From Candidatus Nitrosocosmicus oleophilus (GTDB taxonomy: Archaea > Thermoproteota > Nitrososphaeria > Nitrososphaerales > Nitrososphaeraceae), in contig NZ_CP012850.1 of assembly GCF_000802205.1 (NCBI RefSeq), forward strand, positions 62,001-126,000: 64,000 nucleotides of DNA, in the 5' to 3' direction. How positions within the stretch are numbered: the first letter of the stretch is position 1; every line of letters starts with the position of its first letter. Under the pieces are notes generated by a model. The model saw only the letters and a program-made list of their open reading frames with translations. It was not told the origin of the DNA and did not search any database. A program made the position numbers and the translations under genes. Below are positions 1-64,000 of the stretch, piece after piece.

Positions 1-86
1 TATTTTGATCTTCCATTTTTCCATATAGTTGTGAAAAGATTTTTCTATTTCTTTAACGCCGATTCAATAGAAATGGAGGCAAATAA

Positions 87-1136
87 ATGAAGGCGGCAGT
101 TTTTCGCGAACATGATAAAGACCCCGAGAAGGTTGTAAAAATAGAGGACATTGAAGTCCCAAAATTAAAACCTGATGAAGTCTTGATAAAAGTTGAAGCA
201 ACTTCATACAATTATAATGACTTGTGGGCTATCTGGGGGAGGCCAATTAAAGTTCCAATGCCCCATGTTTCGGGGACGGATATTTCGGGGACTGTGGTGG
301 AATTAGGTGAACAAGTTACATCTCTTGAGAAGGGAGACAGGGTCGTATCCCACGGAAACCTAAGTTGCAGAATTTGTAGTATGTGTACATCAGGTAGAGA
401 ATATGATTGTGAAAAAAGATTAGTTTGGGGTTTTCAAACTGGTCCTCTATGGGGAGGATACTGTCAATATGCTCATCTACCAGAAGTCAATGTAGCAAAA
501 ATAAGCGACAACATATCATTTGAGGACGCAGCAGCGGTCTCGATGGTAGGAATGACCTCCTGGCACATGCTAGTTGATAGAGCCAGAATGAAACCAGGGC
601 AGACAGTTTTGATAATGGGTGGAACAAGTGGCGTAGGAATGGTAGGTATTCAAATTGCAAAACTATACGATTGCACTGTCATTGCAAGTGCAGGCAACCA
701 ACAGAAAATGGATAAATGTTTAGAACTCGGCGCAGATTTTGTCGTAAACCACAGACAAGAAGATTGGTATAAGAAAGTAAGAGACATGACTCAAAAAAAG
801 GGAGTTGATATTGTGTTTGAACACATAGGTAAAACCGTATTTCCACAAGAGGTATCCCTTTTAAAAATGGGAGGAACATTGGTATCTACAGGGGCTACTA
901 CAGGTTATGATTCCACGATAGATCTGAGGTATCTTTTCTTTAGAGGAATAAACATAGTGGGTGCAACACAAGGTACCAAAGCGGAGCTTGAGGAGGTTTT
1001 GTTTTGGACTTCAAAGAAGAAAATTAAACCATTGATAAACGCAGTGCTACCATTTAGTGAAATGGTAAAAGGACACCTGATGATGGCTAGAGGAGATCAA
1101 ATAGGTAAAACTATCACGACACCGCAAAAACTCTAA
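87..1136 (+). CDS. Zinc-containing MDR-family oxidoreductase (quinone oxidoreductase / alcohol dehydrogenase-like)
   Basis: This 349-residue protein has the medium-chain dehydrogenase/reductase layout: a GroES-like N-terminal half and a Rossmann half with the nucleotide motif GGTSGVG at residues 178-184. Four cysteines (94, 97, 100, 108) in the usual spacing form the structural zinc lobe. The catalytic-zinc ligands of true alcohol dehydrogenases are absent: the position of the first cysteine reads YNYND (41-45) and the usual GHE reads PHVSG. It is therefore probably an NAD(P)H-dependent quinone or enone reductase rather than an alcohol dehydrogenase; the substrate is unknown. The ATG follows an AGGC-rich stretch. 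It stands alone, convergent with the carotenoid oxygenase gene on the other strand. It is a soluble cytoplasmic enzyme of normal family length. Confidence 0.85.
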   Translation: MKAAVFREHDKDPEKVVKIEDIEVPKLKPDEVLIKVEATSYNYNDLWAIWGRPIKVPMPHVSGTDISGTVVELGEQVTSLEKGDRVVSHGNLSCRICSMCTSGREYDCEKRLVWGFQTGPLWGGYCQYAHLPEVNVAKISDNISFEDAAAVSMVGMTSWHMLVDRARMKPGQTVLIMGGTSGVGMVGIQIAKLYDCTVIASAGNQQKMDKCLELGADFVVNHRQEDWYKKVRDMTQKKGVDIVFEHIGKTVFPQEVSLLKMGGTLVSTGATTGYDSTIDLRYLFFRGINIVGATQGTKAELEEVLFWTSKKKIKPLINAVLPFSEMVKGHLMMARGDQIGKTITTPQKL

Positions 1137-1260
1137 ATTTAAATAAAAATATTAATCTATGAGAAAAAAGTAAAGAAATCAAAAAATATGGTAAACCAGT
1201 GGGTTAATGGAACAAGCGTAGAACCACTCATTCTACACCTTGTATTATTTGCTATAGATC

Positions 1261-2686
1261 CTATGTTACCTCATCTCCATAATACTGACCGTGAATTCCA
1301 AATGGAATGTGATGTGGTACTGATGCTCTTGCAATTTCCTTAAATGATTTTGAATCTAGAACTAGTAAAAAGGATTTACCACTATTTGGATCAAGAACGA
1401 CAGACAAAACCACCCCATCATCTTCCACTTTGGCACCATGTCGAGGCACAAAAACTGGTTCTCCGGGTTGACAATTCTGTTCAGTCCAACTAACAGAGTC
1501 TCCAGTTTGTACATCTATCTTGACTAATCGATATGTAAAACTGGTAACTGATGACATCCCTACAGCGTATAAAAAGTTATAATTCCTCGTATTAAGCTGA
1601 TAATTTATCCTTGGTAACTCCAGACCCTCATGCATTATTTTGTATCCCACAGACCCGTCGTCTAGACCAATCGTAAAACGACGATATTGACTAACCGGAA
1701 TATCCATGGGGTCGTTTCCTCTCAATACATCAAGATAGAGAGAATTTATAATGTTATTGTCTTTGTACGTTATCATATCAATGACTACCTTATTATCTAC
1801 TTCAAATGCGTTTATGTGATGAAACGCAAAGAAAGGTTCAGAGGAGTAGATCCCAACTACCTTCCCATCCAGTCTATTTATTAATGTAAATTTTGTTCCC
1901 TGTTCTGGTCTCCATTTAAAATTCTCAATAAATGGTCTGCCTGATAAAAGCAAATCAAGGGAATTAACTACAAGCGGAAATTCTACCAAGACTATATAAT
2001 GTTCAGTTAAACCAAAACTATGCATGTATGAAGGTGTCTTGGCTTCAATAGATGCTATCAAATTACGAGTCTTTCCAGCTGTAATGCTATATACATTATA
2101 CTTGCTATTACGAGAAAAATGAGTAAGATAATTGAATGATTCGTTAGTATTATGATCGTAGTGGGGATGAGCAGTAGTAAGGTTCCCTAATAGTTTGTCA
2201 TCATATCTCAATACCCCAATCGTATCAAGTGTTTCAGGGTCGTATTCGATTGGAATTGGAGTTTCTGTCATAGCTATAAATTTATTATCAATTTTTGTTA
2301 TGTTGACGTTAGTGTTATCTGTAGTATCATATGAGAACATCGAAGAGACCTTGCTAAATATTGAACGGCAAGGATCGGTTGCAAATTCACGAAATGATAT
2401 TTTTCCCTTTTCTTTTGTCTTGATAAAAGCATTGCTTTTTATGAATTGGTTAGTATGCTACTTTTCCAGCATTGAAGGAAAATTTGTGGAGCATAGCCAA
2501 TCCATCAAACCAATGTTTTAGAGATTGTTTATCCAAGTCAAATTTGGCTGGCCCATTTCTAATAAGAGATCCTGACAGCCATTCAGGGATTTTTCCCTGC
2601 ACGTGTAGATCATCAAGCATAACTTCTTCCTCTAAATTGGTAAATCCCAATTGTGACATGTTCTTTAAAGTAGTCATTTCTAACAA
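1261..2686 (-). pseudogene. Carotenoid cleavage oxygenase (RPE65/CCD family), interrupted by one frameshift
   Basis: Two collinear pieces on the minus strand make one carotenoid oxygenase of about 475 residues. The first (from 2686) carries the family N-terminus [15 protein letters not shown] and stops right after GKVAY at about 2450. The rest is open in another frame, including the conserved DPCRSIFSKVSSMF just before an internal Met at 2340. Joining the frames needs one extra base removed, or two added, at about 2448-2452; no other damage is seen. All four iron-ligand histidine regions are intact (AHPHYDH, HSFGLTEH, FHHINAFE, FGIHGQ). The family cleaves carotenoid polyenes with a non-haem Fe(II). 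The break could be a recent mutation or a sequencing error; it does not sit in a homopolymer. Confidence 0.85.
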
Positions 2687-2841
2687 CGATCCTCATTTAT
2701 TACCAATATATGTGACCTCATTCCCAAGTGATTTAGATACCGTATGAAATTCTTTACATGATTTGTCGAAGACAAATATTTGTTGTAATTTTTTTTTACT
2801 TTTTTTTCCATACCTAACTATTGGAATTTGAACTAGATTAG

Positions 2842-3669
2842 ATGTTTTCAACGGCATCGTTTAATATCAATGAATGTATTGATAGATTCGAAATGCAGCA
2901 ATTAGCTGATCTTTTATTCATTCTTGCAAGTTTGGACAGATTAACCCTGCTTTCTGAAATAGATATGAACAAACAAAGACTTTCGCAAATTAATTCCAAA
3001 ATTTCTGCTACCCCCCAAGAGGCTTCCAAACATCTCATGAGATTACGCAATGCAGAAATAATAGAAAAGGACTCAGAGGGATTTTTTAATCTTACATCAT
3101 TTGGTAAAATAATATTAAGGTTACTACCCGGACTAGAATTTGCAAGTAACAATCGGGAATATTTCTTGTACCATGATTTGTCACTTCTTCCATTGGAGTT
3201 CAATGAACGACTTGGGGAGTTATGTGATTCAGAATTTACAGACAGAGTAGGACCTCTTTTATCATATATACAACAAACAGTAACCGAAGCGGAAGAATAC
3301 ATCTGGTTAATGGCAGACCACCCTATTGGAGGTGACGAATACGTAGGAGGAAAGAAACTAGAGATTAGTAACGTAAAATGGAGAGTAATTATCCCAAGGG
3401 GAACCGATTTTGATGAAACAACTCTCCGATCCCCACCACTATTGACAAAGCACAAGGGAAGAATTGAATATGCATTGATCGCAGATTCAAATGATATTAA
3501 AGCAGGCATCGTGTTAAACGAAAAAAGAGCCGGAGTGTCTTTTCCAGATATGACAGGAAAATTAGATTTTAATAGTGGGTTTAGGAGTAACGACCCGTTA
3601 TTTCATAAATGGTGTTTTGATCTTTTTAATTTTTATTGGAACAAGGCAACAAGAAAAGTGGTGGTATAG
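2842..3669 (+). CDS. Winged-helix transcriptional regulator, FilR1-like (DUF1724-type)
   Basis: The 275-residue protein has an N-terminal winged helix (about residues 15-95; LADLLFILASLDRLTLLSEI, then SKHLMRLRNAEIIEK as the recognition region) followed by a long C-terminal domain that resembles the middle domain of archaeal FilR1-type regulators. Such proteins act as homodimeric DNA-binding regulators whose C-terminal part probably senses a ligand. It is divergent from the carotenoid oxygenase with about 155 bp between starts, so the two could share a control region; that is inference. The downstream gene is a separate membrane protein. No catalytic motifs are seen. Confidence 0.75.
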   Translation: MFSTASFNINECIDRFEMQQLADLLFILASLDRLTLLSEIDMNKQRLSQINSKISATPQEASKHLMRLRNAEIIEKDSEGFFNLTSFGKIILRLLPGLEFASNNREYFLYHDLSLLPLEFNERLGELCDSEFTDRVGPLLSYIQQTVTEAEEYIWLMADHPIGGDEYVGGKKLEISNVKWRVIIPRGTDFDETTLRSPPLLTKHKGRIEYALIADSNDIKAGIVLNEKRAGVSFPDMTGKLDFNSGFRSNDPLFHKWCFDLFNFYWNKATRKVVV

Positions 3670-3921
3670 TCTAGATGTATGGGCTAATTCAATCGGATTC
3701 CTGTTCTTTTTGTACTTGTTTAGTTGGTCCATTTACATAAAAAGAAATAACCAACATACAGTATATTGGTAGTAGTAGCCGCTAGGATACCTGATATTGG
3801 TTGCTAGAGACAAGAATTGAAAAGATATTAACATTCAATGGATTATTGAGATTTTTTACAGAGACCAAATTGAGTGATCATATCATTTTTATTTGAAGTT
3901 AACTATCAAGTGCAGATAATA

Positions 3922-4533
3922 ATGGTTATGCTCAATAATGTTAAACTAGATCACGTAACATCATTTGGAGACGCTGTATTTGCTTTTTCAATTACTTTCA
4001 TAGCAATTTCCATACAAATACCGCCTTTGCCAGACAATCTTTCTGAACTGGAAGTTGTAAGCAGGATGCTTCAGCTTATCCCTCAGTTTGAAATGTATTT
4101 CACAAGCTTTGTTGTTATAGGAATTTTTTGGATAAAATATCATTTGATTTTCAACAAGATAAAAGATTCTCAAAGTATAATGTTGTGGCTCAACCTTATC
4201 CTATTGTTCTTTGTTACTTTGATATCATTTGGAACTTCACTTAGATTTGAAAATCAATACACATCAACTTTTGTCCTTTATGCACTCATCTTGACTGCTA
4301 CCAGCAGTTTACTTTCGCTAATATGGATTCACGCAACCAGATATAATTTATTGAAAGACGATAATATGACAAACCGTCAGAAAAAATTATACATAATTCA
4401 AGGAATTATCCCTACGCTAATATTTGCTAGTTCTATTGGAATTGCGTTTATAAATTTGCAACTTGCACAATATATGTGGATTCTAATTATCCCATCACAG
4501 ATATTTTTTAAGAGAAAGACTCACTTAAATTAA
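3922..4533 (+). CDS. TMEM175-like (DUF1211) membrane protein, putative potassium channel
   Basis: The protein has about six hydrophobic segments and starts with the family signature as TSFGDAVFAFSITF, close to the FSD motif of prokaryotic TMEM175 channels (here F-G-D). Prokaryotic members are tetrameric K+ channels with one six-helix repeat per chain, which fits the length of about 203 residues. The reading frame can begin at a GTG at 3874, but Met at 3922 or 3928 lies directly before the LNNVKLDHV start of the first helix and is preferred. The last helix and basic tail (FKRKTHLN) look complete. The Gly in place of Ser in the signature is the only oddity. Confidence 0.75.
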   Translation: MVMLNNVKLDHVTSFGDAVFAFSITFIAISIQIPPLPDNLSELEVVSRMLQLIPQFEMYFTSFVVIGIFWIKYHLIFNKIKDSQSIMLWLNLILLFFVTLISFGTSLRFENQYTSTFVLYALILTATSSLLSLIWIHATRYNLLKDDNMTNRQKKLYIIQGIIPTLIFASSIGIAFINLQLAQYMWILIIPSQIFFKRKTHLN

Positions 4534-4882
4534 CTCGAGCCGGATTTGAATTCATTTTTTTCTTCTGTGTTAGAAACCTCATTTAAAGATGATAAATTTG
4601 GACCAGTAAGATCTTCGGATATGGGTATTATTAGATAGTTGGATTGGGTAGGTTTAATGTTAGAAAAAGTCGTGATCATTTTTATAGAAGCCGAATTGTA
4701 ATAATCGGTTAAAGCTTTGATAAGATATACAAGTTTCTTTTTTTCCTTTCCATATACTAGTAATAAATAGACTACGTGTGGACTTGGGTTTGTTAATATT
4801 ACTCGAATTTGAAATGGATTTTGTTATGTAGGTATGTTCACTCCTAGAATATGAATATAAAAATAAATAAAATTTGGATTTA
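4534..4882. other. Intergenic spacer
   Basis: About 350 bp, very AT-rich, between convergent genes. I see no open frame of note, no tRNA and no strong inverted repeat. Confidence 0.5.
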
Positions 4883-5413
4883 CTAATAATCGACTACAGT
4901 AGTTTTATTTAGCAAATTAGCCATTAAAGCAGGGGATCCGATTATGGATCCTTTTATTATGTCAGAATTATTATATCCGGCTATTTTCAAGCATACTTCA
5001 CAAATCACAACGTTTCCCCCATTATTAATAAAATCAGATACATTTTTTGTCAAAGGTTCTAATCCCAGATAATGGTGGGGATTCTTTACTCCTATTTGTA
5101 CACCCTCTATACTGAGCATCAAAGTCACATTATAACCCATTTTTAACATGGTTTGAGAATCCAATATAGCAATAGTAGACCTCCAAGGTTCATCACTACT
5201 TAGATGGTAAACAAGCTTGGTTTTATTAGCTTCCTGTGCAAATACAGAAGGCACAGAGGGATTAGAGAAAGAACGTACATCGTTAAAAAAAATCACGCTA
5301 GCGGTTGTATAAAAAGAGATCACAAATCCAAAGATAAGAAGCATGGAAATAGATGAATTAAATTTGAATTTAATTGCGCCTAGACTGGTCTCAATCATAT
5401 GAGATAAGGTCAT
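4883..5413 (-). CDS. Exported DsrE-like protein with a CxxC motif
   Basis: The 176-residue protein has an N-terminal hydrophobic segment (about residues 22-43) and an AQE-type possible cleavage site near 60, then a DsrE/DsrF-like alpha/beta domain: KLVYHLSSDEPWRSTIAILD, a middle section with VQIGVKNPHHY, and ICEVCLK holding Cys138 and Cys141. DsrE-family proteins are small sulfur-carrier or thiol-handling proteins. The export signal places this one outside the membrane, which is less usual and suggests a role in extracytoplasmic thiol or sulfur handling. It has its own promoter and no operon partner. The family match is by pattern recognition and the precise role is unknown. Confidence 0.7.
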   Translation of the reverse strand: MTLSHMIETSLGAIKFKFNSSISMLLIFGFVISFYTTASVIFFNDVRSFSNPSVPSVFAQEANKTKLVYHLSSDEPWRSTIAILDSQTMLKMGYNVTLMLSIEGVQIGVKNPHHYLGLEPLTKNVSDFINNGGNVVICEVCLKIAGYNNSDIIKGSIIGSPALMANLLNKTTVVDY

Positions 5414-5764
5414 TTAAGGTTACTATTAATCTTTATAGTTTTGATTTGATAAATGTGGATCCTAAAATAAATTCTACTTTTATTGATGATATCATATATT
5501 TTCTTTATTCTAGTTGCAATAAATTTCACAATTCATGGAAATGGGTCAAATAGTGATTGATAGCTGATTGTGTTTGATTAGGATCTCTAGTCCTGTTTCT
5601 GTTTCTGTCTCTGTTTCCATTGACGGATCCAGATAATTATGAAATACAAAATAAATAATAAAGCAAGCAGATTATGATATCAACTACCAGCCAATTCATT
5701 ACCTGATTACCCTCCCCCTCCATGATACTCTTGATTTTTAAGAAAATCACAAGAAATAAGATGC
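5414..5764. other. Intergenic spacer with a short hexamer run
   Basis: About 350 bp without a gene. At about 5592-5616 there is an imperfect tandem CTGTTT hexamer run (about four units) that looks like simple sequence. Nothing else is recognisable. Confidence 0.5.
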
Positions 5765-6211
5765 TTAGCTTTGTGCTAATGCGTTACTTCCTGTGTTTTC
5801 TTGACTTTGGACGTTAATGTTGTTACCAGAACCGATTGTGTCTCCACCAGATACTACTTGGCTGTTTTGGCTAGAAGATTGAGATTGACTGATACCTTGT
5901 TCTGCAGAGTTTCCACCCTGTCCACCTTGTGCTAATGCATTGTTTCCACTGTTCTTTTGGTGTTGGAAGCTGACATTGTTGCATGAGATAAAGGTTGTTA
6001 CACCTGATACACATTGTGCATTTTGGTTTGATGATTGTGATTGGTCTATGGACTGTTTTGCTTTATTTTTCTTGTTGTGTGTGGCTAAAGCATCATCTAC
6101 ATTGAGCATTGGACTGACAAATAGGGCTAATGCTACCACTATTGCAATGGATGCGACAAAGAGCTTGTTGTTTTTGTTCTTGTTTTTGTTGTGAATATTT
6201 GTTTTATTCAT
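5765..6211 (-). CDS. Secreted Q/N-rich two-repeat protein, copy 1
   Basis: The 148-residue protein has a basic N-terminus rich in Asn and Lys, a signal-like hydrophobic segment (LFVASIAIVVALALFVS) and an ALA-type cleavage site, followed by two copies of a unit of about 42 residues. Each unit runs QxIxQSQSSxQNxQ, (C/V)VSGxxT, (C/G)NN, QxQxxxGxNALAQ. The first repeat has a cysteine pair (QCVSG ... SCNN); the second has V and G instead. The Gln/Asn ladder with GxNALAQ resembles curlin-type beta-solenoid repeats, so a surface fibre or matrix role is possible but unproven. A near-identical copy lies at 39725-40165 and one-unit relatives at 15621 and 30973. A palindrome (6270-6288) lies about 58 bp before the ATG. 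Confidence 0.8.
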   Translation of the reverse strand: MNKTNIHNKNKNKNNKLFVASIAIVVALALFVSPMLNVDDALATHNKKNKAKQSIDQSQSSNQNAQCVSGVTTFISCNNVSFQHQKNSGNNALAQGGQGGNSAEQGISQSQSSSQNSQVVSGGDTIGSGNNINVQSQENTGSNALAQS

Positions 6212-6269
6212 AGCTTTAATACTGTAGAAAAAATATATTGGATTTGCTAACTAGGTGCAATACTCTAAT

Positions 6270-6288
6270 ATTCTAGCAGTTTTAGAAT
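6270..6288. promoter_or_regulatory. Inverted-repeat candidate operator upstream of the Q/N-rich gene
   Basis: ATTCTAGCAGTTTTAGAAT has 6-bp arms and a 7-bp spacer. The same element occurs at 40223-40241 at the same distance from the paralogous gene, and with one base changed at 44934-44952 in a different context. Confidence 0.55.
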
Positions 6289-6468
6289 TATCATTATTGG
6301 TTGGATTGGATTTACAAATAATAAGAGGTTGTGTTTTTCAACTCACTTGGTTTTAATACAGCAAAACAGTAAAAGATTACTACATTACATACCACAGCTA
6401 GTAGCGATAAATAGTAAAAAAAATAATAGCAGAATAAAAAGTATGATGTAGACATTCTTTTAGTAAGT

Positions 6469-7386
6469 ATGTCAGAGGGGCCCGAGGTAAAGATTACTGC
6501 AGACAAGATATGGAATGCGCTATCGGGAAAAAGAATTGCTAATATTTTGCATAACAAAATTGACAGTAGTCTGGAAGATAAAATAATTGGATCCTCTACA
6601 GAATATGTGAAGACATTTGGAAAAAATATTGTCATTAAATTTTCATCTGGGGTTTATCTAAGGAATCACATGATGATGTGGGGAAAATGGCGAATTTATG
6701 AAAGAGATGAATATGAAAGTGGGACTGCAAAATCACCACCTCGTTCCTCCTATACAAAACTCAAGCACAAAAACACAGATAAAATCCAGGTAAAGAGAGA
6801 AGAGGTATCGGATGTAAGAAAAGACTCTCGGACTAGATTAACCATTATTACATTGGACAAGGTTTTGGTTCAGTTTAATGGCCCCGTATTGCAATTTTCA
6901 TTGAATGATCCTGCAACTATGGAACCTATCGCATCATTAGGCCCTGATGCAATGAGCCCTAATTATGACAAAGATACAGTAATGGATATTATGAAATCAA
7001 AATCTAAAAATACAGGAATGATAATCTCAAATGCCTTATTAGATCAGAAAATTTTGAGCGGAATCGGAAACAAGTATAAGTCAGAAATTTTATTCTTAAA
7101 TAATACCTATCCTTTTGAAAAAGTGACAACATTCTCTAATGATGAATTGAATAGACTTGTGATGGATGTACCCAGAATATTAAAATTTGGATATCAAAAT
7201 AGCGGTAGAACAAGAAGGCCCAAGACCACGGATAAAGAAAAGATCTCATGGGATACCACACATTGGGTATTTAGAAGATCTGGAAAACCTTGTTGGATAT
7301 GTGGTTCCAAAATTGTATCAGAAAGAAAATTAACAGCAAGGCCAACTTTTTGGTGTCCTAATTGTCAACCAATCAAAGTCCACTAA
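6469..7386 (+). CDS. nei: Fpg/Nei-family DNA glycosylase (endonuclease VIII-like)
   Basis: The 305-residue protein removes oxidised bases and cuts the abasic site during base-excision repair. Visible parts are the N-terminus SEGPEVKI with the conserved catalytic Glu at residue 3, a helix-two-turn-helix region (LLDQKILSGIGNKYKSEILF) and a C-terminal zinc finger with Cys275, Cys278, Cys296 and Cys299. The residue exposed after Met removal is Ser, not the Pro that acts as nucleophile in nearly all Fpg/Nei enzymes; NEIL3 is a known non-proline case (Val). A lysine-rich insert lies around residues 75-125. It lies head to head with the Q/N-rich gene and tail to tail with the DNA ligase gene, so the two repair genes are adjacent but not in an operon. 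Confidence 0.85.
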   Translation: MSEGPEVKITADKIWNALSGKRIANILHNKIDSSLEDKIIGSSTEYVKTFGKNIVIKFSSGVYLRNHMMMWGKWRIYERDEYESGTAKSPPRSSYTKLKHKNTDKIQVKREEVSDVRKDSRTRLTIITLDKVLVQFNGPVLQFSLNDPATMEPIASLGPDAMSPNYDKDTVMDIMKSKSKNTGMIISNALLDQKILSGIGNKYKSEILFLNNTYPFEKVTTFSNDELNRLVMDVPRILKFGYQNSGRTRRPKTTDKEKISWDTTHWVFRRSGKPCWICGSKIVSERKLTARPTFWCPNCQPIKVH

Positions 7387-7447
7387 CATTGACAAATAGG
7401 CCGAGTCTTTTAATCACATCAGTTACATCAGGTAACTTTAAACTGTT

Positions 7448-9304
7448 TCATGGTTTACTTTTGTTTTTTATATGAAATTGATTTTGATATATTGTATCAA
7501 TTTTTTCTAATTCATCAATGTCTTTTAGTTCTTTGTCATATCTGATGTTTTTTATCCTAGGAAAACGTAAAGCATATCCACTGTTGTGTCGATCGCTTTG
7601 TTGAATAGTATCAAAGGAGATTTCTAGAACAATTTCGGGCTTTACAATAATCTTACTACCTTCATCTCTTATTATGATGGACCTTAATTTTCTGGTCATG
7701 TAATCAATTTCTTTATTGGATAGACCTGAATATGCCTTACCTATTATTTTCAGATCACCAAAAACATTCTCCCCGTTTTCCGATGCTAATTGATTGTCGA
7801 CAATACTAGTGGCGTAATCTTTTACTGCCAAAGTATAATCTGAAAGTGTTCCTGCTCGTTTTCCATGACCATATTCAGCAATTACTACTACCGCATCAAT
7901 AGTATCTAACTCCTCCTTCAATTTTATCCAATATTTTCCTCTCTTACCAGGATAATACTGTGATAAAGGATCCTTAATGACCAATCCCTCATGTCCTTCA
8001 TTTCTACTTTTTTGAAATCTATTAGTTATTTCATCCACAGATGAAACCGCCTTGCTTTGAGCAATAGAAATTATAGAGTCTTTAAATTGAAAATTTGTTA
8101 ACAATCTCTTTCTAGATTTAAGAGTATCTTTGATTACCTGTCTTTGATCATAGAGCATTATGTCATATACAACATAACAAATTGGTATTTCAGATAAAAT
8201 GGTGTTTGTCATGCTTTTTCTTCTCAACCGCTTTTGTAGTTCTTGAAATGGTAGTGGTCTGTCATCCTTGAAAGCTATTAGTTCACCATCTAAAATGAAA
8301 TTAATATCGTCCCGATCGATGTTATCGGCATCACTCTTATCAGGATGTACATCATGCTTTTTTGGTCTTGTTTTTGCTTTTTTTATTCTTACATCCAAGG
8401 CAGAGTGAGTTAATTCTGGAAATGCATATGAAATATCGGCAAGATTTCGAGAGTAGAGTTTACAAACATTTCCGAATTTGTGCATTTGTACTCTAATACC
8501 ATCATATTTATATTCACAAAGGAGCGGCCTGTCAAAATATTTGACAATCTCTTCTGCAGTAAACATGACATCAGCCAACATGAAACTCATAGGGACATAT
8601 GGTTTAATCGTTACTAAGTTTAACTCATCTCTTTTTGACAATAAAGCAACATTTGCAATGTCTCCTGACATCAACATCGCTTCTCGTATACTCTCGACAT
8701 TTTTTTCAAATGCTTTTGCAATGGCTATTTCTATAAGACCGTCATAGGAACCTATACGCATTTCATTGGATATTATTTTTACAAGGTATTTAGCCTCCAA
8801 AGGTGAGCATCTTAAAAGCAATCCTTTTAAGATATTTTTTTTGTCGTTGTTAGACCTGGGACCTCTAAGATTGGCTATCTTTTTAAACTGATCATATATT
8901 TCCTTTAAAGTTGGTTTTTCTTCTAGAGTTTCTACGCTATTGAAAAGTGTTACTATCTTTTTATTAGAAATTGCATACTCGGCAATAGTACCCATATCAC
9001 CATGTTCTAAATGAAGCCGCATAACATCTGTCTGATCTAATCGAGAGATTTCTAACAGAGACTGTAGTATTGTTCTAAACCCTACATTTAGATTATAAAT
9101 TGATCCCTTTGGGAAAATCTTTCCAGACAAAAATAGAACCGCGATAGGTAGAGAATCGTCATCCAAACCTGAAATATATTGTACGATTAAATCGACTTTT
9201 TTATTCTTGCTTGTCGTACTCCTTATTGATTCACACGACTCAACCAAGGCAGAAAAGTAAGATACCTTGTAATGAATATCATTTGTCAAGTTAATCGTCC
9301 CCAA
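7448..9304 (-). CDS. lig: ATP-dependent DNA ligase, archaeal type
   Basis: The 618-residue protein has the archaeal replicative ligase order: N-terminal DNA-binding domain (about 1-230), adenylation domain with motif I KYDGIRVQ (nucleophile Lys266), motif III FILDGELIAF, motif IV EGLVIKDP and motif V KYWIKLKEE, then an OB-fold. It seals nicks with ATP in replication and repair. A highly charged insert sits just before motif III. The frame starts at a TTG (9304); there is no better in-frame Met before the conserved DNA-binding domain. It is distinct from the LigD protein at 50-53 kb. Length and motifs look complete. Confidence 0.92.
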   Translation of the reverse strand: MGTINLTNDIHYKVSYFSALVESCESIRSTTSKNKKVDLIVQYISGLDDDSLPIAVLFLSGKIFPKGSIYNLNVGFRTILQSLLEISRLDQTDVMRLHLEHGDMGTIAEYAISNKKIVTLFNSVETLEEKPTLKEIYDQFKKIANLRGPRSNNDKKNILKGLLLRCSPLEAKYLVKIISNEMRIGSYDGLIEIAIAKAFEKNVESIREAMLMSGDIANVALLSKRDELNLVTIKPYVPMSFMLADVMFTAEEIVKYFDRPLLCEYKYDGIRVQMHKFGNVCKLYSRNLADISYAFPELTHSALDVRIKKAKTRPKKHDVHPDKSDADNIDRDDINFILDGELIAFKDDRPLPFQELQKRLRRKSMTNTILSEIPICYVVYDIMLYDQRQVIKDTLKSRKRLLTNFQFKDSIISIAQSKAVSSVDEITNRFQKSRNEGHEGLVIKDPLSQYYPGKRGKYWIKLKEELDTIDAVVVIAEYGHGKRAGTLSDYTLAVKDYATSIVDNQLASENGENVFGDLKIIGKAYSGLSNKEIDYMTRKLRSIIIRDEGSKIIVKPEIVLEISFDTIQQSDRHNSGYALRFPRIKNIRYDKELKDIDELEKIDTIYQNQFHIKNKSKP

Positions 9305-9557
9305 TCAACCTATGATTAGAGAGAATTTTACCTCAATATTAGGTACTGTGAGAACATTTCTAGACAGTCCGTGATTTATTATGTCAATACTGATCGAGTT
9401 CAAGGGTAGGAGAATGACAGTTGATAGTATGATCAAAAAATTTAGTCTACTCGCACGTATTGATAATTTTGTTCCTTTATAATCTTATAAATTATCATGA
9501 TCTAGGTTTCAGCCTGATCTTTTTAAAATACCTTTCATTAATATCACACAACATAAC

Positions 9558-10416
9558 ATGAATAACAATAATCAAGATAATGAAGGTGTACCAAAGTCGG
9601 GAGAAAGGGTAGCAGTAATAACAGGTTCTAGTAGGGGAATAGGCAGAGCAATTGCTTTAAATTTTGCAAAATCAAAGGAATATTCATCCATAGTAATTAA
9701 TTCAAGAAGGATAGATGAAGCCGAGCTAGTAGTACAAGAAATAAAAAAACACTAGTTGTGATTCGATTGCTATCCCCGGAGATGTTTCACAAGAGAAAGA
9801 CTGCATAAGATTGATTGATGAAACAGTAGATAAATTTCAAAGATTGGATGTATTAGTCAATAATGCTGGGATTCAAAAGGACATTCCACTAACCGAAACA
9901 ACTCTTCAGGATTGGTATAATATTATATCAGTAGATCTTACTGGTCCATTCATCTGCAGCAGAGAAGCTGTAAAACAAATGAAGGTCCAAAATAATCCTT
10001 GCGGCGGATGCATAATTAACATATCCTCTGTTCACCAGATTATTCCAAGACCCCACTATGTAGCATACGCAACCTCAAAAGGTGGAATCGAGATGATGAC
10101 AAAAACCATGGCACTAGAGTTGGCTACCGACAACATCCGGGTAAATATCGTTGCTCCGGGCGCAATAGACACGGATATGAATATTAATTTGCGTACTAAT
10201 GTTGAGGAACGTGAAAACACTTTAAGAAAAATACCCATGGGTAGAATAGGAAAGGACGAAGAAGTAGCAAACGTAGTGGAATTTCTTGCATCCCATAAGG
10301 CTAGTTACATAACAGGAAGCACTGTTATAGTTGATGGAGGAATGACCCTATATCCCTCATTTATTCTTGATTACGATCATAATTCCATCCATATTTTTCC
10401 AAAAGGTTCAATGTGA
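9558..10416 (+). pseudogene. Short-chain dehydrogenase/reductase, frameshifted in an A-run
   Basis: The N-terminal part (9558-9755) carries the nucleotide motif TGSSRGIGRAIAL and ends at IKKH followed by a stop. The sequence continues in the next frame (from about 9748: NTSCDSIAIPGDVSQEKD) with NNAG, the catalytic Ser (NISSVHQ), YVAYATSKGG (Tyr and Lys) and a GSTVIVDGGMT C-terminus. The break lies in a run of seven A at about 9743-9749; removing one A restores an SDR of roughly 285 residues with every hallmark. It may be a real frameshift, polymerase slippage or a sequencing error. The next gene, a glycoside hydrolase, is far more damaged, so decay of the pair is likely. Confidence 0.85.
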
Positions 10417-10474
10417 AAGAATGTAATAAGGAAGACAATATTAGAATGCGTATTAATGAAAAGTCAGATTATAA

Positions 10475-11870
10475 ATGACAGATCTAAAAAGGCTGCTACA
10501 AAAATGTGAAGAAGTATTAGACAAGAATTGTAACGGATCATTTACCATACCTTCTGCAACACTATATCCTCATCAATGGAGCTGGGATGCTGCCTTTATA
10601 GCACTAGGCAATTCCTATACCCATACTGAAAGAACAATCAAGGAAATGCAATTTTTGTTTGATGCCCAATGGAAAAACTGCATGGTACCTCATATTGTAT
10701 TCAACGAGAAAAAAAACATATTTTCCTGCAGCAGATTTTTACGAAATTACTCGTTCACCAAATGCCCCAGAACATATAGGCACATCCGGAATGACACAAC
10801 CACCCGTGCACGCTCTTTCATGCTACTATATACATCAGAACTCCGAACATAAATTAGAAACAACAACCTTTCTCAAAAATATTCTTCCAAAATTAATGAA
10901 TTTTCACAGGTATCTTTTAACTGATAGAGATCCGGAGGAGTCAGGTCTTGTCACTATTTTACACCCCTGGGAATCTGGAGAAGATGATTCTCCAATCTGG
11001 GACCAGACTTTATCTCGAATTTCTTTTACGAAATCGGATCTTCCAGATTTCAAAAGACTAGATATTATTGCAGTAGGAGCTTCCGAAACGATTCCCAGTG
11101 ATGACGAATATAACAAATTCATCTATATGATAGAAATCATGAAAAAATGCCATTTAAAATAAAGGATTTATTATTTAGTAGCATTCTGTATATGGCCAAC
11201 AAGTATTTATTAAAAATTATAGGCATACTGGAGGAAGCTGAAGGACTGGGATCAGCAGGAGAGGTTCAAAATTTAAAATCAAATTCTAAAGATGAAATTA
11301 GTAAATATAACAAATACAAGGTGGAAATACTACATTGGATAGCAAGAACTGAACGAAATTTCTATCGATACTTTTTGCCACCTTATTATTCTAAAGTAGG
11401 GAAAAGTGAACTTGTCTATTTCTAGATTATGACTTAATAGCAAAATACTGGATTAAGACCGAACAGTCTCATCACTCATTCCATTATCAACTGGATTATT
11501 ATTACCGGAAGAGGCCGAAACGATGGTCAAGTTTTTAAAACATGCTTATCATTATGGTCCTGGAAAATATTCTCACGAACCCGTGTTGCCTAGCACTGTC
11601 CTTCGGGAAGAATATTTTAGTTCCCTTACTTATTGGCGGGGACCTGTTTGGATAAACATGAATTGGTTCTTCTGGTTAGGATTATTAGACTATGGGTACG
11701 AGAAAGAAGCTGAGGCGATAAGACAAGGAGTATTTGAACTAGTGCAAAGACATGGAGTTAGAGAGTACTATAATCCTTATCAAGGTAAAGGATTAGGAGG
11801 TAAAGATTTTTTATGGACAGCCGCACTAGTAATTGACATGCTCCATCACCCAAACAAAAAGAAAAATTGA
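10475..11870 (+). pseudogene. Glycoside hydrolase of the mannosylglycerate/glucosylglycerate hydrolase (GH63-like) type, several frameshifts
   Basis: Pieces in different frames add up to one (alpha/alpha)6-barrel hydrolase. In order: LYPHQWSWDAAFIALG and MVPHIVFNE (10475 onward); after a shift in an A8 run at about 10709-10716, FYEITRSPNAPEHIG, TQPPVHAL and HPWESGEDDSPIWD; after a shift near 11150, the LLFSSILYMANKYL section; then DYDLIAKYWIKT near 11430; and after another shift near 11465, TVSSLIPL, then YHYGPGKYSHEP, YWRGPVWINMNWF and KDFLWTAALVIDML to 11870. At least four frame changes are needed, so this is a genuine pseudogene. The family hydrolyses glycerate-linked compatible solutes; together with the adjacent SDR it suggests a lost sugar or solute pathway. 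Confidence 0.85.
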
Positions 11871-11988
11871 TGCTCTGCTTGAAAATGCTTCAGAATATTA
11901 GAAGAAATATTACCATTAATAATTATCGGAACAAAAAAGATAGGATATAAATTATTGAATTATTCAATAATTTTGTCTCATCACCCAA

Positions 11989-12876
11989 CTAGCTTTGTAA
12001 ATATTTACCTAAAAAGTCTAGAGTTTTTTTCCATGCATCTGCTGTCTCAGTAGGAGCGTAATTATCGTTAGATGGATTTGCAAAAGCATGACCAACATTA
12101 GGATAAACATAGATCTCGTTTGGCACTCCAGTATCATTTAAAGCCTTTTGGAATTGTTTTACAGAGTCAACCGAAATTGATTGATCCTTACCTCCGAATA
12201 TTCCTAGAACTGGTGCTGTAATATTCGAAATCGCTTGAGAATCGTTGGTTAGTCTACCGTAATAGATAATTGTGGCGGCAATAGGGTCATCCTTGCTGTT
12301 GATGGCTAATTGCAATGACTGTTGACCTCCAAAGCACCAACCCAATGATGCTATTTTTGATGGGTCGACATTATCAAGGGATCTCAAATAACTTACAGCT
12401 CCTTTCATGTTTTCTATCGCAATGTTCGGGTTTTCTCTTATCTTCCCAGTTAGTTCTCCTGAGCGTTCTGAATTGTTGGTGACGACTTCGCCGTTAAATA
12501 GATCCACGGCTAGTACCACATATCCATTTTTGGCAAGTAGGTTAGCTGATTCTTTGATATAATCATTCAATCCCTTGTTTTCATGAATAAGAATGACGGC
12601 AGGAAGTTTTGCTTTTTCGCTGCTTTGGTTTTGGTTTGGGTAAACCAAATAGCCCGTTGTATTTCCTCCAAAATACGTTACCGTCTTGTTTTCTATTGAT
12701 TGAAGATTTGCACCGGTAGATGAACTATTGTCTCCAAAACTCACCAGAGTCATAGCAGATAAACCCGTAGTTTGTTGAGCATGGATTGTCGGTGTAGATG
12801 CTATCAAGTAGGCAGGAAATATAAAAATTGCTAGTAATGTAATTATGGTAGATTTTTTCATCAAGAATAAAAACAT
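11989..12876 (-). CDS. Exported dienelactone hydrolase-family protein
   Basis: The 295-residue alpha/beta hydrolase begins with a signal peptide (about residues 9-33, IHAQQ after the cleavage site) and has the dienelactone hydrolase triad: Cys181 in GWCFGG, Asp231 in GGKDQSI and His263 in GHAFANP, plus HENKGLNDY for the oxyanion region. Family members hydrolyse lactones or esters; the true substrate here is unknown, and secretion argues against a classical chloroaromatic pathway. It is transcribed towards the decayed hydrolase and has no operon partners. Length is longer than the 230-residue norm only because of the signal and a Ser/Asn linker. Confidence 0.85.
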   Translation of the reverse strand: MFLFLMKKSTIITLLAIFIFPAYLIASTPTIHAQQTTGLSAMTLVSFGDNSSSTGANLQSIENKTVTYFGGNTTGYLVYPNQNQSSEKAKLPAVILIHENKGLNDYIKESANLLAKNGYVVLAVDLFNGEVVTNNSERSGELTGKIRENPNIAIENMKGAVSYLRSLDNVDPSKIASLGWCFGGQQSLQLAINSKDDPIAATIIYYGRLTNDSQAISNITAPVLGIFGGKDQSISVDSVKQFQKALNDTGVPNEIYVYPNVGHAFANPSNDNYAPTETADAWKKTLDFLGKYLQS

Positions 12877-13467
12877 ATTATTGCTTTTAACTATTTTGTA
12901 AATCCATTAATGTTTTGATTATACTGGTAAGATTTATTTTTTATTTAACCAGAACGATTCCAATTCGTAAATATTATGATCAAAGAAGTGTCTTTGAAAA
13001 CAATAAAACTTAATTGAATATTGAAGTGGGGTAGAGGTTTTCTTGGTGTTATCACTATTAAAAAAGGATTTCAAAATACTATTAGCAGAGCAACAGATTT
13101 ACTTTTCAGAATTACTTGTTATTTTGAAATTGGATTCTTATGATCTTCAAGAGATAACCTATACAGGACTGTTCAAGCGAAGACATTCCATCTAAACAAA
13201 AGCCATTTTCTAAACTAACTTCTCCTATTAGTTCAATAGTTCGGAGCCATTGACCTCGTAACCAAAAGATCGGCGAAGGATAAAAAAGGTGAGGAACCTA
13301 AACAGACCGATAGTCCAAGGAAGCCGAAGTCAATAATATTAGAGAATAAAAAGTGTTCATAAGGATAAGCCTTGCAAGCCTGAAGGAAATACGATAATAA
13401 TTTGATAGTAATGATAAATTTTTGATAACAGTCTTTTATACTTTTTATTTGAATAGGTGCACGTTTA
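12877..13467. other. Intergenic spacer with possible gene fragments
   Basis: About 590 bp. A short open stretch at about 13040-13190 on the plus strand (LLKKDFKILLAEQQIYF...) and a Lys-rich stretch at 13230-13350 look like remnants, but I do not recognise either one. Confidence 0.35.
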
Positions 13468-13869
13468 ATGGAAATATTATCAAAGACTGAAAAGAAAGCA
13501 CTTGTCATAGTATTATACAAAGAAGGTTAAACGTACAAAGAAATAGCAGAGATCGTAAGAATTTCTCCAAGAGATATTGGAAGAATAATTAATGAATATT
13601 CTGGAGAAAGGACAACCATTTACACCAAATCTAGTACTTCGAAAGCTTACGATCTATTTTTGAAAGGCAAATCTCAGATTCAAGTTGCTATAAGACTTGA
13701 TCTAAAATATGAAGAAGTAATGAAAGCTTATGATGAATATTTGAGTCTTCAAAGAATTAGATCTTTTGAAACTATGTACAAGACCTACAAGAATTATAGG
13801 TCTGATATACTTTTAATAATAGATAAAATAAGATATCACAAGATTTCAGCACAAGAGTTTAATCAATAA
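13468..13869 (+). pseudogene. Small helix-turn-helix protein, broken by an in-frame stop at codon 21
   Basis: From ATG 13468 the frame reads ALVIVLYKEG, then TAA at 13528-13530, then continues in the same frame TYKEIAEIVRISPRDIGRI through AYDLFLKGKSQIQVAIRLDL to a stop at 13867-13869. The helix-turn-helix needs a residue at the stop; a Lys codon AAA changed to TAA is the simplest explanation. The complete product would be about 133 residues, with an N-terminal HTH and a C-terminal region of the pattern KGKSxxxVAIxLDL..E. A more damaged relative lies at 18538-18829. A regulator or mobile-element-associated role is possible but nothing beside it shows which. Confidence 0.75.
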
Positions 13870-14264
13870 TGCAAACAGATAGATGAAAATTGGCCATAGT
13901 ACGCATAGAATATTTGTTTAACATGGTGATTATGGTGAAGCTTAGAAGTTAAATTTCAAACTAATAGGTTTGCCATTATTGGTTTGTTGTAAATAAATAA
14001 ATTATTAACTAATATTTCGTTGGTTGCAAAAGGCAATGGAATATGTTTCGGAATTTGTACCTATAGAGAAATTCCCAGTCTTTTAGAGATCATTTTTAGA
14101 TCTTAGTATAAATTATGATTCAGGTTGCACATAGTTTAACTTATCCTTAGATAAAGATAGATTTTCCTTAGCCATATAAGGTGCACTATTGTATTTTCCG
14201 GCTAACTTGATAAGGATTATTAAATATATTAAAAACTTAAATCACTTTTCTAGTTTTAGAAATT
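13870..14264. other. Intergenic spacer holding the formate dehydrogenase promoter
   Basis: About 395 bp. A TATA-like stretch (TTAAATATATTAAAA) at about 14220-14233 precedes the formate dehydrogenase ATG. A short palindrome TTCTAGTTTTAGAA sits directly before that ATG and resembles a shortened form of the palindrome at 6270 and 40223. Confidence 0.45.
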
Positions 14265-15320
14265 ATGAAAATTGTTGCAGTGTTATATCCTGGAGGAGAA
14301 ATAGCAAAAAGGACACCGGCGATTCTTGGTTCGGCAGAGAATGCTCTTGGCTTGACAAATTTTCTGAAAGATAAAGGACATGAATTTATTGTATTAACAG
14401 ATAAAGAGGAGGAACTTGATAAACACATTTCTACTACTGATATTCTGATCACTACCCCCTTTTGGCCGGCCTATGTTACCAAAGAAAGAATTTCCAAAGC
14501 TTCTAACCTCAAGCTCATCTTAACTGCAGGCGTAGGATCAGATCACATAGATTTGGCTGCAGCAGCAAGTAGTAAAATAACTGTTGCAGAAATTACAGGT
14601 AGTAATGTGGTAAGTGTAGCTGAACAGGTTGTGATGCATATCTTGGCTTTAGTGCGAAACTACATACCAGCTTATAAACAGGTTATAGAAGGTAGATGGG
14701 ATATAGCAGAGATAGCATCAAACGCGCATGATCTAGAAGACAAGGTTGTTGGAATTATCGGAATGGGAAGAATTGGACAAAGGGTTTGTGAAAGGTTGAA
14801 AGCATTTGATGTTAAAATGCTTTATCATGATCAAATTCCTCTACGGACTGCAGAAGAATTTGTGTTGGGTGTCAGATACACCCCTAGAGATCAGATCGTA
14901 GAACAGGCTGATGTGATTACAATAAATACGCCTTTAACGCCAGAGACCGATGGTATGTTTAATCGAGATCTACTTTTTAAAATGAAAAAAGGTGCATATC
15001 TTGTTAATACAGCTCGAGGAAAGATCGTAGATACTCATGCTCTTGTAGAATCTTTGGAGGAAGGTCATTTAGCAGGATATGCTGGCGATGTTTGGTATCC
15101 ACAACCGGCCACAGGAGATCATCCTTGGAGACATATGCCTAATCATGCGATGGTCCCTCATTATTCTGGAACAACCCTCGAAGCACAAAACAGATATGCG
15201 AATGGAATAAAGGATTGTCTTATGCGGTTTCTAGAAAACCGTCCTCTTGAACAACAATACCTTATTGTCGATAAAGGTGGCGTGGTAAGCCCGAGTTACA
15301 GCTACGCTTTCAAGAAATAA
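14265..15320 (+). CDS. fdh: NAD-dependent formate dehydrogenase
   Basis: The 351-residue protein belongs to the D-2-hydroxyacid dehydrogenase family but has the specific marks of cofactor-free NAD-dependent formate dehydrogenase: PFWPAYVT (Pro65-Phe66), TGSNVVSVAE with Asn114, the NAD motif GMGRIG (166-171), NTARG with Arg251, WYPQPA with Gln280 and PHYSGTT with His299. It oxidises formate to CO2 with NADH formed in the cytoplasm. Length is slightly shorter than the bacterial enzymes, mainly at the N-terminus. It has its own TATA box and is monocistronic. In an ammonia oxidiser it would supply extra reductant or detoxify formate. A bicupin at 33634 could supply formate from oxalate, but that is only inference. 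Confidence 0.88.
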   Translation: MKIVAVLYPGGEIAKRTPAILGSAENALGLTNFLKDKGHEFIVLTDKEEELDKHISTTDILITTPFWPAYVTKERISKASNLKLILTAGVGSDHIDLAAAASSKITVAEITGSNVVSVAEQVVMHILALVRNYIPAYKQVIEGRWDIAEIASNAHDLEDKVVGIIGMGRIGQRVCERLKAFDVKMLYHDQIPLRTAEEFVLGVRYTPRDQIVEQADVITINTPLTPETDGMFNRDLLFKMKKGAYLVNTARGKIVDTHALVESLEEGHLAGYAGDVWYPQPATGDHPWRHMPNHAMVPHYSGTTLEAQNRYANGIKDCLMRFLENRPLEQQYLIVDKGGVVSPSYSYAFKK

Positions 15321-15620
15321 ATGGTGCTTTAGTCATTAGGCTCGATCTCGATCTATTTTTATTGAAGATTAAAAACGTCATATTGACATAATTTTATAGC
15401 TGCCAGATACATTTTATTTGTCTCTTAAGTCCTTTCATAAAGTTTCAAAAGGCCTTCCCCGTCCACAAGTCGAACCCAAATACCATCTAGTATATGAAAA
15501 GAATACTATCGCAAAAATTTCTTGCAGTTTTATATTCTAAGAATAAATTTCATTAAAATCTCGCAGTAACGAGTATCCAAACTATGATATGATTAATTTA
15601 ACTTATACATTTCGACTATA
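15321..15620. other. Intergenic spacer
   Basis: About 300 bp with no gene seen. A small inverted repeat, CTCG-N6-CGAG, lies near 15561 upstream of the next gene. Confidence 0.4.
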
Positions 15621-15887
15621 ATGAGTAACATAACAAAAACTAGTAAGATTGGTATTTTTGCAGTGATGTTTATCGCAGCAGACTTGATTGGTTCAGTTCT
15701 TACAATTGGTGACAACATTGCATTTGCAACCAAAAAACACAACGACGCAGAACAAGAAATTGAACAAGATCAGGATAGCGAACAAAATGCACAATGTGTA
15801 TCAGGAGAAATTACCTTTGCTTCATGCAATAACGTAGGAATACAATTACAAGAACAATTAGGCGACTTGGCTTTAGGTCAACAATAA
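15621..15887 (+). CDS. Secreted Q/N-rich one-repeat protein
   Basis: The 88-residue protein has a signal peptide (IGIFAVMFIAADLIGSVL, ending in AFA) and one copy of the unit seen twice at 5765: EQEIEQDQDSEQNAQ, then CVSGEITFASCNN, then QLQEQLGDLALGQQ. The Cys-x(10)-Cys pair in the unit is kept. It ends exactly at the repeat end. Its partners in the window are at 5765, 30973 and 39725. The product is probably exported and may be a minor subunit or relative of the larger proteins. Its function is unknown. Confidence 0.7.
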   Translation: MSNITKTSKIGIFAVMFIAADLIGSVLTIGDNIAFATKKHNDAEQEIEQDQDSEQNAQCVSGEITFASCNNVGIQLQEQLGDLALGQQ

Positions 15888-16993
15888 ACTATTTTTTTTA
15901 ATCAAGTTTCTATATTGTTACTAATGCAGGTTTATCTTTTATTTCTGCGCCATTCTAGAGATAGTTTAAACTCCAGTAACTGGAGAATACCTAGTATGAT
16001 AAGGTTCTCTAATCTTGTCAAAAGATCGAATGCAGACTTTTCTTTTTCAACAAATAGTTTTATTACTAAGAATAAGAATACTATAGTCCTCCAGACCAAT
16101 GAAGGACATTTTAATAAAACAGACTGTAAAATATACACAGATCAATAGTCAGTCACCTATGCCCTTGATAAATTAGAGGACTAGCTAATCCTGAAAGATA
16201 TTTTATTTTTAGGTGCTGGTCTTGGACTGTTTTTAGCCGTCAGAATATTAAAAGGGGTAAGATCCCCACAATTCTCAGGGTGTTTAATATGTTCTCCTTA
16301 TTAATACCTATTTATGTTATAATAGCATAGAACTTAATTCCCTTAAAGCTTAAATTCTAAATCTACATTCCTTTATTTGAGGAATTCTAGCCAGTGTCTC
16401 TCTCACCTGTGAGAAGTTATACTAAGCCCCTTCTCATGGGTAAATGCTAGTCTTTTAAAGAGCAGACAATCGAAACTCAAAGCTTAAAATGTCTTATACA
16501 TGATATACGTAATAGCGACTAATTATCTAAAGAAATAATCATCCTTATTATATATCTCGGCCTTCATGTTACTATTAGATGTATTTATGTTATATACACA
16601 AATATAAAGATAAATGAATATTTTATTCCCATTATCAGAAAGATGTGATATGTTTAATTACTTAGTTGATTAGAAGTTAACAACCTAGAAAATAGTAATA
16701 GGCTACATTCATGTCATAGATAGTGTTGTAATAAGAGTTATGACAACGAAGGGTAAGTCGCAAACTACTTTCATTGATTCCTTATCAAAACCTATCAAAA
16801 ACATGAGGCCTGAGATCAATCTGGATGATGACGTGATCACAAGTTTACTGATGCCTTCTTACTATTTTCTAGGAATATATTATTGCTTGCCTTTTATCAT
16901 TCTCTAATTTCAAGTTCTAACATATAGATTCCAAATATTATTACAACCTTAAATCTTTTTTAATGGGCATGACATAATAATGAATTATAAGAA
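15888..16993. other. Gene-poor spacer with one weak open frame
   Basis: About 1.1 kb, AT-rich, with no recognisable gene. A frame at 16740-16907 encodes 55 residues (MTTKGKSQTTFIDSLSKPIK ...) with a hydrophobic end; it could be a fragment of a lost membrane protein. No RNA gene is visible. Confidence 0.4.
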
Positions 16994-17374
16994 ATGTCCT
17001 TACCCCATTCGGTCATGGTGGTGGACGATGAACCGGAGATCGCAAATCTGTATGAAGAATTTCTACGAAAGTCTGGTTTTATTTCGACTTGTTTCATCGA
17101 CCCGCTACTTGCACTTGAGCACTACAACCAAAACCCTAATCGATACTCTCTTATTATCACGGATTTATGCATGCCTAGCCTTGACGGAATAAGATTCGCT
17201 AAAAGGATAAGAGAATTTGATACCAAAATAAAGATACTATTAAATACAGCATTTTATTTCAATGAAATGCCAGATACCGAAGAATATAGGGAAGCCAAAC
17301 TAACTGGACTAATTCAAAAGCCTACAAGGCTCTCAGAATTAAGACAAAGAATAATAGAGTTGTTGTCGAAATGA
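16994..17374 (+). CDS. Stand-alone response regulator (REC domain only)
   Basis: The 126-residue protein is a single CheY-like receiver domain: VVDDEPE acidic pocket, IITDLCMP phospho-acceptor Asp, LLNTAF for the switch Thr, and IQKPTR with the conserved Lys. There is no output domain, so it must act through protein contacts or phosphotransfer, as is common in thaumarchaea. No histidine kinase is adjacent; the nearest in this window is at 54959. The ATG at 16994 gives a start right before the first strand. Confidence 0.88.
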   Translation: MSLPHSVMVVDDEPEIANLYEEFLRKSGFISTCFIDPLLALEHYNQNPNRYSLIITDLCMPSLDGIRFAKRIREFDTKIKILLNTAFYFNEMPDTEEYREAKLTGLIQKPTRLSELRQRIIELLSK

Positions 17375-17878
17375 CCACAATTAATATTTTTTTGTGTCAT
17401 TAGTTTGATTCAAAAGGATTAATCTATTTAAAAGGTATTTCAAGTTCATCTTCTTTATTCACGGCCATTGCTCTAGTATTTATTAGTAATTTTTTAGTTG
17501 AGTAAATAATAAAAGGTCCTACACAAGAGATGGTGTAAGACCGTAATGGAAGTGTTTCGACTATGGTAATTAAATATATTTCAAACATATTAAAAAACAT
17601 TTTGATATTCAATTATTGATTGACCAATTATATAAAACTAATATTTTCTTATAGCTTTTAGTTTTTAAACACCATTTTATAACAATAACAGAATAGACTG
17701 TCAAAGCAACGAAATAATAGATGAAAAGAAAACCAAAATGTTTGAAGTAATCTGAAAAGCCAGTTTTGATAAATTGCCACATTAGTACAAAGCTATTCAA
17801 CGAAAAAACAGATGCGACTGGTTTTAGAATCTGCAAGGAAATGCTTTAATTACCAAAATAAATGTTAATGAGGTGAAT
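17375..17878. other. Intergenic spacer with a doubtful small membrane ORF
   Basis: About 500 bp. A minus-strand frame at 17609-17836 would encode 75 residues with two hydrophobic segments, and 17424-17612 another 62 residues. Neither is recognisable and both may be chance frames in AT-rich DNA. Confidence 0.3.
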
Positions 17879-18379
17879 ATGCATCTAAGATTTGAAAAAA
17901 AAGTAATGGTTTATGGTTTATCCATTGCAATATTAGCTGGTTTAACATTTACTATAGGTCAATTATTAGTGGAAAATGACAACTACGTATTGGCTCAACA
18001 AGAACAAAAAAATCAAACATCAATACAACATGATGCAAAAGGCCATGAGTCTCATCAAGTCATTATTTTTCAAAATTCGAGTGACGGTCTAAAATATTCA
18101 GGAACAGTGACATTTGATCTTTCAAAGCCTGCAGACGTCATATCATTCGAAGAAATCACAGATGGACAACCTGCAAATGCAACCAAAAAGATTTGGGAGG
18201 TCGGAGACAAAAAATTCGTACCGACCACACTTTTAAAAAATGTAACTGATGGATCTATTGACTTTAATGGAAGCGGCATACTAGCCCACAGTACTTCTAG
18301 CGACATATACACAGGCTCCTATATTCTTAATGACACAGCTTTTAGCAATAACAACAGCAGTAGCAGAGGTATTCAATAG
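17879..18379 (+). CDS. Exported hypothetical protein
   Basis: The protein (166 residues from ATG 17879, which follows a GAGGTG ribosome site; a GTG at 17873 is also possible) has a signal peptide ending around VLAQQEQ and a soluble domain with KYSGTVTFDLSKPADVISFEEI, then an Asn/Ser-rich tail with many N-x-S/T sites. I do not recognise the family. The many sequons suit an S-layer-side or pseudo-periplasmic protein that is N-glycosylated, as archaeal exported proteins often are. It is a single gene beside a degenerate region. Confidence 0.6.
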   Translation: MHLRFEKKVMVYGLSIAILAGLTFTIGQLLVENDNYVLAQQEQKNQTSIQHDAKGHESHQVIIFQNSSDGLKYSGTVTFDLSKPADVISFEEITDGQPANATKKIWEVGDKKFVPTTLLKNVTDGSIDFNGSGILAHSTSSDIYTGSYILNDTAFSNNNSSSRGIQ

Positions 18380-18537
18380 ATCTTTTTTGCTAAAAATACC
18401 AAGTATTAGTGCTGAGAGGAAGCAGCCCGTTAAGGGCATGGCTATAGCCGATAAGTTAGTTGTATTGATGATTCTCCATTAGGCAGACATCATATTCATC
18501 TAATTACGTTATGACATCTTCAATTTCTGTTTCTATC

Positions 18538-18829
18538 TCATTTTTTAGAATTTAATCTTCTTATCTGCACACAGATCTTTAACTCCTCCTCAGCGAGTCT
18601 TGTTAATCCGCGAGCCATTGTCATGAACATTGACATTGCATTTTTGGTAGCGATCACTTTTCACTTTATTTGATCAAACAAGTAGTCAGGTAGGTAAGTA
18701 CCCTCTCTGAGTCTTGTAAATAGTGATGAACTTGTCGAGGTTCAGTAGCCTCATATAATCATCAAATAGAGTAACAACGTGATCAGTTTCCAGATTCAGA
18801 ACAATGGTAATATCTACTCGATAGGACTC
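18538..18829 (-). pseudogene. Remnant of the small HTH-protein family
   Basis: On the minus strand the stretch reads ESYRVDITIVLNLETDHVV, then LFDDYMRLLNLDKFITIYKT, closely matching the KGKSxxxVAIxLDL..EV..AYDEYLSL pattern of the gene at 13468. A frameshift at about 18675 (LPT* versus LPDYLFDQIK) and a following TGA break it, after which GLTRLAEEELKICVQIRRLN continues to a stop at 18538. The N-terminal half is missing. It is a dead fragment, and the flanking 18380-18540 shows no gene. Confidence 0.55.
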
Positions 18830-18923
18830 TCATGTTATATTCTATAAATTTACATTGTAGTGACTAGTTAACACGAGGTGGTAAGAATATCCTCCAGTGG
18901 AACATACTTACCTTATTCTAATT

Positions 18924-20196
18924 TTATGATCTCATTGCAAGGATATTAAATTTATCACCGGTAGAAAAGCCCATCATAGTACCATCTAATATAGGTATCA
19001 AACTTGGATTGGAGATTTCTTCGTTTTGTTTGGATGGAAAAGATAATTCGCCTAGTTTAGTACCCGTTTTGTTTAGTACCACAACATTTAGAATTTTTCC
19101 AGAGTCTCCATGACCAGATTCCCCACCTTCTTCAGATTCAGGGAGGGTGACAAAAGCCATCCAGATATTATTGTTCTTATCTACAACTAGATCCATGTTC
19201 GTATGGGAGGATGATACAAAGTCTGATGTGTGCACTGGAATTGGATCACTAAAGGTTTTGCCCAAATCATTAGAATTTACGGCGTAGTAACCAGGTCCAT
19301 CAGTTCCATTCCCTGTAAAATATCCAACATGTAGTGTTCCTTCAGAGTCGAACTGCAGTCCAGGTCCAACCGATGGACAACCATTCATATATCACTCAAG
19401 TTTTTGGACTTTGACAGGTTCTGAATATTTTAGGCCTGAACCATTATCAAGAGTATGTGAAACTACTATATCTCTCGTAGTAGAATAAATAGGAACCTCT
19501 ATTAGACCTTGTTGCAAGGCAGTCTTATCTACATACTCAGAATCAGATTGGTTCGAGATATATTTATCAGAATAGTCACTTAATAGAGCGTTCGTTCTTT
19601 TGCTATCACGCCATGAGAAGTATATCTCCCCGTCTGGTCCAGGTGTAGTTGCAGTATCACAGCATTGGCAGCCTTCTTTATCCAAGGTTAATTTTTTAAA
19701 AGTATTTCCATCGTCAGTAGATCGCAGTATGTTTATTTGGGTAATGTAATCTAGTTTGTCCATATCATATGCTACCGAGCTTTCATTTACCGCTACCAAT
19801 TCGTTATTTACATAGGGTATCAATATTGTACCATTCTTTGAAATAGCCAAGTCAGCATACAGCTTCTCACTGATGGGTTCATTCTTTGCCGGGTAGCTAG
19901 TAGGCTCAAAGATTTTACCATCATCAATTGATTTAGCTAGTGGTATATCACCAATACCCCAGAATGTCTCGTGAGGAACTATCTTACCCCAAGATACAAA
20001 AATTTCATTGTTGGGCCCAAATCGAATCGGAGGAGAAATGTATGCAGGATCAGCATCTCCTTCCTTGGTTTTGTGCTGTTACTGATTCATAGTCAAAATC
20101 AACACTAAAGATAGCAAGGAACAATGTTGATATAAATATTGAAAATAAATGTACATAATCAGATGTCATAAAATGTGTCTGTTTTAATATTTTCAT
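18924..20196 (-). pseudogene. Exported Asp-box (sialidase-like) propeller protein, broken by a stop and a frameshift
   Basis: A signal peptide starts at ATG 20196 (hydrophobic LFSIFISTLFLAIFSV, AQNQ site). The frame is lost near 20075 and resumes in another frame with GDADPAYISPPIRFGPNNE. Asp-box units (RSTDDGNTFKKL, NSNDLGKTFSDP) and the motif GCQCC follow. At 19394-19392 a TGA interrupts KLE-stop-YMNGCP, where the intact paralogue at 26174 has Trp (DRWFMNGCP), so a Trp TGG changed to TGA is likely. The rest runs to 18924. The intact form would have about 420 residues. The family resembles BNR/sialidase propellers, but no glycosidase active site was identified and the CxCC motif hints at metal binding. 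Confidence 0.82.
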
Positions 20197-20393
20197 AAAT
20201 GATTTACAATTGTTAATCAAAGATATTTTTTAAATAAGGTGTATAGTACAATCATAGAACTAATGCTTTTGAATTAAGAAGAAAAATTGAAAATAACGTA
20301 GTACAAGTATTCGCAATCCATCATGTTTCTCTAGATGGCCCAAGCTAAACTAAATAGAAAAGAAATTAAGGATTGGATTTGCTAAAAAAAATT

Positions 20394-21956
20394 CTACCCT
20401 AGCATAGGGAATGTTCCTCCCAAAGAGGCTGTAATAATAGTCAAGTATCCCGTGAGTAATAGAACACCCATAACCATCAACAATGCAACACTTATCCTGT
20501 GAATCCATGGCATATACTTGTTTAATTTCTTGTATGTTACTAAATATTTGTCAATGGCAAGTGCTGATAATATGAATGGAATTGCCAGTCCGCAAGAATA
20601 GACTACTAGTAGCAGTATACCATCATATAGAGAGGTGGTTACTGCAGCTACTGTCAGGATACTAGCAAGTATTGGTCCAATACAAGGAGTCCAACCAGCT
20701 CCAAATCCCATGCCTATTAACAGCGAACCTACATGTCCTGCGGGTCTCTGTGTGAATTTATATCCTCTATCTCTCTGAGCTCCTGGGATCTTTAATATAC
20801 CAAGGAGATTAAGACCAAAGATTATTATCATGATTCCACCAATGATTTCAATCCAGCGACTATATTCGTGAAATACAGATCCAATTGCAGTAATAGAAGC
20901 TCCTAAAGCAACAAAGACTAGTGAAAATCCCAATATGAATAGGCATCCTCTGATAAAGGTTGTTGATTTTATAATAGATATTTTCTGTATAGATTCTTGG
21001 TTTTTGAATTCTTCTTCCGCTGCTGTTTCTATCCCTGAAACATCTGCTTTTATATCGACGTTGGAACCTCCTGTCGAAGAAGACTTTTCATCGTTTTCGG
21101 AAATCGATTTTCTTTTGTTATTCTTATTTAGTAATTCGTCAGAGCTCATCCCAGTTATGAAGGCAACAAAACTAGGGATTATTGGTAAAATGCATGGTGA
21201 CAGAAAACTCAAGATACCAGCCGCAAATGCTATGGGTATCCCTATCGTAGTAATATCACTACCTGTTCTGATATCGGTATTGGAATCTTGATTAGCTGCG
21301 GTAGCAGTACTAGCAGATAAAGTAGAATTAGACAATGCATTAGAAGATGCGAAAGCTGGTGAGACCTTCATAATAGCATCCTCTACTAAGGATTTGGTAC
21401 TAGCAGACATTGGATTAAACTGACCTTTCCAGGTATGATATATAGTTCCGTTCTTATCTATTAGATAGGAATCAGGGACACCTATAGCTTTAAAGGTCCT
21501 GGTAAAAGCATCATTAGGATCATGCCAAATAGGATATGTTATATTCATTCTGTCAGTAAATAGTTTTATTCGGTCATCCATTCCAAAACTATCAACACTT
21601 ACTCCAATAACTTCTAGTCCTGTATCCTTGTACTCTTCATACAATTGTTCAAGTCCAGGCATTTCTTCCCTGCAGGGAATACACCATGTAGCCCAAGAGT
21701 TCAATATGATAAGATCACCAGTAGCATTTACAACAGTTAGTGGTTTTCCATTTTCAAGGGATAGCGCTTGGTAAGATTTTACCTTATTCGCGGGAATTGA
21801 TTGTTCTAAATTTTCTGATGCAGTTGTCTGTCCAAAAATATAATAATTTTCTATTTCTTTGTCTAAATTCAAAGTAATAGTAAAAAAAATCAAGAATGAA
21901 AAAATCATCATTGATGGAATGACAGTTGTACAGTTTGAAGTTATTCGTTTAAACAT
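20394..21956 (-). CDS. TlpA-like thioredoxin fused to CcdA-type thiol transporter
   Basis: The 520-residue protein has an N-terminal membrane anchor (residues 15-30), an outward thioredoxin domain with WATWCIPCREEMP (Cys92, Cys95), a Ser/Ala-rich linker at about 200-235, and a CcdA/DsbD-beta membrane domain from about 238 with FLSPCILPIIPS (Cys255) and, later, GAGWTPCIGP. The CcdA part carries electrons from cytoplasmic thioredoxin across the membrane to the TlpA part, which reduces disulfides outside. An acidic/basic loop of about 60 residues splits the CcdA helices. It lies just downstream of the small gene at 21968 (11 bp) and next to copper-related genes, suggesting that it keeps metal-ligand cysteines reduced. 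Confidence 0.9.
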   Translation of the reverse strand: MFKRITSNCTTVIPSMMIFSFLIFFTITLNLDKEIENYYIFGQTTASENLEQSIPANKVKSYQALSLENGKPLTVVNATGDLIILNSWATWCIPCREEMPGLEQLYEEYKDTGLEVIGVSVDSFGMDDRIKLFTDRMNITYPIWHDPNDAFTRTFKAIGVPDSYLIDKNGTIYHTWKGQFNPMSASTKSLVEDAIMKVSPAFASSNALSNSTLSASTATAANQDSNTDIRTGSDITTIGIPIAFAAGILSFLSPCILPIIPSFVAFITGMSSDELLNKNNKRKSISENDEKSSSTGGSNVDIKADVSGIETAAEEEFKNQESIQKISIIKSTTFIRGCLFILGFSLVFVALGASITAIGSVFHEYSRWIEIIGGIMIIIFGLNLLGILKIPGAQRDRGYKFTQRPAGHVGSLLIGMGFGAGWTPCIGPILASILTVAAVTTSLYDGILLLVVYSCGLAIPFILSALAIDKYLVTYKKLNKYMPWIHRISVALLMVMGVLLLTGYLTIITASLGGTFPMLG

Positions 21957-21967
21957 GTTCGATTACC

Positions 21968-22228
21968 TCACATGCCATTTTGAGTTTTTATATTTGTACT
22001 ATAAATTTGATTAGTTTGAGGATCTACAAATAAATCGGCTCCTTGTGAACCGCTATCTGTAACAGGGATAGAAACTGATTGTTGAATCTTATTTGTTAAT
22101 TGAGATTGTGAATTAGAAAATTGACCTAGTCCAATACACAAAATCATAACAGATAGTGACTGCAAAACGGCGATTGAAGGTCTCACAAAATTATACTCTT
22201 TAAAAAATATATAATATTTCTTGTACAT
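21968..22228 (-). CDS. Small exported hypothetical protein
   Basis: The 86-residue protein has one N-terminal hydrophobic segment (AVLQSLSVMILCIGLGQF) and a short polar tail with DLFVDPQTNQIYSTN. The tail resembles one blade strand of a YVTN-type beta-propeller (VDPxTNxIY), so it may be the remaining start of a longer protein, or a genuine small one. It ends 11 bp before the TlpA-CcdA gene in the same direction and is probably cotranscribed with it. The function is unknown. Confidence 0.5.
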   Translation of the reverse strand: MYKKYYIFFKEYNFVRPSIAVLQSLSVMILCIGLGQFSNSQSQLTNKIQQSVSIPVTDSGSQGADLFVDPQTNQIYSTNIKTQNGM

Positions 22229-22315
22229 TAGTCGAAGAAAGGAAGAGTATATCTTTCTACGAAATTAGAAAATCATCATTGGAGAACTTTCCATGATAAT
22301 AGATAGAATACATGA

Positions 22316-22849
22316 TCACAATCCCGGTAGAAAAACAAACGTTTTTGGTATATTATTTGGTGATTTCCCATAAATTAGAGTTATTTCATGATGAGGATGT
22401 AGTACAATATCCCTGATTTGAGTACCATTTTTTATCATATTGCCATTAACGTATGCAGTTAAATTCTTATTGTCAGCAACTGTTTGATTGATATCGCTAT
22501 TAATTGCAAATTTCTGGTTCCACAAATCAAAAAATTGACCTAAATTGAAATCTCTGTGGACATGTGATTCAATATGAATGATACCGGATTGGTCATGAGT
22601 ATGTAGCCAATAGAAGCAATTATCTGTTATTCCTTTAAGGGCAGGCACAGTATAATTTTTACCGTTCACTAGAATATCAAGATGAACATGAATATGATAT
22701 CCAAATTGTTCCATTGGACCGCACTCAATATCATCCACTGTGATACCCTAGGAATGAATTGATGAAGACATCAAGTAAGACCGATAATTTGAAAACAAAA
22801 TTATGGAAATCGCAAAAGTAGATAACAAACCAAAAATCCTAACGTTCAA
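22316..22849 (-). pseudogene. His-rich exported metal-binding-like protein, signal segment cut off by a TAG stop
   Basis: The main part (22316-22738, 140 residues from a GTG) is rich in histidine: GYHIHVHLDI, WLHTHDQSGIIHIESHVH, HPHHEI. This looks like a cupin-free, beta-rich metal-binding domain of an unnamed exported family. Directly upstream in the same frame is a membrane segment (FGLLSTFAISIILFSNYRS) from about 22849, separated from the main part by one TAG at 22750-22748. Removing that stop gives a normal signal-plus-domain protein. Either the gene has just lost export through a nonsense mutation, or translation restarts at the GTG and yields a cytoplasmic form. It lies in the copper/redox cluster. 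Confidence 0.6.
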
Positions 22850-23246
22850 GATATCTTTATTTGTAATTGAAGCATTATTTTTAAAGTCCTCGTGATTGCT
22901 ATTGAATCTTTCATCGTCTCACTTCTCTATCTATGATCTGAATATCATGATTTATCCTTATCCCTTTGAGTAATAGAAAGAGACGTGACTTTCTTAATTT
23001 GTTTTTGATTCTTTCTAAAATGCATAATACCAAATATCAATATCATTATTGACAATGTTGTTACTATGTACAGAAGTATGTACAGAAGTGTCATCCAATG
23101 CTTATTGTGCTAAAGCAAGAGGCGATACAAACGATAATGTATATTGTACAGCAATAATTAGAAAAAAAGAAATAAAAGATTTTTGGGAAATCATGTTAAT
23201 CCCCGTATGTTCCTGCATTAAAAAAAATCAAAGCAGCTTCTTACTA
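22850..23246. other. Intergenic spacer
   Basis: About 400 bp upstream of the His-rich gene. A plus-strand frame at 23049-23288 overlaps the end of the next gene and looks spurious. No other feature is seen. Confidence 0.4.
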
Positions 23247-23861
23247 TTATTCAGTTTTGTTCAGTTCTTGAGCTATCTCAAGTTGTGAAATATATGGTTC
23301 GGGGAATCCTGTTCTATCCTCAGGACATCCGAAACCTCCTTGCAGTGCCTTTCTTACCACATTTTCGGAAATGTCAACTGTAGAGTTATCAGAAGGTGCA
23401 GATTCTCCTCCTGATGGTTGACATGAGAATGTTACATCAAAGTTTGTTCCATTGATGTTTCCATAAATCCTATAGTCAAATGTTGTTGCAACTGTTGGAT
23501 AAAATGTCTCTGACTCATATTTTCCTACTTCACCAAATGCAGGATCCAAATTAGATGTCATGTTCTTGTCACCTGCTAATATTTCCACTTTTAACATGTT
23601 TTCTAGCCCAGTAATTGGTTGGGTCCCGTTTGCTCTACTATTGGTTGGATCTGAAGCATTTGGCCAATAGGCATCTAGTGTTGCTGCAGTTTTATCATCT
23701 ACATATAATGGTTCATTTGCAGAACCAATAACAAACAAGTAATCTTTCCCATTAATCTCATAGAGTGCTCTTTGGTGAGCATATGACATTTGCAATATTG
23801 GAGACATTATCATAGATAATGTAATTATAACTCCAACAAACATTAAATGAATCTTATTCAT
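23247..23861 (-). CDS. Exported YtkA-like copper-associated protein, copy 1
   Basis: From the Met at 23861 the protein has about 204 residues with a signal peptide ending MSYA and a predicted mature N-terminus HQRALYEINGKDY. An N-terminal histidine exposed by cleavage is the arrangement of CopC-type copper sites. The Ig-like body has the pattern NEPLYVDDKTAATL, ITGLENMLKVEI, ESETFYPTVATTFDYRIYG, seen in YtkA-like/CopC-associated domains; two cysteines lie in the C-terminal part. A paralogue is at 27705. A TTGTACAA box (23897-23904) lies just before the probable TATA, and the start is nearly leaderless. It is divergent from the CopC gene. Copper binding is inferred. Confidence 0.7.
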   Translation of the reverse strand: MNKIHLMFVGVIITLSMIMSPILQMSYAHQRALYEINGKDYLFVIGSANEPLYVDDKTAATLDAYWPNASDPTNSRANGTQPITGLENMLKVEILAGDKNMTSNLDPAFGEVGKYESETFYPTVATTFDYRIYGNINGTNFDVTFSCQPSGGESAPSDNSTVDISENVVRKALQGGFGCPEDRTGFPEPYISQLEIAQELNKTE

Positions 23862-23896
23862 CGTCCCTTTTACTATAAATAACATTATAATGTTTG

Positions 23897-23904
23897 TTGT
23901 ACAA
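23897..23904. promoter_or_regulatory. TTGTACAA box upstream of YtkA-like copy 1
   Basis: TTGTACAA followed by GAATCG; it lies just upstream of the probable TATA (ATTATAA, minus strand) of the gene starting at 23861. Related boxes are at 24042-24049 and 28367-28374. Confidence 0.5.
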
Positions 23905-24041
23905 GAATCGAATAATCAGATCAATATGAAAGGAAACGAACAAGGTTTACAGAAATTTTCTATGTTATCTCTCAAAAAAAAAGAAATAATCTATTTGCGA
24001 GAAGATGATATTGTAATAAATATCTTATATCACTTCGAACG

Positions 24042-24049
24042 TTGTACAA
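24042..24049. promoter_or_regulatory. TTGTACAA box upstream of the CopC gene
   Basis: TTGTACAA followed by CAATCG, then a T-rich TATA (TTTTTAAT, about 24055-24062), then ATG 24084 about 22 bp later, which suggests a leaderless transcript. It shares GTTGTACAAxAATCG with the divergent site at 23897. Confidence 0.5.
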
Positions 24050-24083
24050 CAATCGTTTTTAATTCTGCTGCCCAATATAAGAT

Positions 24084-24854
24084 ATGAAGATACTTTTTAT
24101 TGTCTTTTTTGCTCTTTTATACGTTGTAGGCACAGGAATGTCTTTTTTTCCTGTATATGGCCATGCAAACCCGGTCACATATGATCCGTCTCCAAACAAA
24201 GTATTTGATTCATCTCAGTCTTTACCAGACAAAGTTACAATAACCTTTTCGGAAAAACCTGAAGTAAAGGCAAGTAGTATAAAGGTTTTAAATTCAAATA
24301 ATGAAAGAATTGATAACAACGATTTGAAGATAACCGATTCCGATAGGGCGTTGTCAGTATCGATAGATAAATCAAAAATTACACCAGGAATATATACGGT
24401 AAACTGGGCGGCATTATCTAAAGATGATGGACACATTACCAAAGGCTCCTATGTATTTTCTTTCGATAATAAAAACACTCAACAAGCCCAAAATTCTCAA
24501 ATAATGTCGAATGCGAATAGCTCTACAAGTTATTCTAAGAATTTTACAACCGCCGATAATATAGTTCTTAAATTTAACATGATTCCCTTTAGTGTAGGTC
24601 AAAACAACTTTACGCTTGGAATCTCGCATGTAAATGGAACAGCAGTTGAAAATATCAGAAATGTATTTTTGGAATTCAATAACCCAGAAAAGAATTTGGG
24701 ACCAATTGCTGAAACCATGGACAAAGTAGGAGCAGGAAACTATTCCAAATCTGGGAGTTTTATCAGTCAAGAAGGCAACTGGCAGATAAAAATAACCGTT
24801 CAAAGAATTGGTGAATATGATATCAATCAGAAATTGGATATTCAGGTCAAATAA
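24084..24854 (+). CDS. copC: CopC-domain copper-binding protein with YcnJ-type C-terminal domain
   Basis: The 256-residue exported protein has a signal peptide whose likely cleavage exposes His27 (HANPVTYDPSPN), the first ligand of the CopC copper site, and the second conserved element DDGH (Asp115, His117) followed by ITKGSYVF. After a Gln/Asn/Ser linker, residues 150-256 resemble the outer C-terminal domain of YcnJ (QNNFTLGISHVNG ... AGNYSKSGSF ... GNWQIKITVQRIGEYD). The CopD membrane domain that separates these two parts in YcnJ is missing. The protein probably binds Cu(II) outside the cell and may pass it on. Ammonia-oxidising archaea depend heavily on copper enzymes. It is divergent from the YtkA-like gene. 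Confidence 0.85.
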   Translation: MKILFIVFFALLYVVGTGMSFFPVYGHANPVTYDPSPNKVFDSSQSLPDKVTITFSEKPEVKASSIKVLNSNNERIDNNDLKITDSDRALSVSIDKSKITPGIYTVNWAALSKDDGHITKGSYVFSFDNKNTQQAQNSQIMSNANSSTSYSKNFTTADNIVLKFNMIPFSVGQNNFTLGISHVNGTAVENIRNVFLEFNNPEKNLGPIAETMDKVGAGNYSKSGSFISQEGNWQIKITVQRIGEYDINQKLDIQVK

Positions 24855-25087
24855 TCAACAAATATTGGAATAAGATATTGATGCAAACATACACCACAGC
24901 TAACAGAAATAGATTGGTGATCAAAAATCAAATTATTTCGGCGGAAACATTGCAGTTTGAACATTCAAACTAATTGACATCATTAAGGATAAATGGAGAA
25001 ATTCCATTTTTCCTTTGACGAAAACCAAAAACAAACACAATGTTTGTTCAGACAATTTAAGATAGATCATAATTTAAACACAACAGG

Positions 25088-25102
25088 ACATTCGTAGAAT
25101 GT
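25088..25102. promoter_or_regulatory. Palindrome ACATTC-GTA-GAATGT
   Basis: A 6-bp inverted repeat with a 3-bp spacer, the same core as at 25444 and 29619. There is no gene directly beside it. Confidence 0.4.
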
Positions 25103-25443
25103 ACTAATACACCATCTTATTCTCAACTCGTATCAATATCTGATTAACGTAGTTTTTGAAGTCATGACCAAATTTTGTTCTTTTGTATAACAATTCGGTT
25201 TACAAACCATGATAGATACGTGAGAATTTAATTTGGTGTTCACAACAAGATGGAATTCATTAATGGTTCCTAATACTATATCTTACCAATCTGAAAAAAG
25301 GAAATTCAGGCGATTATAACGGAGACTAGTATTATTATCTCAATTCCCAGGGACAATCTGCACTTTATCAGCCCCAAGTACAAGAAAATGAAATTGACAT
25401 GGTTTGTGGATTATGAAACTAAAAGTCGAATGAATTGGAGTAT

Positions 25444-25460
25444 TACATTCAACGAATGTA
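25444..25460. promoter_or_regulatory. Palindrome TACATTC-AAC-GAATGTA
   Basis: A 7-bp inverted repeat with AAC spacer, followed about 9 bp on by TATTTTAAG, which resembles a TATA box. A longer version with the same downstream context is at 29619-29647. Confidence 0.45.
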
Positions 25461-25900
25461 CAAGAAAATATTTTAAGTATGATTTCATTTCTAACTTTGA
25501 CCTGCATTCAAATGGCAGGAAAAAAAATACAATGCTAGTGTACTCTTCAACTTTAAATAATGATAATATTTGCTCCAATATTATCATTATTTGAGTTTAA
25601 TCAGATTACAAAATCCAAATATTAGTGCTTATTCCCATAGTTAGTAACTTGTATTGTTATTTGGGTCAAGATTCCAACAATTAGAAATAGACATGGAAGC
25701 GGACATTGTTGAGTTTATTTTTAATTTATGAGAATTATTTTTCAAGTGCTCTATGAATTAGATTATGAGTTAGACGAATGTACTGTAGTATGTAAAATAA
25801 GAAATAAGAATCATGTGTAGAACCGGAATAGTTTTTCTTTTGTATTACAAGACTGGCTGATTCCTAGTCTAGTCTTTTTAGTTAACCATCTGAGTTTGCC

Positions 25901-26146
25901 ATGGTGGATTTTGAATTCGATAAATGTACAAGAAAGGCTATTAATGCAATTGTAAATCATCACCTTAACGAAGAAATATCCATAAATAATTTTAAGATTT
26001 TAGGAATAATTGTACTCATTACTACTTTTGTATTTAGTAATAATTTACAATATCACAGCACAGCCTTAGCATCAAGTCAAAATTCTACTACAACATCATC
26101 AAATATGTCTAGTTCGATCATCGCTGCTATTAATGGATTTATCTAA
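25901..26146 (+). CDS. Separated signal-peptide ORF of the Asp-box propeller gene
   Basis: The 81-residue frame carries a signal peptide (ILGIIVLITTFVFSNN, ending around STALAS) and a Ser/Thr/Asn-rich linker, and ends at TAA 26144-26146. It is in the same reading frame as the propeller that follows and the two would be continuous but for that stop. The stop lies at the loop of a perfect 12-bp hairpin (26127-26157). It is probably the export signal of the next gene, now cut off or translated separately. Confidence 0.55.
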   Translation: MVDFEFDKCTRKAINAIVNHHLNEEISINNFKILGIIVLITTFVFSNNLQYHSTALASSQNSTTTSSNMSSSIIAAINGFI

Positions 26147-26157
26147 TCCATTAATAG
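26127..26157. repeat. Perfect 12-bp hairpin spanning the in-frame stop
   Basis: Arms CTATTAATGGAT (26127-26138) and ATCCATTAATAG (26146-26157) with a 7-nt loop TTATCTA. The TAA stop at 26144-26146 straddles the loop and the right arm. Confidence 0.7.
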
Positions 26158-26173
26158 TACGAATGGAGGCGAT

Positions 26174-27484
26174 ATGAGTCAAATTATCAATAGCAGTTTA
26201 AGTCAGGCTTCTTATACTACTTTTAATAATGCTTCAACGCCAGCCGTTGGTATTGATCCTACAAATAATAACATATATGTGGTCTATTTTAAGAACGAAA
26301 CAGGCGGTGCAAATTTATATATTCAAAAATCAACTGATATGGGAAAAACATTTTCTCAACCAATTAGAGTAAATGATGTCAAGGATTCTATCAAAGTAGA
26401 GGAGCAATGGAGTGCCCCAGCATTGTCTATTGGACCTAGTAATGACATTCATGTGGTATGGTACAAAGCTGATCATAGCAATCCTGATAAATATCCATAT
26501 GGTCAGGTTACGCTCCAATACAGCAAGTCTGTGGATGGTGGTATAACCTTTACGCCCGCTGTAAATCCGGCACCAAATGATCCAAAAGGTGAACAATATT
26601 ATCCATTTTTGGCTGTATTACCAGATGATAAAGTATACATTTCATATCTCAATTTAGACTATGATAAACCCACAGATATGTCTGGAACTCCTACGGTATT
26701 GAGAGTGGTAAGTTCTCAAGATGGCGGTAAGACATTTTTGAATAGTACAGTAGCTGATCACTCTGCATGTCAGTGTTGTTCTACGGTTGTTAAATTTGGA
26801 CCCCAAAATGACATTTACGTTACATCCAGATCTACATTTCAAAACAATTCAATTGCCTTAACCAACGATACTAAAACGGATTATCAAATAGATGGAGGTC
26901 AAAATCAAACTATAATTAGAGACATTACGGTATCACATTCTACAGATGGACCAATAGGACAGAATTTCACCACTCCAGTACAAGTAGGAAATGATCGTTG
27001 GTTTATGAATGGATGTCCAGATGCAGGACCTGGAATGGATTTTGATAAAAGCGGTAATATGCATATAGCATGGTTCACAGGAAGTGAGTTTGCACCAGAG
27101 GGACCAGGATTCTATTACACAAAATCTAATGATGATGGTGCTACTTTCAATAATCCAATTCCAATCCATTTGCTTTCAGAACAATGGATTCCACCTACCA
27201 CCCAGTATCTAAAGACCGATAAGTACGGAAACTCATGGATAGTATTTGTAAATTCTGAAGGTCTAAAAAAGAGCGATACTTATAGTGAAGATTATAGTTT
27301 TGAAGGTCACGGTACTGTACACTTGGCAGTTGTAGATAAGAATGGGATCATAGTAAAAAATGGTAACTTTGCTCCTGGCGACATTACAAAACATTACCCC
27401 TTTACTACTGGATCTGATGACCTAATGTTGATTTCATGGATGGACGGTGACGATGTTAAACTGGCTACCTTACCGGTGCTCTAA
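26174..27484 (+). CDS. Asp-box (sialidase-like) propeller protein, intact paralogue
   Basis: The 436-residue protein has repeated Asp-box motifs (STDMGKTFSQP, SVDGGITFTPA, SQDGGKTFLNS, SNDDGATFNNP), typical of six-bladed sialidase-type propellers, and the motif ACQCC shared with the broken relative at 18924. No sialidase catalytic arginine triad could be assigned, so a binding or metal-related role is as likely as a glycosidase. The ATG has a GGAGG ribosome site four bases upstream, so it can be translated alone, but then it lacks a signal peptide; the signal lies in frame just upstream behind a TAA stop. The product would be cytoplasmic unless stop read-through occurs. Confidence 0.75.
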   Translation: MSQIINSSLSQASYTTFNNASTPAVGIDPTNNNIYVVYFKNETGGANLYIQKSTDMGKTFSQPIRVNDVKDSIKVEEQWSAPALSIGPSNDIHVVWYKADHSNPDKYPYGQVTLQYSKSVDGGITFTPAVNPAPNDPKGEQYYPFLAVLPDDKVYISYLNLDYDKPTDMSGTPTVLRVVSSQDGGKTFLNSTVADHSACQCCSTVVKFGPQNDIYVTSRSTFQNNSIALTNDTKTDYQIDGGQNQTIIRDITVSHSTDGPIGQNFTTPVQVGNDRWFMNGCPDAGPGMDFDKSGNMHIAWFTGSEFAPEGPGFYYTKSNDDGATFNNPIPIHLLSEQWIPPTTQYLKTDKYGNSWIVFVNSEGLKKSDTYSEDYSFEGHGTVHLAVVDKNGIIVKNGNFAPGDITKHYPFTTGSDDLMLISWMDGDDVKLATLPVL

Positions 27485-27704
27485 TTTTTTTAAAAACATT
27501 ACAAGATTGATATTTTTTTTAAAAATCTCTGATATTTGATTAACTATCATTTAGGAGTTGATAACTGTTATAATGAATTAGAATTGGTGTGATCATTCAT
27601 AAGGGTTTTTGTTATCTGATATATTAGATATAGAAATCGCTAATTCTCTTACATATTCGCACTCGTATTCGACTTCATTAGACCTACATCAAAAAATAGA
27701 TAGA

Positions 27705-28310
27705 TTATGTTTTGGTTCCATTTAGCATTTGAGCAATTTCAAATTGAGATGTGTAGGGTTCTGGCAATCCGGTTCTATCTTCTGGACATTCTAATCCGCC
27801 AATCAAAGCTTTCCTGTCAACTCCATTTGAGATCGTAACAGTAGAATTATCCGGAGGTACATCTTCGCCTAAAATTGGATTACAACTAACTGTGTTATCG
27901 AAACTTGTTCCATTTATGTCTCCATATACTCTAAAACTAAATGTTGTTGGAATGGTGGGATAAAAAGTCTCTGATTCATATACACCCAGTTCTCCAAATG
28001 CTGGATCTAGGTTTGATGACAGGGTTTTATTTCCAGCCATTATGTCTACCTTTAATGAATTTTCAAGTCCCGTAATTGGTTGTGTACCATCCGCTTCTGG
28101 ATTAGTTGGATCTGTCATATTTGGTGAGGCTACTGTTAATACTACGTTTGTTTTGTCATCAACAGCCACAGGTTCATTGGCCCATTCTACCTCCATGAGA
28201 TAATCTTTTCCATTTATAGAGTACAGAGCTATCTGATGCGCAAAGGAGGATTGTAAGGCGGGAACTACCAGTAAAAGTGCAGAAATTCCAAAACAAAGGA
28301 CCATATTCAT
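27705..28310 (-). CDS. Exported YtkA-like copper-associated protein, copy 2
   Basis: This is the paralogue of the protein at 23247, with the same order of motifs: a mature start at AHQIALYSINGKDYL, NEPVAVDDKTNVVL, ITGLENSLKVDIMAGNK, ESETFYPTIPTTFSFRVYG and a C-terminal GLECPEDRTGLPEPY. Met 28310 (or 28304) fits the signal peptide MNMVLCFGISALLLVVP and lies about 45 bp after a TATATAAC-type TATA. An upstream extension to 28364 would overlap the promoter. A TTGTTCAA box is at 28367-28374. It is probably an extracytoplasmic copper-binding or assembly protein, by family resemblance and context. Confidence 0.7.
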   Translation of the reverse strand: MNMVLCFGISALLLVVPALQSSFAHQIALYSINGKDYLMEVEWANEPVAVDDKTNVVLTVASPNMTDPTNPEADGTQPITGLENSLKVDIMAGNKTLSSNLDPAFGELGVYESETFYPTIPTTFSFRVYGDINGTSFDNTVSCNPILGEDVPPDNSTVTISNGVDRKALIGGLECPEDRTGLPEPYTSQFEIAQMLNGTKT

Positions 28311-28366
28311 GAGAATTTTATTGGTCAATGTTACCTCTAATATGCTTAAAGAGTATATAACCAATC

Positions 28367-28374
28367 TTGTTCAA
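28367..28374. promoter_or_regulatory. TTGTTCAA box upstream of YtkA-like copy 2
   Basis: TTGTTCAA followed by TCATCGAA; it sits directly upstream of a minus-strand TATA (TTATATA) at 28352-28358. One base differs from the TTGTACAA boxes at 23897 and 24042. Confidence 0.45.
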
Positions 28375-28494
28375 TCATCGAAGTTCAGTATAGACGCTAG
28401 CAGGAATAAAACTAATAATTTTTTAGAAACAGAATAGATGATCTACACACAAGCAACAATGCGAGATAGTTTTCTTCTTTTATTTGAAAGTAAT

Positions 28495-29006
28495 TCACAG
28501 ATTGTCAATTAATGAAATGTAGTTATCAACACTGCGGTCTAATAAAGTATCAGCGGCTCTGTATAGCAATTTCTCAACTAATTTTGGATTCTTTAGAGAA
28601 AATTCAAATAATTCATCTCTTTTCTTTTTTAAAACGATGTTTGATTCAAGCAATCTTTTTAGATTCCATGAAGTCGTAGAAGGTGCCTTATTGATATGTA
28701 ATGTTATTTCAGAAAAAGATGTTCTTCTTTTGGTATGTAGTAGGATTAGTATTTGTCTTGAAGTTTTATTCTTAAATATCCAAGCATCACCGCTTCCTCT
28801 ACAGGTGTTAAAAATGGATAGTACCTAGTAATATTACCCTTCTCGGACCTCAGTACTTTTATCATTAAATTCTTTTCTAAAGTCAAAAGATGATAGGACA
28901 AAGTTCCATTATTAGATCTCGTGAGCCTCAATGACTCTCGATATCTTATTCCTGGAATGTGTGATATGATGTTAAAGATTAAAAGTTTATTACCTTCTTT
29001 TTGGTA
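28495..29006 (-). pseudogene. Double winged-helix regulator, frameshifted
   Basis: The minus-strand frame from about 29006 reads KLLIFNIISHIPGIRYRES, then a MarR/ArsR-like first wing (NNGTLSYHLLTLEKNLMI, ITRYYPFLTP), and stops at 28746 after KLQDKY. Shifting one frame at about 28750-28765 continues RQILILLHTKRRTSFSEIT, then STTSWNLKRLLESNIV and a helical C-terminus to 28495. Together they form the two-winged-helix layout common in archaeal regulators, about 165 residues. No ATG is found before the first helix, so the start may also be damaged. It follows a small membrane protein gene in the same direction. Confidence 0.72.
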
Positions 29007-29204
29007 TTATTTACTTTTAATTTCTGTAAATGGGATTTTTCTATAGTGGACAAATCCATCATTTTTTATCAGATCTTAGGACACCACAAGTAAACAGAAC
29101 GAGCATACACAATAGCAATATGTGTGAAAAATCTACCTCAATCATAGGCACATAAAACGTTGTAGCAAAATGACTAGCTTGTAACAAATAAAATATTTCT
29201 AGAA

Positions 29205-29498
29205 TTAAAAAAATATGAAACTAAAGAAGGTTAGTAATAATTTCTTGCTCTTTAACTTGCGATATGAAATAAGTGATATTGTTGTTAGGAATATTGCAAT
29301 ATCTAGACTGAACATATGAATTAGAATATGAATTAGAATATGATAGGACATCGTTGGATGCGTTATGTGAGGAATCAGGAATGGATATGCAATAATGGAA
29401 CTAAAAGATAATGATAAAACTAAAAAGAGGTTGGTTTTATTGCTAAGGAAGTTCTTTATATACCCATAAAAATAAGAATTATATTCTCCGTTCAGCAA
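29205..29498 (-). CDS. Small membrane protein upstream of the HTH regulator
   Basis: The 97-residue protein has three hydrophobic stretches (LFLVLSLSFSSIIAYPFLIP, SYHILIHILIHMFSLDIAIF, LLLTFFSFIFF). Small membrane proteins of this kind are often paired with double winged-helix regulators in archaea, perhaps as the signal input. The regulator at 28495-29006 lies about 200 bp downstream and is frameshifted, so the pair may no longer work. The ATG at 29498 follows a TATA-like TTTATA stretch. Confidence 0.5.
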   Translation of the reverse strand: MLNGEYNSYFYGYIKNFLSNKTNLFLVLSLSFSSIIAYPFLIPHITHPTMSYHILIHILIHMFSLDIAIFLTTISLISYRKLKSKKLLLTFFSFIFF

Positions 29499-29618
29499 TG
29501 AATTTATAATTTAATAAATAGTTTAAAAAGAGATTGGTACAAACATGAAACTAGGTTTGTTTGATAATATTTTATTTTTCAAAATCGAGCTTTTCATCAT
29601 TAGTTTATTTTATAGGGT

Positions 29619-29647
29619 TTCTAGTACATTCAACGAATGTACTAGAA
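29619..29647. promoter_or_regulatory. Perfect 13-bp palindrome with AAC centre
   Basis: Arms TTCTAGTACATTC and GAATGTACTAGAA around AAC, followed by GTTATTTAAG, which resembles a TATA box. The core matches the palindromes at 25088 and 25444. No open gene follows within several hundred bases. Confidence 0.5.
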
Positions 29648-29728
29648 GTTATTTAAGTTAGGGTGTCGAATCATGTATGACCGACCCATTATAGGAACAA
29701 GTACAAAAGCAAATACTAGTGTCTCTTT

Positions 29729-29786
29729 GCGATAGTAAATAGTGGCAACAGATCTACGCAATCCTGTCATTATTTACTATTTGCTG
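29729..29786. repeat. Hairpin element sharing an arm with 48681
   Basis: ATAGTAAATA on the left (from 29732) pairs with TATTTACTAT on the right (from 29771), extended on both sides with few mismatches; the loop is about 12-20 nt. GATAGTAAATAGTGG of the left arm is also in the hairpin at 48681-48770. Confidence 0.5.
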
Positions 29787-30972
29787 CAATCGTAGAATAA
29801 TGGTTTCGTAATAACAATTTTCCAAATAATAAGAATTGTGAAATATGATATATCAGCTAATTATATGTGTTAATTGCTTTCTTATTTGGTAATGATTTAT
29901 TTTAGAAAGTGTTAGTACAAATTTTCAAATATAATTAGGCATTCTGCCATTTGCTAAAATCAAGAATATTAGAATTGTGAAGAATATCTAATTATAGTGT
30001 AAGATGACTTTATTTAAATTTGAATGACCCCACTTTTCATGAAGGCTAAGGCTGTACACAAGATTAAATAATAATTATGATTTTGGACAAACAGAAGGAA
30101 TAGATGCAATTTTCATATAAATCATATAAAAATTGCATATTTAACAAGTACTAAGTATCTAATTTTACTATATGTTATTTACCAATCAGTCCTAAACATA
30201 TAAGCACTAAACTTGAAACAAAGGAAATACTGTGGGATTACCCAATGGAGATTTGGCTCATTATGATCACTACTAAAAAAACAAATCTCTCCCACTTTAT
30301 TTCTAAACCTTTTATGATTACTTTATTCTGATTCAATAGGAATATTACCAATATTCTTTACTTGCAGTGATGATTGTGAATCACACATCCTCTTTTTACA
30401 AATTTGTGTAAACAAATGCTGTATTGTTGTTTGCCGAAGGGATATGACTTGTTCATGTATCAATGGATTCATTAAACGCTATTTGACATCTCACTCAGGT
30501 TCTCATTGTATTACCAAAATTATTCAAATACGGCTGCAAATTTGCAGAGTTAAGCGCAAATAACACCAAAATAATATCCGTATTGCATGTATGATAATTT
30601 CTAAATAGTGTATCGTTGTATTCATATTTACACAACCCGTATTTCACAACCCCTGAAAACTGTAATATTGTGGACAGAGAAATCTGGAAAAGTAGCGGCA
30701 TACTAATAATCTATCCACAATATTTAACAGATTATTCCCATGATTTTTCGCTTTGGATGTTCATGTTGATCTTCTAACTGGTGTTCTATAATAAGAATAC
30801 TTGACGTAATTATTATGCTATATTTTCATATGTATCTCTTTTCTTTCATGTTATATGTTACCAAGTATTTATTTAAATTTGAATTGCAGTAACATTTGTC
30901 ACAACAGTCAAATCTCTTATTTTAACTATTAATTCTACAATATGAATAAATCAAAACAACAAATCAAACAAC

Positions 30973-31227
30973 ATGAAAAAAACATGGTTAGTTGCAGTAT
31001 TTGTTACAACCGTCTTGATAGGGTCAATAGTAACTAGCCAGGACAATTTAGCATTTGCAGGTGGAAAACATAAAAAATCTAATGAAGCACAACAGGGAAT
31101 ATCACAACTTCAAGCATTGAAACAAGCATCTAGTGTGAGCTCGGGAGGGGATACCCTACTATCAGGAAATAATTTGGGATTCCTTTTTAATCTTAATGAA
31201 GGAAACAATGCATTAGGACAACAGTAA
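30973..31227 (+). CDS. Secreted Q/N-rich one-repeat protein, cysteine-free
   Basis: The 84-residue protein has a signal peptide (LVAVFVTTVLIGSIVTS, ending AFAGG) and one repeat of the family at 5765: EAQQGISQLQALKQASSV, then SSGGDTLLSGNN, then NEGNNALGQQ at the end. The cysteine pair is replaced, so the unit is like the second repeat of the two-unit proteins. It is monocistronic in a long empty region. It is probably exported; the function is unknown. Confidence 0.65.
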   Translation: MKKTWLVAVFVTTVLIGSIVTSQDNLAFAGGKHKKSNEAQQGISQLQALKQASSVSSGGDTLLSGNNLGFLFNLNEGNNALGQQ

Positions 31228-31794
31228 GTTTTTCTAGAAACAGCAATTAACAAACCTATACCATATTTTTTTATTTTCTTAAAAACGATTTTACAAATAT
31301 TATATCTTCGTATTTTAGATTAATTAATCACAACAATTGTTCTAACATGTAGGAATTGTGGAAGGATATGTCAATCAAAAGTAACAGGAGCACTGGTTGT
31401 TAGGTTGAACCCATTACATAATCAGATTTGTTACTAATCCCCATGGATATATTCAACCTGAGATAAGATTTTCAAATATTCAGAACTTGGTTAGGATTCT
31501 ACTCTGCTTTATTCTTGACCATCTGGAGATACACCTGATCTGACTTTTGCGTTATTTCAAAACTTGTAGATATGGAGACTAAAATTGAATTAGAGACAAC
31601 AATATGTGAAGAAATTATTGAACAAAAAGGACTTTTAATATACTTTTGATCCCCTGTATACTTATTAGGACCCTTCATGTCCTACTATCAATGATTAATC
31701 CTAATTTTCAAAAACGTTTTTTTTTTTTTGGATCGATGAAATTAATTAGAATTGGAAAGCAGGATCCTTAGATGAATTATAGGAGAGAGAAAGA
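31228..31794. other. Intergenic spacer
   Basis: About 570 bp with no recognisable gene; a T-rich run at about 31711-31722 lies before the next gene. Confidence 0.4.
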
Positions 31795-32388
31795 ATGAAC
31801 GATAACAAAAAGGCAATGAGAAAATTAAAATTACATGTAGAAATATCTATAGACGGTTGTATAGCTGGACCAAATAATGAAATGGACTGGATAGACTTTT
31901 CTTGGAATGAAAAACTCAGAGAATTTGAAGACAGGTTGCATGATCCAGTTGATACCATTCTCTTGGGAAGAAAAATGACTAATGAATTTATTTCCTATTG
32001 GTCGAATGTTATTAACAAACCTGAAGACCGGGAATATACATTTGCTAAAAAAATGATAGAAACATCAAAGATTGTTTTTACTAAATCTCTAACCAAATCA
32101 GAGTGGCCAAATACTGAAATAGCAACTGGCGACCTAAAGGAAGAAATTACAAAGTTAAAGAGCCAAGAAGGTGGAGATATCATAGTTTATGGTGGTGCTT
32201 CATTTGATTCCTCATTGATTAGAGAAAACTTGATTGATGAATATTATTTGTTTATCAATCCCGTTGTAATTGGGAATGGGAAGACCATATTTGGGGATTT
32301 GAAAGAGATTCGTAAACTATCCCTTATTGAATCAATAACGTTTGACTCTGGAATAGTTTTGCTCCACTATGAAGTAAAGAGAAATTGA
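31795..32388 (+). CDS. Dihydrofolate reductase-family (RibD C-terminal-like) protein
   Basis: The 197-residue protein has the RibD/DHFR fold pattern: KLHVEISIDGCIAGPNNEMDW at the start, TILLGRKMTNEF for the cofactor region, KIVFTKSL, GGDIIVYGGASF (the glycine-rich NADPH site) and DEYYLFINPVVIGNGKTIF near the end. Such stand-alone proteins reduce unknown pterin or pyrimidine-like substrates with NADPH; a direct role in folate or riboflavin synthesis cannot be claimed. A GAGAGAAAGA stretch precedes the ATG. It is cytoplasmic and a single gene. Confidence 0.85.
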   Translation: MNDNKKAMRKLKLHVEISIDGCIAGPNNEMDWIDFSWNEKLREFEDRLHDPVDTILLGRKMTNEFISYWSNVINKPEDREYTFAKKMIETSKIVFTKSLTKSEWPNTEIATGDLKEEITKLKSQEGGDIIVYGGASFDSSLIRENLIDEYYLFINPVVIGNGKTIFGDLKEIRKLSLIESITFDSGIVLLHYEVKRN

Positions 32389-33633
32389 AAACATGAGATC
32401 TAAATAAATAAATGGAAAAAATCTTTGGTTTTTTTATGTATTATTCCATTCCATTCCGCAAACCACAGTGTAAAGATACCGGTTCGGATCACTCCTGACT
32501 CACTTATTTCATCATATTATCCAAATTCCATCTTATTTATCATTAAAACCTGTGATTAAATTCAATATTGAACGTATCTCCCATAGAAGAAACAGATTAA
32601 TTAGCCAAAGGTTAATGCAGCGCTTGCATGTAGGTAACAGTATAATTATAATAATACGCCTACACTTAAAACTTGAAATGTTAAGCAGACTTCCCCAATA
32701 TCAATCAATTAAATCAAGGAAATATGGACAATTTTTTAGACTAGGATTAAAGACTATGTATAATATAGTATGTATATAAATATTTTATTTATCTTTTATT
32801 ATAACATTATTGAATATCCTATTTATACCAAGTTAGAAGAATTTTATCTATACGGCTAAGGTGTTAACTGCATCCGTATAGTCCAATAGAAATGAGGATT
32901 AGGGGTTTATTGCCATAGACAATAACCTCATTTCTTGGTCTCTATAGTAAGGAACTTTGGTTATAAGATCGAATGTATCCAACAAACATTACCCAAACAA
33001 GTATCATTAAGCATTGGTTTTGTTTTGTTTTTTTTAGCCAATATTGCCCGAACCACATATGTGAAAATTATTGGAAAATGAATTCTTTTATGATTTTTCC
33101 TGTCAAATAACATCAGAGTAACATGAATTATTTATTAATAGTTTTATTCGATTAGGACAAAAATATTAACTTTAACCTCAGCTTAATGTTTCAGTCGGAC
33201 CATTCAATTTTTCTTATTGTGTTTATTTGCATTATAGGATGAGGATGTAAAATAATGCATCGAAGAATGTACAATAATCTTTAGTAAATTATTTTCTTTT
33301 TATCATGTATAGCTCCAAATGGATTAAAAGAGAACATGGATCCTGTAAATGTACCGTAGTAGGCAGTTATTGTGAGACTTTTAAAATATCAACAAAAGTG
33401 GGTAGGAATTATATAGCGCCAAATGTGTGTGACCTTGTATAGTTATTCATGTTTAATTTGGATTATTTCTTCGTCTCTGAGAAGATGAAGGAACGATATC
33501 TATATCCTATATTATTTTGAAAAATTGGTTGCTTCATAAACCTATCATGAGTCATTAAGATCATCAACAATTGTCAGCTAATATTAAAAGATCTCATCAC
33601 AAAATTTATTAACATTATCAATAAAAAAAGAAA
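32389..33633. other. Long spacer with a structured hairpin
   Basis: About 1.25 kb between two same-strand genes. It contains the hairpin at 32883-32938. A 75-residue frame at 32552-32779 is Arg/Ile-rich and not recognisable. The bicupin promoter lies at the right end. Confidence 0.45.
32883..32938. repeat. Two-tier hairpin, possible structured RNA
   Basis: The outer stem AGAAATGAGG/CCTCATTTCT (32888-32897 with 32926-32935) is extended by CCAA/TTGG with one bulge. An inner stem TTATTG/CAATAA has loop CCATAGA, and a G-rich bulge ATTAGGGGT lies on the left side only. Confidence 0.5.
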
Positions 33634-34683
33634 ATGAACGATCACAAATCTTCTCCTATCATTTTTGATTTGGATGGAACAAAACCTCAATTTTCTACGC
33701 CATATGGTAACAGGACGATAATGAATGCGGATAACTTTCCAGTTTTAAAAGGGATGGGAGCAGTCTTACTTCGCCTGGAAAAAGGTGGAGTTCGGGAACC
33801 CCACTGGCATCCGAATGCAGTTGAGTTGAATTACTGCATTTCAGGAAACGCTAAAATGACTATCTATAGTAATAATGCTCAAAAAGATACATTCATGATA
33901 AATCCTGGACAATTGACTTTTATACCTACAGGATGCTGGCATGATATTGAAAACATTGGTGAAGAAGAGTTAAAAATTGTTATTGTTTATGATAATGAAC
34001 GCTTTGAAGATTTGGGAATATCGGGATCGGTTGGGTCTTTACCTTCACGGATTTTGAATAGCATCTTTGGAATTAACTCACCCGGATTATTTGATGAATT
34101 AGAAAACGCATCATCTAAGGATGTAATATTTGGCAGGAAAACAATTGATAATTCTAAAATCAGTAGTAACAACGAGATCGAAACATCAAATTTGCATACC
34201 TTGAATCTTATTGATACTACCCCCCAGGTCCAGACTCCTGGTGGAACTGCCGTTTTGGGAAGTTTACCCTATTTTCCAATACTCAAAGGTCTATCAGTAT
34301 TTCTCCTGGATCTAAAACCAAAAGGAATAGTAGAACCTCACACTCATCCGAATGCTGGAGAGCTGAACTACGTCATAGAAGGGAAAGTTCGATTTACCGT
34401 ATATAGTCCTAACAAGGAGATAGAGACATCTGAAATAGGCAAAGGTCAAGTCTTTTTTGTTCCTGCAGGATATTTTCATTATCTAGAGAATTCAGATGAT
34501 GTAAATAACGGTACAGTAGCTTCCTTTTTTGGTAATGAAAATCCAGAGTTTATAGGGCTGGTGGGAGGCCTCAGCTCATTTTCTGACGAGGCACTTGTAG
34601 CTGTATTTAATACAGACCAAAAATTCTTTAGTAATCTTCCACGACTGGTGAAAAATGTGTTAATTGCTCCTGGATTAGGTTGA
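33634..34683 (+). CDS. Bicupin protein, oxalate decarboxylase-like
   Basis: The 349-residue protein has two cupin domains, each with a complete metal site: REPHWHPNAVELNYCISG with CWHDIEN (residues about 50-115), and VEPHTHPNAGELNYVIEG with YFHYLEN (about 225-290). The His-x-His...Glu...His set in both domains matches Mn-dependent oxalate decarboxylases and oxidases. The lid with the catalytic Glu (SENST in the Bacillus enzyme) is not seen; the equivalent stretch reads DLGISGSVG. The enzyme might therefore be an oxalate oxidase or have another substrate. There is no signal peptide. A formate dehydrogenase in the window would remove any formate made. Confidence 0.82.
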   Translation: MNDHKSSPIIFDLDGTKPQFSTPYGNRTIMNADNFPVLKGMGAVLLRLEKGGVREPHWHPNAVELNYCISGNAKMTIYSNNAQKDTFMINPGQLTFIPTGCWHDIENIGEEELKIVIVYDNERFEDLGISGSVGSLPSRILNSIFGINSPGLFDELENASSKDVIFGRKTIDNSKISSNNEIETSNLHTLNLIDTTPQVQTPGGTAVLGSLPYFPILKGLSVFLLDLKPKGIVEPHTHPNAGELNYVIEGKVRFTVYSPNKEIETSEIGKGQVFFVPAGYFHYLENSDDVNNGTVASFFGNENPEFIGLVGGLSSFSDEALVAVFNTDQKFFSNLPRLVKNVLIAPGLG

Positions 34684-35129
34684 GACTTGAACAAACTCAT
34701 GAAATTAAACTCTACAGGCATTCTATTTTTTTATCAATATCCTTAAATGAAATCCTAATTCAAATTATATCCGAGTAAGTATCCACAATATATTCTATAA
34801 AGATATTTAGGTGATTTTAGGCAGATTGCCGATATTAGAGTAAATCAATGAGTTTATTTGAATAAAAAAAGTGGTATGCGGTCAATATGCTACTACATTA
34901 TGTTTTGTTTTGATTTTTCTTACGGATTGTGTTGATAAATCTATTGGTTGTCATAAATAATCTCTAAAAAATCAGTTACAACTTGTATAACTTAAATTCC
35001 TTCTCATACCCATTCATACCTATCTCTGTTTTGGAATGAAATGATATTTAAGCCAAACAACTAATTTCTACTGGAAAAGGCATATCATCAAGAAAGTATA
35101 AACGACTACTTTTATCAATAGGATATAAG
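34684..35129. other. Intergenic spacer
   Basis: About 445 bp with no recognisable gene or strong repeat. Confidence 0.4.
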
Positions 35130-35570
35130 TTGAAAGAAATTCTTACAGAGATCGATATTAACGCATCTGCTAGTAAGACATGGGAAATACTAACAGATTT
35201 TGGAAACTTTTCACAGTGGAACCCTTTCATCCATCAAATAGATGGGACACCAACAGTTGGCACAAAGCTCAAAATACATCTTCATACATCAGGTGGAAAG
35301 AATAGAACTTATCAACCAACAGTAACTAAGATGGAACCTAATCGTGAGCTTCGTTGGTATGGAAAATCAATCATACCAGGATTTTTCAATGGGGAACGCA
35401 TTTTTACGATTGACTCGTTTGAAACAAATCACGTGCACTTTGTACATAAGGAGATCTTTACAGGAATTCTTGTAAGTATCATTGGAAATAGTTTGGATAA
35501 AGACATGTATCAAAGTTTTACGAAAATGAACGAGGCCCTAAAACAAAGGGCTGAACAGATGGCCATTTGA
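35130..35570 (+). CDS. SRPBCC (START-like) domain protein
   Basis: The 146-residue protein is a single helix-grip ligand-binding domain: ILTEIDINASASKTWEILTD, FSQWNPFI, GTKLKIHL, LRWYGKSIIPGFFNGER and a long C-terminal helix. Family members bind hydrophobic ligands or act as cyclases or hydrolases; nothing here fixes which. The start is a TTG at 35130, just before the first strand. It is cytoplasmic. A second SRPBCC protein with an export signal is at 41940. Confidence 0.8.
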   Translation: MKEILTEIDINASASKTWEILTDFGNFSQWNPFIHQIDGTPTVGTKLKIHLHTSGGKNRTYQPTVTKMEPNRELRWYGKSIIPGFFNGERIFTIDSFETNHVHFVHKEIFTGILVSIIGNSLDKDMYQSFTKMNEALKQRAEQMAI

Positions 35571-36118
35571 TCGATATCGAAATTTATTTCCCAATAATCA
35601 CGATGCTAATCGATATCCTTGAATAATCAATAAAACAATAAATTCGACTTGATAAGGATCGATTATGTAACTTTATCGATATCTATGAACCTTTCTGGGA
35701 TATGAGAGAACATGGTATAGAGTTAGATAGCAGTATGGTCGGGACAAGATTATTTGAATAAACATCAATTAATAAATAAACAATATTTTTCTACACACAC
35801 TGTCATAATTGAATTTGATCGACATAGAGATGTATTTGTTACCATCACCATCAACCAGATCTATTTGGTTTTGTTTTCGACCTTCCGAATATTTGCTAGT
35901 AATGTCAAGGGTTGAATATGTATTTAAAACGATAACTAAACAGCGATATCCAATGTTGTGATTGTGGCTTTACTTTTTTGTAGAACCTACACGGGTTTAT
36001 TTTGATAGGTTATAGTAAACAGTTACTATTACTCATTACTACTTGGAAACATATTTGGAGTATTTCTTTCTTTTCCAAATAGGATTTTCGAAAGAATTGA
36101 TTTAAGTATGAGATTAAA
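35571..36118. other. Intergenic spacer with three ATCGATATC copies and a shared block
   Basis: About 550 bp. ATCGATATC occurs at 35570-35578, 35609-35617 and 35675-35683. The block at 35607-35629 is almost identical to 53088-53111 upstream of ligD. A short coding-like stretch at about 35645-35760 (FIDIYEPFWDMREHGIEL) may be a gene remnant. Confidence 0.45.
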
Positions 36119-36361
36119 CTAATCTTTTACCTTATACAGATTTTCAGCCTCTTCCTTTGTTACTCTAAACCATAAGTTATGTCCTTCATATTTCTCTACC
36201 AAATTCTTAGGGATTGAATATACCTCTTTGTCAACAACACCGGTCTTTGTAATTACATTGTCTTGTCGTACTTCTTGTACTTCTCCAAGATCAGCATCAT
36301 TAATACCTCTTGCTTCTTTTTTTATGACGTCGGCAAAGTCAACGTTATTGTCAGTGCTCAT
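36119..36361 (-). CDS. PRC-barrel-like small protein (DUF2171-like)
   Basis: The 80-residue protein has the short beta-barrel pattern KEARGINDADLGEVQEVR, then TKTGVVDKEVYSIPKNLVEKYEG and LWFRVTKEEAENLY, as in small PRC-barrel-like stress proteins. The function is unknown; such proteins may bind RNA or other proteins. There is no signal peptide. It stands alone in an empty region. Confidence 0.6.
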   Translation of the reverse strand: MSTDNNVDFADVIKKEARGINDADLGEVQEVRQDNVITKTGVVDKEVYSIPKNLVEKYEGHNLWFRVTKEEAENLYKVKD

Positions 36362-36773
36362 AAGACCTCTTACTTATTAAACATTAAATACTAGGATCTT
36401 TTTCTTAGCATCATTATTTTGTTTTTGTATTCTTCAATACTAGTTAAATTGACAGCCCCTTATTGAATCAAGACACCAAAACCTTGTAGATGGATTGCTA
36501 TTGGATACAGATCTTAATAATACGACCTCGTGTATTTTTCTTGATCAACTTTTAATAACTTTTAATAGATATATTCATAACAAAAGCTTGACAATCTCCC
36601 CATAAATTAATGTATGATCATAAGAAAAGTGTAAAGAAAGATAATCTCAAGGTTATCGATGAGGTACGCCAGCTCTGATTGCAAAATCTATAATGGTAAT
36701 TAGCTTCAATAGTTTCATACGAAAGAAAAAAAGGAAACAGAATTTTAAAATTTTTCATAAACCAAAATTGATC
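36362..36773. other. Intergenic spacer
   Basis: About 410 bp, AT-rich, upstream of the PRC-barrel-like gene; no gene is seen. Confidence 0.4.
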
Positions 36774-37313
36774 CTAAGATTTCTCAAAGGCTTGAATTAA
36801 AGTTTGTATATCGAGCTTATGCATTTGAAGCATTGCTTTCATCACCCTTTGTGATTTTACTTGATCCTTATCTTGTATCATTTTAAATAGAACCTTGGGT
36901 ACAATCTGCCAAGAAACACCATATTTGTCCTTGAGCCAACCACATTGCTGTGCGTTCTTGTCACCGCCTTCCGACAGTTTATCCCAATAGTAGTCCAGTT
37001 CTTCTTGAGTGTCACATAGCACTTGAAATGAAATGGCTTCGTTGAATTTGAACACTGGACCACCATTAAGGGCCATAAATTTTTGATTTTCTATATCAAA
37101 GTCTACTGTCATCACAGTACCTTCTTCCATTCTGTGAATTTCATATCCTTCTTTTCCATATCTGGTAACTTGACCTATTTTTGAGTTTCTAAAAATTGAG
37201 ACATAATAATTAGCTGCTTGTTCAGCTTGATTATCAAACCAAAGAAACGGAGTAATTTTCTGTATATGGGTTGGTTTCTCTTCATCTGTTTTTGATATAT
37301 TTGAGTCATTCAT
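36774..37313 (-). CDS. VOC-family (PhnB-like) protein
   Basis: The 179-residue protein (Met 37313; an upstream Met at 37370 only adds a hydrophobic, probably untranslated stretch) has the PhnB/VOC fold with two beta-alpha-beta-beta-beta halves: ITPFLWFDNQAEQAANYYVSIF, TVDFDIENQKFMALNGGP, and QCGWLKDKYGVSWQIVPKVL. Family members are often annotated as 3-demethylubiquinone methyltransferase-like, but that activity is not supported. It is a soluble single-gene protein of unknown substrate. Confidence 0.85.
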   Translation of the reverse strand: MNDSNISKTDEEKPTHIQKITPFLWFDNQAEQAANYYVSIFRNSKIGQVTRYGKEGYEIHRMEEGTVMTVDFDIENQKFMALNGGPVFKFNEAISFQVLCDTQEELDYYWDKLSEGGDKNAQQCGWLKDKYGVSWQIVPKVLFKMIQDKDQVKSQRVMKAMLQMHKLDIQTLIQAFEKS

Positions 37314-37656
37314 GAAGAAAGATATAAGTTGAAAATATAAAAGTGTGCAAGGGATCAAAAGTATAGTCACAGCTCTATTTTAAAGACATAAAAAGAGAGG
37401 CATTACGAATGCAATTTATGTTCCATATTAACATAGGATTCGTTCTAAAAACATCATTAAAGGAATAGGATATCCTATTAAACCAGTAAAGTAGCTAATT
37501 TTTTGCCCCTAATCTCTTCACCCATATCTCAACAAAGCGGACTTGACGTGGATGATAGTTCTTTACTAGAATCTAATCCTACCTCCCAATAATATTTGAT
37601 GCTGAATTCATTATACTATAGTAAATAATTAATTAGCTTGATTCTAACTACTCTGT
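37314..37656. other. Intergenic spacer
   Basis: About 340 bp between divergent genes; a TACTATAGTA palindrome is near 37613. No gene was recognised. Confidence 0.35.
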
Positions 37657-37959
37657 ATGTCTGATAACCCCATGCGGATGAGGGAATTTATGGATGCCAA
37701 TTCGCCTTTTATTTATTTTTTCTTTGAAGGTTTAACGCATGAATTAATAATCGATTTTGACAAGGAGATCTTGGTTCTTCGTCCATCTAATGATGATAGA
37801 AAAGCCCATCGTAATGAATTTGAAAAATCAGGTGGTAACCTTTTGTATCTTAATTTTTTACATGATGCAAAAGAAAAGTCGATTACAATAACAGATCAAA
37901 ATGGTATAGAAGTTATTTACTTTAACTATCTTAGCTATTTTAAACATGGAAGGCTCTAA
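37657..37959 (+). CDS. Hypothetical protein
   Basis: The 100-residue protein, DNPMRMREFMDANSPFIYFF to FNYLSYFKHGRL, has no signal peptide and no motif I recognise. Alternating hydrophobic residues suggest a small alpha/beta domain. A TATA-like stretch precedes it and codon use looks normal, so it is probably real. Confidence 0.5.
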   Translation: MSDNPMRMREFMDANSPFIYFFFEGLTHELIIDFDKEILVLRPSNDDRKAHRNEFEKSGGNLLYLNFLHDAKEKSITITDQNGIEVIYFNYLSYFKHGRL

Positions 37960-38589
37960 TCAATATCCAACTCTGTCTGATTTACATTTATTTAAAGATA
38001 TAAAATTAGCCTAGAGTAACGACTAATTATTTAATTTACTTTATTTTATTCCTGCGATTCAACTACAATATAACTGAGTCCCACATTGACTCCCATCTTA
38101 ATGCCTCAATAAACTCCAATGAATATAAGAACGAGAAGATTTTTACCTTGTTTGATTTATGGCATTATGAAATTGAGTTTTATGTAAATTCTTTGACATT
38201 TTGATTTTATCCTTGAATAGTTTAACCAAAAACATTCTTTCTACTAGATTATGCCATTAAATCCATAAGAATTGAGTTAAATCAAAAATTAAATTTCAAA
38301 AAGTTTTTTAATATGTTCAACTATATTCAAACTACCGACAATTTCTCCCTATAAGGTCTTGCGTTCTACATGTAAGACCTTATTAAAATTTCATACTATA
38401 GGCCAGGAAAAAAGACGTTGATAAATTTCAATTACGAGTACAAGATAAATATTCCCGCCGGTCAATCGATGTAATAAATCAAAAAAGGGAAATCAGTCCA
38501 TTTGACAAGTCTTTACAAAGATAAATGTGACTGCGAGTTTACAGAACCAAAGCAAAAATGTTTGAAAAATTTCATAAATACGGTTTGCC
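37960..38589. other. Intergenic spacer
   Basis: About 630 bp between convergent genes with no recognisable gene. The sequence GGTCTTGCG...CGTTCTACATGTAAGACC near 38353-38377 forms a short imperfect hairpin. Confidence 0.35.
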
Positions 38590-39486
38590 TCATAACAAAC
38601 CTGCCACTATACAGGATACAAAATTTTTTGCAATAGATCCGCTAGGATCCAGATTTGGATTATAGATGGTTATTGTCATTCCAATTGCCTTTTGAGACGA
38701 AATGAGGATTTTTAGAAGGTAGGATAATTCGGAAAATTCTAACCCGCCATTACCCAATCTATAATCAACGGCTGGCATTATTCTGTCATCCAATACATCG
38801 GCATCTAAGTGAATCCAAAAACCAGACAAATTCTCTCTCGTTAGAAAATTTGAAACTGCCAGAGAGGCGGCTTTTTTAATTCCTAAATTTCGTACATCAG
38901 ATAGATCTAATACCCGCATATTGGTATTTCTTATATCGTTACTTCCGTAACTCTTTGATTGTTCAGCATCACGATATCCAAATACTACGATATCCTTATC
39001 CAAAACAAGTGGTTTTAGACCTTCAATATTAGAAAGAACATCTGGTCCTCTGCCTGACACAAAAGATAATTCCATATCAGCAACTTCCCCAGTCGTTGAG
39101 GCCAGAGGTTGATAAAAATCAGAATGTCCATCAATAAAAAACAATCCATATCTTCCAATTTTTCTCAATCCTAAAAGGACGCCAATGAGAATGCTGCAAT
39201 CACCTCCAAGAACGATCGTAAAATTCTTCTTTTCTGTTTCAATATTTACTATTTTAGAAAGATCTTTTGAAAATAACGCAATAGAAGCACCATTCAACAA
39301 ATGTGTGATTGGGTCTCGTTTAGGATCGTAGTACATTGATGGTTGAACACGGCCCGCAAAAGTTGCATTCAATCTATCCATTAACCCTGCTTTCTTCAAT
39401 GCTTTTGGGAGATTTTGTACTCCCGAATTTCGTAATCCAAGGATTGAAGGGGCATCTATTATTACATATCTTGATCCTTTGGCCAA
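38590..39486 (-). CDS. Arginase/agmatinase-family (ureohydrolase) protein
   Basis: The 298-residue protein has ureohydrolase motifs: VLGGDCSIL, FFIDGHSDFYQP and WIHLDADVLDD. Four aspartates and one histidine of the two-manganese centre are present (D-x-H-x-D and D-x-D), but the first histidine (GGDHS in classic arginases) is Cys. That variant is known in some arginase-like clades. The substrate is uncertain: arginine, agmatine, formiminoglutamate or another guanidine compound. It is cytoplasmic and has no operon partner. Confidence 0.82.
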   Translation of the reverse strand: MAKGSRYVIIDAPSILGLRNSGVQNLPKALKKAGLMDRLNATFAGRVQPSMYYDPKRDPITHLLNGASIALFSKDLSKIVNIETEKKNFTIVLGGDCSILIGVLLGLRKIGRYGLFFIDGHSDFYQPLASTTGEVADMELSFVSGRGPDVLSNIEGLKPLVLDKDIVVFGYRDAEQSKSYGSNDIRNTNMRVLDLSDVRNLGIKKAASLAVSNFLTRENLSGFWIHLDADVLDDRIMPAVDYRLGNGGLEFSELSYLLKILISSQKAIGMTITIYNPNLDPSGSIAKNFVSCIVAGLL

Positions 39487-39724
39487 TCTAGATCATAAAC
39501 CATGAAGTTATTTTTTAGGTTATGCATAATTTTTGATTAGATGGAATCAGATCTTGTTTATGTATAAATTTCAAAAAACAGTTGCTACATATAAAATAGG
39601 AAAATTGATAATAATCTTCTAGAGTTGAAAGAAAATTCTATGGGTATTAGATTCATAAAGATACATCTGTTATATTTGAAGTATCAAATGACTATATAGA
39701 ACAAAAGGAGGAGGAGAAGATTAT

Positions 39725-40165
39725 TTAGCTTTGTGCTAATGCGTTACTTCCTGTGTTTTCTTGACTCTGGACGTTAATGTTGTTACCAGAGCCGATTGTG
39801 TCTCCACCAGATACTACTTGGCTGTTTTGGTTAGAGGACTGAGATTGACTGATACCTTGTTCTGCAGAGTTTCCACCCTGTCCACCTTGTGCTAATGCAT
39901 TGTTTCCACTATTCTTTTGGTGTTGGAAGCTGACATTGTTGCATGAGATAAAGGTTGTTACACCTGATACACATTGTGCATTTTGGTTTGATGATTGTGA
40001 TTGATCTATGGACTGTTTTGCTTTATTTTTCTTGTTGTGTGTGGCTAAAGCATCATCTACGTTTAGCATTGGACTGACAAATAGGGCTAATGCTACCACT
40101 ATTGCAATGGATGCGACAAAGAGTTTTTGGTTTTTGTTTTTGTTGTGAATATTTGTTTTATTCAT
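39725..40165 (-). CDS. Secreted Q/N-rich two-repeat protein, copy 2
   Basis: This is nearly identical to the protein at 5765: the same basic N-terminus (NKTNIHNKNKNQ), signal segment, first repeat with the cysteine pair (QCVSG, SCNN), and second repeat ending QENTGSNALAQS. By eye I count about a dozen base differences over about 440 bp plus a small indel in the Asn/Lys run. An upstream Met at 40213 is not conserved, so the start at 40165 is preferred. The promoter and palindrome are copied too. Recent duplication or gene conversion is likely. Confidence 0.8.
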   Translation of the reverse strand: MNKTNIHNKNKNQKLFVASIAIVVALALFVSPMLNVDDALATHNKKNKAKQSIDQSQSSNQNAQCVSGVTTFISCNNVSFQHQKNSGNNALAQGGQGGNSAEQGISQSQSSNQNSQVVSGGDTIGSGNNINVQSQENTGSNALAQS

Positions 40166-40499
40166 AGATTTGATACTGTAGAAAAATATATGGCATTTGC
40201 TAACTGATTGCAATACTCTAATATTCTAGCAGTTTTAGAATTAGACTAAAAGGAGCATCTCAATGGAAAATAATTAATCAATTTTTTCTAAATTGCGAAC
40301 AATTATCTAATCTTAGATTGGTGGATTATTGTCTAGCTGTTTATTATGTTTTTTCCACCCCTCAAATTTAATTAATTACACTATGTTCGATGGTTCTGTT
40401 TGATGACACTGATAGATTATTTAACGCATGGCTTGAGTAGAGCGGTTAATTCCTGATTTTACCAAAACTTTTAAGAAGCATCAAATCTCAAAAATAACC
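40166..40499. other. Intergenic spacer
   Basis: About 330 bp; it holds the palindrome at 40223-40241. Homology with the 5765 locus ends just beyond that palindrome. Confidence 0.5.
40223..40241. promoter_or_regulatory. Inverted-repeat candidate operator, second copy
   Basis: Identical 19-bp core to 6270-6288, at the same distance (about 58 bp) from the start of the paralogous gene. Confidence 0.55.
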
Positions 40500-40670
40500 A
40501 TGGTCAGAAATTTAATACCCACTTGTAGTAAATGTGGTAGCTTCGTCAGTGATCACATAGAACCAGAAGTAGAAAAAGAAGGCCAAATTAAAGAAGGAAA
40601 ATATGTTGACAATGTTTGGGTTTGTAATGAATGCCTAAAGAATAAACATCTTGATATGAATACAAAGTAA
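40500..40670 (+). CDS. Small protein with two CxxC pairs (zinc-ribbon-like)
   Basis: A 56-residue frame, PTCSKCGSFV near the start and VWVCNECLKNKH near the end, has two CxxC pairs about 33 residues apart, which suits a single zinc site. A T-rich stretch and an AAGAAGCA sequence precede the ATG. It is too short for the usual ORF cut-off, but the cysteine pattern supports a real gene. The function is unknown; it may be a regulator or an RNA-associated ribbon. Confidence 0.6.
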   Translation: MVRNLIPTCSKCGSFVSDHIEPEVEKEGQIKEGKYVDNVWVCNECLKNKHLDMNTK

Positions 40671-40911
40671 CCGATATGTCACTCCATATGAAAATATGAT
40701 TGATCGGATCTAAATTATTCATTTAGATATTTAGCATAAAGTCAAATAACGTGATAGTATGTAATTTAAATTTGTTTACCAATACTATACACGTCAAGAC
40801 AACCTATATAACGATTGATTAATTCACAATCGCAAAAAGAATATCGTTTTTATGAATAGATAAAAGTTAGTCTGGTGACGCCAGAACTATGACATAAAGT
40901 TATTTGGACGG

Positions 40912-41382
40912 TTAGGCATCATCTTTTCCCAAATCTTTGTCAATTTTTTTCTGTAATTCTCTGTATTTCTTGTATTTCTTGTCCCATTTTGAAAGAATAA
41001 ACCACTGCCTAATCCCTATACCCAGCCACACGATAAATACAATCACAGGAATTAGTGGCAAGTATCTAAATGGAGAGTGAAATCCAGAATTAGAAGTAGA
41101 ACTGGAGCCATCCCCCCAAGAATCATTCCTTGTCCAATTATTGTAGCCACCATCATGAAACGGAAACCCAAATAGCATAAATGTTAACATAAATGCTATC
41201 GGTGGAATAATCATAATGGTTAGTAACATAATAATGAAGAGTTTCTTGGTTTTATTTAGTTGATCAATTATCCCATCCATTATGTAAAAAATACTTGAAT
41301 CTGATCTTGTATTGTTGTTATCAGAATTATCTTTGTTGTTATCAGAATTATCTTTGTTGTTATCGCCGTTTGATTTTTTCAT
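40912..41382 (-). CDS. Membrane protein with Asn/Asp repeat, paired with HTH gene
   Basis: The 156-residue protein starts with a low-complexity (NNKDNSD) run made by a 21-bp tandem repeat at about 41312-41361, then has two hydrophobic segments (LFIIMLLTIMIIPPIAFMLT and YLPLIPVIVFIVWLGIGI) and a Lys-rich cytoplasmic tail. Its ATG overlaps the TAA of the regulator gene upstream (TAATG), so the two are translationally coupled. The pair looks like a small regulator-plus-membrane-sensor operon. The family is not recognised. Confidence 0.6.
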   Translation of the reverse strand: MKKSNGDNNKDNSDNNKDNSDNNNTRSDSSIFYIMDGIIDQLNKTKKLFIIMLLTIMIIPPIAFMLTFMLFGFPFHDGGYNNWTRNDSWGDGSSSTSNSGFHSPFRYLPLIPVIVFIVWLGIGIRQWFILSKWDKKYKKYRELQKKIDKDLGKDDA

Positions 41383-41684
41383 TAATCTCGCCCCTCCTTT
41401 TCATTATTTCTTGGAAATAGTTCTTCATAAGGTGCTAGAATTTCATTCAAAATTAATCTTCCTCTTTCTGAGACCTTGTAGTTGATTATGACCTTGCTAC
41501 CCCAATTTTCTTCCATTCTACTGATCAGTCCTTTTCTAACCATATCATCCAAGATTTCTTTATGTTTAACATTATTCAAACCACAATAACTCATAAGCTT
41601 ACTCTGATTGATTTCACCATATTCACAAAGTTTCAAGAGAATATCCTTCCTGATAAATATTCGATCACGGTATTCATGAACCAC
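41382..41684 (-). CDS. Archaeal winged-helix regulator
   Basis: The 100-residue protein is a single winged helix: RKDILLKLCEYGEINQSKLM, HKEILDDMVRKGLISRM, VIINYKVSERGRLILNEIL. It matches the small archaeal HTH_45-type group. It probably binds DNA as a dimer. The coupled membrane protein downstream may control it. An upstream start is possible, but the ATG at 41684 fits the first helix. Confidence 0.75.
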   Translation of the reverse strand: MVHEYRDRIFIRKDILLKLCEYGEINQSKLMSYCGLNNVKHKEILDDMVRKGLISRMEENWGSKVIINYKVSERGRLILNEILAPYEELFPRNNEKEGRD

Positions 41685-41939
41685 AATGAATCAATTAAAG
41701 AGGGCAAAGTTCTTGATAACAAAATGTTTTCATATGTCCAATTAGGGTATCGTTTGACCATTCTGTAAACATATTCATAGATATGCAGATATTCATCGAA
41801 TAAACATAGTACAACATACAGATTATGTATAAAACCATAGGGGAACAAAGTTACGTCTCAATGGTCCGACATGGTTAATATAATCAAATATTACATTTTC
41901 AGGGTGATAGAATCACAAAAATTAAGAATAGAAAAATCT

Positions 41940-42494
41940 ATGAAAGCTACTGCCACTGTAACATCCGTAACAACAGTAGCAATTATTGCATTTTCAACGC
42001 TACTTGTTTTGTTCTCTGGACCTACCGGCAGTAGCATCACTATGACAGCCTACGCAGAGCAAACAGACACTATCAACCTCACAAAGATAGTCAATGCATC
42101 AAAAGATAAAGTGTGGAATATCATCTCAAATGTGGATAAGAATCCAGACTATTGGCCAATATCGATTGTAAAAAACATTAGCAAATCAGACAACACTGTG
42201 GAAAGAGAAGTTACTGTTCCTGCACCACCCCTCATGGACAACAAGGCTCACCAAATAATATCTCTTATTCCAGATCAATTTACAATTATCGAAAATCAAA
42301 CTCAAGGCGCCGTTACGGGAGTAAAAACTATATCTTTACTACAGGCGGAAAATGATGCCAATAAGACCGAAGTTAGCATAGTTTGGAATCTAGACTTGTC
42401 TAAAATACCTGGCATTGGAAAGGGATTCGCAAAAGACGGCATAAGTAAATCTGTAGATGAAGCACTAAACAAGATTGCGGATGATTCTAAATAA
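41940..42494 (+). CDS. Exported SRPBCC-family protein
   Basis: From Met 41940 the protein has 184 residues: a signal peptide (VTTVAIIAFSTLLVLFSG, ending around TAYAEQ) and a START/SRPBCC domain (IVNASKDKVWNIISNVDKNP, WPISIVKNISKSDN, REVTVPAPPLM, VSIVWNLDLSKIPGIGKGFA, C-terminal helix). The frame also runs upstream to 41871, but that adds a non-signal stretch. An extracytoplasmic helix-grip domain is unusual and may bind a lipid or polyketide-like ligand outside the cell. It is a single gene. Confidence 0.72.
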   Translation: MKATATVTSVTTVAIIAFSTLLVLFSGPTGSSITMTAYAEQTDTINLTKIVNASKDKVWNIISNVDKNPDYWPISIVKNISKSDNTVEREVTVPAPPLMDNKAHQIISLIPDQFTIIENQTQGAVTGVKTISLLQAENDANKTEVSIVWNLDLSKIPGIGKGFAKDGISKSVDEALNKIADDSK

Positions 42495-42826
42495 ACAAAA
42501 AGGGAATGTTCGGAAAGTAATAAGTAGGAATTGGTACCACCTTTTGACGTCAGAATTGGAAATACTTGCCCATCAATAAGTATTTGGATTTTTTATATTA
42601 CCGCTCAGCAAGGCAGAATTTTATGATTTTCTAATCACTATTTTTAATTATTTGTATCTTTTGGATTTTGGCTTGAATTAAAAAAAGATCTCTACTTTAG
42701 TGTTCCTTATGTACAAAACAATTTTTGATATATAATAGATAGTGGGACAATAGTTCATTGGATTTGAAGTGAATATATCATTAGAACTTCATGTGACAAA
42801 TACATCAAGATGGAATTAATTATAGA
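42495..42826. other. Intergenic spacer
   Basis: About 330 bp between same-strand genes; no gene or repeat was recognised. Confidence 0.35.
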
Positions 42827-43459
42827 ATGAAAAGAAATAATCATAGTATTGTACAAGTTTGTAAAGAAAATGAAGTTAATGCATTTATACCAACGAATAC
42901 AGCTTTATCTTTGTATATGCCAATGCCAACCCAAGGAGCAACAAAAATTAGCAAAATAATGACTAAAAAACTCGAAACTGTCGGATCTACCTCGTCTGCA
43001 CAGGAAGTCGCCATAAAGATGAGGGATAAACAGGTTAGTTCAATTGTAGTAATGGATGATAGATTTGGGATACCTCTAGGAATTGTCACAGAGAGAGACC
43101 TTGCAAGAAAAGTATGTGTTACTGACAAGAATAGTACTCAATTATTAGCAAGCCAAGTAATGTCGTTTCCTCTAATTACTGTGAATGCTGATTTATCATC
43201 TTCAGATGCAGCAGATTTGATGTTAAAGAACAAGGTAAGACATTTACTCGTCATATCTAAAGATTCAAAACAAACGATGGATAATGATGAGGCGCTAGAA
43301 AATAAAGATCTCATAAGACCTGTTGGTATAATTACTACAACAGATTTTATAAAATTTAGTCTAACCTCTGATACGGATTCGGATAAAGATGCAAATGAAG
43401 ATAAGAAAACTGAGGATATTTTAGAATATTATAGAAATGACTCGAATCATTCAGATTAA
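42827..43459 (+). CDS. Two-CBS-domain protein
   Basis: The 210-residue protein has two CBS domains: KIMTKKLETVGSTSSAQEVA with VVMDDRFGIPLGIVTERDLA (about 45-100), and VMSFPLITVNADLSSSDAAD with RPVGIITTTDFIKF (about 110-185). A poorly conserved N-terminal stretch of 40 residues and an acidic tail (SDTDSDKDANEDKKTEDI) flank them. Paired CBS domains form a Bateman module that binds adenosine nucleotides; the partner protein is unknown. It is a single cytoplasmic gene. Confidence 0.85.
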   Translation: MKRNNHSIVQVCKENEVNAFIPTNTALSLYMPMPTQGATKISKIMTKKLETVGSTSSAQEVAIKMRDKQVSSIVVMDDRFGIPLGIVTERDLARKVCVTDKNSTQLLASQVMSFPLITVNADLSSSDAADLMLKNKVRHLLVISKDSKQTMDNDEALENKDLIRPVGIITTTDFIKFSLTSDTDSDKDANEDKKTEDILEYYRNDSNHSD

Positions 43460-43571
43460 ATCTCTTGAGTGACTATATGGTGAACAAAATAATTTATCAA
43501 CTAAAATCTGTTTACATTAATCCCACAGATAGACTCATTCAATTTCTTTTATATATGATCATATAATTAAT

Positions 43572-43811
43572 ATGCCATTGTCAGGGAATAACAGAGAAAT
43601 TATCAAAATTGGGTCAACAGTAAGAGTGATAAAAAAAAGCGACCAAAAGACAGGAAAAATAAGTGAAGGAGTAGTAAGAGAAATATTGACCAAATCCAAA
43701 TTTCATCCCCATAGAATCAAAGTAATTTTAGAAGATGGAATAACGGGTAGAGTTAAGGAGGTAGTCAACGTATCAATTAAGAAGGACACATCAAAAGAAA
43801 AACTCCTCTAA
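43572..43811 (+). CDS. YwbE-like (DUF2196) protein
   Basis: The 79-residue protein matches the short YwbE family well: IKIGSTVRVIKKSDQKTG, SEGVVREILTKSKFHPHRIK, VILEDGITGRVKEV. The family is widespread and of unknown function, with a KOW-like barrel shape. A Lys-rich C-terminal tail follows. The ATG is close to a TATA-like ATATATGATCATAT stretch. Confidence 0.82.
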   Translation: MPLSGNNREIIKIGSTVRVIKKSDQKTGKISEGVVREILTKSKFHPHRIKVILEDGITGRVKEVVNVSIKKDTSKEKLL

Positions 43812-44158
43812 GAGCAGAAAATTCTCAGATATTATTTGAAAGAGTATAGCCTCTATTCATGGTTGCTATTCTATAATTCCGTTCCTCTATCATAGTAATT
43901 CATCTTCACATAAGTTTTCATATCAAGAAATAGATCGATCCTATCATCATGATAACAAGATAGAAATCTCATTTTGGTTTGTCCTGTATTTTTGGCATCT
44001 ACAAGTACTGCTATGGCATGGTGGCTCAACAAAGTGGTACAGAATAGGCAAAGATGGAAAGAGCACCAAATACATAGAGATGTTTTCCACTAGATCGATA
44101 TCCATTATCATCGGAATTTGTTAAATTCAGTGATCATGTTCTTTTATTATATATTCAA
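43812..44158. other. Intergenic spacer
   Basis: About 350 bp between convergent genes; nothing recognisable. Confidence 0.35.
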
Positions 44159-44620
44159 TTATTTTTTCCCTTGTTCAGCCTCTTGCAAATATTTTTCTAG
44201 TCTTTCTTGAATGGCTTCTTTTGAAATAAGGCTAAAAGACGCAAAAGGTTTCTTTAGTCTTGCCTCCCGAGCCCACAATTCGTACAATCTTCCCTTGATT
44301 CTATTTACATCACTATTTGTTTTTGATTCTTTTAAGACTTTTATAAGAAATGTCAAACCCTCAGAGGTAACAGACAGATGTGATTTAGATAGCACGGCAT
44401 CCTCTTCGATATGAATTAGACCATCATGCTGTAAGTCCTCTAAGAGATTCCACAATTCAAGAATTGTTGGATAGTCATAAACTAAACTTAACTTTAGCAA
44501 TCGCCAGATGTCAATCAAAGTGAATGAAGAGACCTCATCAGATTCTGACGCCTTTTCTGTCGATTTTACATATCCTAAGTGAAATAATATCCACATCCGA
44601 ACGAATTCATAATTCTTCAT
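44159..44620 (-). CDS. Hypothetical winged-helix-like protein
   Basis: The 153-residue protein is mostly helical: KNYEFVRMWILFHLGYV, TLIDIWRLLKLSLVYDY, ILELWNLLEDLQHDGLIHIE, VTSEGLTFLIKVLKES and a charged C-terminal helix. The middle part resembles a winged helix. No catalytic motif or signal peptide is present. A palindrome at 44934 lies about 310 bp upstream of its start and may or may not belong to it. Confidence 0.5.
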   Translation of the reverse strand: MKNYEFVRMWILFHLGYVKSTEKASESDEVSSFTLIDIWRLLKLSLVYDYPTILELWNLLEDLQHDGLIHIEEDAVLSKSHLSVTSEGLTFLIKVLKESKTNSDVNRIKGRLYELWAREARLKKPFASFSLISKEAIQERLEKYLQEAEQGKK

Positions 44621-45129
44621 TTTTATAAACTACACTACCTTCTATTCTAACACTTTTTATTCAAAAACTTTCCAAACTTATGTGACTACAATTCAAAAAT
44701 CAAGAATGATGAGCAGGATTTTACCATATCTATTCCTGTAATTAGATGCAAGTATGATATAGAGTATAGCTATGTTCTTTTTTGAGTAAATTACTTAGAA
44801 TATACGCTGTTGTTATTGTCACCGGTGTAGTTCTCTATTTCACTATTTTTGGTAATTGTTTTGGACCAGTCCATTTATATCGTTGACATCACATAAAAAA
44901 TGTATTACAATCGCTATCGGATTGCACTAATTAATTCTAGCCGTTTTAGAATTTGGAATTTGAATAAAAAGAGAATATTTGAATAGGAATCTAAGAGGTT
45001 TTTTCATATAATAGAAACAAGAGATTCGATTTATTAACACCAAAACAATAAGATCGATACAAATATCACATACTGGACTTTTTTGATTCAATTCTAATAG
45101 GAAACTTTTTTTTAATTAAACTCTCATTT
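44621..45129. other. Divergent intergenic spacer with a palindrome
   Basis: About 510 bp between divergent genes. It contains the third copy of the ATTCTAGC-type palindrome (44934-44952). Confidence 0.5.
44934..44952. promoter_or_regulatory. Inverted-repeat candidate operator, third copy
   Basis: ATTCTAGCCGTTTTAGAAT differs by one base from the copies at 6270 and 40223. A nearby TGCACTAATTA resembles the TGCAATACTCTAAT beside the other two. It lies about 180 bp before the MBL-fold gene. Confidence 0.5.
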
Positions 45130-46200
45130 GTGTGTGTGACACTCCCCGAAATTGACAGTTTATCGATTACCTTATTAGTGGATAATTATACTGACAGGCT
45201 GTTACCATCAACATCAATAGCAATTCGCCCTCCAATGATGAAAAATGAACAATTTCTTCCTCCCCCTCCACCAGTGGCAGAGCATGGTTTTTCAACTTTG
45301 ATTAGAGTTGCATCTAATGACAATGTGGCAGGTCAAAACAAAGGCCAATCACTCAAAGAAAACATGATATTATTCGATTGTGGAACCAGTGAGAATGGCG
45401 TTTTATCTAACGCTGAAATATTAGGAATAAATTTCAATTCCATAGATTCCATCATACTTAGTCATGGACATTTTGATCACTTTACTGGCCTCCCAAGTAT
45501 CCTCAAAAGAATAGATAAGCCTATTAAATTAATTTGTCACCCGGATGCCTTTTTGAAAAGATGGATAATATTCCCTAATGGCAAGGATAAGGCAAGATTG
45601 CCTTTTCTCGATAAAGGGGAACTACAAAGGCAAGGAGCAGTCATAGTGACAAAGAAAGACCCCAGTTTAATTTCTCAAGACAGCATAGAAGAATATCAAT
45701 ACGAGATGAACGAGAATATTGTTGCCGACAATTCAATACCTAAATTACTGATTACTGGTTGGATTCCACGAACGACAACTTTTGAAAAGGGATTTCCGTT
45801 GCAGTACAAGGAAGACATCAATACAAATAACCTTATTCCCGATCCTTTGGTAAATGATGACCAAGCTATTGTCGCAAATATTAAGAACAAAGGTTTGATA
45901 GTCATAAGCGGTTGTGCGCATGCTGGTATCATTAATACAATTAGATATGCTAAATCCCTTACCGGAATTAACAAGATCTATGCAGTGATCGGGGGTTTTC
46001 ATCTAACTGGTGGAGGAATTTATGAGGATGCGATCGAACCAACAATAACTGAATTAAGAAAAATAGATCCAAGATTTTTGATCCCATGTCATTGCACGGG
46101 ATGGAAAGCTACCAACCGGATAATTCAAGAACTACCTGAAAAATTCCTACAACCTAGTACTTGTACTACCTTTACCTTTACCTTCGATTCGACCCTCTAA
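45130..46200 (+). CDS. MBL-fold metallohydrolase (DHPR-P synthase-like)
   Basis: The 356-residue protein has the metallo-beta-lactamase core: ILFDCGTSENG, SIILSHGHFDHFTGLP (the HxHxDH motif), GLIVISGCAHAGIINT, IYAVIGGFHLTGGG and FLIPCHCTGW. This layout fits the subgroup named after 7,8-dihydropterin-6-methyl-(ribofuranosyl)aminobenzene 5-phosphate synthase, but the activity is only proven for few members. The start is a TTG at 45130 or GTG at 45136, before IDSLSITLLVDNYTDRLL. An extended insert (residues 160-230) lies between metal motifs. It is cytoplasmic and a single gene. Confidence 0.85.
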   Translation: MCVTLPEIDSLSITLLVDNYTDRLLPSTSIAIRPPMMKNEQFLPPPPPVAEHGFSTLIRVASNDNVAGQNKGQSLKENMILFDCGTSENGVLSNAEILGINFNSIDSIILSHGHFDHFTGLPSILKRIDKPIKLICHPDAFLKRWIIFPNGKDKARLPFLDKGELQRQGAVIVTKKDPSLISQDSIEEYQYEMNENIVADNSIPKLLITGWIPRTTTFEKGFPLQYKEDINTNNLIPDPLVNDDQAIVANIKNKGLIVISGCAHAGIINTIRYAKSLTGINKIYAVIGGFHLTGGGIYEDAIEPTITELRKIDPRFLIPCHCTGWKATNRIIQELPEKFLQPSTCTTFTFTFDSTL

Positions 46201-46561
46201 CGTAACTATGGTTGGCATGGGATACGAAAGTTTAGTATATACTCAAGTCTGCTGAGAAGTACTTTTCATTTAAAATGCTTAAGACATGGTCACCATAACA
46301 TACTACTTTTTATCTAATTCAAACGGATTATAGTAATAAAAAATGGTGAATGAATAACAAATATTGACCATTTACCTCGATGTCTCCCGGTTCGAACTAA
46401 CTCTTGCTACAATCGACTTGCATCTTCATGCAGACAATATTTGACTTACATACTACAATGCAAATCATAAATATTTGAATTTGTTAAGATAACACTGCTA
46501 TTATTTTCTGCTTCAAGATAATGTAATATAATGATGGAATTGTAAACTAGGAATATATTAG
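46201..46561. other. Intergenic spacer
   Basis: About 360 bp. A GGTTCGAAC near 46390 looks like a tRNA T-arm word, but no acceptor stem or anticodon arm surrounds it. Confidence 0.4.
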
Positions 46562-46906
46562 ATGAACTGCCTCACACAGTCAAACATAGAAATAATAAAA
46601 GACAACAATATTGAGCATAGGACAAATCAAATATTTTACATACAAGTCGAATATAACCAATATATGATCTTTGAATGCCCATCTGGACACATTTGTTTCA
46701 GTAAAGATGAACTAACTATTTGCGGAATGCGAGGATGTAACAAACAAATAGATATGCTAAGCCCTGACGATATCAAATGGTTTTACAAAATTAATAAAAA
46801 TGGACTGTGTATTACTAGGACTGACCTTCATATGATAATTGAAGATCCTAGTATGCCAAATGACGTAAAGAAGCAAATACAAAAAGTATTTACCAATATT
46901 TCTTGA
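46562..46906 (+). CDS. Hypothetical protein with a cysteine cluster
   Basis: The 114-residue protein has a middle segment ECPSGHICFSKDELTICGMR followed by GCN, giving four or five cysteines and a histidine that could bind zinc as a ribbon. The C-terminal part (LHMIIEDPSMPNDVKKQIQ) is helical. No family was recognised. It stands alone with a TATA-like stretch about 60 bp upstream. Confidence 0.5.
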   Translation: MNCLTQSNIEIIKDNNIEHRTNQIFYIQVEYNQYMIFECPSGHICFSKDELTICGMRGCNKQIDMLSPDDIKWFYKINKNGLCITRTDLHMIIEDPSMPNDVKKQIQKVFTNIS

Positions 46907-47163
46907 CACTACATAGCAAGAAATCACAAAAGAATTAAGAATTGATATTAAAAACGGGTAAACATTGTAGATGTAAATCCAGCAATGACAACAGAATCAT
47001 TTTATTATAATATGTAAATAGCCAATACCATAATATCATGGTGCTACCACTTAGTAATAGTTTCTGTAACAAAATAAAAGTAAAAGTAATACCAGTTTTT
47101 CAAAGATTTAAATGAAAATTTTTGATATCTTGGAAAATAATTAAGATAAAGTCATTTTGGATG

Positions 47164-48273
47164 TTAAATATCAAGATCAACCCATAATGCAGCGTGATCT
47201 GAAGCTGCGTCTTTAGCTGTTTTTACCTCAGGAAAATGGGGAAAAAGATCACCGTTTTTACCTCCCCAAACGCCTCTTCTCTCAATTCCGCCAAGCTTAG
47301 CCTTCTTAGCTAATTCTGGAGACATCAATATATAATCTAATTTCCCTGATTTGGTTCCATTACCATGGGTACCTGGTCTACCATCTCCCACAAATTTTTC
47401 ATGCTTCATAATATCCAATAAATTGGAGTTACTGCCAAGTAGAGCGCGTAAAGGAGTACTATCAGGAGTATCGTTTAAGTCGCCAATAACAGCGATAAAA
47501 TCAAATTTATTATTTAATTCATCATAAATCTTTCGCACTTTCTTTGCTTGACGTGTACGCTTCTTGTTATTGTCTTGTTGAGCACCAAAGCCCTTACTCT
47601 TAAAATGATTTATTAACAAAAACAGATCATTTCCTGAAGGAGTAGTTAAATGATATTCTGCACAATCTCTACTAAATATTAATCCATCTGGATCAACATC
47701 ATCCACATGACTGGTCATCGATCTGATTTCAAATCCTTTTCTACTGATAATGCCAACATCAATACCTCGTTCATCATTACCGTCTATAAGCATGGTGTGA
47801 TCGTATGACTGTCCCTTCATCTTTGGGATCACCATCTCATTGAACCGCTTTAGAGCAATCCTATTTTCAGCTTCAATTACACATAAAACATCTGTTTTTA
47901 ATTCGTTAATAACTCTCGCAGTATTTTCAATGGCTAATTCTTTGATTGTATCTTTTTTAAGTTCAAACCATCCTATCCAATCATCTCGCCCATTTGCTAA
48001 GATGACGTAAACACCTTGTTGTTTTTTAACTAGCTTTTCTCTGACTTCCACAAGACGAATGAATTTACTTTCTCGTTTGGTTAGTAACCCATTATTTCGT
48101 TTCATTATTTGTAGTAACTCTTTTTTGATTTGTTCAGAGTACATCTTATTTTGAATCAAATTAACCAAATCATCAAAATCCTTTAGGACTGTTTTGCCAT
48201 CTTCCCAGGAAGGCAAATTCATTACCGAAGGTCTTTCAAACATATTTTCTACATTGAACGAGGCTAATCGCAT
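47164..48273 (-). CDS. Endonuclease/exonuclease/phosphatase-family protein
   Basis: From Met 48273 (369 residues) the protein begins with the family strand LASFNVENMF and has LCVIEAENR with the catalytic Glu, LINHFKSKGFG, AVIGDLNDTPDS and SDHAALWVDL, a full set of EEP metal and catalytic residues. The frame extends 73 codons upstream through a hydrophobic stretch to 48492, but this is outside the fold and probably not translated. The family cuts DNA, RNA or phosphoesters with Mg2+; the substrate is unknown. There is no signal peptide at the chosen start. Confidence 0.82.
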   Translation of the reverse strand: MRLASFNVENMFERPSVMNLPSWEDGKTVLKDFDDLVNLIQNKMYSEQIKKELLQIMKRNNGLLTKRESKFIRLVEVREKLVKKQQGVYVILANGRDDWIGWFELKKDTIKELAIENTARVINELKTDVLCVIEAENRIALKRFNEMVIPKMKGQSYDHTMLIDGNDERGIDVGIISRKGFEIRSMTSHVDDVDPDGLIFSRDCAEYHLTTPSGNDLFLLINHFKSKGFGAQQDNNKKRTRQAKKVRKIYDELNNKFDFIAVIGDLNDTPDSTPLRALLGSNSNLLDIMKHEKFVGDGRPGTHGNGTKSGKLDYILMSPELAKKAKLGGIERRGVWGGKNGDLFPHFPEVKTAKDAASDHAALWVDLDI

Positions 48274-49125
48274 ATATCCATCTGTTATGATTAAGATAAT
48301 ATAAATACTTTTTATTATATTGCCAATAAGTGACAATGTCCAGCCAAATGTATTAAACAACATAACAAAATTTGTTTGGAGAACATCACCATTCATATTA
48401 TGGATTTTCATATATCTTCTAATTACTTCATTACTCATCTTGTTTGAACCCATTGTATGGAAATTGTCTGAACGCATTAATATTTTATCCAATGGATTTT
48501 CTGTTAAAGACTATCACAGGATATATAAATGATGTAAAGAAATTTGATAAATAATACTAACTGACTATAAGAATATTAATTCTTCATAAGATAGGTATTT
48601 GTGAATCAGCATCTATGTATTGTTGCACTCATTACCACTAGAATGAATGCTACTACAGTACTAGAGAAACAAGTTTCAATAACAAAGGATAGTAAATAGT
48701 GGGTTGCTCCGTCGTTACCACCAGACGATATATCTTGTTCATCTATTTCCATTAAATACTATCCTTTGTTTTTTGTTTCACATCCATCTACTACTTGACA
48801 ATATACCTTATCCAATCACTTGAAAAAAGATGTTCATGAATGAGTCACGTACCATTTCCCTTGACTTTAGATGCAATTTGAGATCTTAACGACAAAGTCC
48901 CAATTGAAAATAGAATAACAAGATAACAGAAATTCGTCCCTGTAACGATCCATATAGTTTATTGATCATATTACCCTTGTACATACAGACGGTTCTAATT
49001 ATCAATCTAAAAAAGGCAACAAAAATTTACATACTATCTTTTGTAAAAAAATTCTTGTTAATAATAAAATGATAATGTATGTATTACTATAAATACACAG
49101 ATAGTCATGTTGTTTTAGATTACTT
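48274..49125. other. Divergent spacer with a hairpin element
   Basis: About 850 bp between the nuclease and ku genes. It holds the hairpin at 48681-48770. The only other open frames are shadow extensions of the nuclease gene. Confidence 0.45.
48681..48770. repeat. Hairpin element with a large structured loop
   Basis: Perfect 14-bp arms AACAAAGGATAGTA and TACTATCCTTTGTT, extended by further pairs up to TGG/CCA. The loop of about 46 nt contains an inner CGTC/GACG stem. GATAGTAAATAGTGG of the left arm is shared with 29729-29786. Confidence 0.55.
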
Positions 49126-49986
49126 GTGGGAACCAGAAGTGTTTGGAACGGTAGTATTTCATTTGGATTAGTAAACATTCCAATAAAGTTATTTACAGTA
49201 TCGGATAGCAGTAACGAATATTCATTTAACCAATTGGATGAAAAAGGACACAAAATTCAGTATAAAAGATGGTGTCCAATAGAGGAGAAAGAAATACCTT
49301 ATGAGGAGATAAAAAAAGGGTATAAGATCGCAAAGGACGAATATATAATAATAGAAAAAGAAGATTTGGATAAGATTAAAGCAGCAACTACCAAAACAAT
49401 TGATATTAAAGAATTTATTGACATTAAAGATTTTGATACTGTTCTTATCGAAAAGAGTTATTATGTCTCCCCTTTTACAGATAAAACAAGTGGGAAAAGA
49501 AAAAGCAAACAAAAGGAAAGTGTTTTATCAGCATCCACCAAGGCCTATAGATTATTTGTTAGTTCACTTAAAGAAACAGATAAAATCGCAATAGGAAAGG
49601 TCGTACTAAAAGATAGAGAACATTTAGTCGCCATTCGTCCATATCAAAGGGGTATGGTAATGCATCAACTAATGTATCAAGAAGAAATAACACCTATAGA
49701 TGAAATAGATGGAATGCCGGGGTCTGAATCTTCTGTCTCTTCAGCACCTATAGATGAGAAAGAATTGGAACTTGGAAGAATGTTAATAGGAAATTTGACT
49801 AGTTCACAATTTGACGCGACACAGTATTCGGATGAATACACAAAACAATTAGAAAAAATGGTAACTGCAAAATCTAAAGGGATCACATACAAAACTGAGG
49901 AAAAAGAAGATTCATTGGATACTAGTAATAACCTATTAGAAGCTTTGAAAGCAAGTGTTCAAAGAAGTAAAACTGTAAAGAACTAA
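49126..49986 (+). CDS. ku: Bacterial-type Ku protein for DNA end joining
   Basis: The 286-residue protein has the Ku core: SVWNGSISFGLVNIPIKLF, then IQYKRWCPIEEKEIPYEEI, KTIDIKEFIDIKDFDTVLIE, AYRLFVSSLKETDKIAIGKV, REHLVAIRPYQRGMVMHQL, ELELGRMLIGNLTSSQFD and a C-terminal Lys-rich end. It binds double-strand DNA ends as a homodimer and recruits LigD. The start is GTG 49126, giving MGTRSVW, the standard beginning. It lies tail to tail with ligD, 106 bp apart. Ku is uncommon in archaea, so horizontal acquisition from bacteria is likely; base composition now matches its neighbours. Confidence 0.93.
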   Translation: MGTRSVWNGSISFGLVNIPIKLFTVSDSSNEYSFNQLDEKGHKIQYKRWCPIEEKEIPYEEIKKGYKIAKDEYIIIEKEDLDKIKAATTKTIDIKEFIDIKDFDTVLIEKSYYVSPFTDKTSGKRKSKQKESVLSASTKAYRLFVSSLKETDKIAIGKVVLKDREHLVAIRPYQRGMVMHQLMYQEEITPIDEIDGMPGSESSVSSAPIDEKELELGRMLIGNLTSSQFDATQYSDEYTKQLEKMVTAKSKGITYKTEEKEDSLDTSNNLLEALKASVQRSKTVKN

Positions 49987-50092
49987 CATAAAATTTAGAC
50001 AGAAAATCTTACCCGGTGTGCCTTAAAAGAAGAATTGATATAATATCATATCTTTTAAACAGTTGGTTATTGACATATAGGTTCTATTTTTC

Positions 50093-53080
50093 TTAAACTT
50101 TGAAATAGGAAATGCGTGCAAGTATTTCTTCAAGATCTTGTTTATGTGATAAAATATCCTTCCAGGGATTTATTTTTCTCTTATAAAGGCCGGGTACGGT
50201 CTTTATCGTAAAATCAGTGGGTATAATATCTGCTAGTTCTTCCCATGTAAGTGGAACTGAAACAATAGCATCTTCTACGGGTCTTGTTGAAAAAACAGAA
50301 GCTAGTGTTTTCCCAATAGAATTTTGATTATAATCTAAAAACACTTTTCCTTTTCTATTCGTTGTTTTCCATTCCGTAGTAATTTGACCTGGATTGCGTT
50401 TATTGAGGATTTGAGATATTATTTGAGCAAATTCCCTCGTTTGCTTGTGTGTGTACTTGTTGATTATTGGAACAAAGATGTGTAATCCTGTTTTTCCCGA
50501 AGTTTTAAGATATGATTTAATATTCAATTCATCAAAAATACCCTGCAAACTTAGAGCAATATCCACTGTCGTTCTGAAGGCCCCTAAACTATATGCTGGT
50601 TCCTTAGATTCATTTTCATTATCAATATTTATGTATGGATCCAAATCAAAAACTATAAAATCAGGATAATTTAATCCACATTCTTCCGTTTCTATTACAT
50701 CCATCTTATTGCATTGATCATAATTATTAACCCTACTATTCCATGGATGTATTTCAATGCATCCCAAATTTACAAGCCATAGTAAAGTTTCCTTGTTATT
50801 ACATACTATATAGTTGATCTCATCATTATTTGATTCTGAATATACCTTGACTGTTCTAACATAGTATGGTTTTATATTTTTCCAATCCTTTTGATAAAAC
50901 GCCTTTCCATATATGCCATCTGGGTATCTACTAAGAGAGACGGGCCGGTCTCGAAGGTAAGGTAGAAGAAGTTCGCTTATTTTATCGTAATACTCCATTA
51001 AATCTCCTTTTGTAATAGCTGAACGATATTCTGTTGCGCTCCAAAATTCCTTTTTCAAATTGGAATATTGTTGGTCAAGGTCAGCTATAGGATCACCGTT
51101 CTTGTTATTAGTTATTTTTAAGTCACCACGCTCTTCTTTCTTTATGATATCTGCAAACTTTGGTGAATGCATTGGACTCGAAAACTCAATGACACATTGG
51201 CCTGGCGGCTTGTCTTCTCTTAGTCTTAGAAATATCGGTGCCCGCATTATCTTATTACCGGTCCAACCGTTAAATTTCACTTCTATTACTACTATGGGTC
51301 TTACCCATACTGTTTCCCTGTTAAGATATGGAATGTAATCAACAGGACAATAGGGAATTTCTATTTCTCTTAGTTTTTTATGAATTAATGAGAGGTTTTC
51401 GAAACTAAATCCACTACCCGTATGACCTATGAATCTTAAGTTGTCAATGTCATTTTTGGAATTGACATTCTTATTATTATTATTGGTATTAGTTTGGGTA
51501 TTGTTTTGAGTATTATCGATAGCCGCTAGCAGGAGAGATCCAAAGTAACTTTTTCGGTTGCCCTCGCCCCATGTATAGCCTATCACCAAACAGTCCTGGG
51601 TTTTGATATTCTTTATTTTAAGCCAGTCTCTTGTACGGCTACCAGAATGATATTTGCTGTTCCTCTGCTTTCCAATTATTCCTTCCAAGCCCATCTTCCT
51701 TATGGTCTCAAAAGCATCTATCCCGAATTCCTCGACAAAGTCAGATATTCGTATTTTTGAGTTTGAATTCTTAACCAGTTTGACTAGTATCTTTCTTCTT
51801 TCTGTAAATGGTAGCTGCATGAGGTTATTGTTGTCTAAATATAAGATATCAAACACATAATAAACTGCTGGGTAAAGTTCGGACAAAATTTCAATGCTCT
51901 TGATAGAATCAATATTCATCCTCTTTTGATGGTTTTGAAAATTAGGGGAACCATCATTATCCAAAATAACAATTTCCCCGTCTAATATGACAAAGTCTTT
52001 GAACATGTCTTCTTTGAGGGCATTTTTAAAAGTGTGCACAAGTTCAGGATAGCGTAGGGTAATTGTGTCGCCTCTCCGGGATTTAATTGTACAAGTTTTA
52101 GTTAGCCTATCCACAAGAGTGATTGCCCTTACCCCATCCCACTTTATTTCAAATATCCAATCCTTATTGTTAAATGGTTCATCTGTAAGAGATGGTAACA
52201 TAGGTCTTATTTCTTCAAAGGAAATTTGTTTTAACGATCGATTAGTTGACACTAGGTTCACAGTGTCAAGATTATGATCTCCCAATGTATCCAGCGTATT
52301 TGGATTCTCTGGGATCTCTGCAGAGTATTTTATGATATTGTTACCAGTTTTCAAATCTTTTTTTACAGTCTTATCAGATTTGTATTGCGTTAAGTCACTA
52401 TTTTTTTTGCCTGTCAACACCGATTCAGGTCTATTTTTTGTTATATCTTTTTCATCACTCTTGTCGCTATTGTTTGAGCCACGTGCAAATTCATCCTTTA
52501 ATTTAATTAATAGCCATTGATTTTTAGTCCTAGTTTTCACCAAAGAAAATTTGCCTCTTAATTTCTTCCCATATAGCACAAATGTAATCTTTCCATATTT
52601 TTTTTCTAGTTCAGACACGTCTGAAACTTCCGGTATTTCCTCTAGGTGTTCTTTCGTAGGATATTTCGTTGAGGAGTTTTTTTCCAGGCTGTATTCGCCA
52701 ATATCCCACACGATTACAGTTCCAGCACCGTAGTTTCCTTCAGGGATAACTCCTTCAAAGGACAAGTATTCCACAGGGTGATCTTCAGTTTGTATTGCCA
52801 ATCTCTTTATGGATGGATCCAAGGATGGCCCCTTAGGGATGACCCAAGATAAGAGAACATCCTCTTTAGTAGATTCCAATCTAAAATCATAATGCAATCT
52901 TGTCGCTTCATGTTTTTGGATCACAAACCGAGGTCTTGATTTTGATCGGCTATGATCGTCGGTTGAGATACTTGCAGCAGCTGGATCTGCAAAATTTTCT
53001 TTATTCAGACTATTGTTTCCATTAGGCTCAGGAGAAGCCCTAAAATTTCTTTTCCTCTTGTACTCGTCTAACATGTCCAA
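50093..53080 (-). CDS. ligD: LigD: three-domain NHEJ ligase (PE-LIG-POL order)
   Basis: The 995-residue protein has, in order, a 3'-phosphoesterase domain (about 48-195; [39 protein letters not shown]), a low-complexity linker, an ATP-dependent ligase domain (about 285-620; EIKWDGVRA with nucleophile Lys313, [25 protein letters not shown]), and a primase-type polymerase domain (about 690-990; FIVFDLDPY acidic pair, [23 protein letters not shown]). This is the order of Pseudomonas LigD, not that of mycobacteria. It trims, fills and seals broken DNA ends together with Ku. All catalytic motifs look intact. Two extra Asn/Lys-rich linkers make it longer than the bacterial protein. It is a separate transcript, convergent with ku. 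Confidence 0.93.
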
Positions 53081-53612
53081 TTCATTATAATCGAATATCC
53101 TTGAATAATCAGAAAACTATAAAATAAACATATAGATAGATTTCATGACTCAAAACGTTAGAATGAAAAACCTACCGAAGTTGAATAACTATTTTTATGA
53201 TTCGGTTTGAAAAGATCCGTCCTCTTCCATATGTCAACTATAGGATTTATTTTGATGGTTTGACCTATTCATGTATAGACTAAAAAAATAAATCCACCAA
53301 ATCCTAACAACATCATTCCTGCAAACATGAAAAACAAGAGATAGAAGGCGCCCACTAACCAATAGACAGTAAAAATAAATCCCATAAGGATAGAAAGAAA
53401 GGATAAGCAGTATAAGCAGTATAAGGCAATCGTTCCCTAGTTGCCTTTAAAATTGTCTAGTCTACTCATGTTACAGTTTACTCTTTTTCTTTTGTATATT
53501 GTCAGCTATTAACATTGCATCATTCACAGATTTAGAAGATATTATCCCTATTTAATATTGAAAGAAAATTATGGCTATTGCATATATGACCTTCAAATGA
53601 ACAATAAATTTG
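53081..53612. other. Intergenic spacer upstream of ligD
   Basis: About 530 bp. A TATA-like ATTTTATAGT (minus strand) and the block shared with 35607-35629 lie right before the ligD start. A direct repeat AAGCAGTAT occurs twice near 53405. No gene is seen. Confidence 0.45.
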
Positions 53613-54029
53613 TTAGTTTGATAAGAGTTCTGATCCACACATGTTGCAATATTTCGAATGTGTAAGGTTCACAATTTTACAATTTAGACATTTAATACTA
53701 AATCTATTTTCGAATTCCTTTTGAACTCTATCAGAAGCAATCGATTCTATGTTATTAGCAAATTCATCCATCATTGTTTTGCATATTGAACCAAGAAAAA
53801 TTGATGTAAATGGATCAGCGGCTAAATGATATTTACCTCCTTCGCGTTTTTGTACATTTATTGCAATTTCAGCAAATTCTCCCTCATGAAGACCTAGATG
53901 TTTAGTTGAATAGAGTTTGTCAAGGTTTGACTCTATTTTATGAAAGAAATAATATTCCTGAGGATAATTTTTCTTAAACCAATCGGTAAATTTTCTCCTT
54001 GCTTCTTCACTAGGCATTTCACATAACAT
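53613..54029 (-). CDS. Hypothetical protein with a C-terminal zinc ribbon
   Basis: The 138-residue protein has a helical N-terminal part (SEEARRKFTDWFKKNYPQEY, a GEFAEIAINVQKREGGKYHL stretch) and ends with a zinc ribbon: CLNCKIVNLTHSKYCNMCG, two CxxC pairs 13 residues apart. The family was not recognised; the ribbon suggests nucleic-acid or protein binding. It has no signal peptide. It lies downstream of a long spacer and is probably monocistronic. Confidence 0.6.
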   Translation of the reverse strand: MLCEMPSEEARRKFTDWFKKNYPQEYYFFHKIESNLDKLYSTKHLGLHEGEFAEIAINVQKREGGKYHLAADPFTSIFLGSICKTMMDEFANNIESIASDRVQKEFENRFSIKCLNCKIVNLTHSKYCNMCGSELLSN

Positions 54030-54154
54030 CTAGAAACGAAAATATTTAAAACATCGACTTTTACATCTCATTATTGGCTCTTAGTGAAATTTTTTTAAAC
54101 TAATTATATAATTATGATAATATTTGATTAATTATTAATTTTCGAATTAAGAAA

Positions 54155-54301
54155 CTAGGCAGCTATAGGCCTCTCTTCCACCTTTTCAATTTCTGATAAT
54201 TGCTTGGATATCTTCTTTTCCTTCTTTATTGTTTTTTCTTGATAATCTTTCGGACATATAATATATTCAAAACAGACCCCATACAATATCTTTGGAAACA
54301 T
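54155..54301 (-). CDS. Possible small charged protein
   Basis: A 48-residue frame (MFPKILYGVCFEYIICPKDY, then a Lys/Glu-rich helix) starts at ATG 54301. It has coding-like composition but no recognised family. It may be real or chance. Confidence 0.35.
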   Translation of the reverse strand: MFPKILYGVCFEYIICPKDYQEKTIKKEKKISKQLSEIEKVEERPIAA

Positions 54302-54958
54302 GATTCATATAATTAGGCTTGAAAGAGAAAAAATAAAGGAATTTTATTCTTAGATAGAGGTAAAATTAACAAATCCAATTCGCACAAGCCATACTATAAA
54401 TTTTGAGTTCCAAATCCAATATAATATTAATTTTTCAATGGTAGTAATATTTGTGTGAAAAAAATCCAATAGATCTGTTGTTGATCAATGTTACTATCAT
54501 TGAATAATTTTTTTTTTAGTTAAAAATATGATCTTCAATACATAAACATGTAGAAAATTTTCACTCATGGAATTGCGTTTTTGTCCGCTAACTATTATCG
54601 AATCAAACAACTCGGTTTGTTTCTTGTCTTTGAGACTACATTTTATATAATCTGTTAACTCATAATCAGCTGAAGGTTTGATGTTATCGTTAGATATCAC
54701 TAATCATAAGGAGTGAGATGTGTACCAATTAGAAAAAAGACATACTATTCCTATCATATTGGATTTCTTGAATGGTTTAAAAAATGTTTGACTATTCAAT
54801 TCTAATTATCTAGCTATAACGGCGTTTACAGATAACATTTCCATTTTATTGATTCAGTAAAAAAATTAACTTTCTATTTGTTACTTAAATAATGCACGTC
54901 TCAGATCAAAGGACTTTGTTTTTATTTTTATATACAACATCGCTATTTACTATAGTAG
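54302..54958. other. Intergenic spacer upstream of the histidine kinase
   Basis: About 660 bp. A 67-residue minus-strand frame at 54497-54700 is unsupported. No hairpin or RNA was recognised. Confidence 0.4.
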
Positions 54959-56674
54959 TTGAATATCTCCGAACAAACTACACTTCATAATCGAAAAACT
55001 GATTTGATATATGACATGGATACTGCAGTGAGTTACGGAATTCGATTTTTAGAAAATGTTAGTGAGAGAATGGACATTTGTGTGGATAAGAATGGGCCTT
55101 CTATAATCATAAAATCAGATATTTATAAGAGTAATTATGTTAAAGCAAAAAATCGAGGTGCAAAAATCAGATTCATCACAGAGATTACAAAAGACAATAT
55201 CCAATACTGCAAAAAGCTGGGTGAATTTGTAAGTGAACTCAGACATCTTGATGGAGTGAAGGGATCTGTATGTGTAAATAATTCGGAATTTTTAGGTATG
55301 TCAACTTGGAATGAGACAAAACTTTTGAACCCTGTTATTTACAGCAATGAAAGAGAAGTGATTGAACAACAACAATACATATTTGAAATATTTTGGAAAA
55401 AGGCTGAACCTCTTACACAAAAACTAAGAGAAATAGAAGAGGGAATCGTCCCCGAATTTATGGAATCAAGGAATAGTCCGGTTGATATACAAAATAAAGT
55501 CTTTGATCTTTTAAAGTCTGCTGAATCTGAAATTCTGGTAATAATGTCTACTTCTAAAGCATTTCACAGACAAACTGAATCTGGTACTTTTAAGTTGTTA
55601 AAAGAGCTAGGAAACACCAAACCATGGATAATTATTAAAATTCTAACCCCAAAAGACAATGAAATAGAGAGACTAATAACAATACTAAATAAGCCTAATT
55701 TTGTAGTTCGATGTATTGAACCATTATCCAAGGTATCAATTTTGGTAATAGATAGAAAGCAATCTCTCGTTGCTGAAACCAAAGACGATACAAAACAAAT
55801 CATATCAGAGGCGGTTGGGTTTGTAACTTATTCAAATAGTCCACCCACAGTACTATCCTATGTAGCAATATTTGATAGTATTTGGAAACAAACAGAGATC
55901 TATCAACAACTAAAAGATGCACATGAAAAATTAAAAATTCATGACAACATGCAAAAGGAATTCATAAATATAGTGGCTCACGATTTAAGAACACCTCTTA
56001 CTCCTATTATCGGACTGACTGAATATGTGAGAGATAAGACAAAAGATGTACATCATATGGAATTACTAGACAGAGTAGTAAAAGATGCAAAAAAATTATC
56101 TTATTTGAATGAAAAAATTTTGGATGTAACTAAATTTGAAAGTAAATTGTTTAAACCAAATAAAGAGGTTTTTAGTCTTAACGAATTAATAGTGAACGTT
56201 ATTAAAGAATTAGAACATATCTTGGATGATGCAAAGAAAATAAAATTTGAATACCATTTTGATACCGAATATCTAGTGGATGCGGATAGTAGAAGAATAG
56301 GGCAAGTAATTTCTAATTTAATTGATAATTCTATTAAATCAATTTTGGAACAAGGTACAGGAAGAGGAGTTATATCAATATCTACGAGCATTGAAAGGAT
56401 AACTAGTACCATTCCCAATTTAGGAGGCGACTATTACCCTCAACATATGATCATTGTCAGTATAAAAGATACAGGTATTGCATTAGATAATGAGATATTA
56501 CCTAGATTGTTTACCAAATTTGCGACAAAGTCTTTTCAAGGTACAGGGCTGGGACTATATTTATCAAAAAATATCATAGAAGCGCACGGAGGTAAAATCT
56601 GGGCTGAAAATAATAAAGATAGATTCGGAGCCACTGTTTCGTTTAGTTTGCCATTAACAAATAAAGTAATCTAA
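54959..56674 (+). CDS. Cytoplasmic sensor histidine kinase with two N-terminal TrmB/PLD-like sensor regions
   Basis: The 571-residue protein starts at TTG 54959. Two consecutive regions (about 15-155 and 175-315) share the pattern of a PLD-like or TrmB-effector-like fold: GAKIRFITEITKDNIQYCKK, LDGVKGSVCVN, IYSNEREVIEQQQYIFEIFW, then WIIIKILTP, VSILVIDRKQSL, GFVTYSNSPP. A coiled helix leads to the HisKA domain with FINIVAHDLRTPL (phospho-His341) and a HATPase domain with QVISNLIDNSIKS, DTGIALD and GTGLGLYLSKNII. No membrane segment exists, so it senses an internal signal. No response regulator is adjacent. Confidence 0.88.
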   Translation: MNISEQTTLHNRKTDLIYDMDTAVSYGIRFLENVSERMDICVDKNGPSIIIKSDIYKSNYVKAKNRGAKIRFITEITKDNIQYCKKLGEFVSELRHLDGVKGSVCVNNSEFLGMSTWNETKLLNPVIYSNEREVIEQQQYIFEIFWKKAEPLTQKLREIEEGIVPEFMESRNSPVDIQNKVFDLLKSAESEILVIMSTSKAFHRQTESGTFKLLKELGNTKPWIIIKILTPKDNEIERLITILNKPNFVVRCIEPLSKVSILVIDRKQSLVAETKDDTKQIISEAVGFVTYSNSPPTVLSYVAIFDSIWKQTEIYQQLKDAHEKLKIHDNMQKEFINIVAHDLRTPLTPIIGLTEYVRDKTKDVHHMELLDRVVKDAKKLSYLNEKILDVTKFESKLFKPNKEVFSLNELIVNVIKELEHILDDAKKIKFEYHFDTEYLVDADSRRIGQVISNLIDNSIKSILEQGTGRGVISISTSIERITSTIPNLGGDYYPQHMIIVSIKDTGIALDNEILPRLFTKFATKSFQGTGLGLYLSKNIIEAHGGKIWAENNKDRFGATVSFSLPLTNKVI

Positions 56675-57753
56675 AAAAGTTCTTTGATTTATATTTCTAC
56701 ATGAAAGTTTAAACAATAAATAATTCGCAGCAGATTTTACATGGAGAACAATTACGCCCTACAAGTGATTATGATTAAACTTTAAAATACTGATATAAAT
56801 ATGTCGATAAAATCTTTGTAGCATCATAAATCTATGGTTATGACATCAAATACGACAGTCTAATTCTTACAAGGATAAGGGTTTATTGTTAGAACAGGTA
56901 AAAGTTATACATATAAAATATGAAATTTTGTCATATTATGTTTACTATTATATCATCATAGACTGTGGATTGCCTTTGTTCTTTTTCCTTATTGGAATCA
57001 TGGCTTGGAGTTTGGTTCTTTTTATCATTCCCGTAAACATTTGAGGAATATATTTTATATATGTTTTATCACAAAACATAAATACATTCAAACATATGAT
57101 TTCTTTTGTGTGAAAAAATTAGCAATATTTAGTAAAATATTCAAAAATATATATTGACTCAAGGAGCTATCATTTGATCAAATCTATCATTCCATTTTCT
57201 ATTACCATGCAAGTAAATGAAATACGAAAATTGTATAGAGAGATGACAAGCTTATCCAAACCGCATACTAAAAACCATCATTTTTTGGTACACCATTATA
57301 AGATTTACAAATAGGACATTGCAATATTATGTCGCGATAATTATATACCATTACATTTTCTAATAAGATAAATTCTCAATATCCACAAATGTGGGATTCG
57401 AGTGCGATGCCTTTGAAAAAGATATCTTTATCATCCAGTGTAAAAATTGTCTTCGTTTCAGTGTTCGGTGGCGATATGACTTGTAGTTTGACTATTTTAG
57501 TCACATGACATTCATTTACATTATCGGATTTAAGGCATCTTATTTTTCTCATAAAGAAAGAAAATCGAACAATACTACTCCAATCATGAAGATTTATTCT
57601 GACCCTTAGATTGGCTTAATTCGGTGAATATACCTTCTAAAATGATTGTTGTTTCTGTAACAGGTTTAGTTCTTACTTACCCGCAGAGATCAACTTCCTT
57701 GTTGTACTGGTATCACAATAGAAGGAAAAACAAATTGTAGCAGTTATACAAAA
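56675..57753. other. Gene-poor spacer
   Basis: About 1.08 kb between convergent genes. A short inverted repeat ATGTTTT...AAAACAT is near 57062-57080, and a 34-residue frame starting about 57209 is not convincing. No gene was recognised. Confidence 0.4.
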
Positions 57754-58752
57754 TCATGTCATGTTTAACAATTCCTTGGCTTCGTAGAAAGCAGATAATT
57801 CTTTTGATATGTGATCAGCGAAAATTCCAAGTAATTCGAATTCGATAGGTGATAGAGTTTTTCTACTAAACATTGCCAGTACTCCTATAGGTTTTCCCGC
57901 ATGAGTTATTGGATAACCTGCAAATGATCTCAGCTTTTCTTTTTCCGCCCATATAGGATACTTAATTCTTGGATCGTTTACTACATCATTTGTTATGACG
58001 GGTTTATTTCTTTTAACAATGGTGCCAATTTTACTGGTTAATCTTATCGATACTTTGGAAAACTCGCCGTTGTTGTTTCTATATTTTCCAGAGCTGAATT
58101 TTAAGATAAGATTTGTGCTATCTTTATCTAGCAACCACATTCTTGCAAATGTGGCATCAAAATATTTGACCAAGCTGTCTACTGTGAGTTGGAGCTTTGT
58201 GTTCAGATTTTCTGATTTCCTTAATGAATTTATTATTTTGTAAATTCTAAATTTCTTTTCGTTGGATTCTTGTTCGTCTAATATAGAATAAGGAGTTGCT
58301 TTTAGTATTTTAGAATCATAAGTTCGGTATTCTGAAACTAACTCTGTAAAGCGGCTAATAAAATTGTCACTTTCCAATTCATATTGTTCTATAGAATCAA
58401 AAACAAAATGGCAGATGAAATCAAAGTCCCCACTCATTCTAGCAGAAAACAAACAGAAATCTGAATTGTCAATGTATTTGCTTAATTTTTCCATGAGGTC
58501 AGAAGTATTTCGGGTAATTTTGAATTTTAAAAGAATGGTTCTGCTTATTTTATCCGAGATAAGGGATGGATTGAAGATGGGTGAATATCCCAAAATAGTA
58601 TTAGATTGCTCTAACCTTTTTAACCGATATCGTATGGCTCTCTCCGTTATTTTATGTTCCATTTGACGAAGATGGTGTGCAATTTCAGCCACAGGTATAC
58701 GAGCATTTTTACTCAGATCTGAAAGGATTACTTTGTCAATTTCATCGATCAT
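57754..58752 (-). CDS. Lrp/AsnC-type HTH regulator fused to a GAF domain
   Basis: The 332-residue protein begins with an AsnC-type winged helix (IDEIDKVILSDLSKNARIPV, ITERAIRYRLKRLEQSNTIL), a RAM-like region up to about residue 155 (ISRTILLKFKIT, CLFSARMSGDFDFICHFVFD), and then a GAF domain (about 175-325: NLNTKLQLTVDSLVKYFDAT, RMWLLDKDS, KPVITNDVVNDPRIKYP, AGYPITHAGKPIGVLAMFS). Lrp-type proteins normally end after the RAM domain, so the GAF suggests binding of a different small molecule, for example a cyclic nucleotide or haem; the ligand is unknown. Confidence 0.85.
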   Translation of the reverse strand: MIDEIDKVILSDLSKNARIPVAEIAHHLRQMEHKITERAIRYRLKRLEQSNTILGYSPIFNPSLISDKISRTILLKFKITRNTSDLMEKLSKYIDNSDFCLFSARMSGDFDFICHFVFDSIEQYELESDNFISRFTELVSEYRTYDSKILKATPYSILDEQESNEKKFRIYKIINSLRKSENLNTKLQLTVDSLVKYFDATFARMWLLDKDSTNLILKFSSGKYRNNNGEFSKVSIRLTSKIGTIVKRNKPVITNDVVNDPRIKYPIWAEKEKLRSFAGYPITHAGKPIGVLAMFSRKTLSPIEFELLGIFADHISKELSAFYEAKELLNMT

Positions 58753-58920
58753 CTTTATGACAAACTAAGATAAATTGATGCTTATTTCTATTTCGGAAAA
58801 AATAGAAAATCTAATTTTATGTCTATCAGGAAGGCTCCATAACATCATTTCCGTTTCAGAAATATTAGGACATTTTTTGTTTCAATGAAGAATAATACTT
58901 TGACTTTCGTATAATATATC

Positions 58921-59232
58921 ATGCAACTAGATTTGTTTGAAATTGACAGAGTAATTGATGATATGGCAAGGGGATATGCAGCTCCATGTGCTACAACGTG
59001 GTTTAAGGTAACAAACAACAAAAATCCTACAAAAGAAGAGTATAGAAAAAAGGTGGTAGAATTTATGAAACATTTCGAATATGTTTTGGCCAATTTGTAT
59101 CCTTCAAACACGCAAACAGAATATCTCAGAGATTACGTAAAAGGTGGACTAAGAAAAGCAATACATAGCATAAATAGTGGAAACAATAAAGAAGTAGAAA
59201 GACGTTATACATACTACACGGATTATAGCTAA
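58921..59232 (+). CDS. Hypothetical protein
   Basis: The 103-residue protein (DLFEIDRVIDDMARGYAAP, then EYRKKVVEFMKHFEYVLANL) is helical and without a signal peptide. It ends 26 bp before the anchored protein gene at 59259 in the same direction, so the two probably form a two-gene operon. The family was not recognised. A TATA-like stretch lies about 25 bp before the ATG, suggesting a nearly leaderless start. Confidence 0.55.
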   Translation: MQLDLFEIDRVIDDMARGYAAPCATTWFKVTNNKNPTKEEYRKKVVEFMKHFEYVLANLYPSNTQTEYLRDYVKGGLRKAIHSINSGNNKEVERRYTYYTDYS

Positions 59233-59258
59233 TATCCAAAATAAAAGGCAGATAGAGT

Positions 59259-59867
59259 ATGTTAAAGTTAGCAATACCACTAATTATCATTTTTATAATC
59301 GCAGGAGCTTTAAGCTTTTCACTAGCGTTCACCTATTACCCAAAGAAGAATGTGAATGTCAATGTTGACGGTATCTGTTATGAAATTTTAGGACCTGCTT
59401 ACAGAGACTATAAAGAACTTGAAGCTGAAAGAGAATTACGAGTCTTAGTACATGAATACAATGCTATAGAAGAACCAAATTCAGTTATCCCTATAGTGTA
59501 TACAGGAACAAGAGATCAGGCGCAGGAGTTTGTCTCAATGTATAATGTCAAAGTAACCGACAACCAAGAAATTGGTGGGGAAATGTATTATACTAATGAC
59601 TATATCGGTAAAACAATCATTAAAGGAGAAATATCAAAAACAAATTTGCTAAAGGTTATAGCGGATTTATCTTCACCCAAAAGAGTCTTGAATGAAAACG
59701 TTCTTTACCATTTGGGAATACAGAATAACACTTTCTTAAGTTCGGACGAAAGAGAAAAAATTTCTTCAGATTCAACTAGCTTTATGCTTGAAGGAATACA
59801 AAAGATATTAGAAAATAGAAAAGATAGTATCAGGCAGGCAGAATGCCGAAGTCAAATTCAAGTATGA
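59259..59867 (+). CDS. Membrane-anchored hypothetical protein
   Basis: The 202-residue protein has one N-terminal membrane segment (LAIPLIIIFIIAGALSFSLA) and a soluble domain that most likely faces outside: YYPKKNVNVNVDGICYEILG, SVIPIVYTGTRDQAQEF, GGEMYYTNDYIGKTIIKGEI. Two cysteines are at 58 and near the C-terminus. No family was recognised. It is probably cotranscribed with the gene at 58921. Confidence 0.55.
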   Translation: MLKLAIPLIIIFIIAGALSFSLAFTYYPKKNVNVNVDGICYEILGPAYRDYKELEAERELRVLVHEYNAIEEPNSVIPIVYTGTRDQAQEFVSMYNVKVTDNQEIGGEMYYTNDYIGKTIIKGEISKTNLLKVIADLSSPKRVLNENVLYHLGIQNNTFLSSDEREKISSDSTSFMLEGIQKILENRKDSIRQAECRSQIQV

Positions 59868-60633
59868 CACGTAATTAACAATTCTTGGTTTCTGATATCG
59901 GGGAAAATAGCAAAATTTTATGAGAAATCTGGAAAATGAAGATGAAAAATGTAGGTGACCATTTGAAACTAAGATGATAGCAAAGATCAGAATTGAGAAC
60001 TGTCAAGCTATCCTCGTTATTCCTTTTTTTAAACTCTTGGTTTTATCGTCTTGTTACATCTCTTAATAATTAAACCCATGTAAAAGACCCATCCTCATTG
60101 TGGATCAATGGATATAAGGTTAATTTATTGCAAGTTGGGTAATTACAAAATATCTTGAAGGTCAATGCGTACAAATGTGAAGATCTTTGTTCATAGTTGC
60201 GGATTCTATTAGTAAGAACACACCTATACTCTTTATTGATGTTGACAACAATGTTTACTATTTCTTTTTTCTTCCTGGAAAGTAGTTCAGGCACAGCAAC
60301 AGTAACAGCAACAAAGAAAGGAAATAATGGATAACACTATAAAAAAGATGGCATAGAAATTTGGAATTCCTCAAAAGTAGAGTATGGGTGTACCAATCAT
60401 ACGTCGACGAGGAAAACAGAAAAGGGATGTTTGCATTGTAGCAGTTAAAAAAGTTTGTTAGATAACTAGGCATATTCTTTACGATTTTCATTTTGTCATC
60501 ATTTTTAAAGCTATATAAACAATCTATTCAAAAATCCTTAAACATATTAAATTCTCACTCAATCGATATTGTCATAAGCCATTACAATAGACGCTGTAAG
60601 TAAAAAGATATGCAGGCTAGATTCGGATAAGTC
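59868..60633. other. Intergenic spacer
   Basis: About 770 bp. Minus-strand frames at 60070-60294 and 60258-60491 are unlike any known protein and are probably chance. No RNA gene was recognised. Confidence 0.4.
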
Positions 60634-61011
60634 TTATTCAACACAAACTCCCGCTACTGCGACCTTTTTGAATAAGTGGGGTGACGCAACAGTACCTGGA
60701 GGATATCCAGACATTCTGTCGTTTGGATTCATAACTTTGTTAACTGCATTCTTGAACTGAGCTGCCGATTCCCAAATTGCATAGTTAATGAATATTCCGC
60801 TTCCACCAATTCCTCTATGTAATTGTGTGGAGATGAACCCGGCCTGTACCTTAAATTTCTCTGCTTCTTCGGCCCATGCCTTTACAAATTCATCGGACTC
60901 GGAAGGATTTACATTGAATTTGTTTATCAATATAACTGGACCAACATCTTCATTCATTTGAGAGAAAATCGATACGCTTTCATCCATTTCAACTACTTTA
61001 GGCATTTTCAC
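60634..61011 (-). CDS. Antibiotic biosynthesis monooxygenase (ABM)-domain protein
   Basis: The 125-residue protein has a single ABM-type ferredoxin-like fold: VGPVILINKFNVNPSESDEF, FVKAWAEEAEKFKVQAGFIS, TQLHRGIGGSGIFINYAIWE. The name is a family label; members include cofactor-free monooxygenases, haem degraders and sensing proteins, and the role here is unknown. The longer-than-usual N-terminal leader (MKMPKVVEMDESVSIFSQMN) is not hydrophobic. It is a single gene. Confidence 0.82.
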   Translation of the reverse strand: MKMPKVVEMDESVSIFSQMNEDVGPVILINKFNVNPSESDEFVKAWAEEAEKFKVQAGFISTQLHRGIGGSGIFINYAIWESAAQFKNAVNKVMNPNDRMSGYPPGTVASPHLFKKVAVAGVCVE

Positions 61012-61689
61012 TAATAGATACTATGAATATTTCAAGCTTATGTATACAAGGGTAATGTTTTTGCGTTTTTTAGGATGATTGAAATAAGCCCGATAGGGAA
61101 ATAAGTATTTCTTTTTACTAGTTGTGGTCCTTTCTAGATTGTCAGTAAAGAATACATGACTTGTACTATCAGTAGTATTTTCGTAAGTAATGCCATAGGG
61201 AGATAAAGGTCTGTAGAGCCTGACTCAGAATACACATAATTGATAGAGAAATTTCAAAATATGCGATTCGTTTTATCAATCAAGGTAGCAGGTAAAAGAG
61301 GTATAGAAAGTGATATTAAATACGGTTACGTACAAGAATCCCGAATTAAGATATCTGATAGGTAATGATGCAATCCAAATGACTGAAGTAAAGGAACGTC
61401 AGACTAGGAATGTGGCGTTCTTGTTAAGTAGCTTCCACGTGTTTGATAGAGTTCAAAGTGTCGATAGTCGATTTGATTCTTGTTACATTAGCAGATCCTT
61501 TGTAGCTTATCTTTTGTATTCTATAAACAACAAGATGAAATATATCTCTAAATAAAGAAAACATTAACGCAGATTTCCATTAATTAACGTAAAAATGATG
61601 GAACTAAAATGAAATTCCATACTGTTATTGTTTTTTATTAGAGGTTATATCTTTCCTAGTTCTTCGTAGAATTCTTTGTTTGCAATTGA
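61012..61689. other. Intergenic spacer
   Basis: About 680 bp. An 81-residue plus-strand frame at 61310-61555 has no recognisable pattern. No repeat or RNA was recognised. Confidence 0.35.
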
Positions 61690-61971
61690 CTATGATATAG
61701 AGGCTTGCCATTGTTTTTCAATAGGTTTAACAGCTAATTCAGCTGTTCTATTAATGGTACTTCCCCATTCTCTTTCAATTATTTTCTTAATTTTATCCAA
61801 ATGGATTTTCTTTGGTGCTGTAAAATATGAGTTTTCCAATAGTTCCTTTGTTGTTTTGATTAGATCCCTTTTATAGATAGAACAGCTGTAGCTATCATTG
61901 TGTATCGTTTGGCGTCTTATCGCTTCTCCAATTCTAATGGACGTTGCACAATTTGAGTCACCTTGAGTCAC
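61690..61971 (-). CDS. Hypothetical protein starting inside a 10-bp tandem repeat
   Basis: The 93-residue protein (RIGEAIRRQTIHNDSYSCSI, ENSYFTAPKKIHLDKIKKII, STINRTAELAVKPIEKQW) is charged and helical in its second half and has no signal. The family was not recognised. The first codons lie in a four-unit GTGACTC-type tandem repeat (61953-61990), so the true start is uncertain. It is divergent from hxlR with about 115 bp between starts. Confidence 0.45.
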   Translation of the reverse strand: MTQGDSNCATSIRIGEAIRRQTIHNDSYSCSIYKRDLIKTTKELLENSYFTAPKKIHLDKIKKIIEREWGSTINRTAELAVKPIEKQWQASIS

Positions 61972-61990
61972 ATCGAGTCACATAGAGTCT
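61953..61990. repeat. Four-unit 10-bp tandem repeat
   Basis: GAGTCA recurs every 10 bp four times (TTGAGTCACC, TTGAGTCACA, TCGAGTCACA, TAGAGTCTCT), at the start of the minus-strand gene and upstream of hxlR. The 10-bp period matches one helical turn. Confidence 0.65.
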
Positions 61991-62017
61991 CTATCATTTC
62001 CTAAATCACTTAGTGTT

Positions 62018-62075
62018 ATTAACTATAATAAGGTAAGTATATAAACTGGTAAGTGATTAACTTGTAAGTAGATAG
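62018..62075 (+). promoter_or_regulatory. hxlR promoter/operator module with three GTAAGT half-sites
   Basis: It contains TAACTATAATAAGGTAAGT, a TATATAAA box, GGTAAGTGATTAAC and GTAAGTAGATAG, ending 12 bp before the hxlR start. The same 58-bp module, with the same spacing, is at 62956-63013 in inverted orientation. Confidence 0.65.
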
Positions 62076-62087
62076 AGGATTGTTAAG

Positions 62088-62543
62088 TTGGTAGAACTCA
62101 AAACCTCAGAGCAATATCAAGAAAAGAAAGAAAATGCAAATCATAAAAAGCTAATAGAGGATATGGAATGCAAATGTTGTCCTGTATTTAATACCTTTAA
62201 TATAATTGGTAAAAAATTTTCTCTCTTAATATTACGCAATATGCTTTATGATAAACAAAAACGATTTAACGAATTTTTGAATTCTATAGAGGAGATCAAC
62301 CCAAAAACCTTGTCAATAAGGCTAAAAGAAATGGAAAAAGATGGTCTTATTAAACGTCATGTATACAACGAAACTCCAATTAGAATAGAATACTATCTTA
62401 CTCAAAAAGGTAAAGAACTACAACCAATAATGGAACAGATGGCGTTGTTTTCGCTCAAATACTGTTGCGATCAAATATTTGACAACCCCGATCCTATTAA
62501 AATTGAAAAGATAACCGCCAAATCTATAAGAAAGTATTTGTAA
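62088..62543 (+). CDS. HxlR-family winged-helix regulator
   Basis: The 151-residue protein has the HxlR pattern: CKCCPVFNTFNIIGKKFSLL, ILRNMLYDKQKRFNEFLNSI, INPKTLSIRLKEMEKDGLIK, RIEYYLTQKGKELQPIM. The cysteines in the ECKCCPV motif could be redox- or electrophile-sensing, as in some family members. The start is TTG 62088. The 58-bp module overlaps its promoter and appears again before the MFS gene, so it probably controls both itself and the exporter, a common arrangement for detoxification. Confidence 0.85.
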   Translation: MVELKTSEQYQEKKENANHKKLIEDMECKCCPVFNTFNIIGKKFSLLILRNMLYDKQKRFNEFLNSIEEINPKTLSIRLKEMEKDGLIKRHVYNETPIRIEYYLTQKGKELQPIMEQMALFSLKYCCDQIFDNPDPIKIEKITAKSIRKYL

Positions 62544-63031
62544 ATTAACAAACCTTTTGTATTTGATTTGGAATCGTTATATCTAGATTCTAATTTGAAA
62601 AGCTTATAGAAAGAGAAAAACAGAAATTATTGGCAGAATTAATAATTAGATTACTAACTATTTTCCTAAAAGATATTATATATTACATGTTTTATTTACT
62701 TTCTTAGGCCCCCGTATAGCCCATCAATAAGAAGCAACAATTAAAATGAATACCTATATATTTTATTTTGGTATCTCGATTTGGTATATTTTAATAAATT
62801 ATTCGGAAGTTAAAAAGAATAACTTGGGATGATAATATTTATTCATTTCGTATGACTGAGTCAAAACAATTATCCCTCTGTAATCATTACTTCGTATAGA
62901 ATCTATAGGTCAACTTTTTATATCCCTTCCTAATAACTATATAATCTCACAATTTCTATCTACTTACCAAATCGTCACCTACTATTTTAAATACTTACTT
63001 TATTATAGTTAATGAGATAAGGTAAGTTGAT
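62544..63031. other. Spacer between hxlR and the exporter
   Basis: About 490 bp; it holds the inverted copy of the promoter module (62956-63013) and otherwise no recognisable gene. Confidence 0.5.
62956..63013 (-). promoter_or_regulatory. Inverted copy of the hxlR promoter module, before the MFS gene
   Basis: On the minus strand it reads TAACTATAATAAAGTAAGT, TTTAAAA, GTAGGTGA and GTAAGTAGATAG with the spacing of 62018-62075. It ends 18 bp before the MFS start at 63032; TTTAAATA on the plus strand could be the MFS TATA. Confidence 0.6.
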
Positions 63032-64000
63032 ATGATCAAAGATAAGAGTGAAAAAAATAATATGATTAACCCAACGACGGTTGTTAGTCGCCATGCGTGG
63101 TTAACTTTAGCAATTCTTAGTAGTACCCTATTAACAGTTTTTTTCTCAGAAACCATGCTTCTTCCAGCAATACCAGAAATAATAGACGATTTGAATATAT
63201 CTTTTGGAACTGCTGCATGGATATTCAGTGCATACTTAATTGTAGCTGCAGTAATGACCCCAGTTGCTGGCAGACTATCAGATCTTTATGGGAAAAGGAA
63301 AGTGTTACTATCATTACTTGTAATATATGTAATAGGACTCGCTGCTGGCGGATTTGCAGATAACATAACATTTCTACTTATTAGTCGCATTATTCAAGGG
63401 TTTGGGCTAGCAGCTGTCCCAGCAGCATTTAGTCTTCTTCGAGATACATTTCCGCCTGCGAAATTATCTATTGCTGTAGGAGTCTTTGGTTCTGCATACT
63501 CAGCTGGTTCAGTAGTTGGACTATTAGTTGGAGCTAGCATTATCCAAGCCTTAGGTTGGCATGCTACTTTTCTGGCCATAATACCTTTTTCCGTATTGGT
63601 AACATTATTGATTGCCAAATTTGTAAAGGAATATGAAGCACCAAAGCGATCTAACGGTTCAAAGATACAAATGGAGATATCAGAGAAGAAGAAAAAGTCA
63701 TTATCTATGGATATTAAAGGTATAGTAGCTCTTTCGGTTACAATATCTTCATTTCTCATTGCACTTACAGTTATTCAAATCGGTGTAAACAATGAAAATG
63801 TATTACAAATTGCTGGAGCATTCATAATATCTGCAATTGCATTATCCATCTTTGTTATCATAGAAAGAAGGGCAAAACCTCCATTTGTTAACTTGAGACT
63901 GTTACGAGATAAAATCCTTCTACCTTCATTTATCTTACTAATAGCTACAGGAATCTCAATGTTCATGATTTATCCCACAATAGTCCAGTTAGTGAGGAGT
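63032..64000 (+). CDS. MFS multidrug exporter, DHA2-like (partial, runs off the window)
   Basis: The first 323 codons are in the window and open to the right edge. The protein has several transmembrane helices, motif A as GRLSDLYGKRKVL after helix 2, and SRIIQGFGLAAVPAAFSLLR, as in drug:H+ antiporters of the DHA2 (14-helix) group. It probably pumps a toxic compound out using the proton gradient. The ATG at 63032 follows the inverted promoter module. A cytoplasmic Lys-rich loop (APKRSNGSKIQMEISEKKKK) lies between helices 6 and 7. Control by the adjacent HxlR protein is inferred. Confidence 0.88.
   Translation, partial: MIKDKSEKNNMINPTTVVSRHAWLTLAILSSTLLTVFFSETMLLPAIPEIIDDLNISFGTAAWIFSAYLIVAAVMTPVAGRLSDLYGKRKVLLSLLVIYVIGLAAGGFADNITFLLISRIIQGFGLAAVPAAFSLLRDTFPPAKLSIAVGVFGSAYSAGSVVGLLVGASIIQALGWHATFLAIIPFSVLVTLLIAKFVKEYEAPKRSNGSKIQMEISEKKKKSLSMDIKGIVALSVTISSFLIALTVIQIGVNNENVLQIAGAFIISAIALSIFVIIERRAKPPFVNLRLLRDKILLPSFILLIATGISMFMIYPTIVQLVRS

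Follow-up and report, generated by a model that had tools for sequence, protein, structure and literature searches.

Ku and a single-chain LigD of bacterial type in the archaeon Candidatus Nitrosocosmicus oleophilus: polymerase-domain inserts, distribution and probable origin

Introduction

In the archaeon Methanocella paludicola, the NHEJ domains are found as separate proteins. According to the accessible part of a study of the Nitrososphaerales (Abby et al., 2020; PMC7554672), NHEJ is uncommon among archaea, and the ancestor of this order got a complete NHEJ complex from bacteria. Excerpts of a 2026 paper (PMC13006922) describe two Arctic clades that encode NHEJ components, and published lists of archaeal Ku proteins include N. 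exaquare, N. arcticus, and N. oleophilus (PMC11936186). The exchange of NHEJ genes between bacteria and archaea is also a known theme, as seen in excerpts of another work (PMC7719229). The acquisition of NHEJ from bacteria by this group was thus already published in 2020; the accessible part of that study names no donor group and mentions neither inserts nor losses nor an empty site (Abby et al., 2020; PMC7554672). Three points that were not found in the accessible portions of the open-licence literature refine that known finding: the link of the inserts to the Dehalococcoidia, an empty site in a relative, and the difference from split operons.

Here we describe a Ku–LigD locus in a stretch of 64,000 nucleotides (the window; contig NZ_CP012850.1, positions 62,001 to 126,000). 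The locus is very probably an intact and ordinary two-gene prokaryotic NHEJ system, which would have entered the ancestor of the family once, most likely through interdomain transfer, and would then have been inherited vertically with repeated losses.

Organization of the Ku and LigD Genes

The initial annotation described a complete gene pair of the bacterial NHEJ type, with Ku and a three-domain LigD lying tail to tail, and this description is borne out by the Pfam and NCBIfam matches, which place PE, LIG, and POL on one chain (Table 1); the stop codons of the two convergent genes are about 107 bp apart. Ku scores 144 against a cut-off of 25 with Pfam PF02735 (6.5e-42) and 231.7 bits against a cut-off of 150 with the NCBIfam profile Ku_bact (TIGR02772), whose match extends to residue 278, and a bacterial Ku in the PDB matches it at 2.6e-31. 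At E < 1e-40 over the length of the gene, the homology lies far beyond chance. The product is a short single-domain protein with a conserved C-terminal tail (NNLLEALKASVQ), which we take to serve in the recruitment of LigD. Its start codon is GTG in the window and TTG or ATG in relatives. Among the nearest relatives, the TATAAATA box is identical in two loci (L081 and L082) and similar in a third (L083), and its position suggests that the Ku transcript may have a short leader or none. An intergenic inverted repeat of 25 nt, 84% complementary and with a 46-nt spacer (window 48678-48702 and 48749-48773), lies upstream of Ku. An Rfam search gave no matches.

The listed LigD reading frame (50093-53080, minus strand, 995 aa) starts with a TTG at 53080, which sits two codons too early; the ATG at 53074 is conserved in relatives and appears the likelier start. 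Three NCBIfam LigD profiles (TIGR02776, TIGR02777, and TIGR02779) exceed their cut-offs, with 446 against 373 for TIGR02776, 174.6 against 144 for the PE profile and 244 against 228 for the LIG profile. POL falls 0.3 bits short with TIGR02778 (214.4 against 214.7) and is far over the cut-off with Pfam PF21686 (LigD_Prim-Pol; 265). The annotation had also claimed that all catalytic motifs are present. In an alignment with LigDs from Bacteroidota, Gemmatimonadota, Rhizobium, and Pseudomonas, the catalytic residues of PE (H57, H63, D65, and H101), LIG (K313, E369, K488, and K490), and POL (D812, D814, H867, and D916) are invariant, their roles being taken from the literature (PMC8656161). The AlphaFold2 model of POL has a pLDDT of 91, and its Foldseek matches include Prim-PolC, the Methanocella NHEJ Pol, and the LigD POL domains of Mycobacterium tuberculosis and Pseudomonas aeruginosa. 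By homology, Ku would bind, cap and bridge double-strand DNA ends and recruit LigD, whose PE domain would trim 3' ends, whose POL domain would fill short gaps with a preference for ribonucleotides, and whose LIG domain would seal the break. From these resemblances we infer enzymatic activity and a Ku–LigD partnership in the cell. Both genes are under purifying selection, with a dN/dS of 0.20 for LigD and of 0.066 for Ku (against the nearest relative used). A second, replicative-type ATP-dependent ligase is encoded at window 7448-9304 (minus strand), so that LigD is not the sole ligase of the cell; a formamidopyrimidine-DNA glycosylase-like gene (6469-7386, plus strand) adjoins this second ligase.

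Table 1. Coordinates of the features of the Ku–LigD locus in the window.
Feature	Position	Strand	Details
TATAAATA box (TATA box)	49088..49095	+	roughly 31-38 bp upstream of the start codon of Ku
Ku gene	49126..49986	+	286 aa, GTG start; prokaryotic-type DNA-end-binding protein (by homology)
Ku C-terminal motif NNLLEALKASVQ...	49927..49983	+	tail conserved among bacterial Ku proteins; lines up across the Ku sequences examined
LigD gene, PE-LIG-POL single chain	50093..53074	-	993 aa from ATG at 53074
POL (primase-polymerase) domain	50162..51013	-	residues 690-973; PF21686 7.8e-79
POL insert 2	50591..50635	-	about residues 816-830, directly after the catalytic DLDP
POL insert 1	50672..50731	-	around residues 784-803, preceding the catalytic strand; pLDDT 56-74
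LIG (ATP-dependent ligase) domain	51209..52174	-	residues 303-624; PF01068 2.2e-39, PF04679 5.7e-18
PE (3'-phosphoesterase) domain	52535..52918	-	residues 55-182 of the 995-aa ORF; PF13298 2.3e-36
Left end of the 4.27 kb absent from G333	48932..48951	+	imperfect direct repeat with 53200-53218
Right end of the 4.27 kb absent from G333	53200..53218	+	empty-site junction

The host is an archaeon, as had been stated, with an rpoB_arch score of 890.7 bits against a cut-off of 811. Bacterial contamination of the assembly was considered and rejected, the conserved archaeal context refuting it, and its probability is practically nil: the genome is a single contig of 3,430,706 bases, 99.75% complete, a more distant relative (G126) keeps both Ku and LigD in the same context, and the codon usage is local. 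The suggestion that the genes have adopted local composition agrees with the last point, the codon usage of LigD being typical of the window when compared with the window only. Several other members of the genus carry the pair in different neighborhoods and, across the family, Ku and LigD are convergent and adjacent in 12 of the 21 loci where both lie on one contig, the rest being in tandem or farther apart. A histidine kinase gene (window 54959-56674) adjoins the cassette and was likewise noted in L081 (14893-18764); G126 has an additional divergent kinase copy beside the histidine kinase, which suggests a local kinase duplication.

Distribution of Ku and LigD

The pair is not an oddity of this genome, as the first reading of it might have implied, but is found across the family. 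Among 400 genomes of the class, 35 gave a Ku_bact match, every one of them within the family of the window; none was found in the approximately 345 other genomes of that sample. PE and POL were each found in 42 of 70 family genomes, mostly on one chain of about 880-1015 aa. LigD is present in 34 of 35 genomes with Ku and absent from 16 of 20 genomes without it (Fisher p 2.5e-9, relatedness ignored), and the discordant cases are fragmented MAGs. This co-occurrence bears on the view that gap filling or excision repair, and not the joining of double-strand breaks, is the main job of the system. The best PDB matches of POL, by both sequence and fold, are to Prim-PolC of M. smegmatis, in entries described as gapped-DNA-bound, and would fit such a job; the strong association of Ku with LigD, the retained Ku tail motif and the occurrence of PE and LIG in the same polypeptide nevertheless make it highly improbable.

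Some individual genomes depart from the simple pattern. In G248 a Ku remnant with many stop codons (contig C80:3245-3819) coexists with an intact LigD, a possible case of Ku decay with LigD retained. Another example is the presence of at least two Ku genes or fragments in each of four family genomes (G329, G306, G201, and G383), which might be paralogues, strain mixtures or duplicated contigs.

Outside the class, 11 of 250 genomes from across the phylum encode Ku with separate POL and LIG-PE proteins, and in one of these 11 POL, LIG, and PE are all three apart. The corresponding loci (L192-L202) have the layout POL–Ku–LIG-PE, with LIG before PE and POL separate. The contrast drawn at the outset between the single-chain LigD and split archaeal systems is supported. 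This split layout is an archaeal NHEJ arrangement that deserves separate study.

Inheritance and Loss within the Family

The family forms a single clade in the LigD tree (100) and in the Ku tree (99), and the genera group in both much as they do in the rpoB tree. According to these trees, the Ku–LigD pair is vertically inherited within the family. Presence and absence of NHEJ on the rpoB tree require five changes, as would fit a single early gain followed by several losses.

One of the losses can be followed at the nucleotide level. In the genome G333 (L285, G333:C44) the contig passes directly from window position 48953 to 53200, within flanks 92-96% identical to the window, and what is missing from this empty site is exactly Ku and LigD. 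The junction falls in an imperfect direct repeat of 19-20 bases, and the rest of this MAG, which is 84% complete, yielded no Ku, PE or POL. Most likely, G333 lost both genes when a stretch of about 4.27 kb was precisely deleted; loss is preferred to the genes never having been present because the more distant G126 keeps both of them in the same context. Repeated loss, including such a clean deletion, shows that some species can do without the system. The contribution to survival under desiccation or metal stress that was suggested at the outset is a purely hypothetical role. Near relatives with and without the cassette, including this empty site, offer a natural comparison for the usefulness of the system.

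Inserts in the Polymerase Domain

Two inserts distinguish the POL domain of the family. The two loops lie on either side of the strand carrying the catalytic aspartates, and the second has the consensus DLDPYIYSG.E..G.EPE.N in most genera. Both are present in all 32 family POL domains, in 15 of 39 Chloroflexota records (those of Dehalococcoidia type) and in 27 of 27 further Dehalococcoidia loci, giving around 40 insert-bearing LigDs of Dehalococcoidia type in total (counts are of loci, and some records repeat one genome). On the other hand, they were found in none of the 11 split-operon Thermoproteota outside the class, in none of 36 Bacteroidota and in none of the remaining bacterial LigDs examined, with the exception of one gammaproteobacterial MAG. 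The idea that the inserts are known features of Prim-PolC was rejected, Prim-PolC having no residues at those places of the alignment. A comparable shared insert was sought in the Ku sequences, where only a genus-specific one was seen. As for the role of the loops, handling of DNA ends or of the template is a guess.

The exceptional gammaproteobacterial locus (L123; JASHPX010000111.1) carries inserts of the Dehalococcoidia type; its LigD groups with Dehalococcoidia and its Ku does not, which points to either transfer or a misbinned contig.

The inserts tie the LigD of the family to the Dehalococcoidia-type LigD as a candidate kin group, and it is likely that both descend from a common insert-bearing LigD ancestor. 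They are also a concrete marker for following interdomain transfer.

Origin of the System

Bacterial LigDs for the trees were drawn from named genomes, from Chloroflexota, and from a class-level set including named Dehalococcoidia; the Ku and LigD trees were built without euryarchaeal sequences. Similarity of full-length LigD, tried alone as a guide to the donor phylum, was not decisive, the best bacterial matches being 34-38% identical. The single-domain trees point in different directions. POL joins the family to Dehalococcoidia (100/98), whereas LIG (98/91) and Ku (89/92, with Dehalococcoidia added) join it to the split-operon archaea, and AU tests reject neither pairing for POL, LIG or Ku (p 0.11-0.27). 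The concatenated tree returns to Dehalococcoidia with weak support (57). Of the phylogenies of Ku and of each LigD domain, which the initial annotation named as a check, that of POL favors a bacterial relationship and those of LIG and Ku favor other archaea, neither of them significantly by the AU tests.

A vertical archaeal origin would trace both the system and the POL–Ku–LIG-PE operons back to one ancestor within the Thermoproteota, the Dehalococcoidia being recipients or unrelated. The placement of LIG and Ku agrees with such descent, which is nonetheless quite unlikely, since none of those 11 archaea has the inserts that Dehalococcoidia have, their domain order differs (LIG-PE fused and POL separate), and the absence of Ku from the rest of the class sample would need many losses. 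The disagreement between the LIG and POL trees, with high support on each side, might also be read as a mosaic, in which Ku and LIG are archaeal, from a lineage shared with the split-operon Thermoproteota, and POL was exchanged with Dehalococcoidia. If this were true, the single-chain LigD would be an archaeal–bacterial hybrid whose polymerase active site is bordered by loops specific to the clade. However, the conflict is not significant by the AU test (p 0.15-0.27), the family has the bacterial PE-LIG-POL order, and long stems make the placement of LIG suspect, so that a mosaic is very doubtful.

More complex is the question of direction. The family is sister to the Dehalococcoidia and not nested in them (31 Dehalococcoidia), its stem is long, and it stayed sister when denser sampling was tried as a way to nest it inside; direction is therefore not fixed by topology. 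The insert-bearing LigD could, on topology alone, have arisen in the archaeal lineage and then moved to Dehalococcoidia, whose LigDs of this type form one clade sister to the family, and excerpts of an earlier work propose archaea-to-bacteria transfers of Ku (PMC7719229). This course of events is unlikely, given that the single-chain PE-LIG-POL arrangement occurs in many bacterial phyla and, among the archaea examined here, in a single family. Transfer from bacteria to archaea is the simpler reading. Under the preferred single entry from bacteria, the ancestor of the family, probably that of the Nitrososphaeraceae, would have gained the system once, with the involvement of a PE-LIG-POL LigD of the type now in Dehalococcoidia. 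Of the original proposal of an acquisition from bacteria long ago, the ancient bacterial link holds, through the POL inserts and the accessible part of the earlier study (Abby et al., 2020; PMC7554672); which group was the donor and which way the transfer went are not settled, since LIG and Ku incline to other archaea and none of the alternatives is rejected.

Comparison with Known Systems

Ammonia oxidisers that combine Ku with a single-chain LigD, some of them cultured, allow a test of whether a bacterial-type repair machine works in an archaeal cell. The presence of Ku and of a single-chain three-domain LigD in one genome corresponds to the conventional definition of NHEJ+ (PMC7719229), and the locus is an instance of the Nitrososphaerales acquisition described in the accessible part of Abby et al. 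(2020; PMC7554672). Bacterial Ku–LigD systems, such as that with the LigD of P. aeruginosa, have the same two proteins, domains, PE-LIG-POL order, and catalytic residues, although the LigD of the window is about 30-38% identical to bacterial LigDs and its host is archaeal. Its POL domain has both inserts, which are missing from the POL structures of P. aeruginosa, M. tuberculosis, and M. smegmatis. The POL (5dmu) and PE (5dmp) of Methanocella paludicola are homologous to the corresponding domains of the window LigD, and this POL also lacks the inserts. The split Thermoproteota operons resemble the window in having Ku and the three activities in one locus, with related LIG and Ku, and differ from it in their separate POL, in the position of LIG before PE and in the absence of POL inserts. 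Finally, the Dehalococcoidia-type LigD has the same domain order, the same two inserts, and a sister POL, at 34-38% full-length identity; on the other hand, the family stands as a separate, long-stemmed clade, and its LIG and Ku are not clearly grouped with those of Dehalococcoidia.
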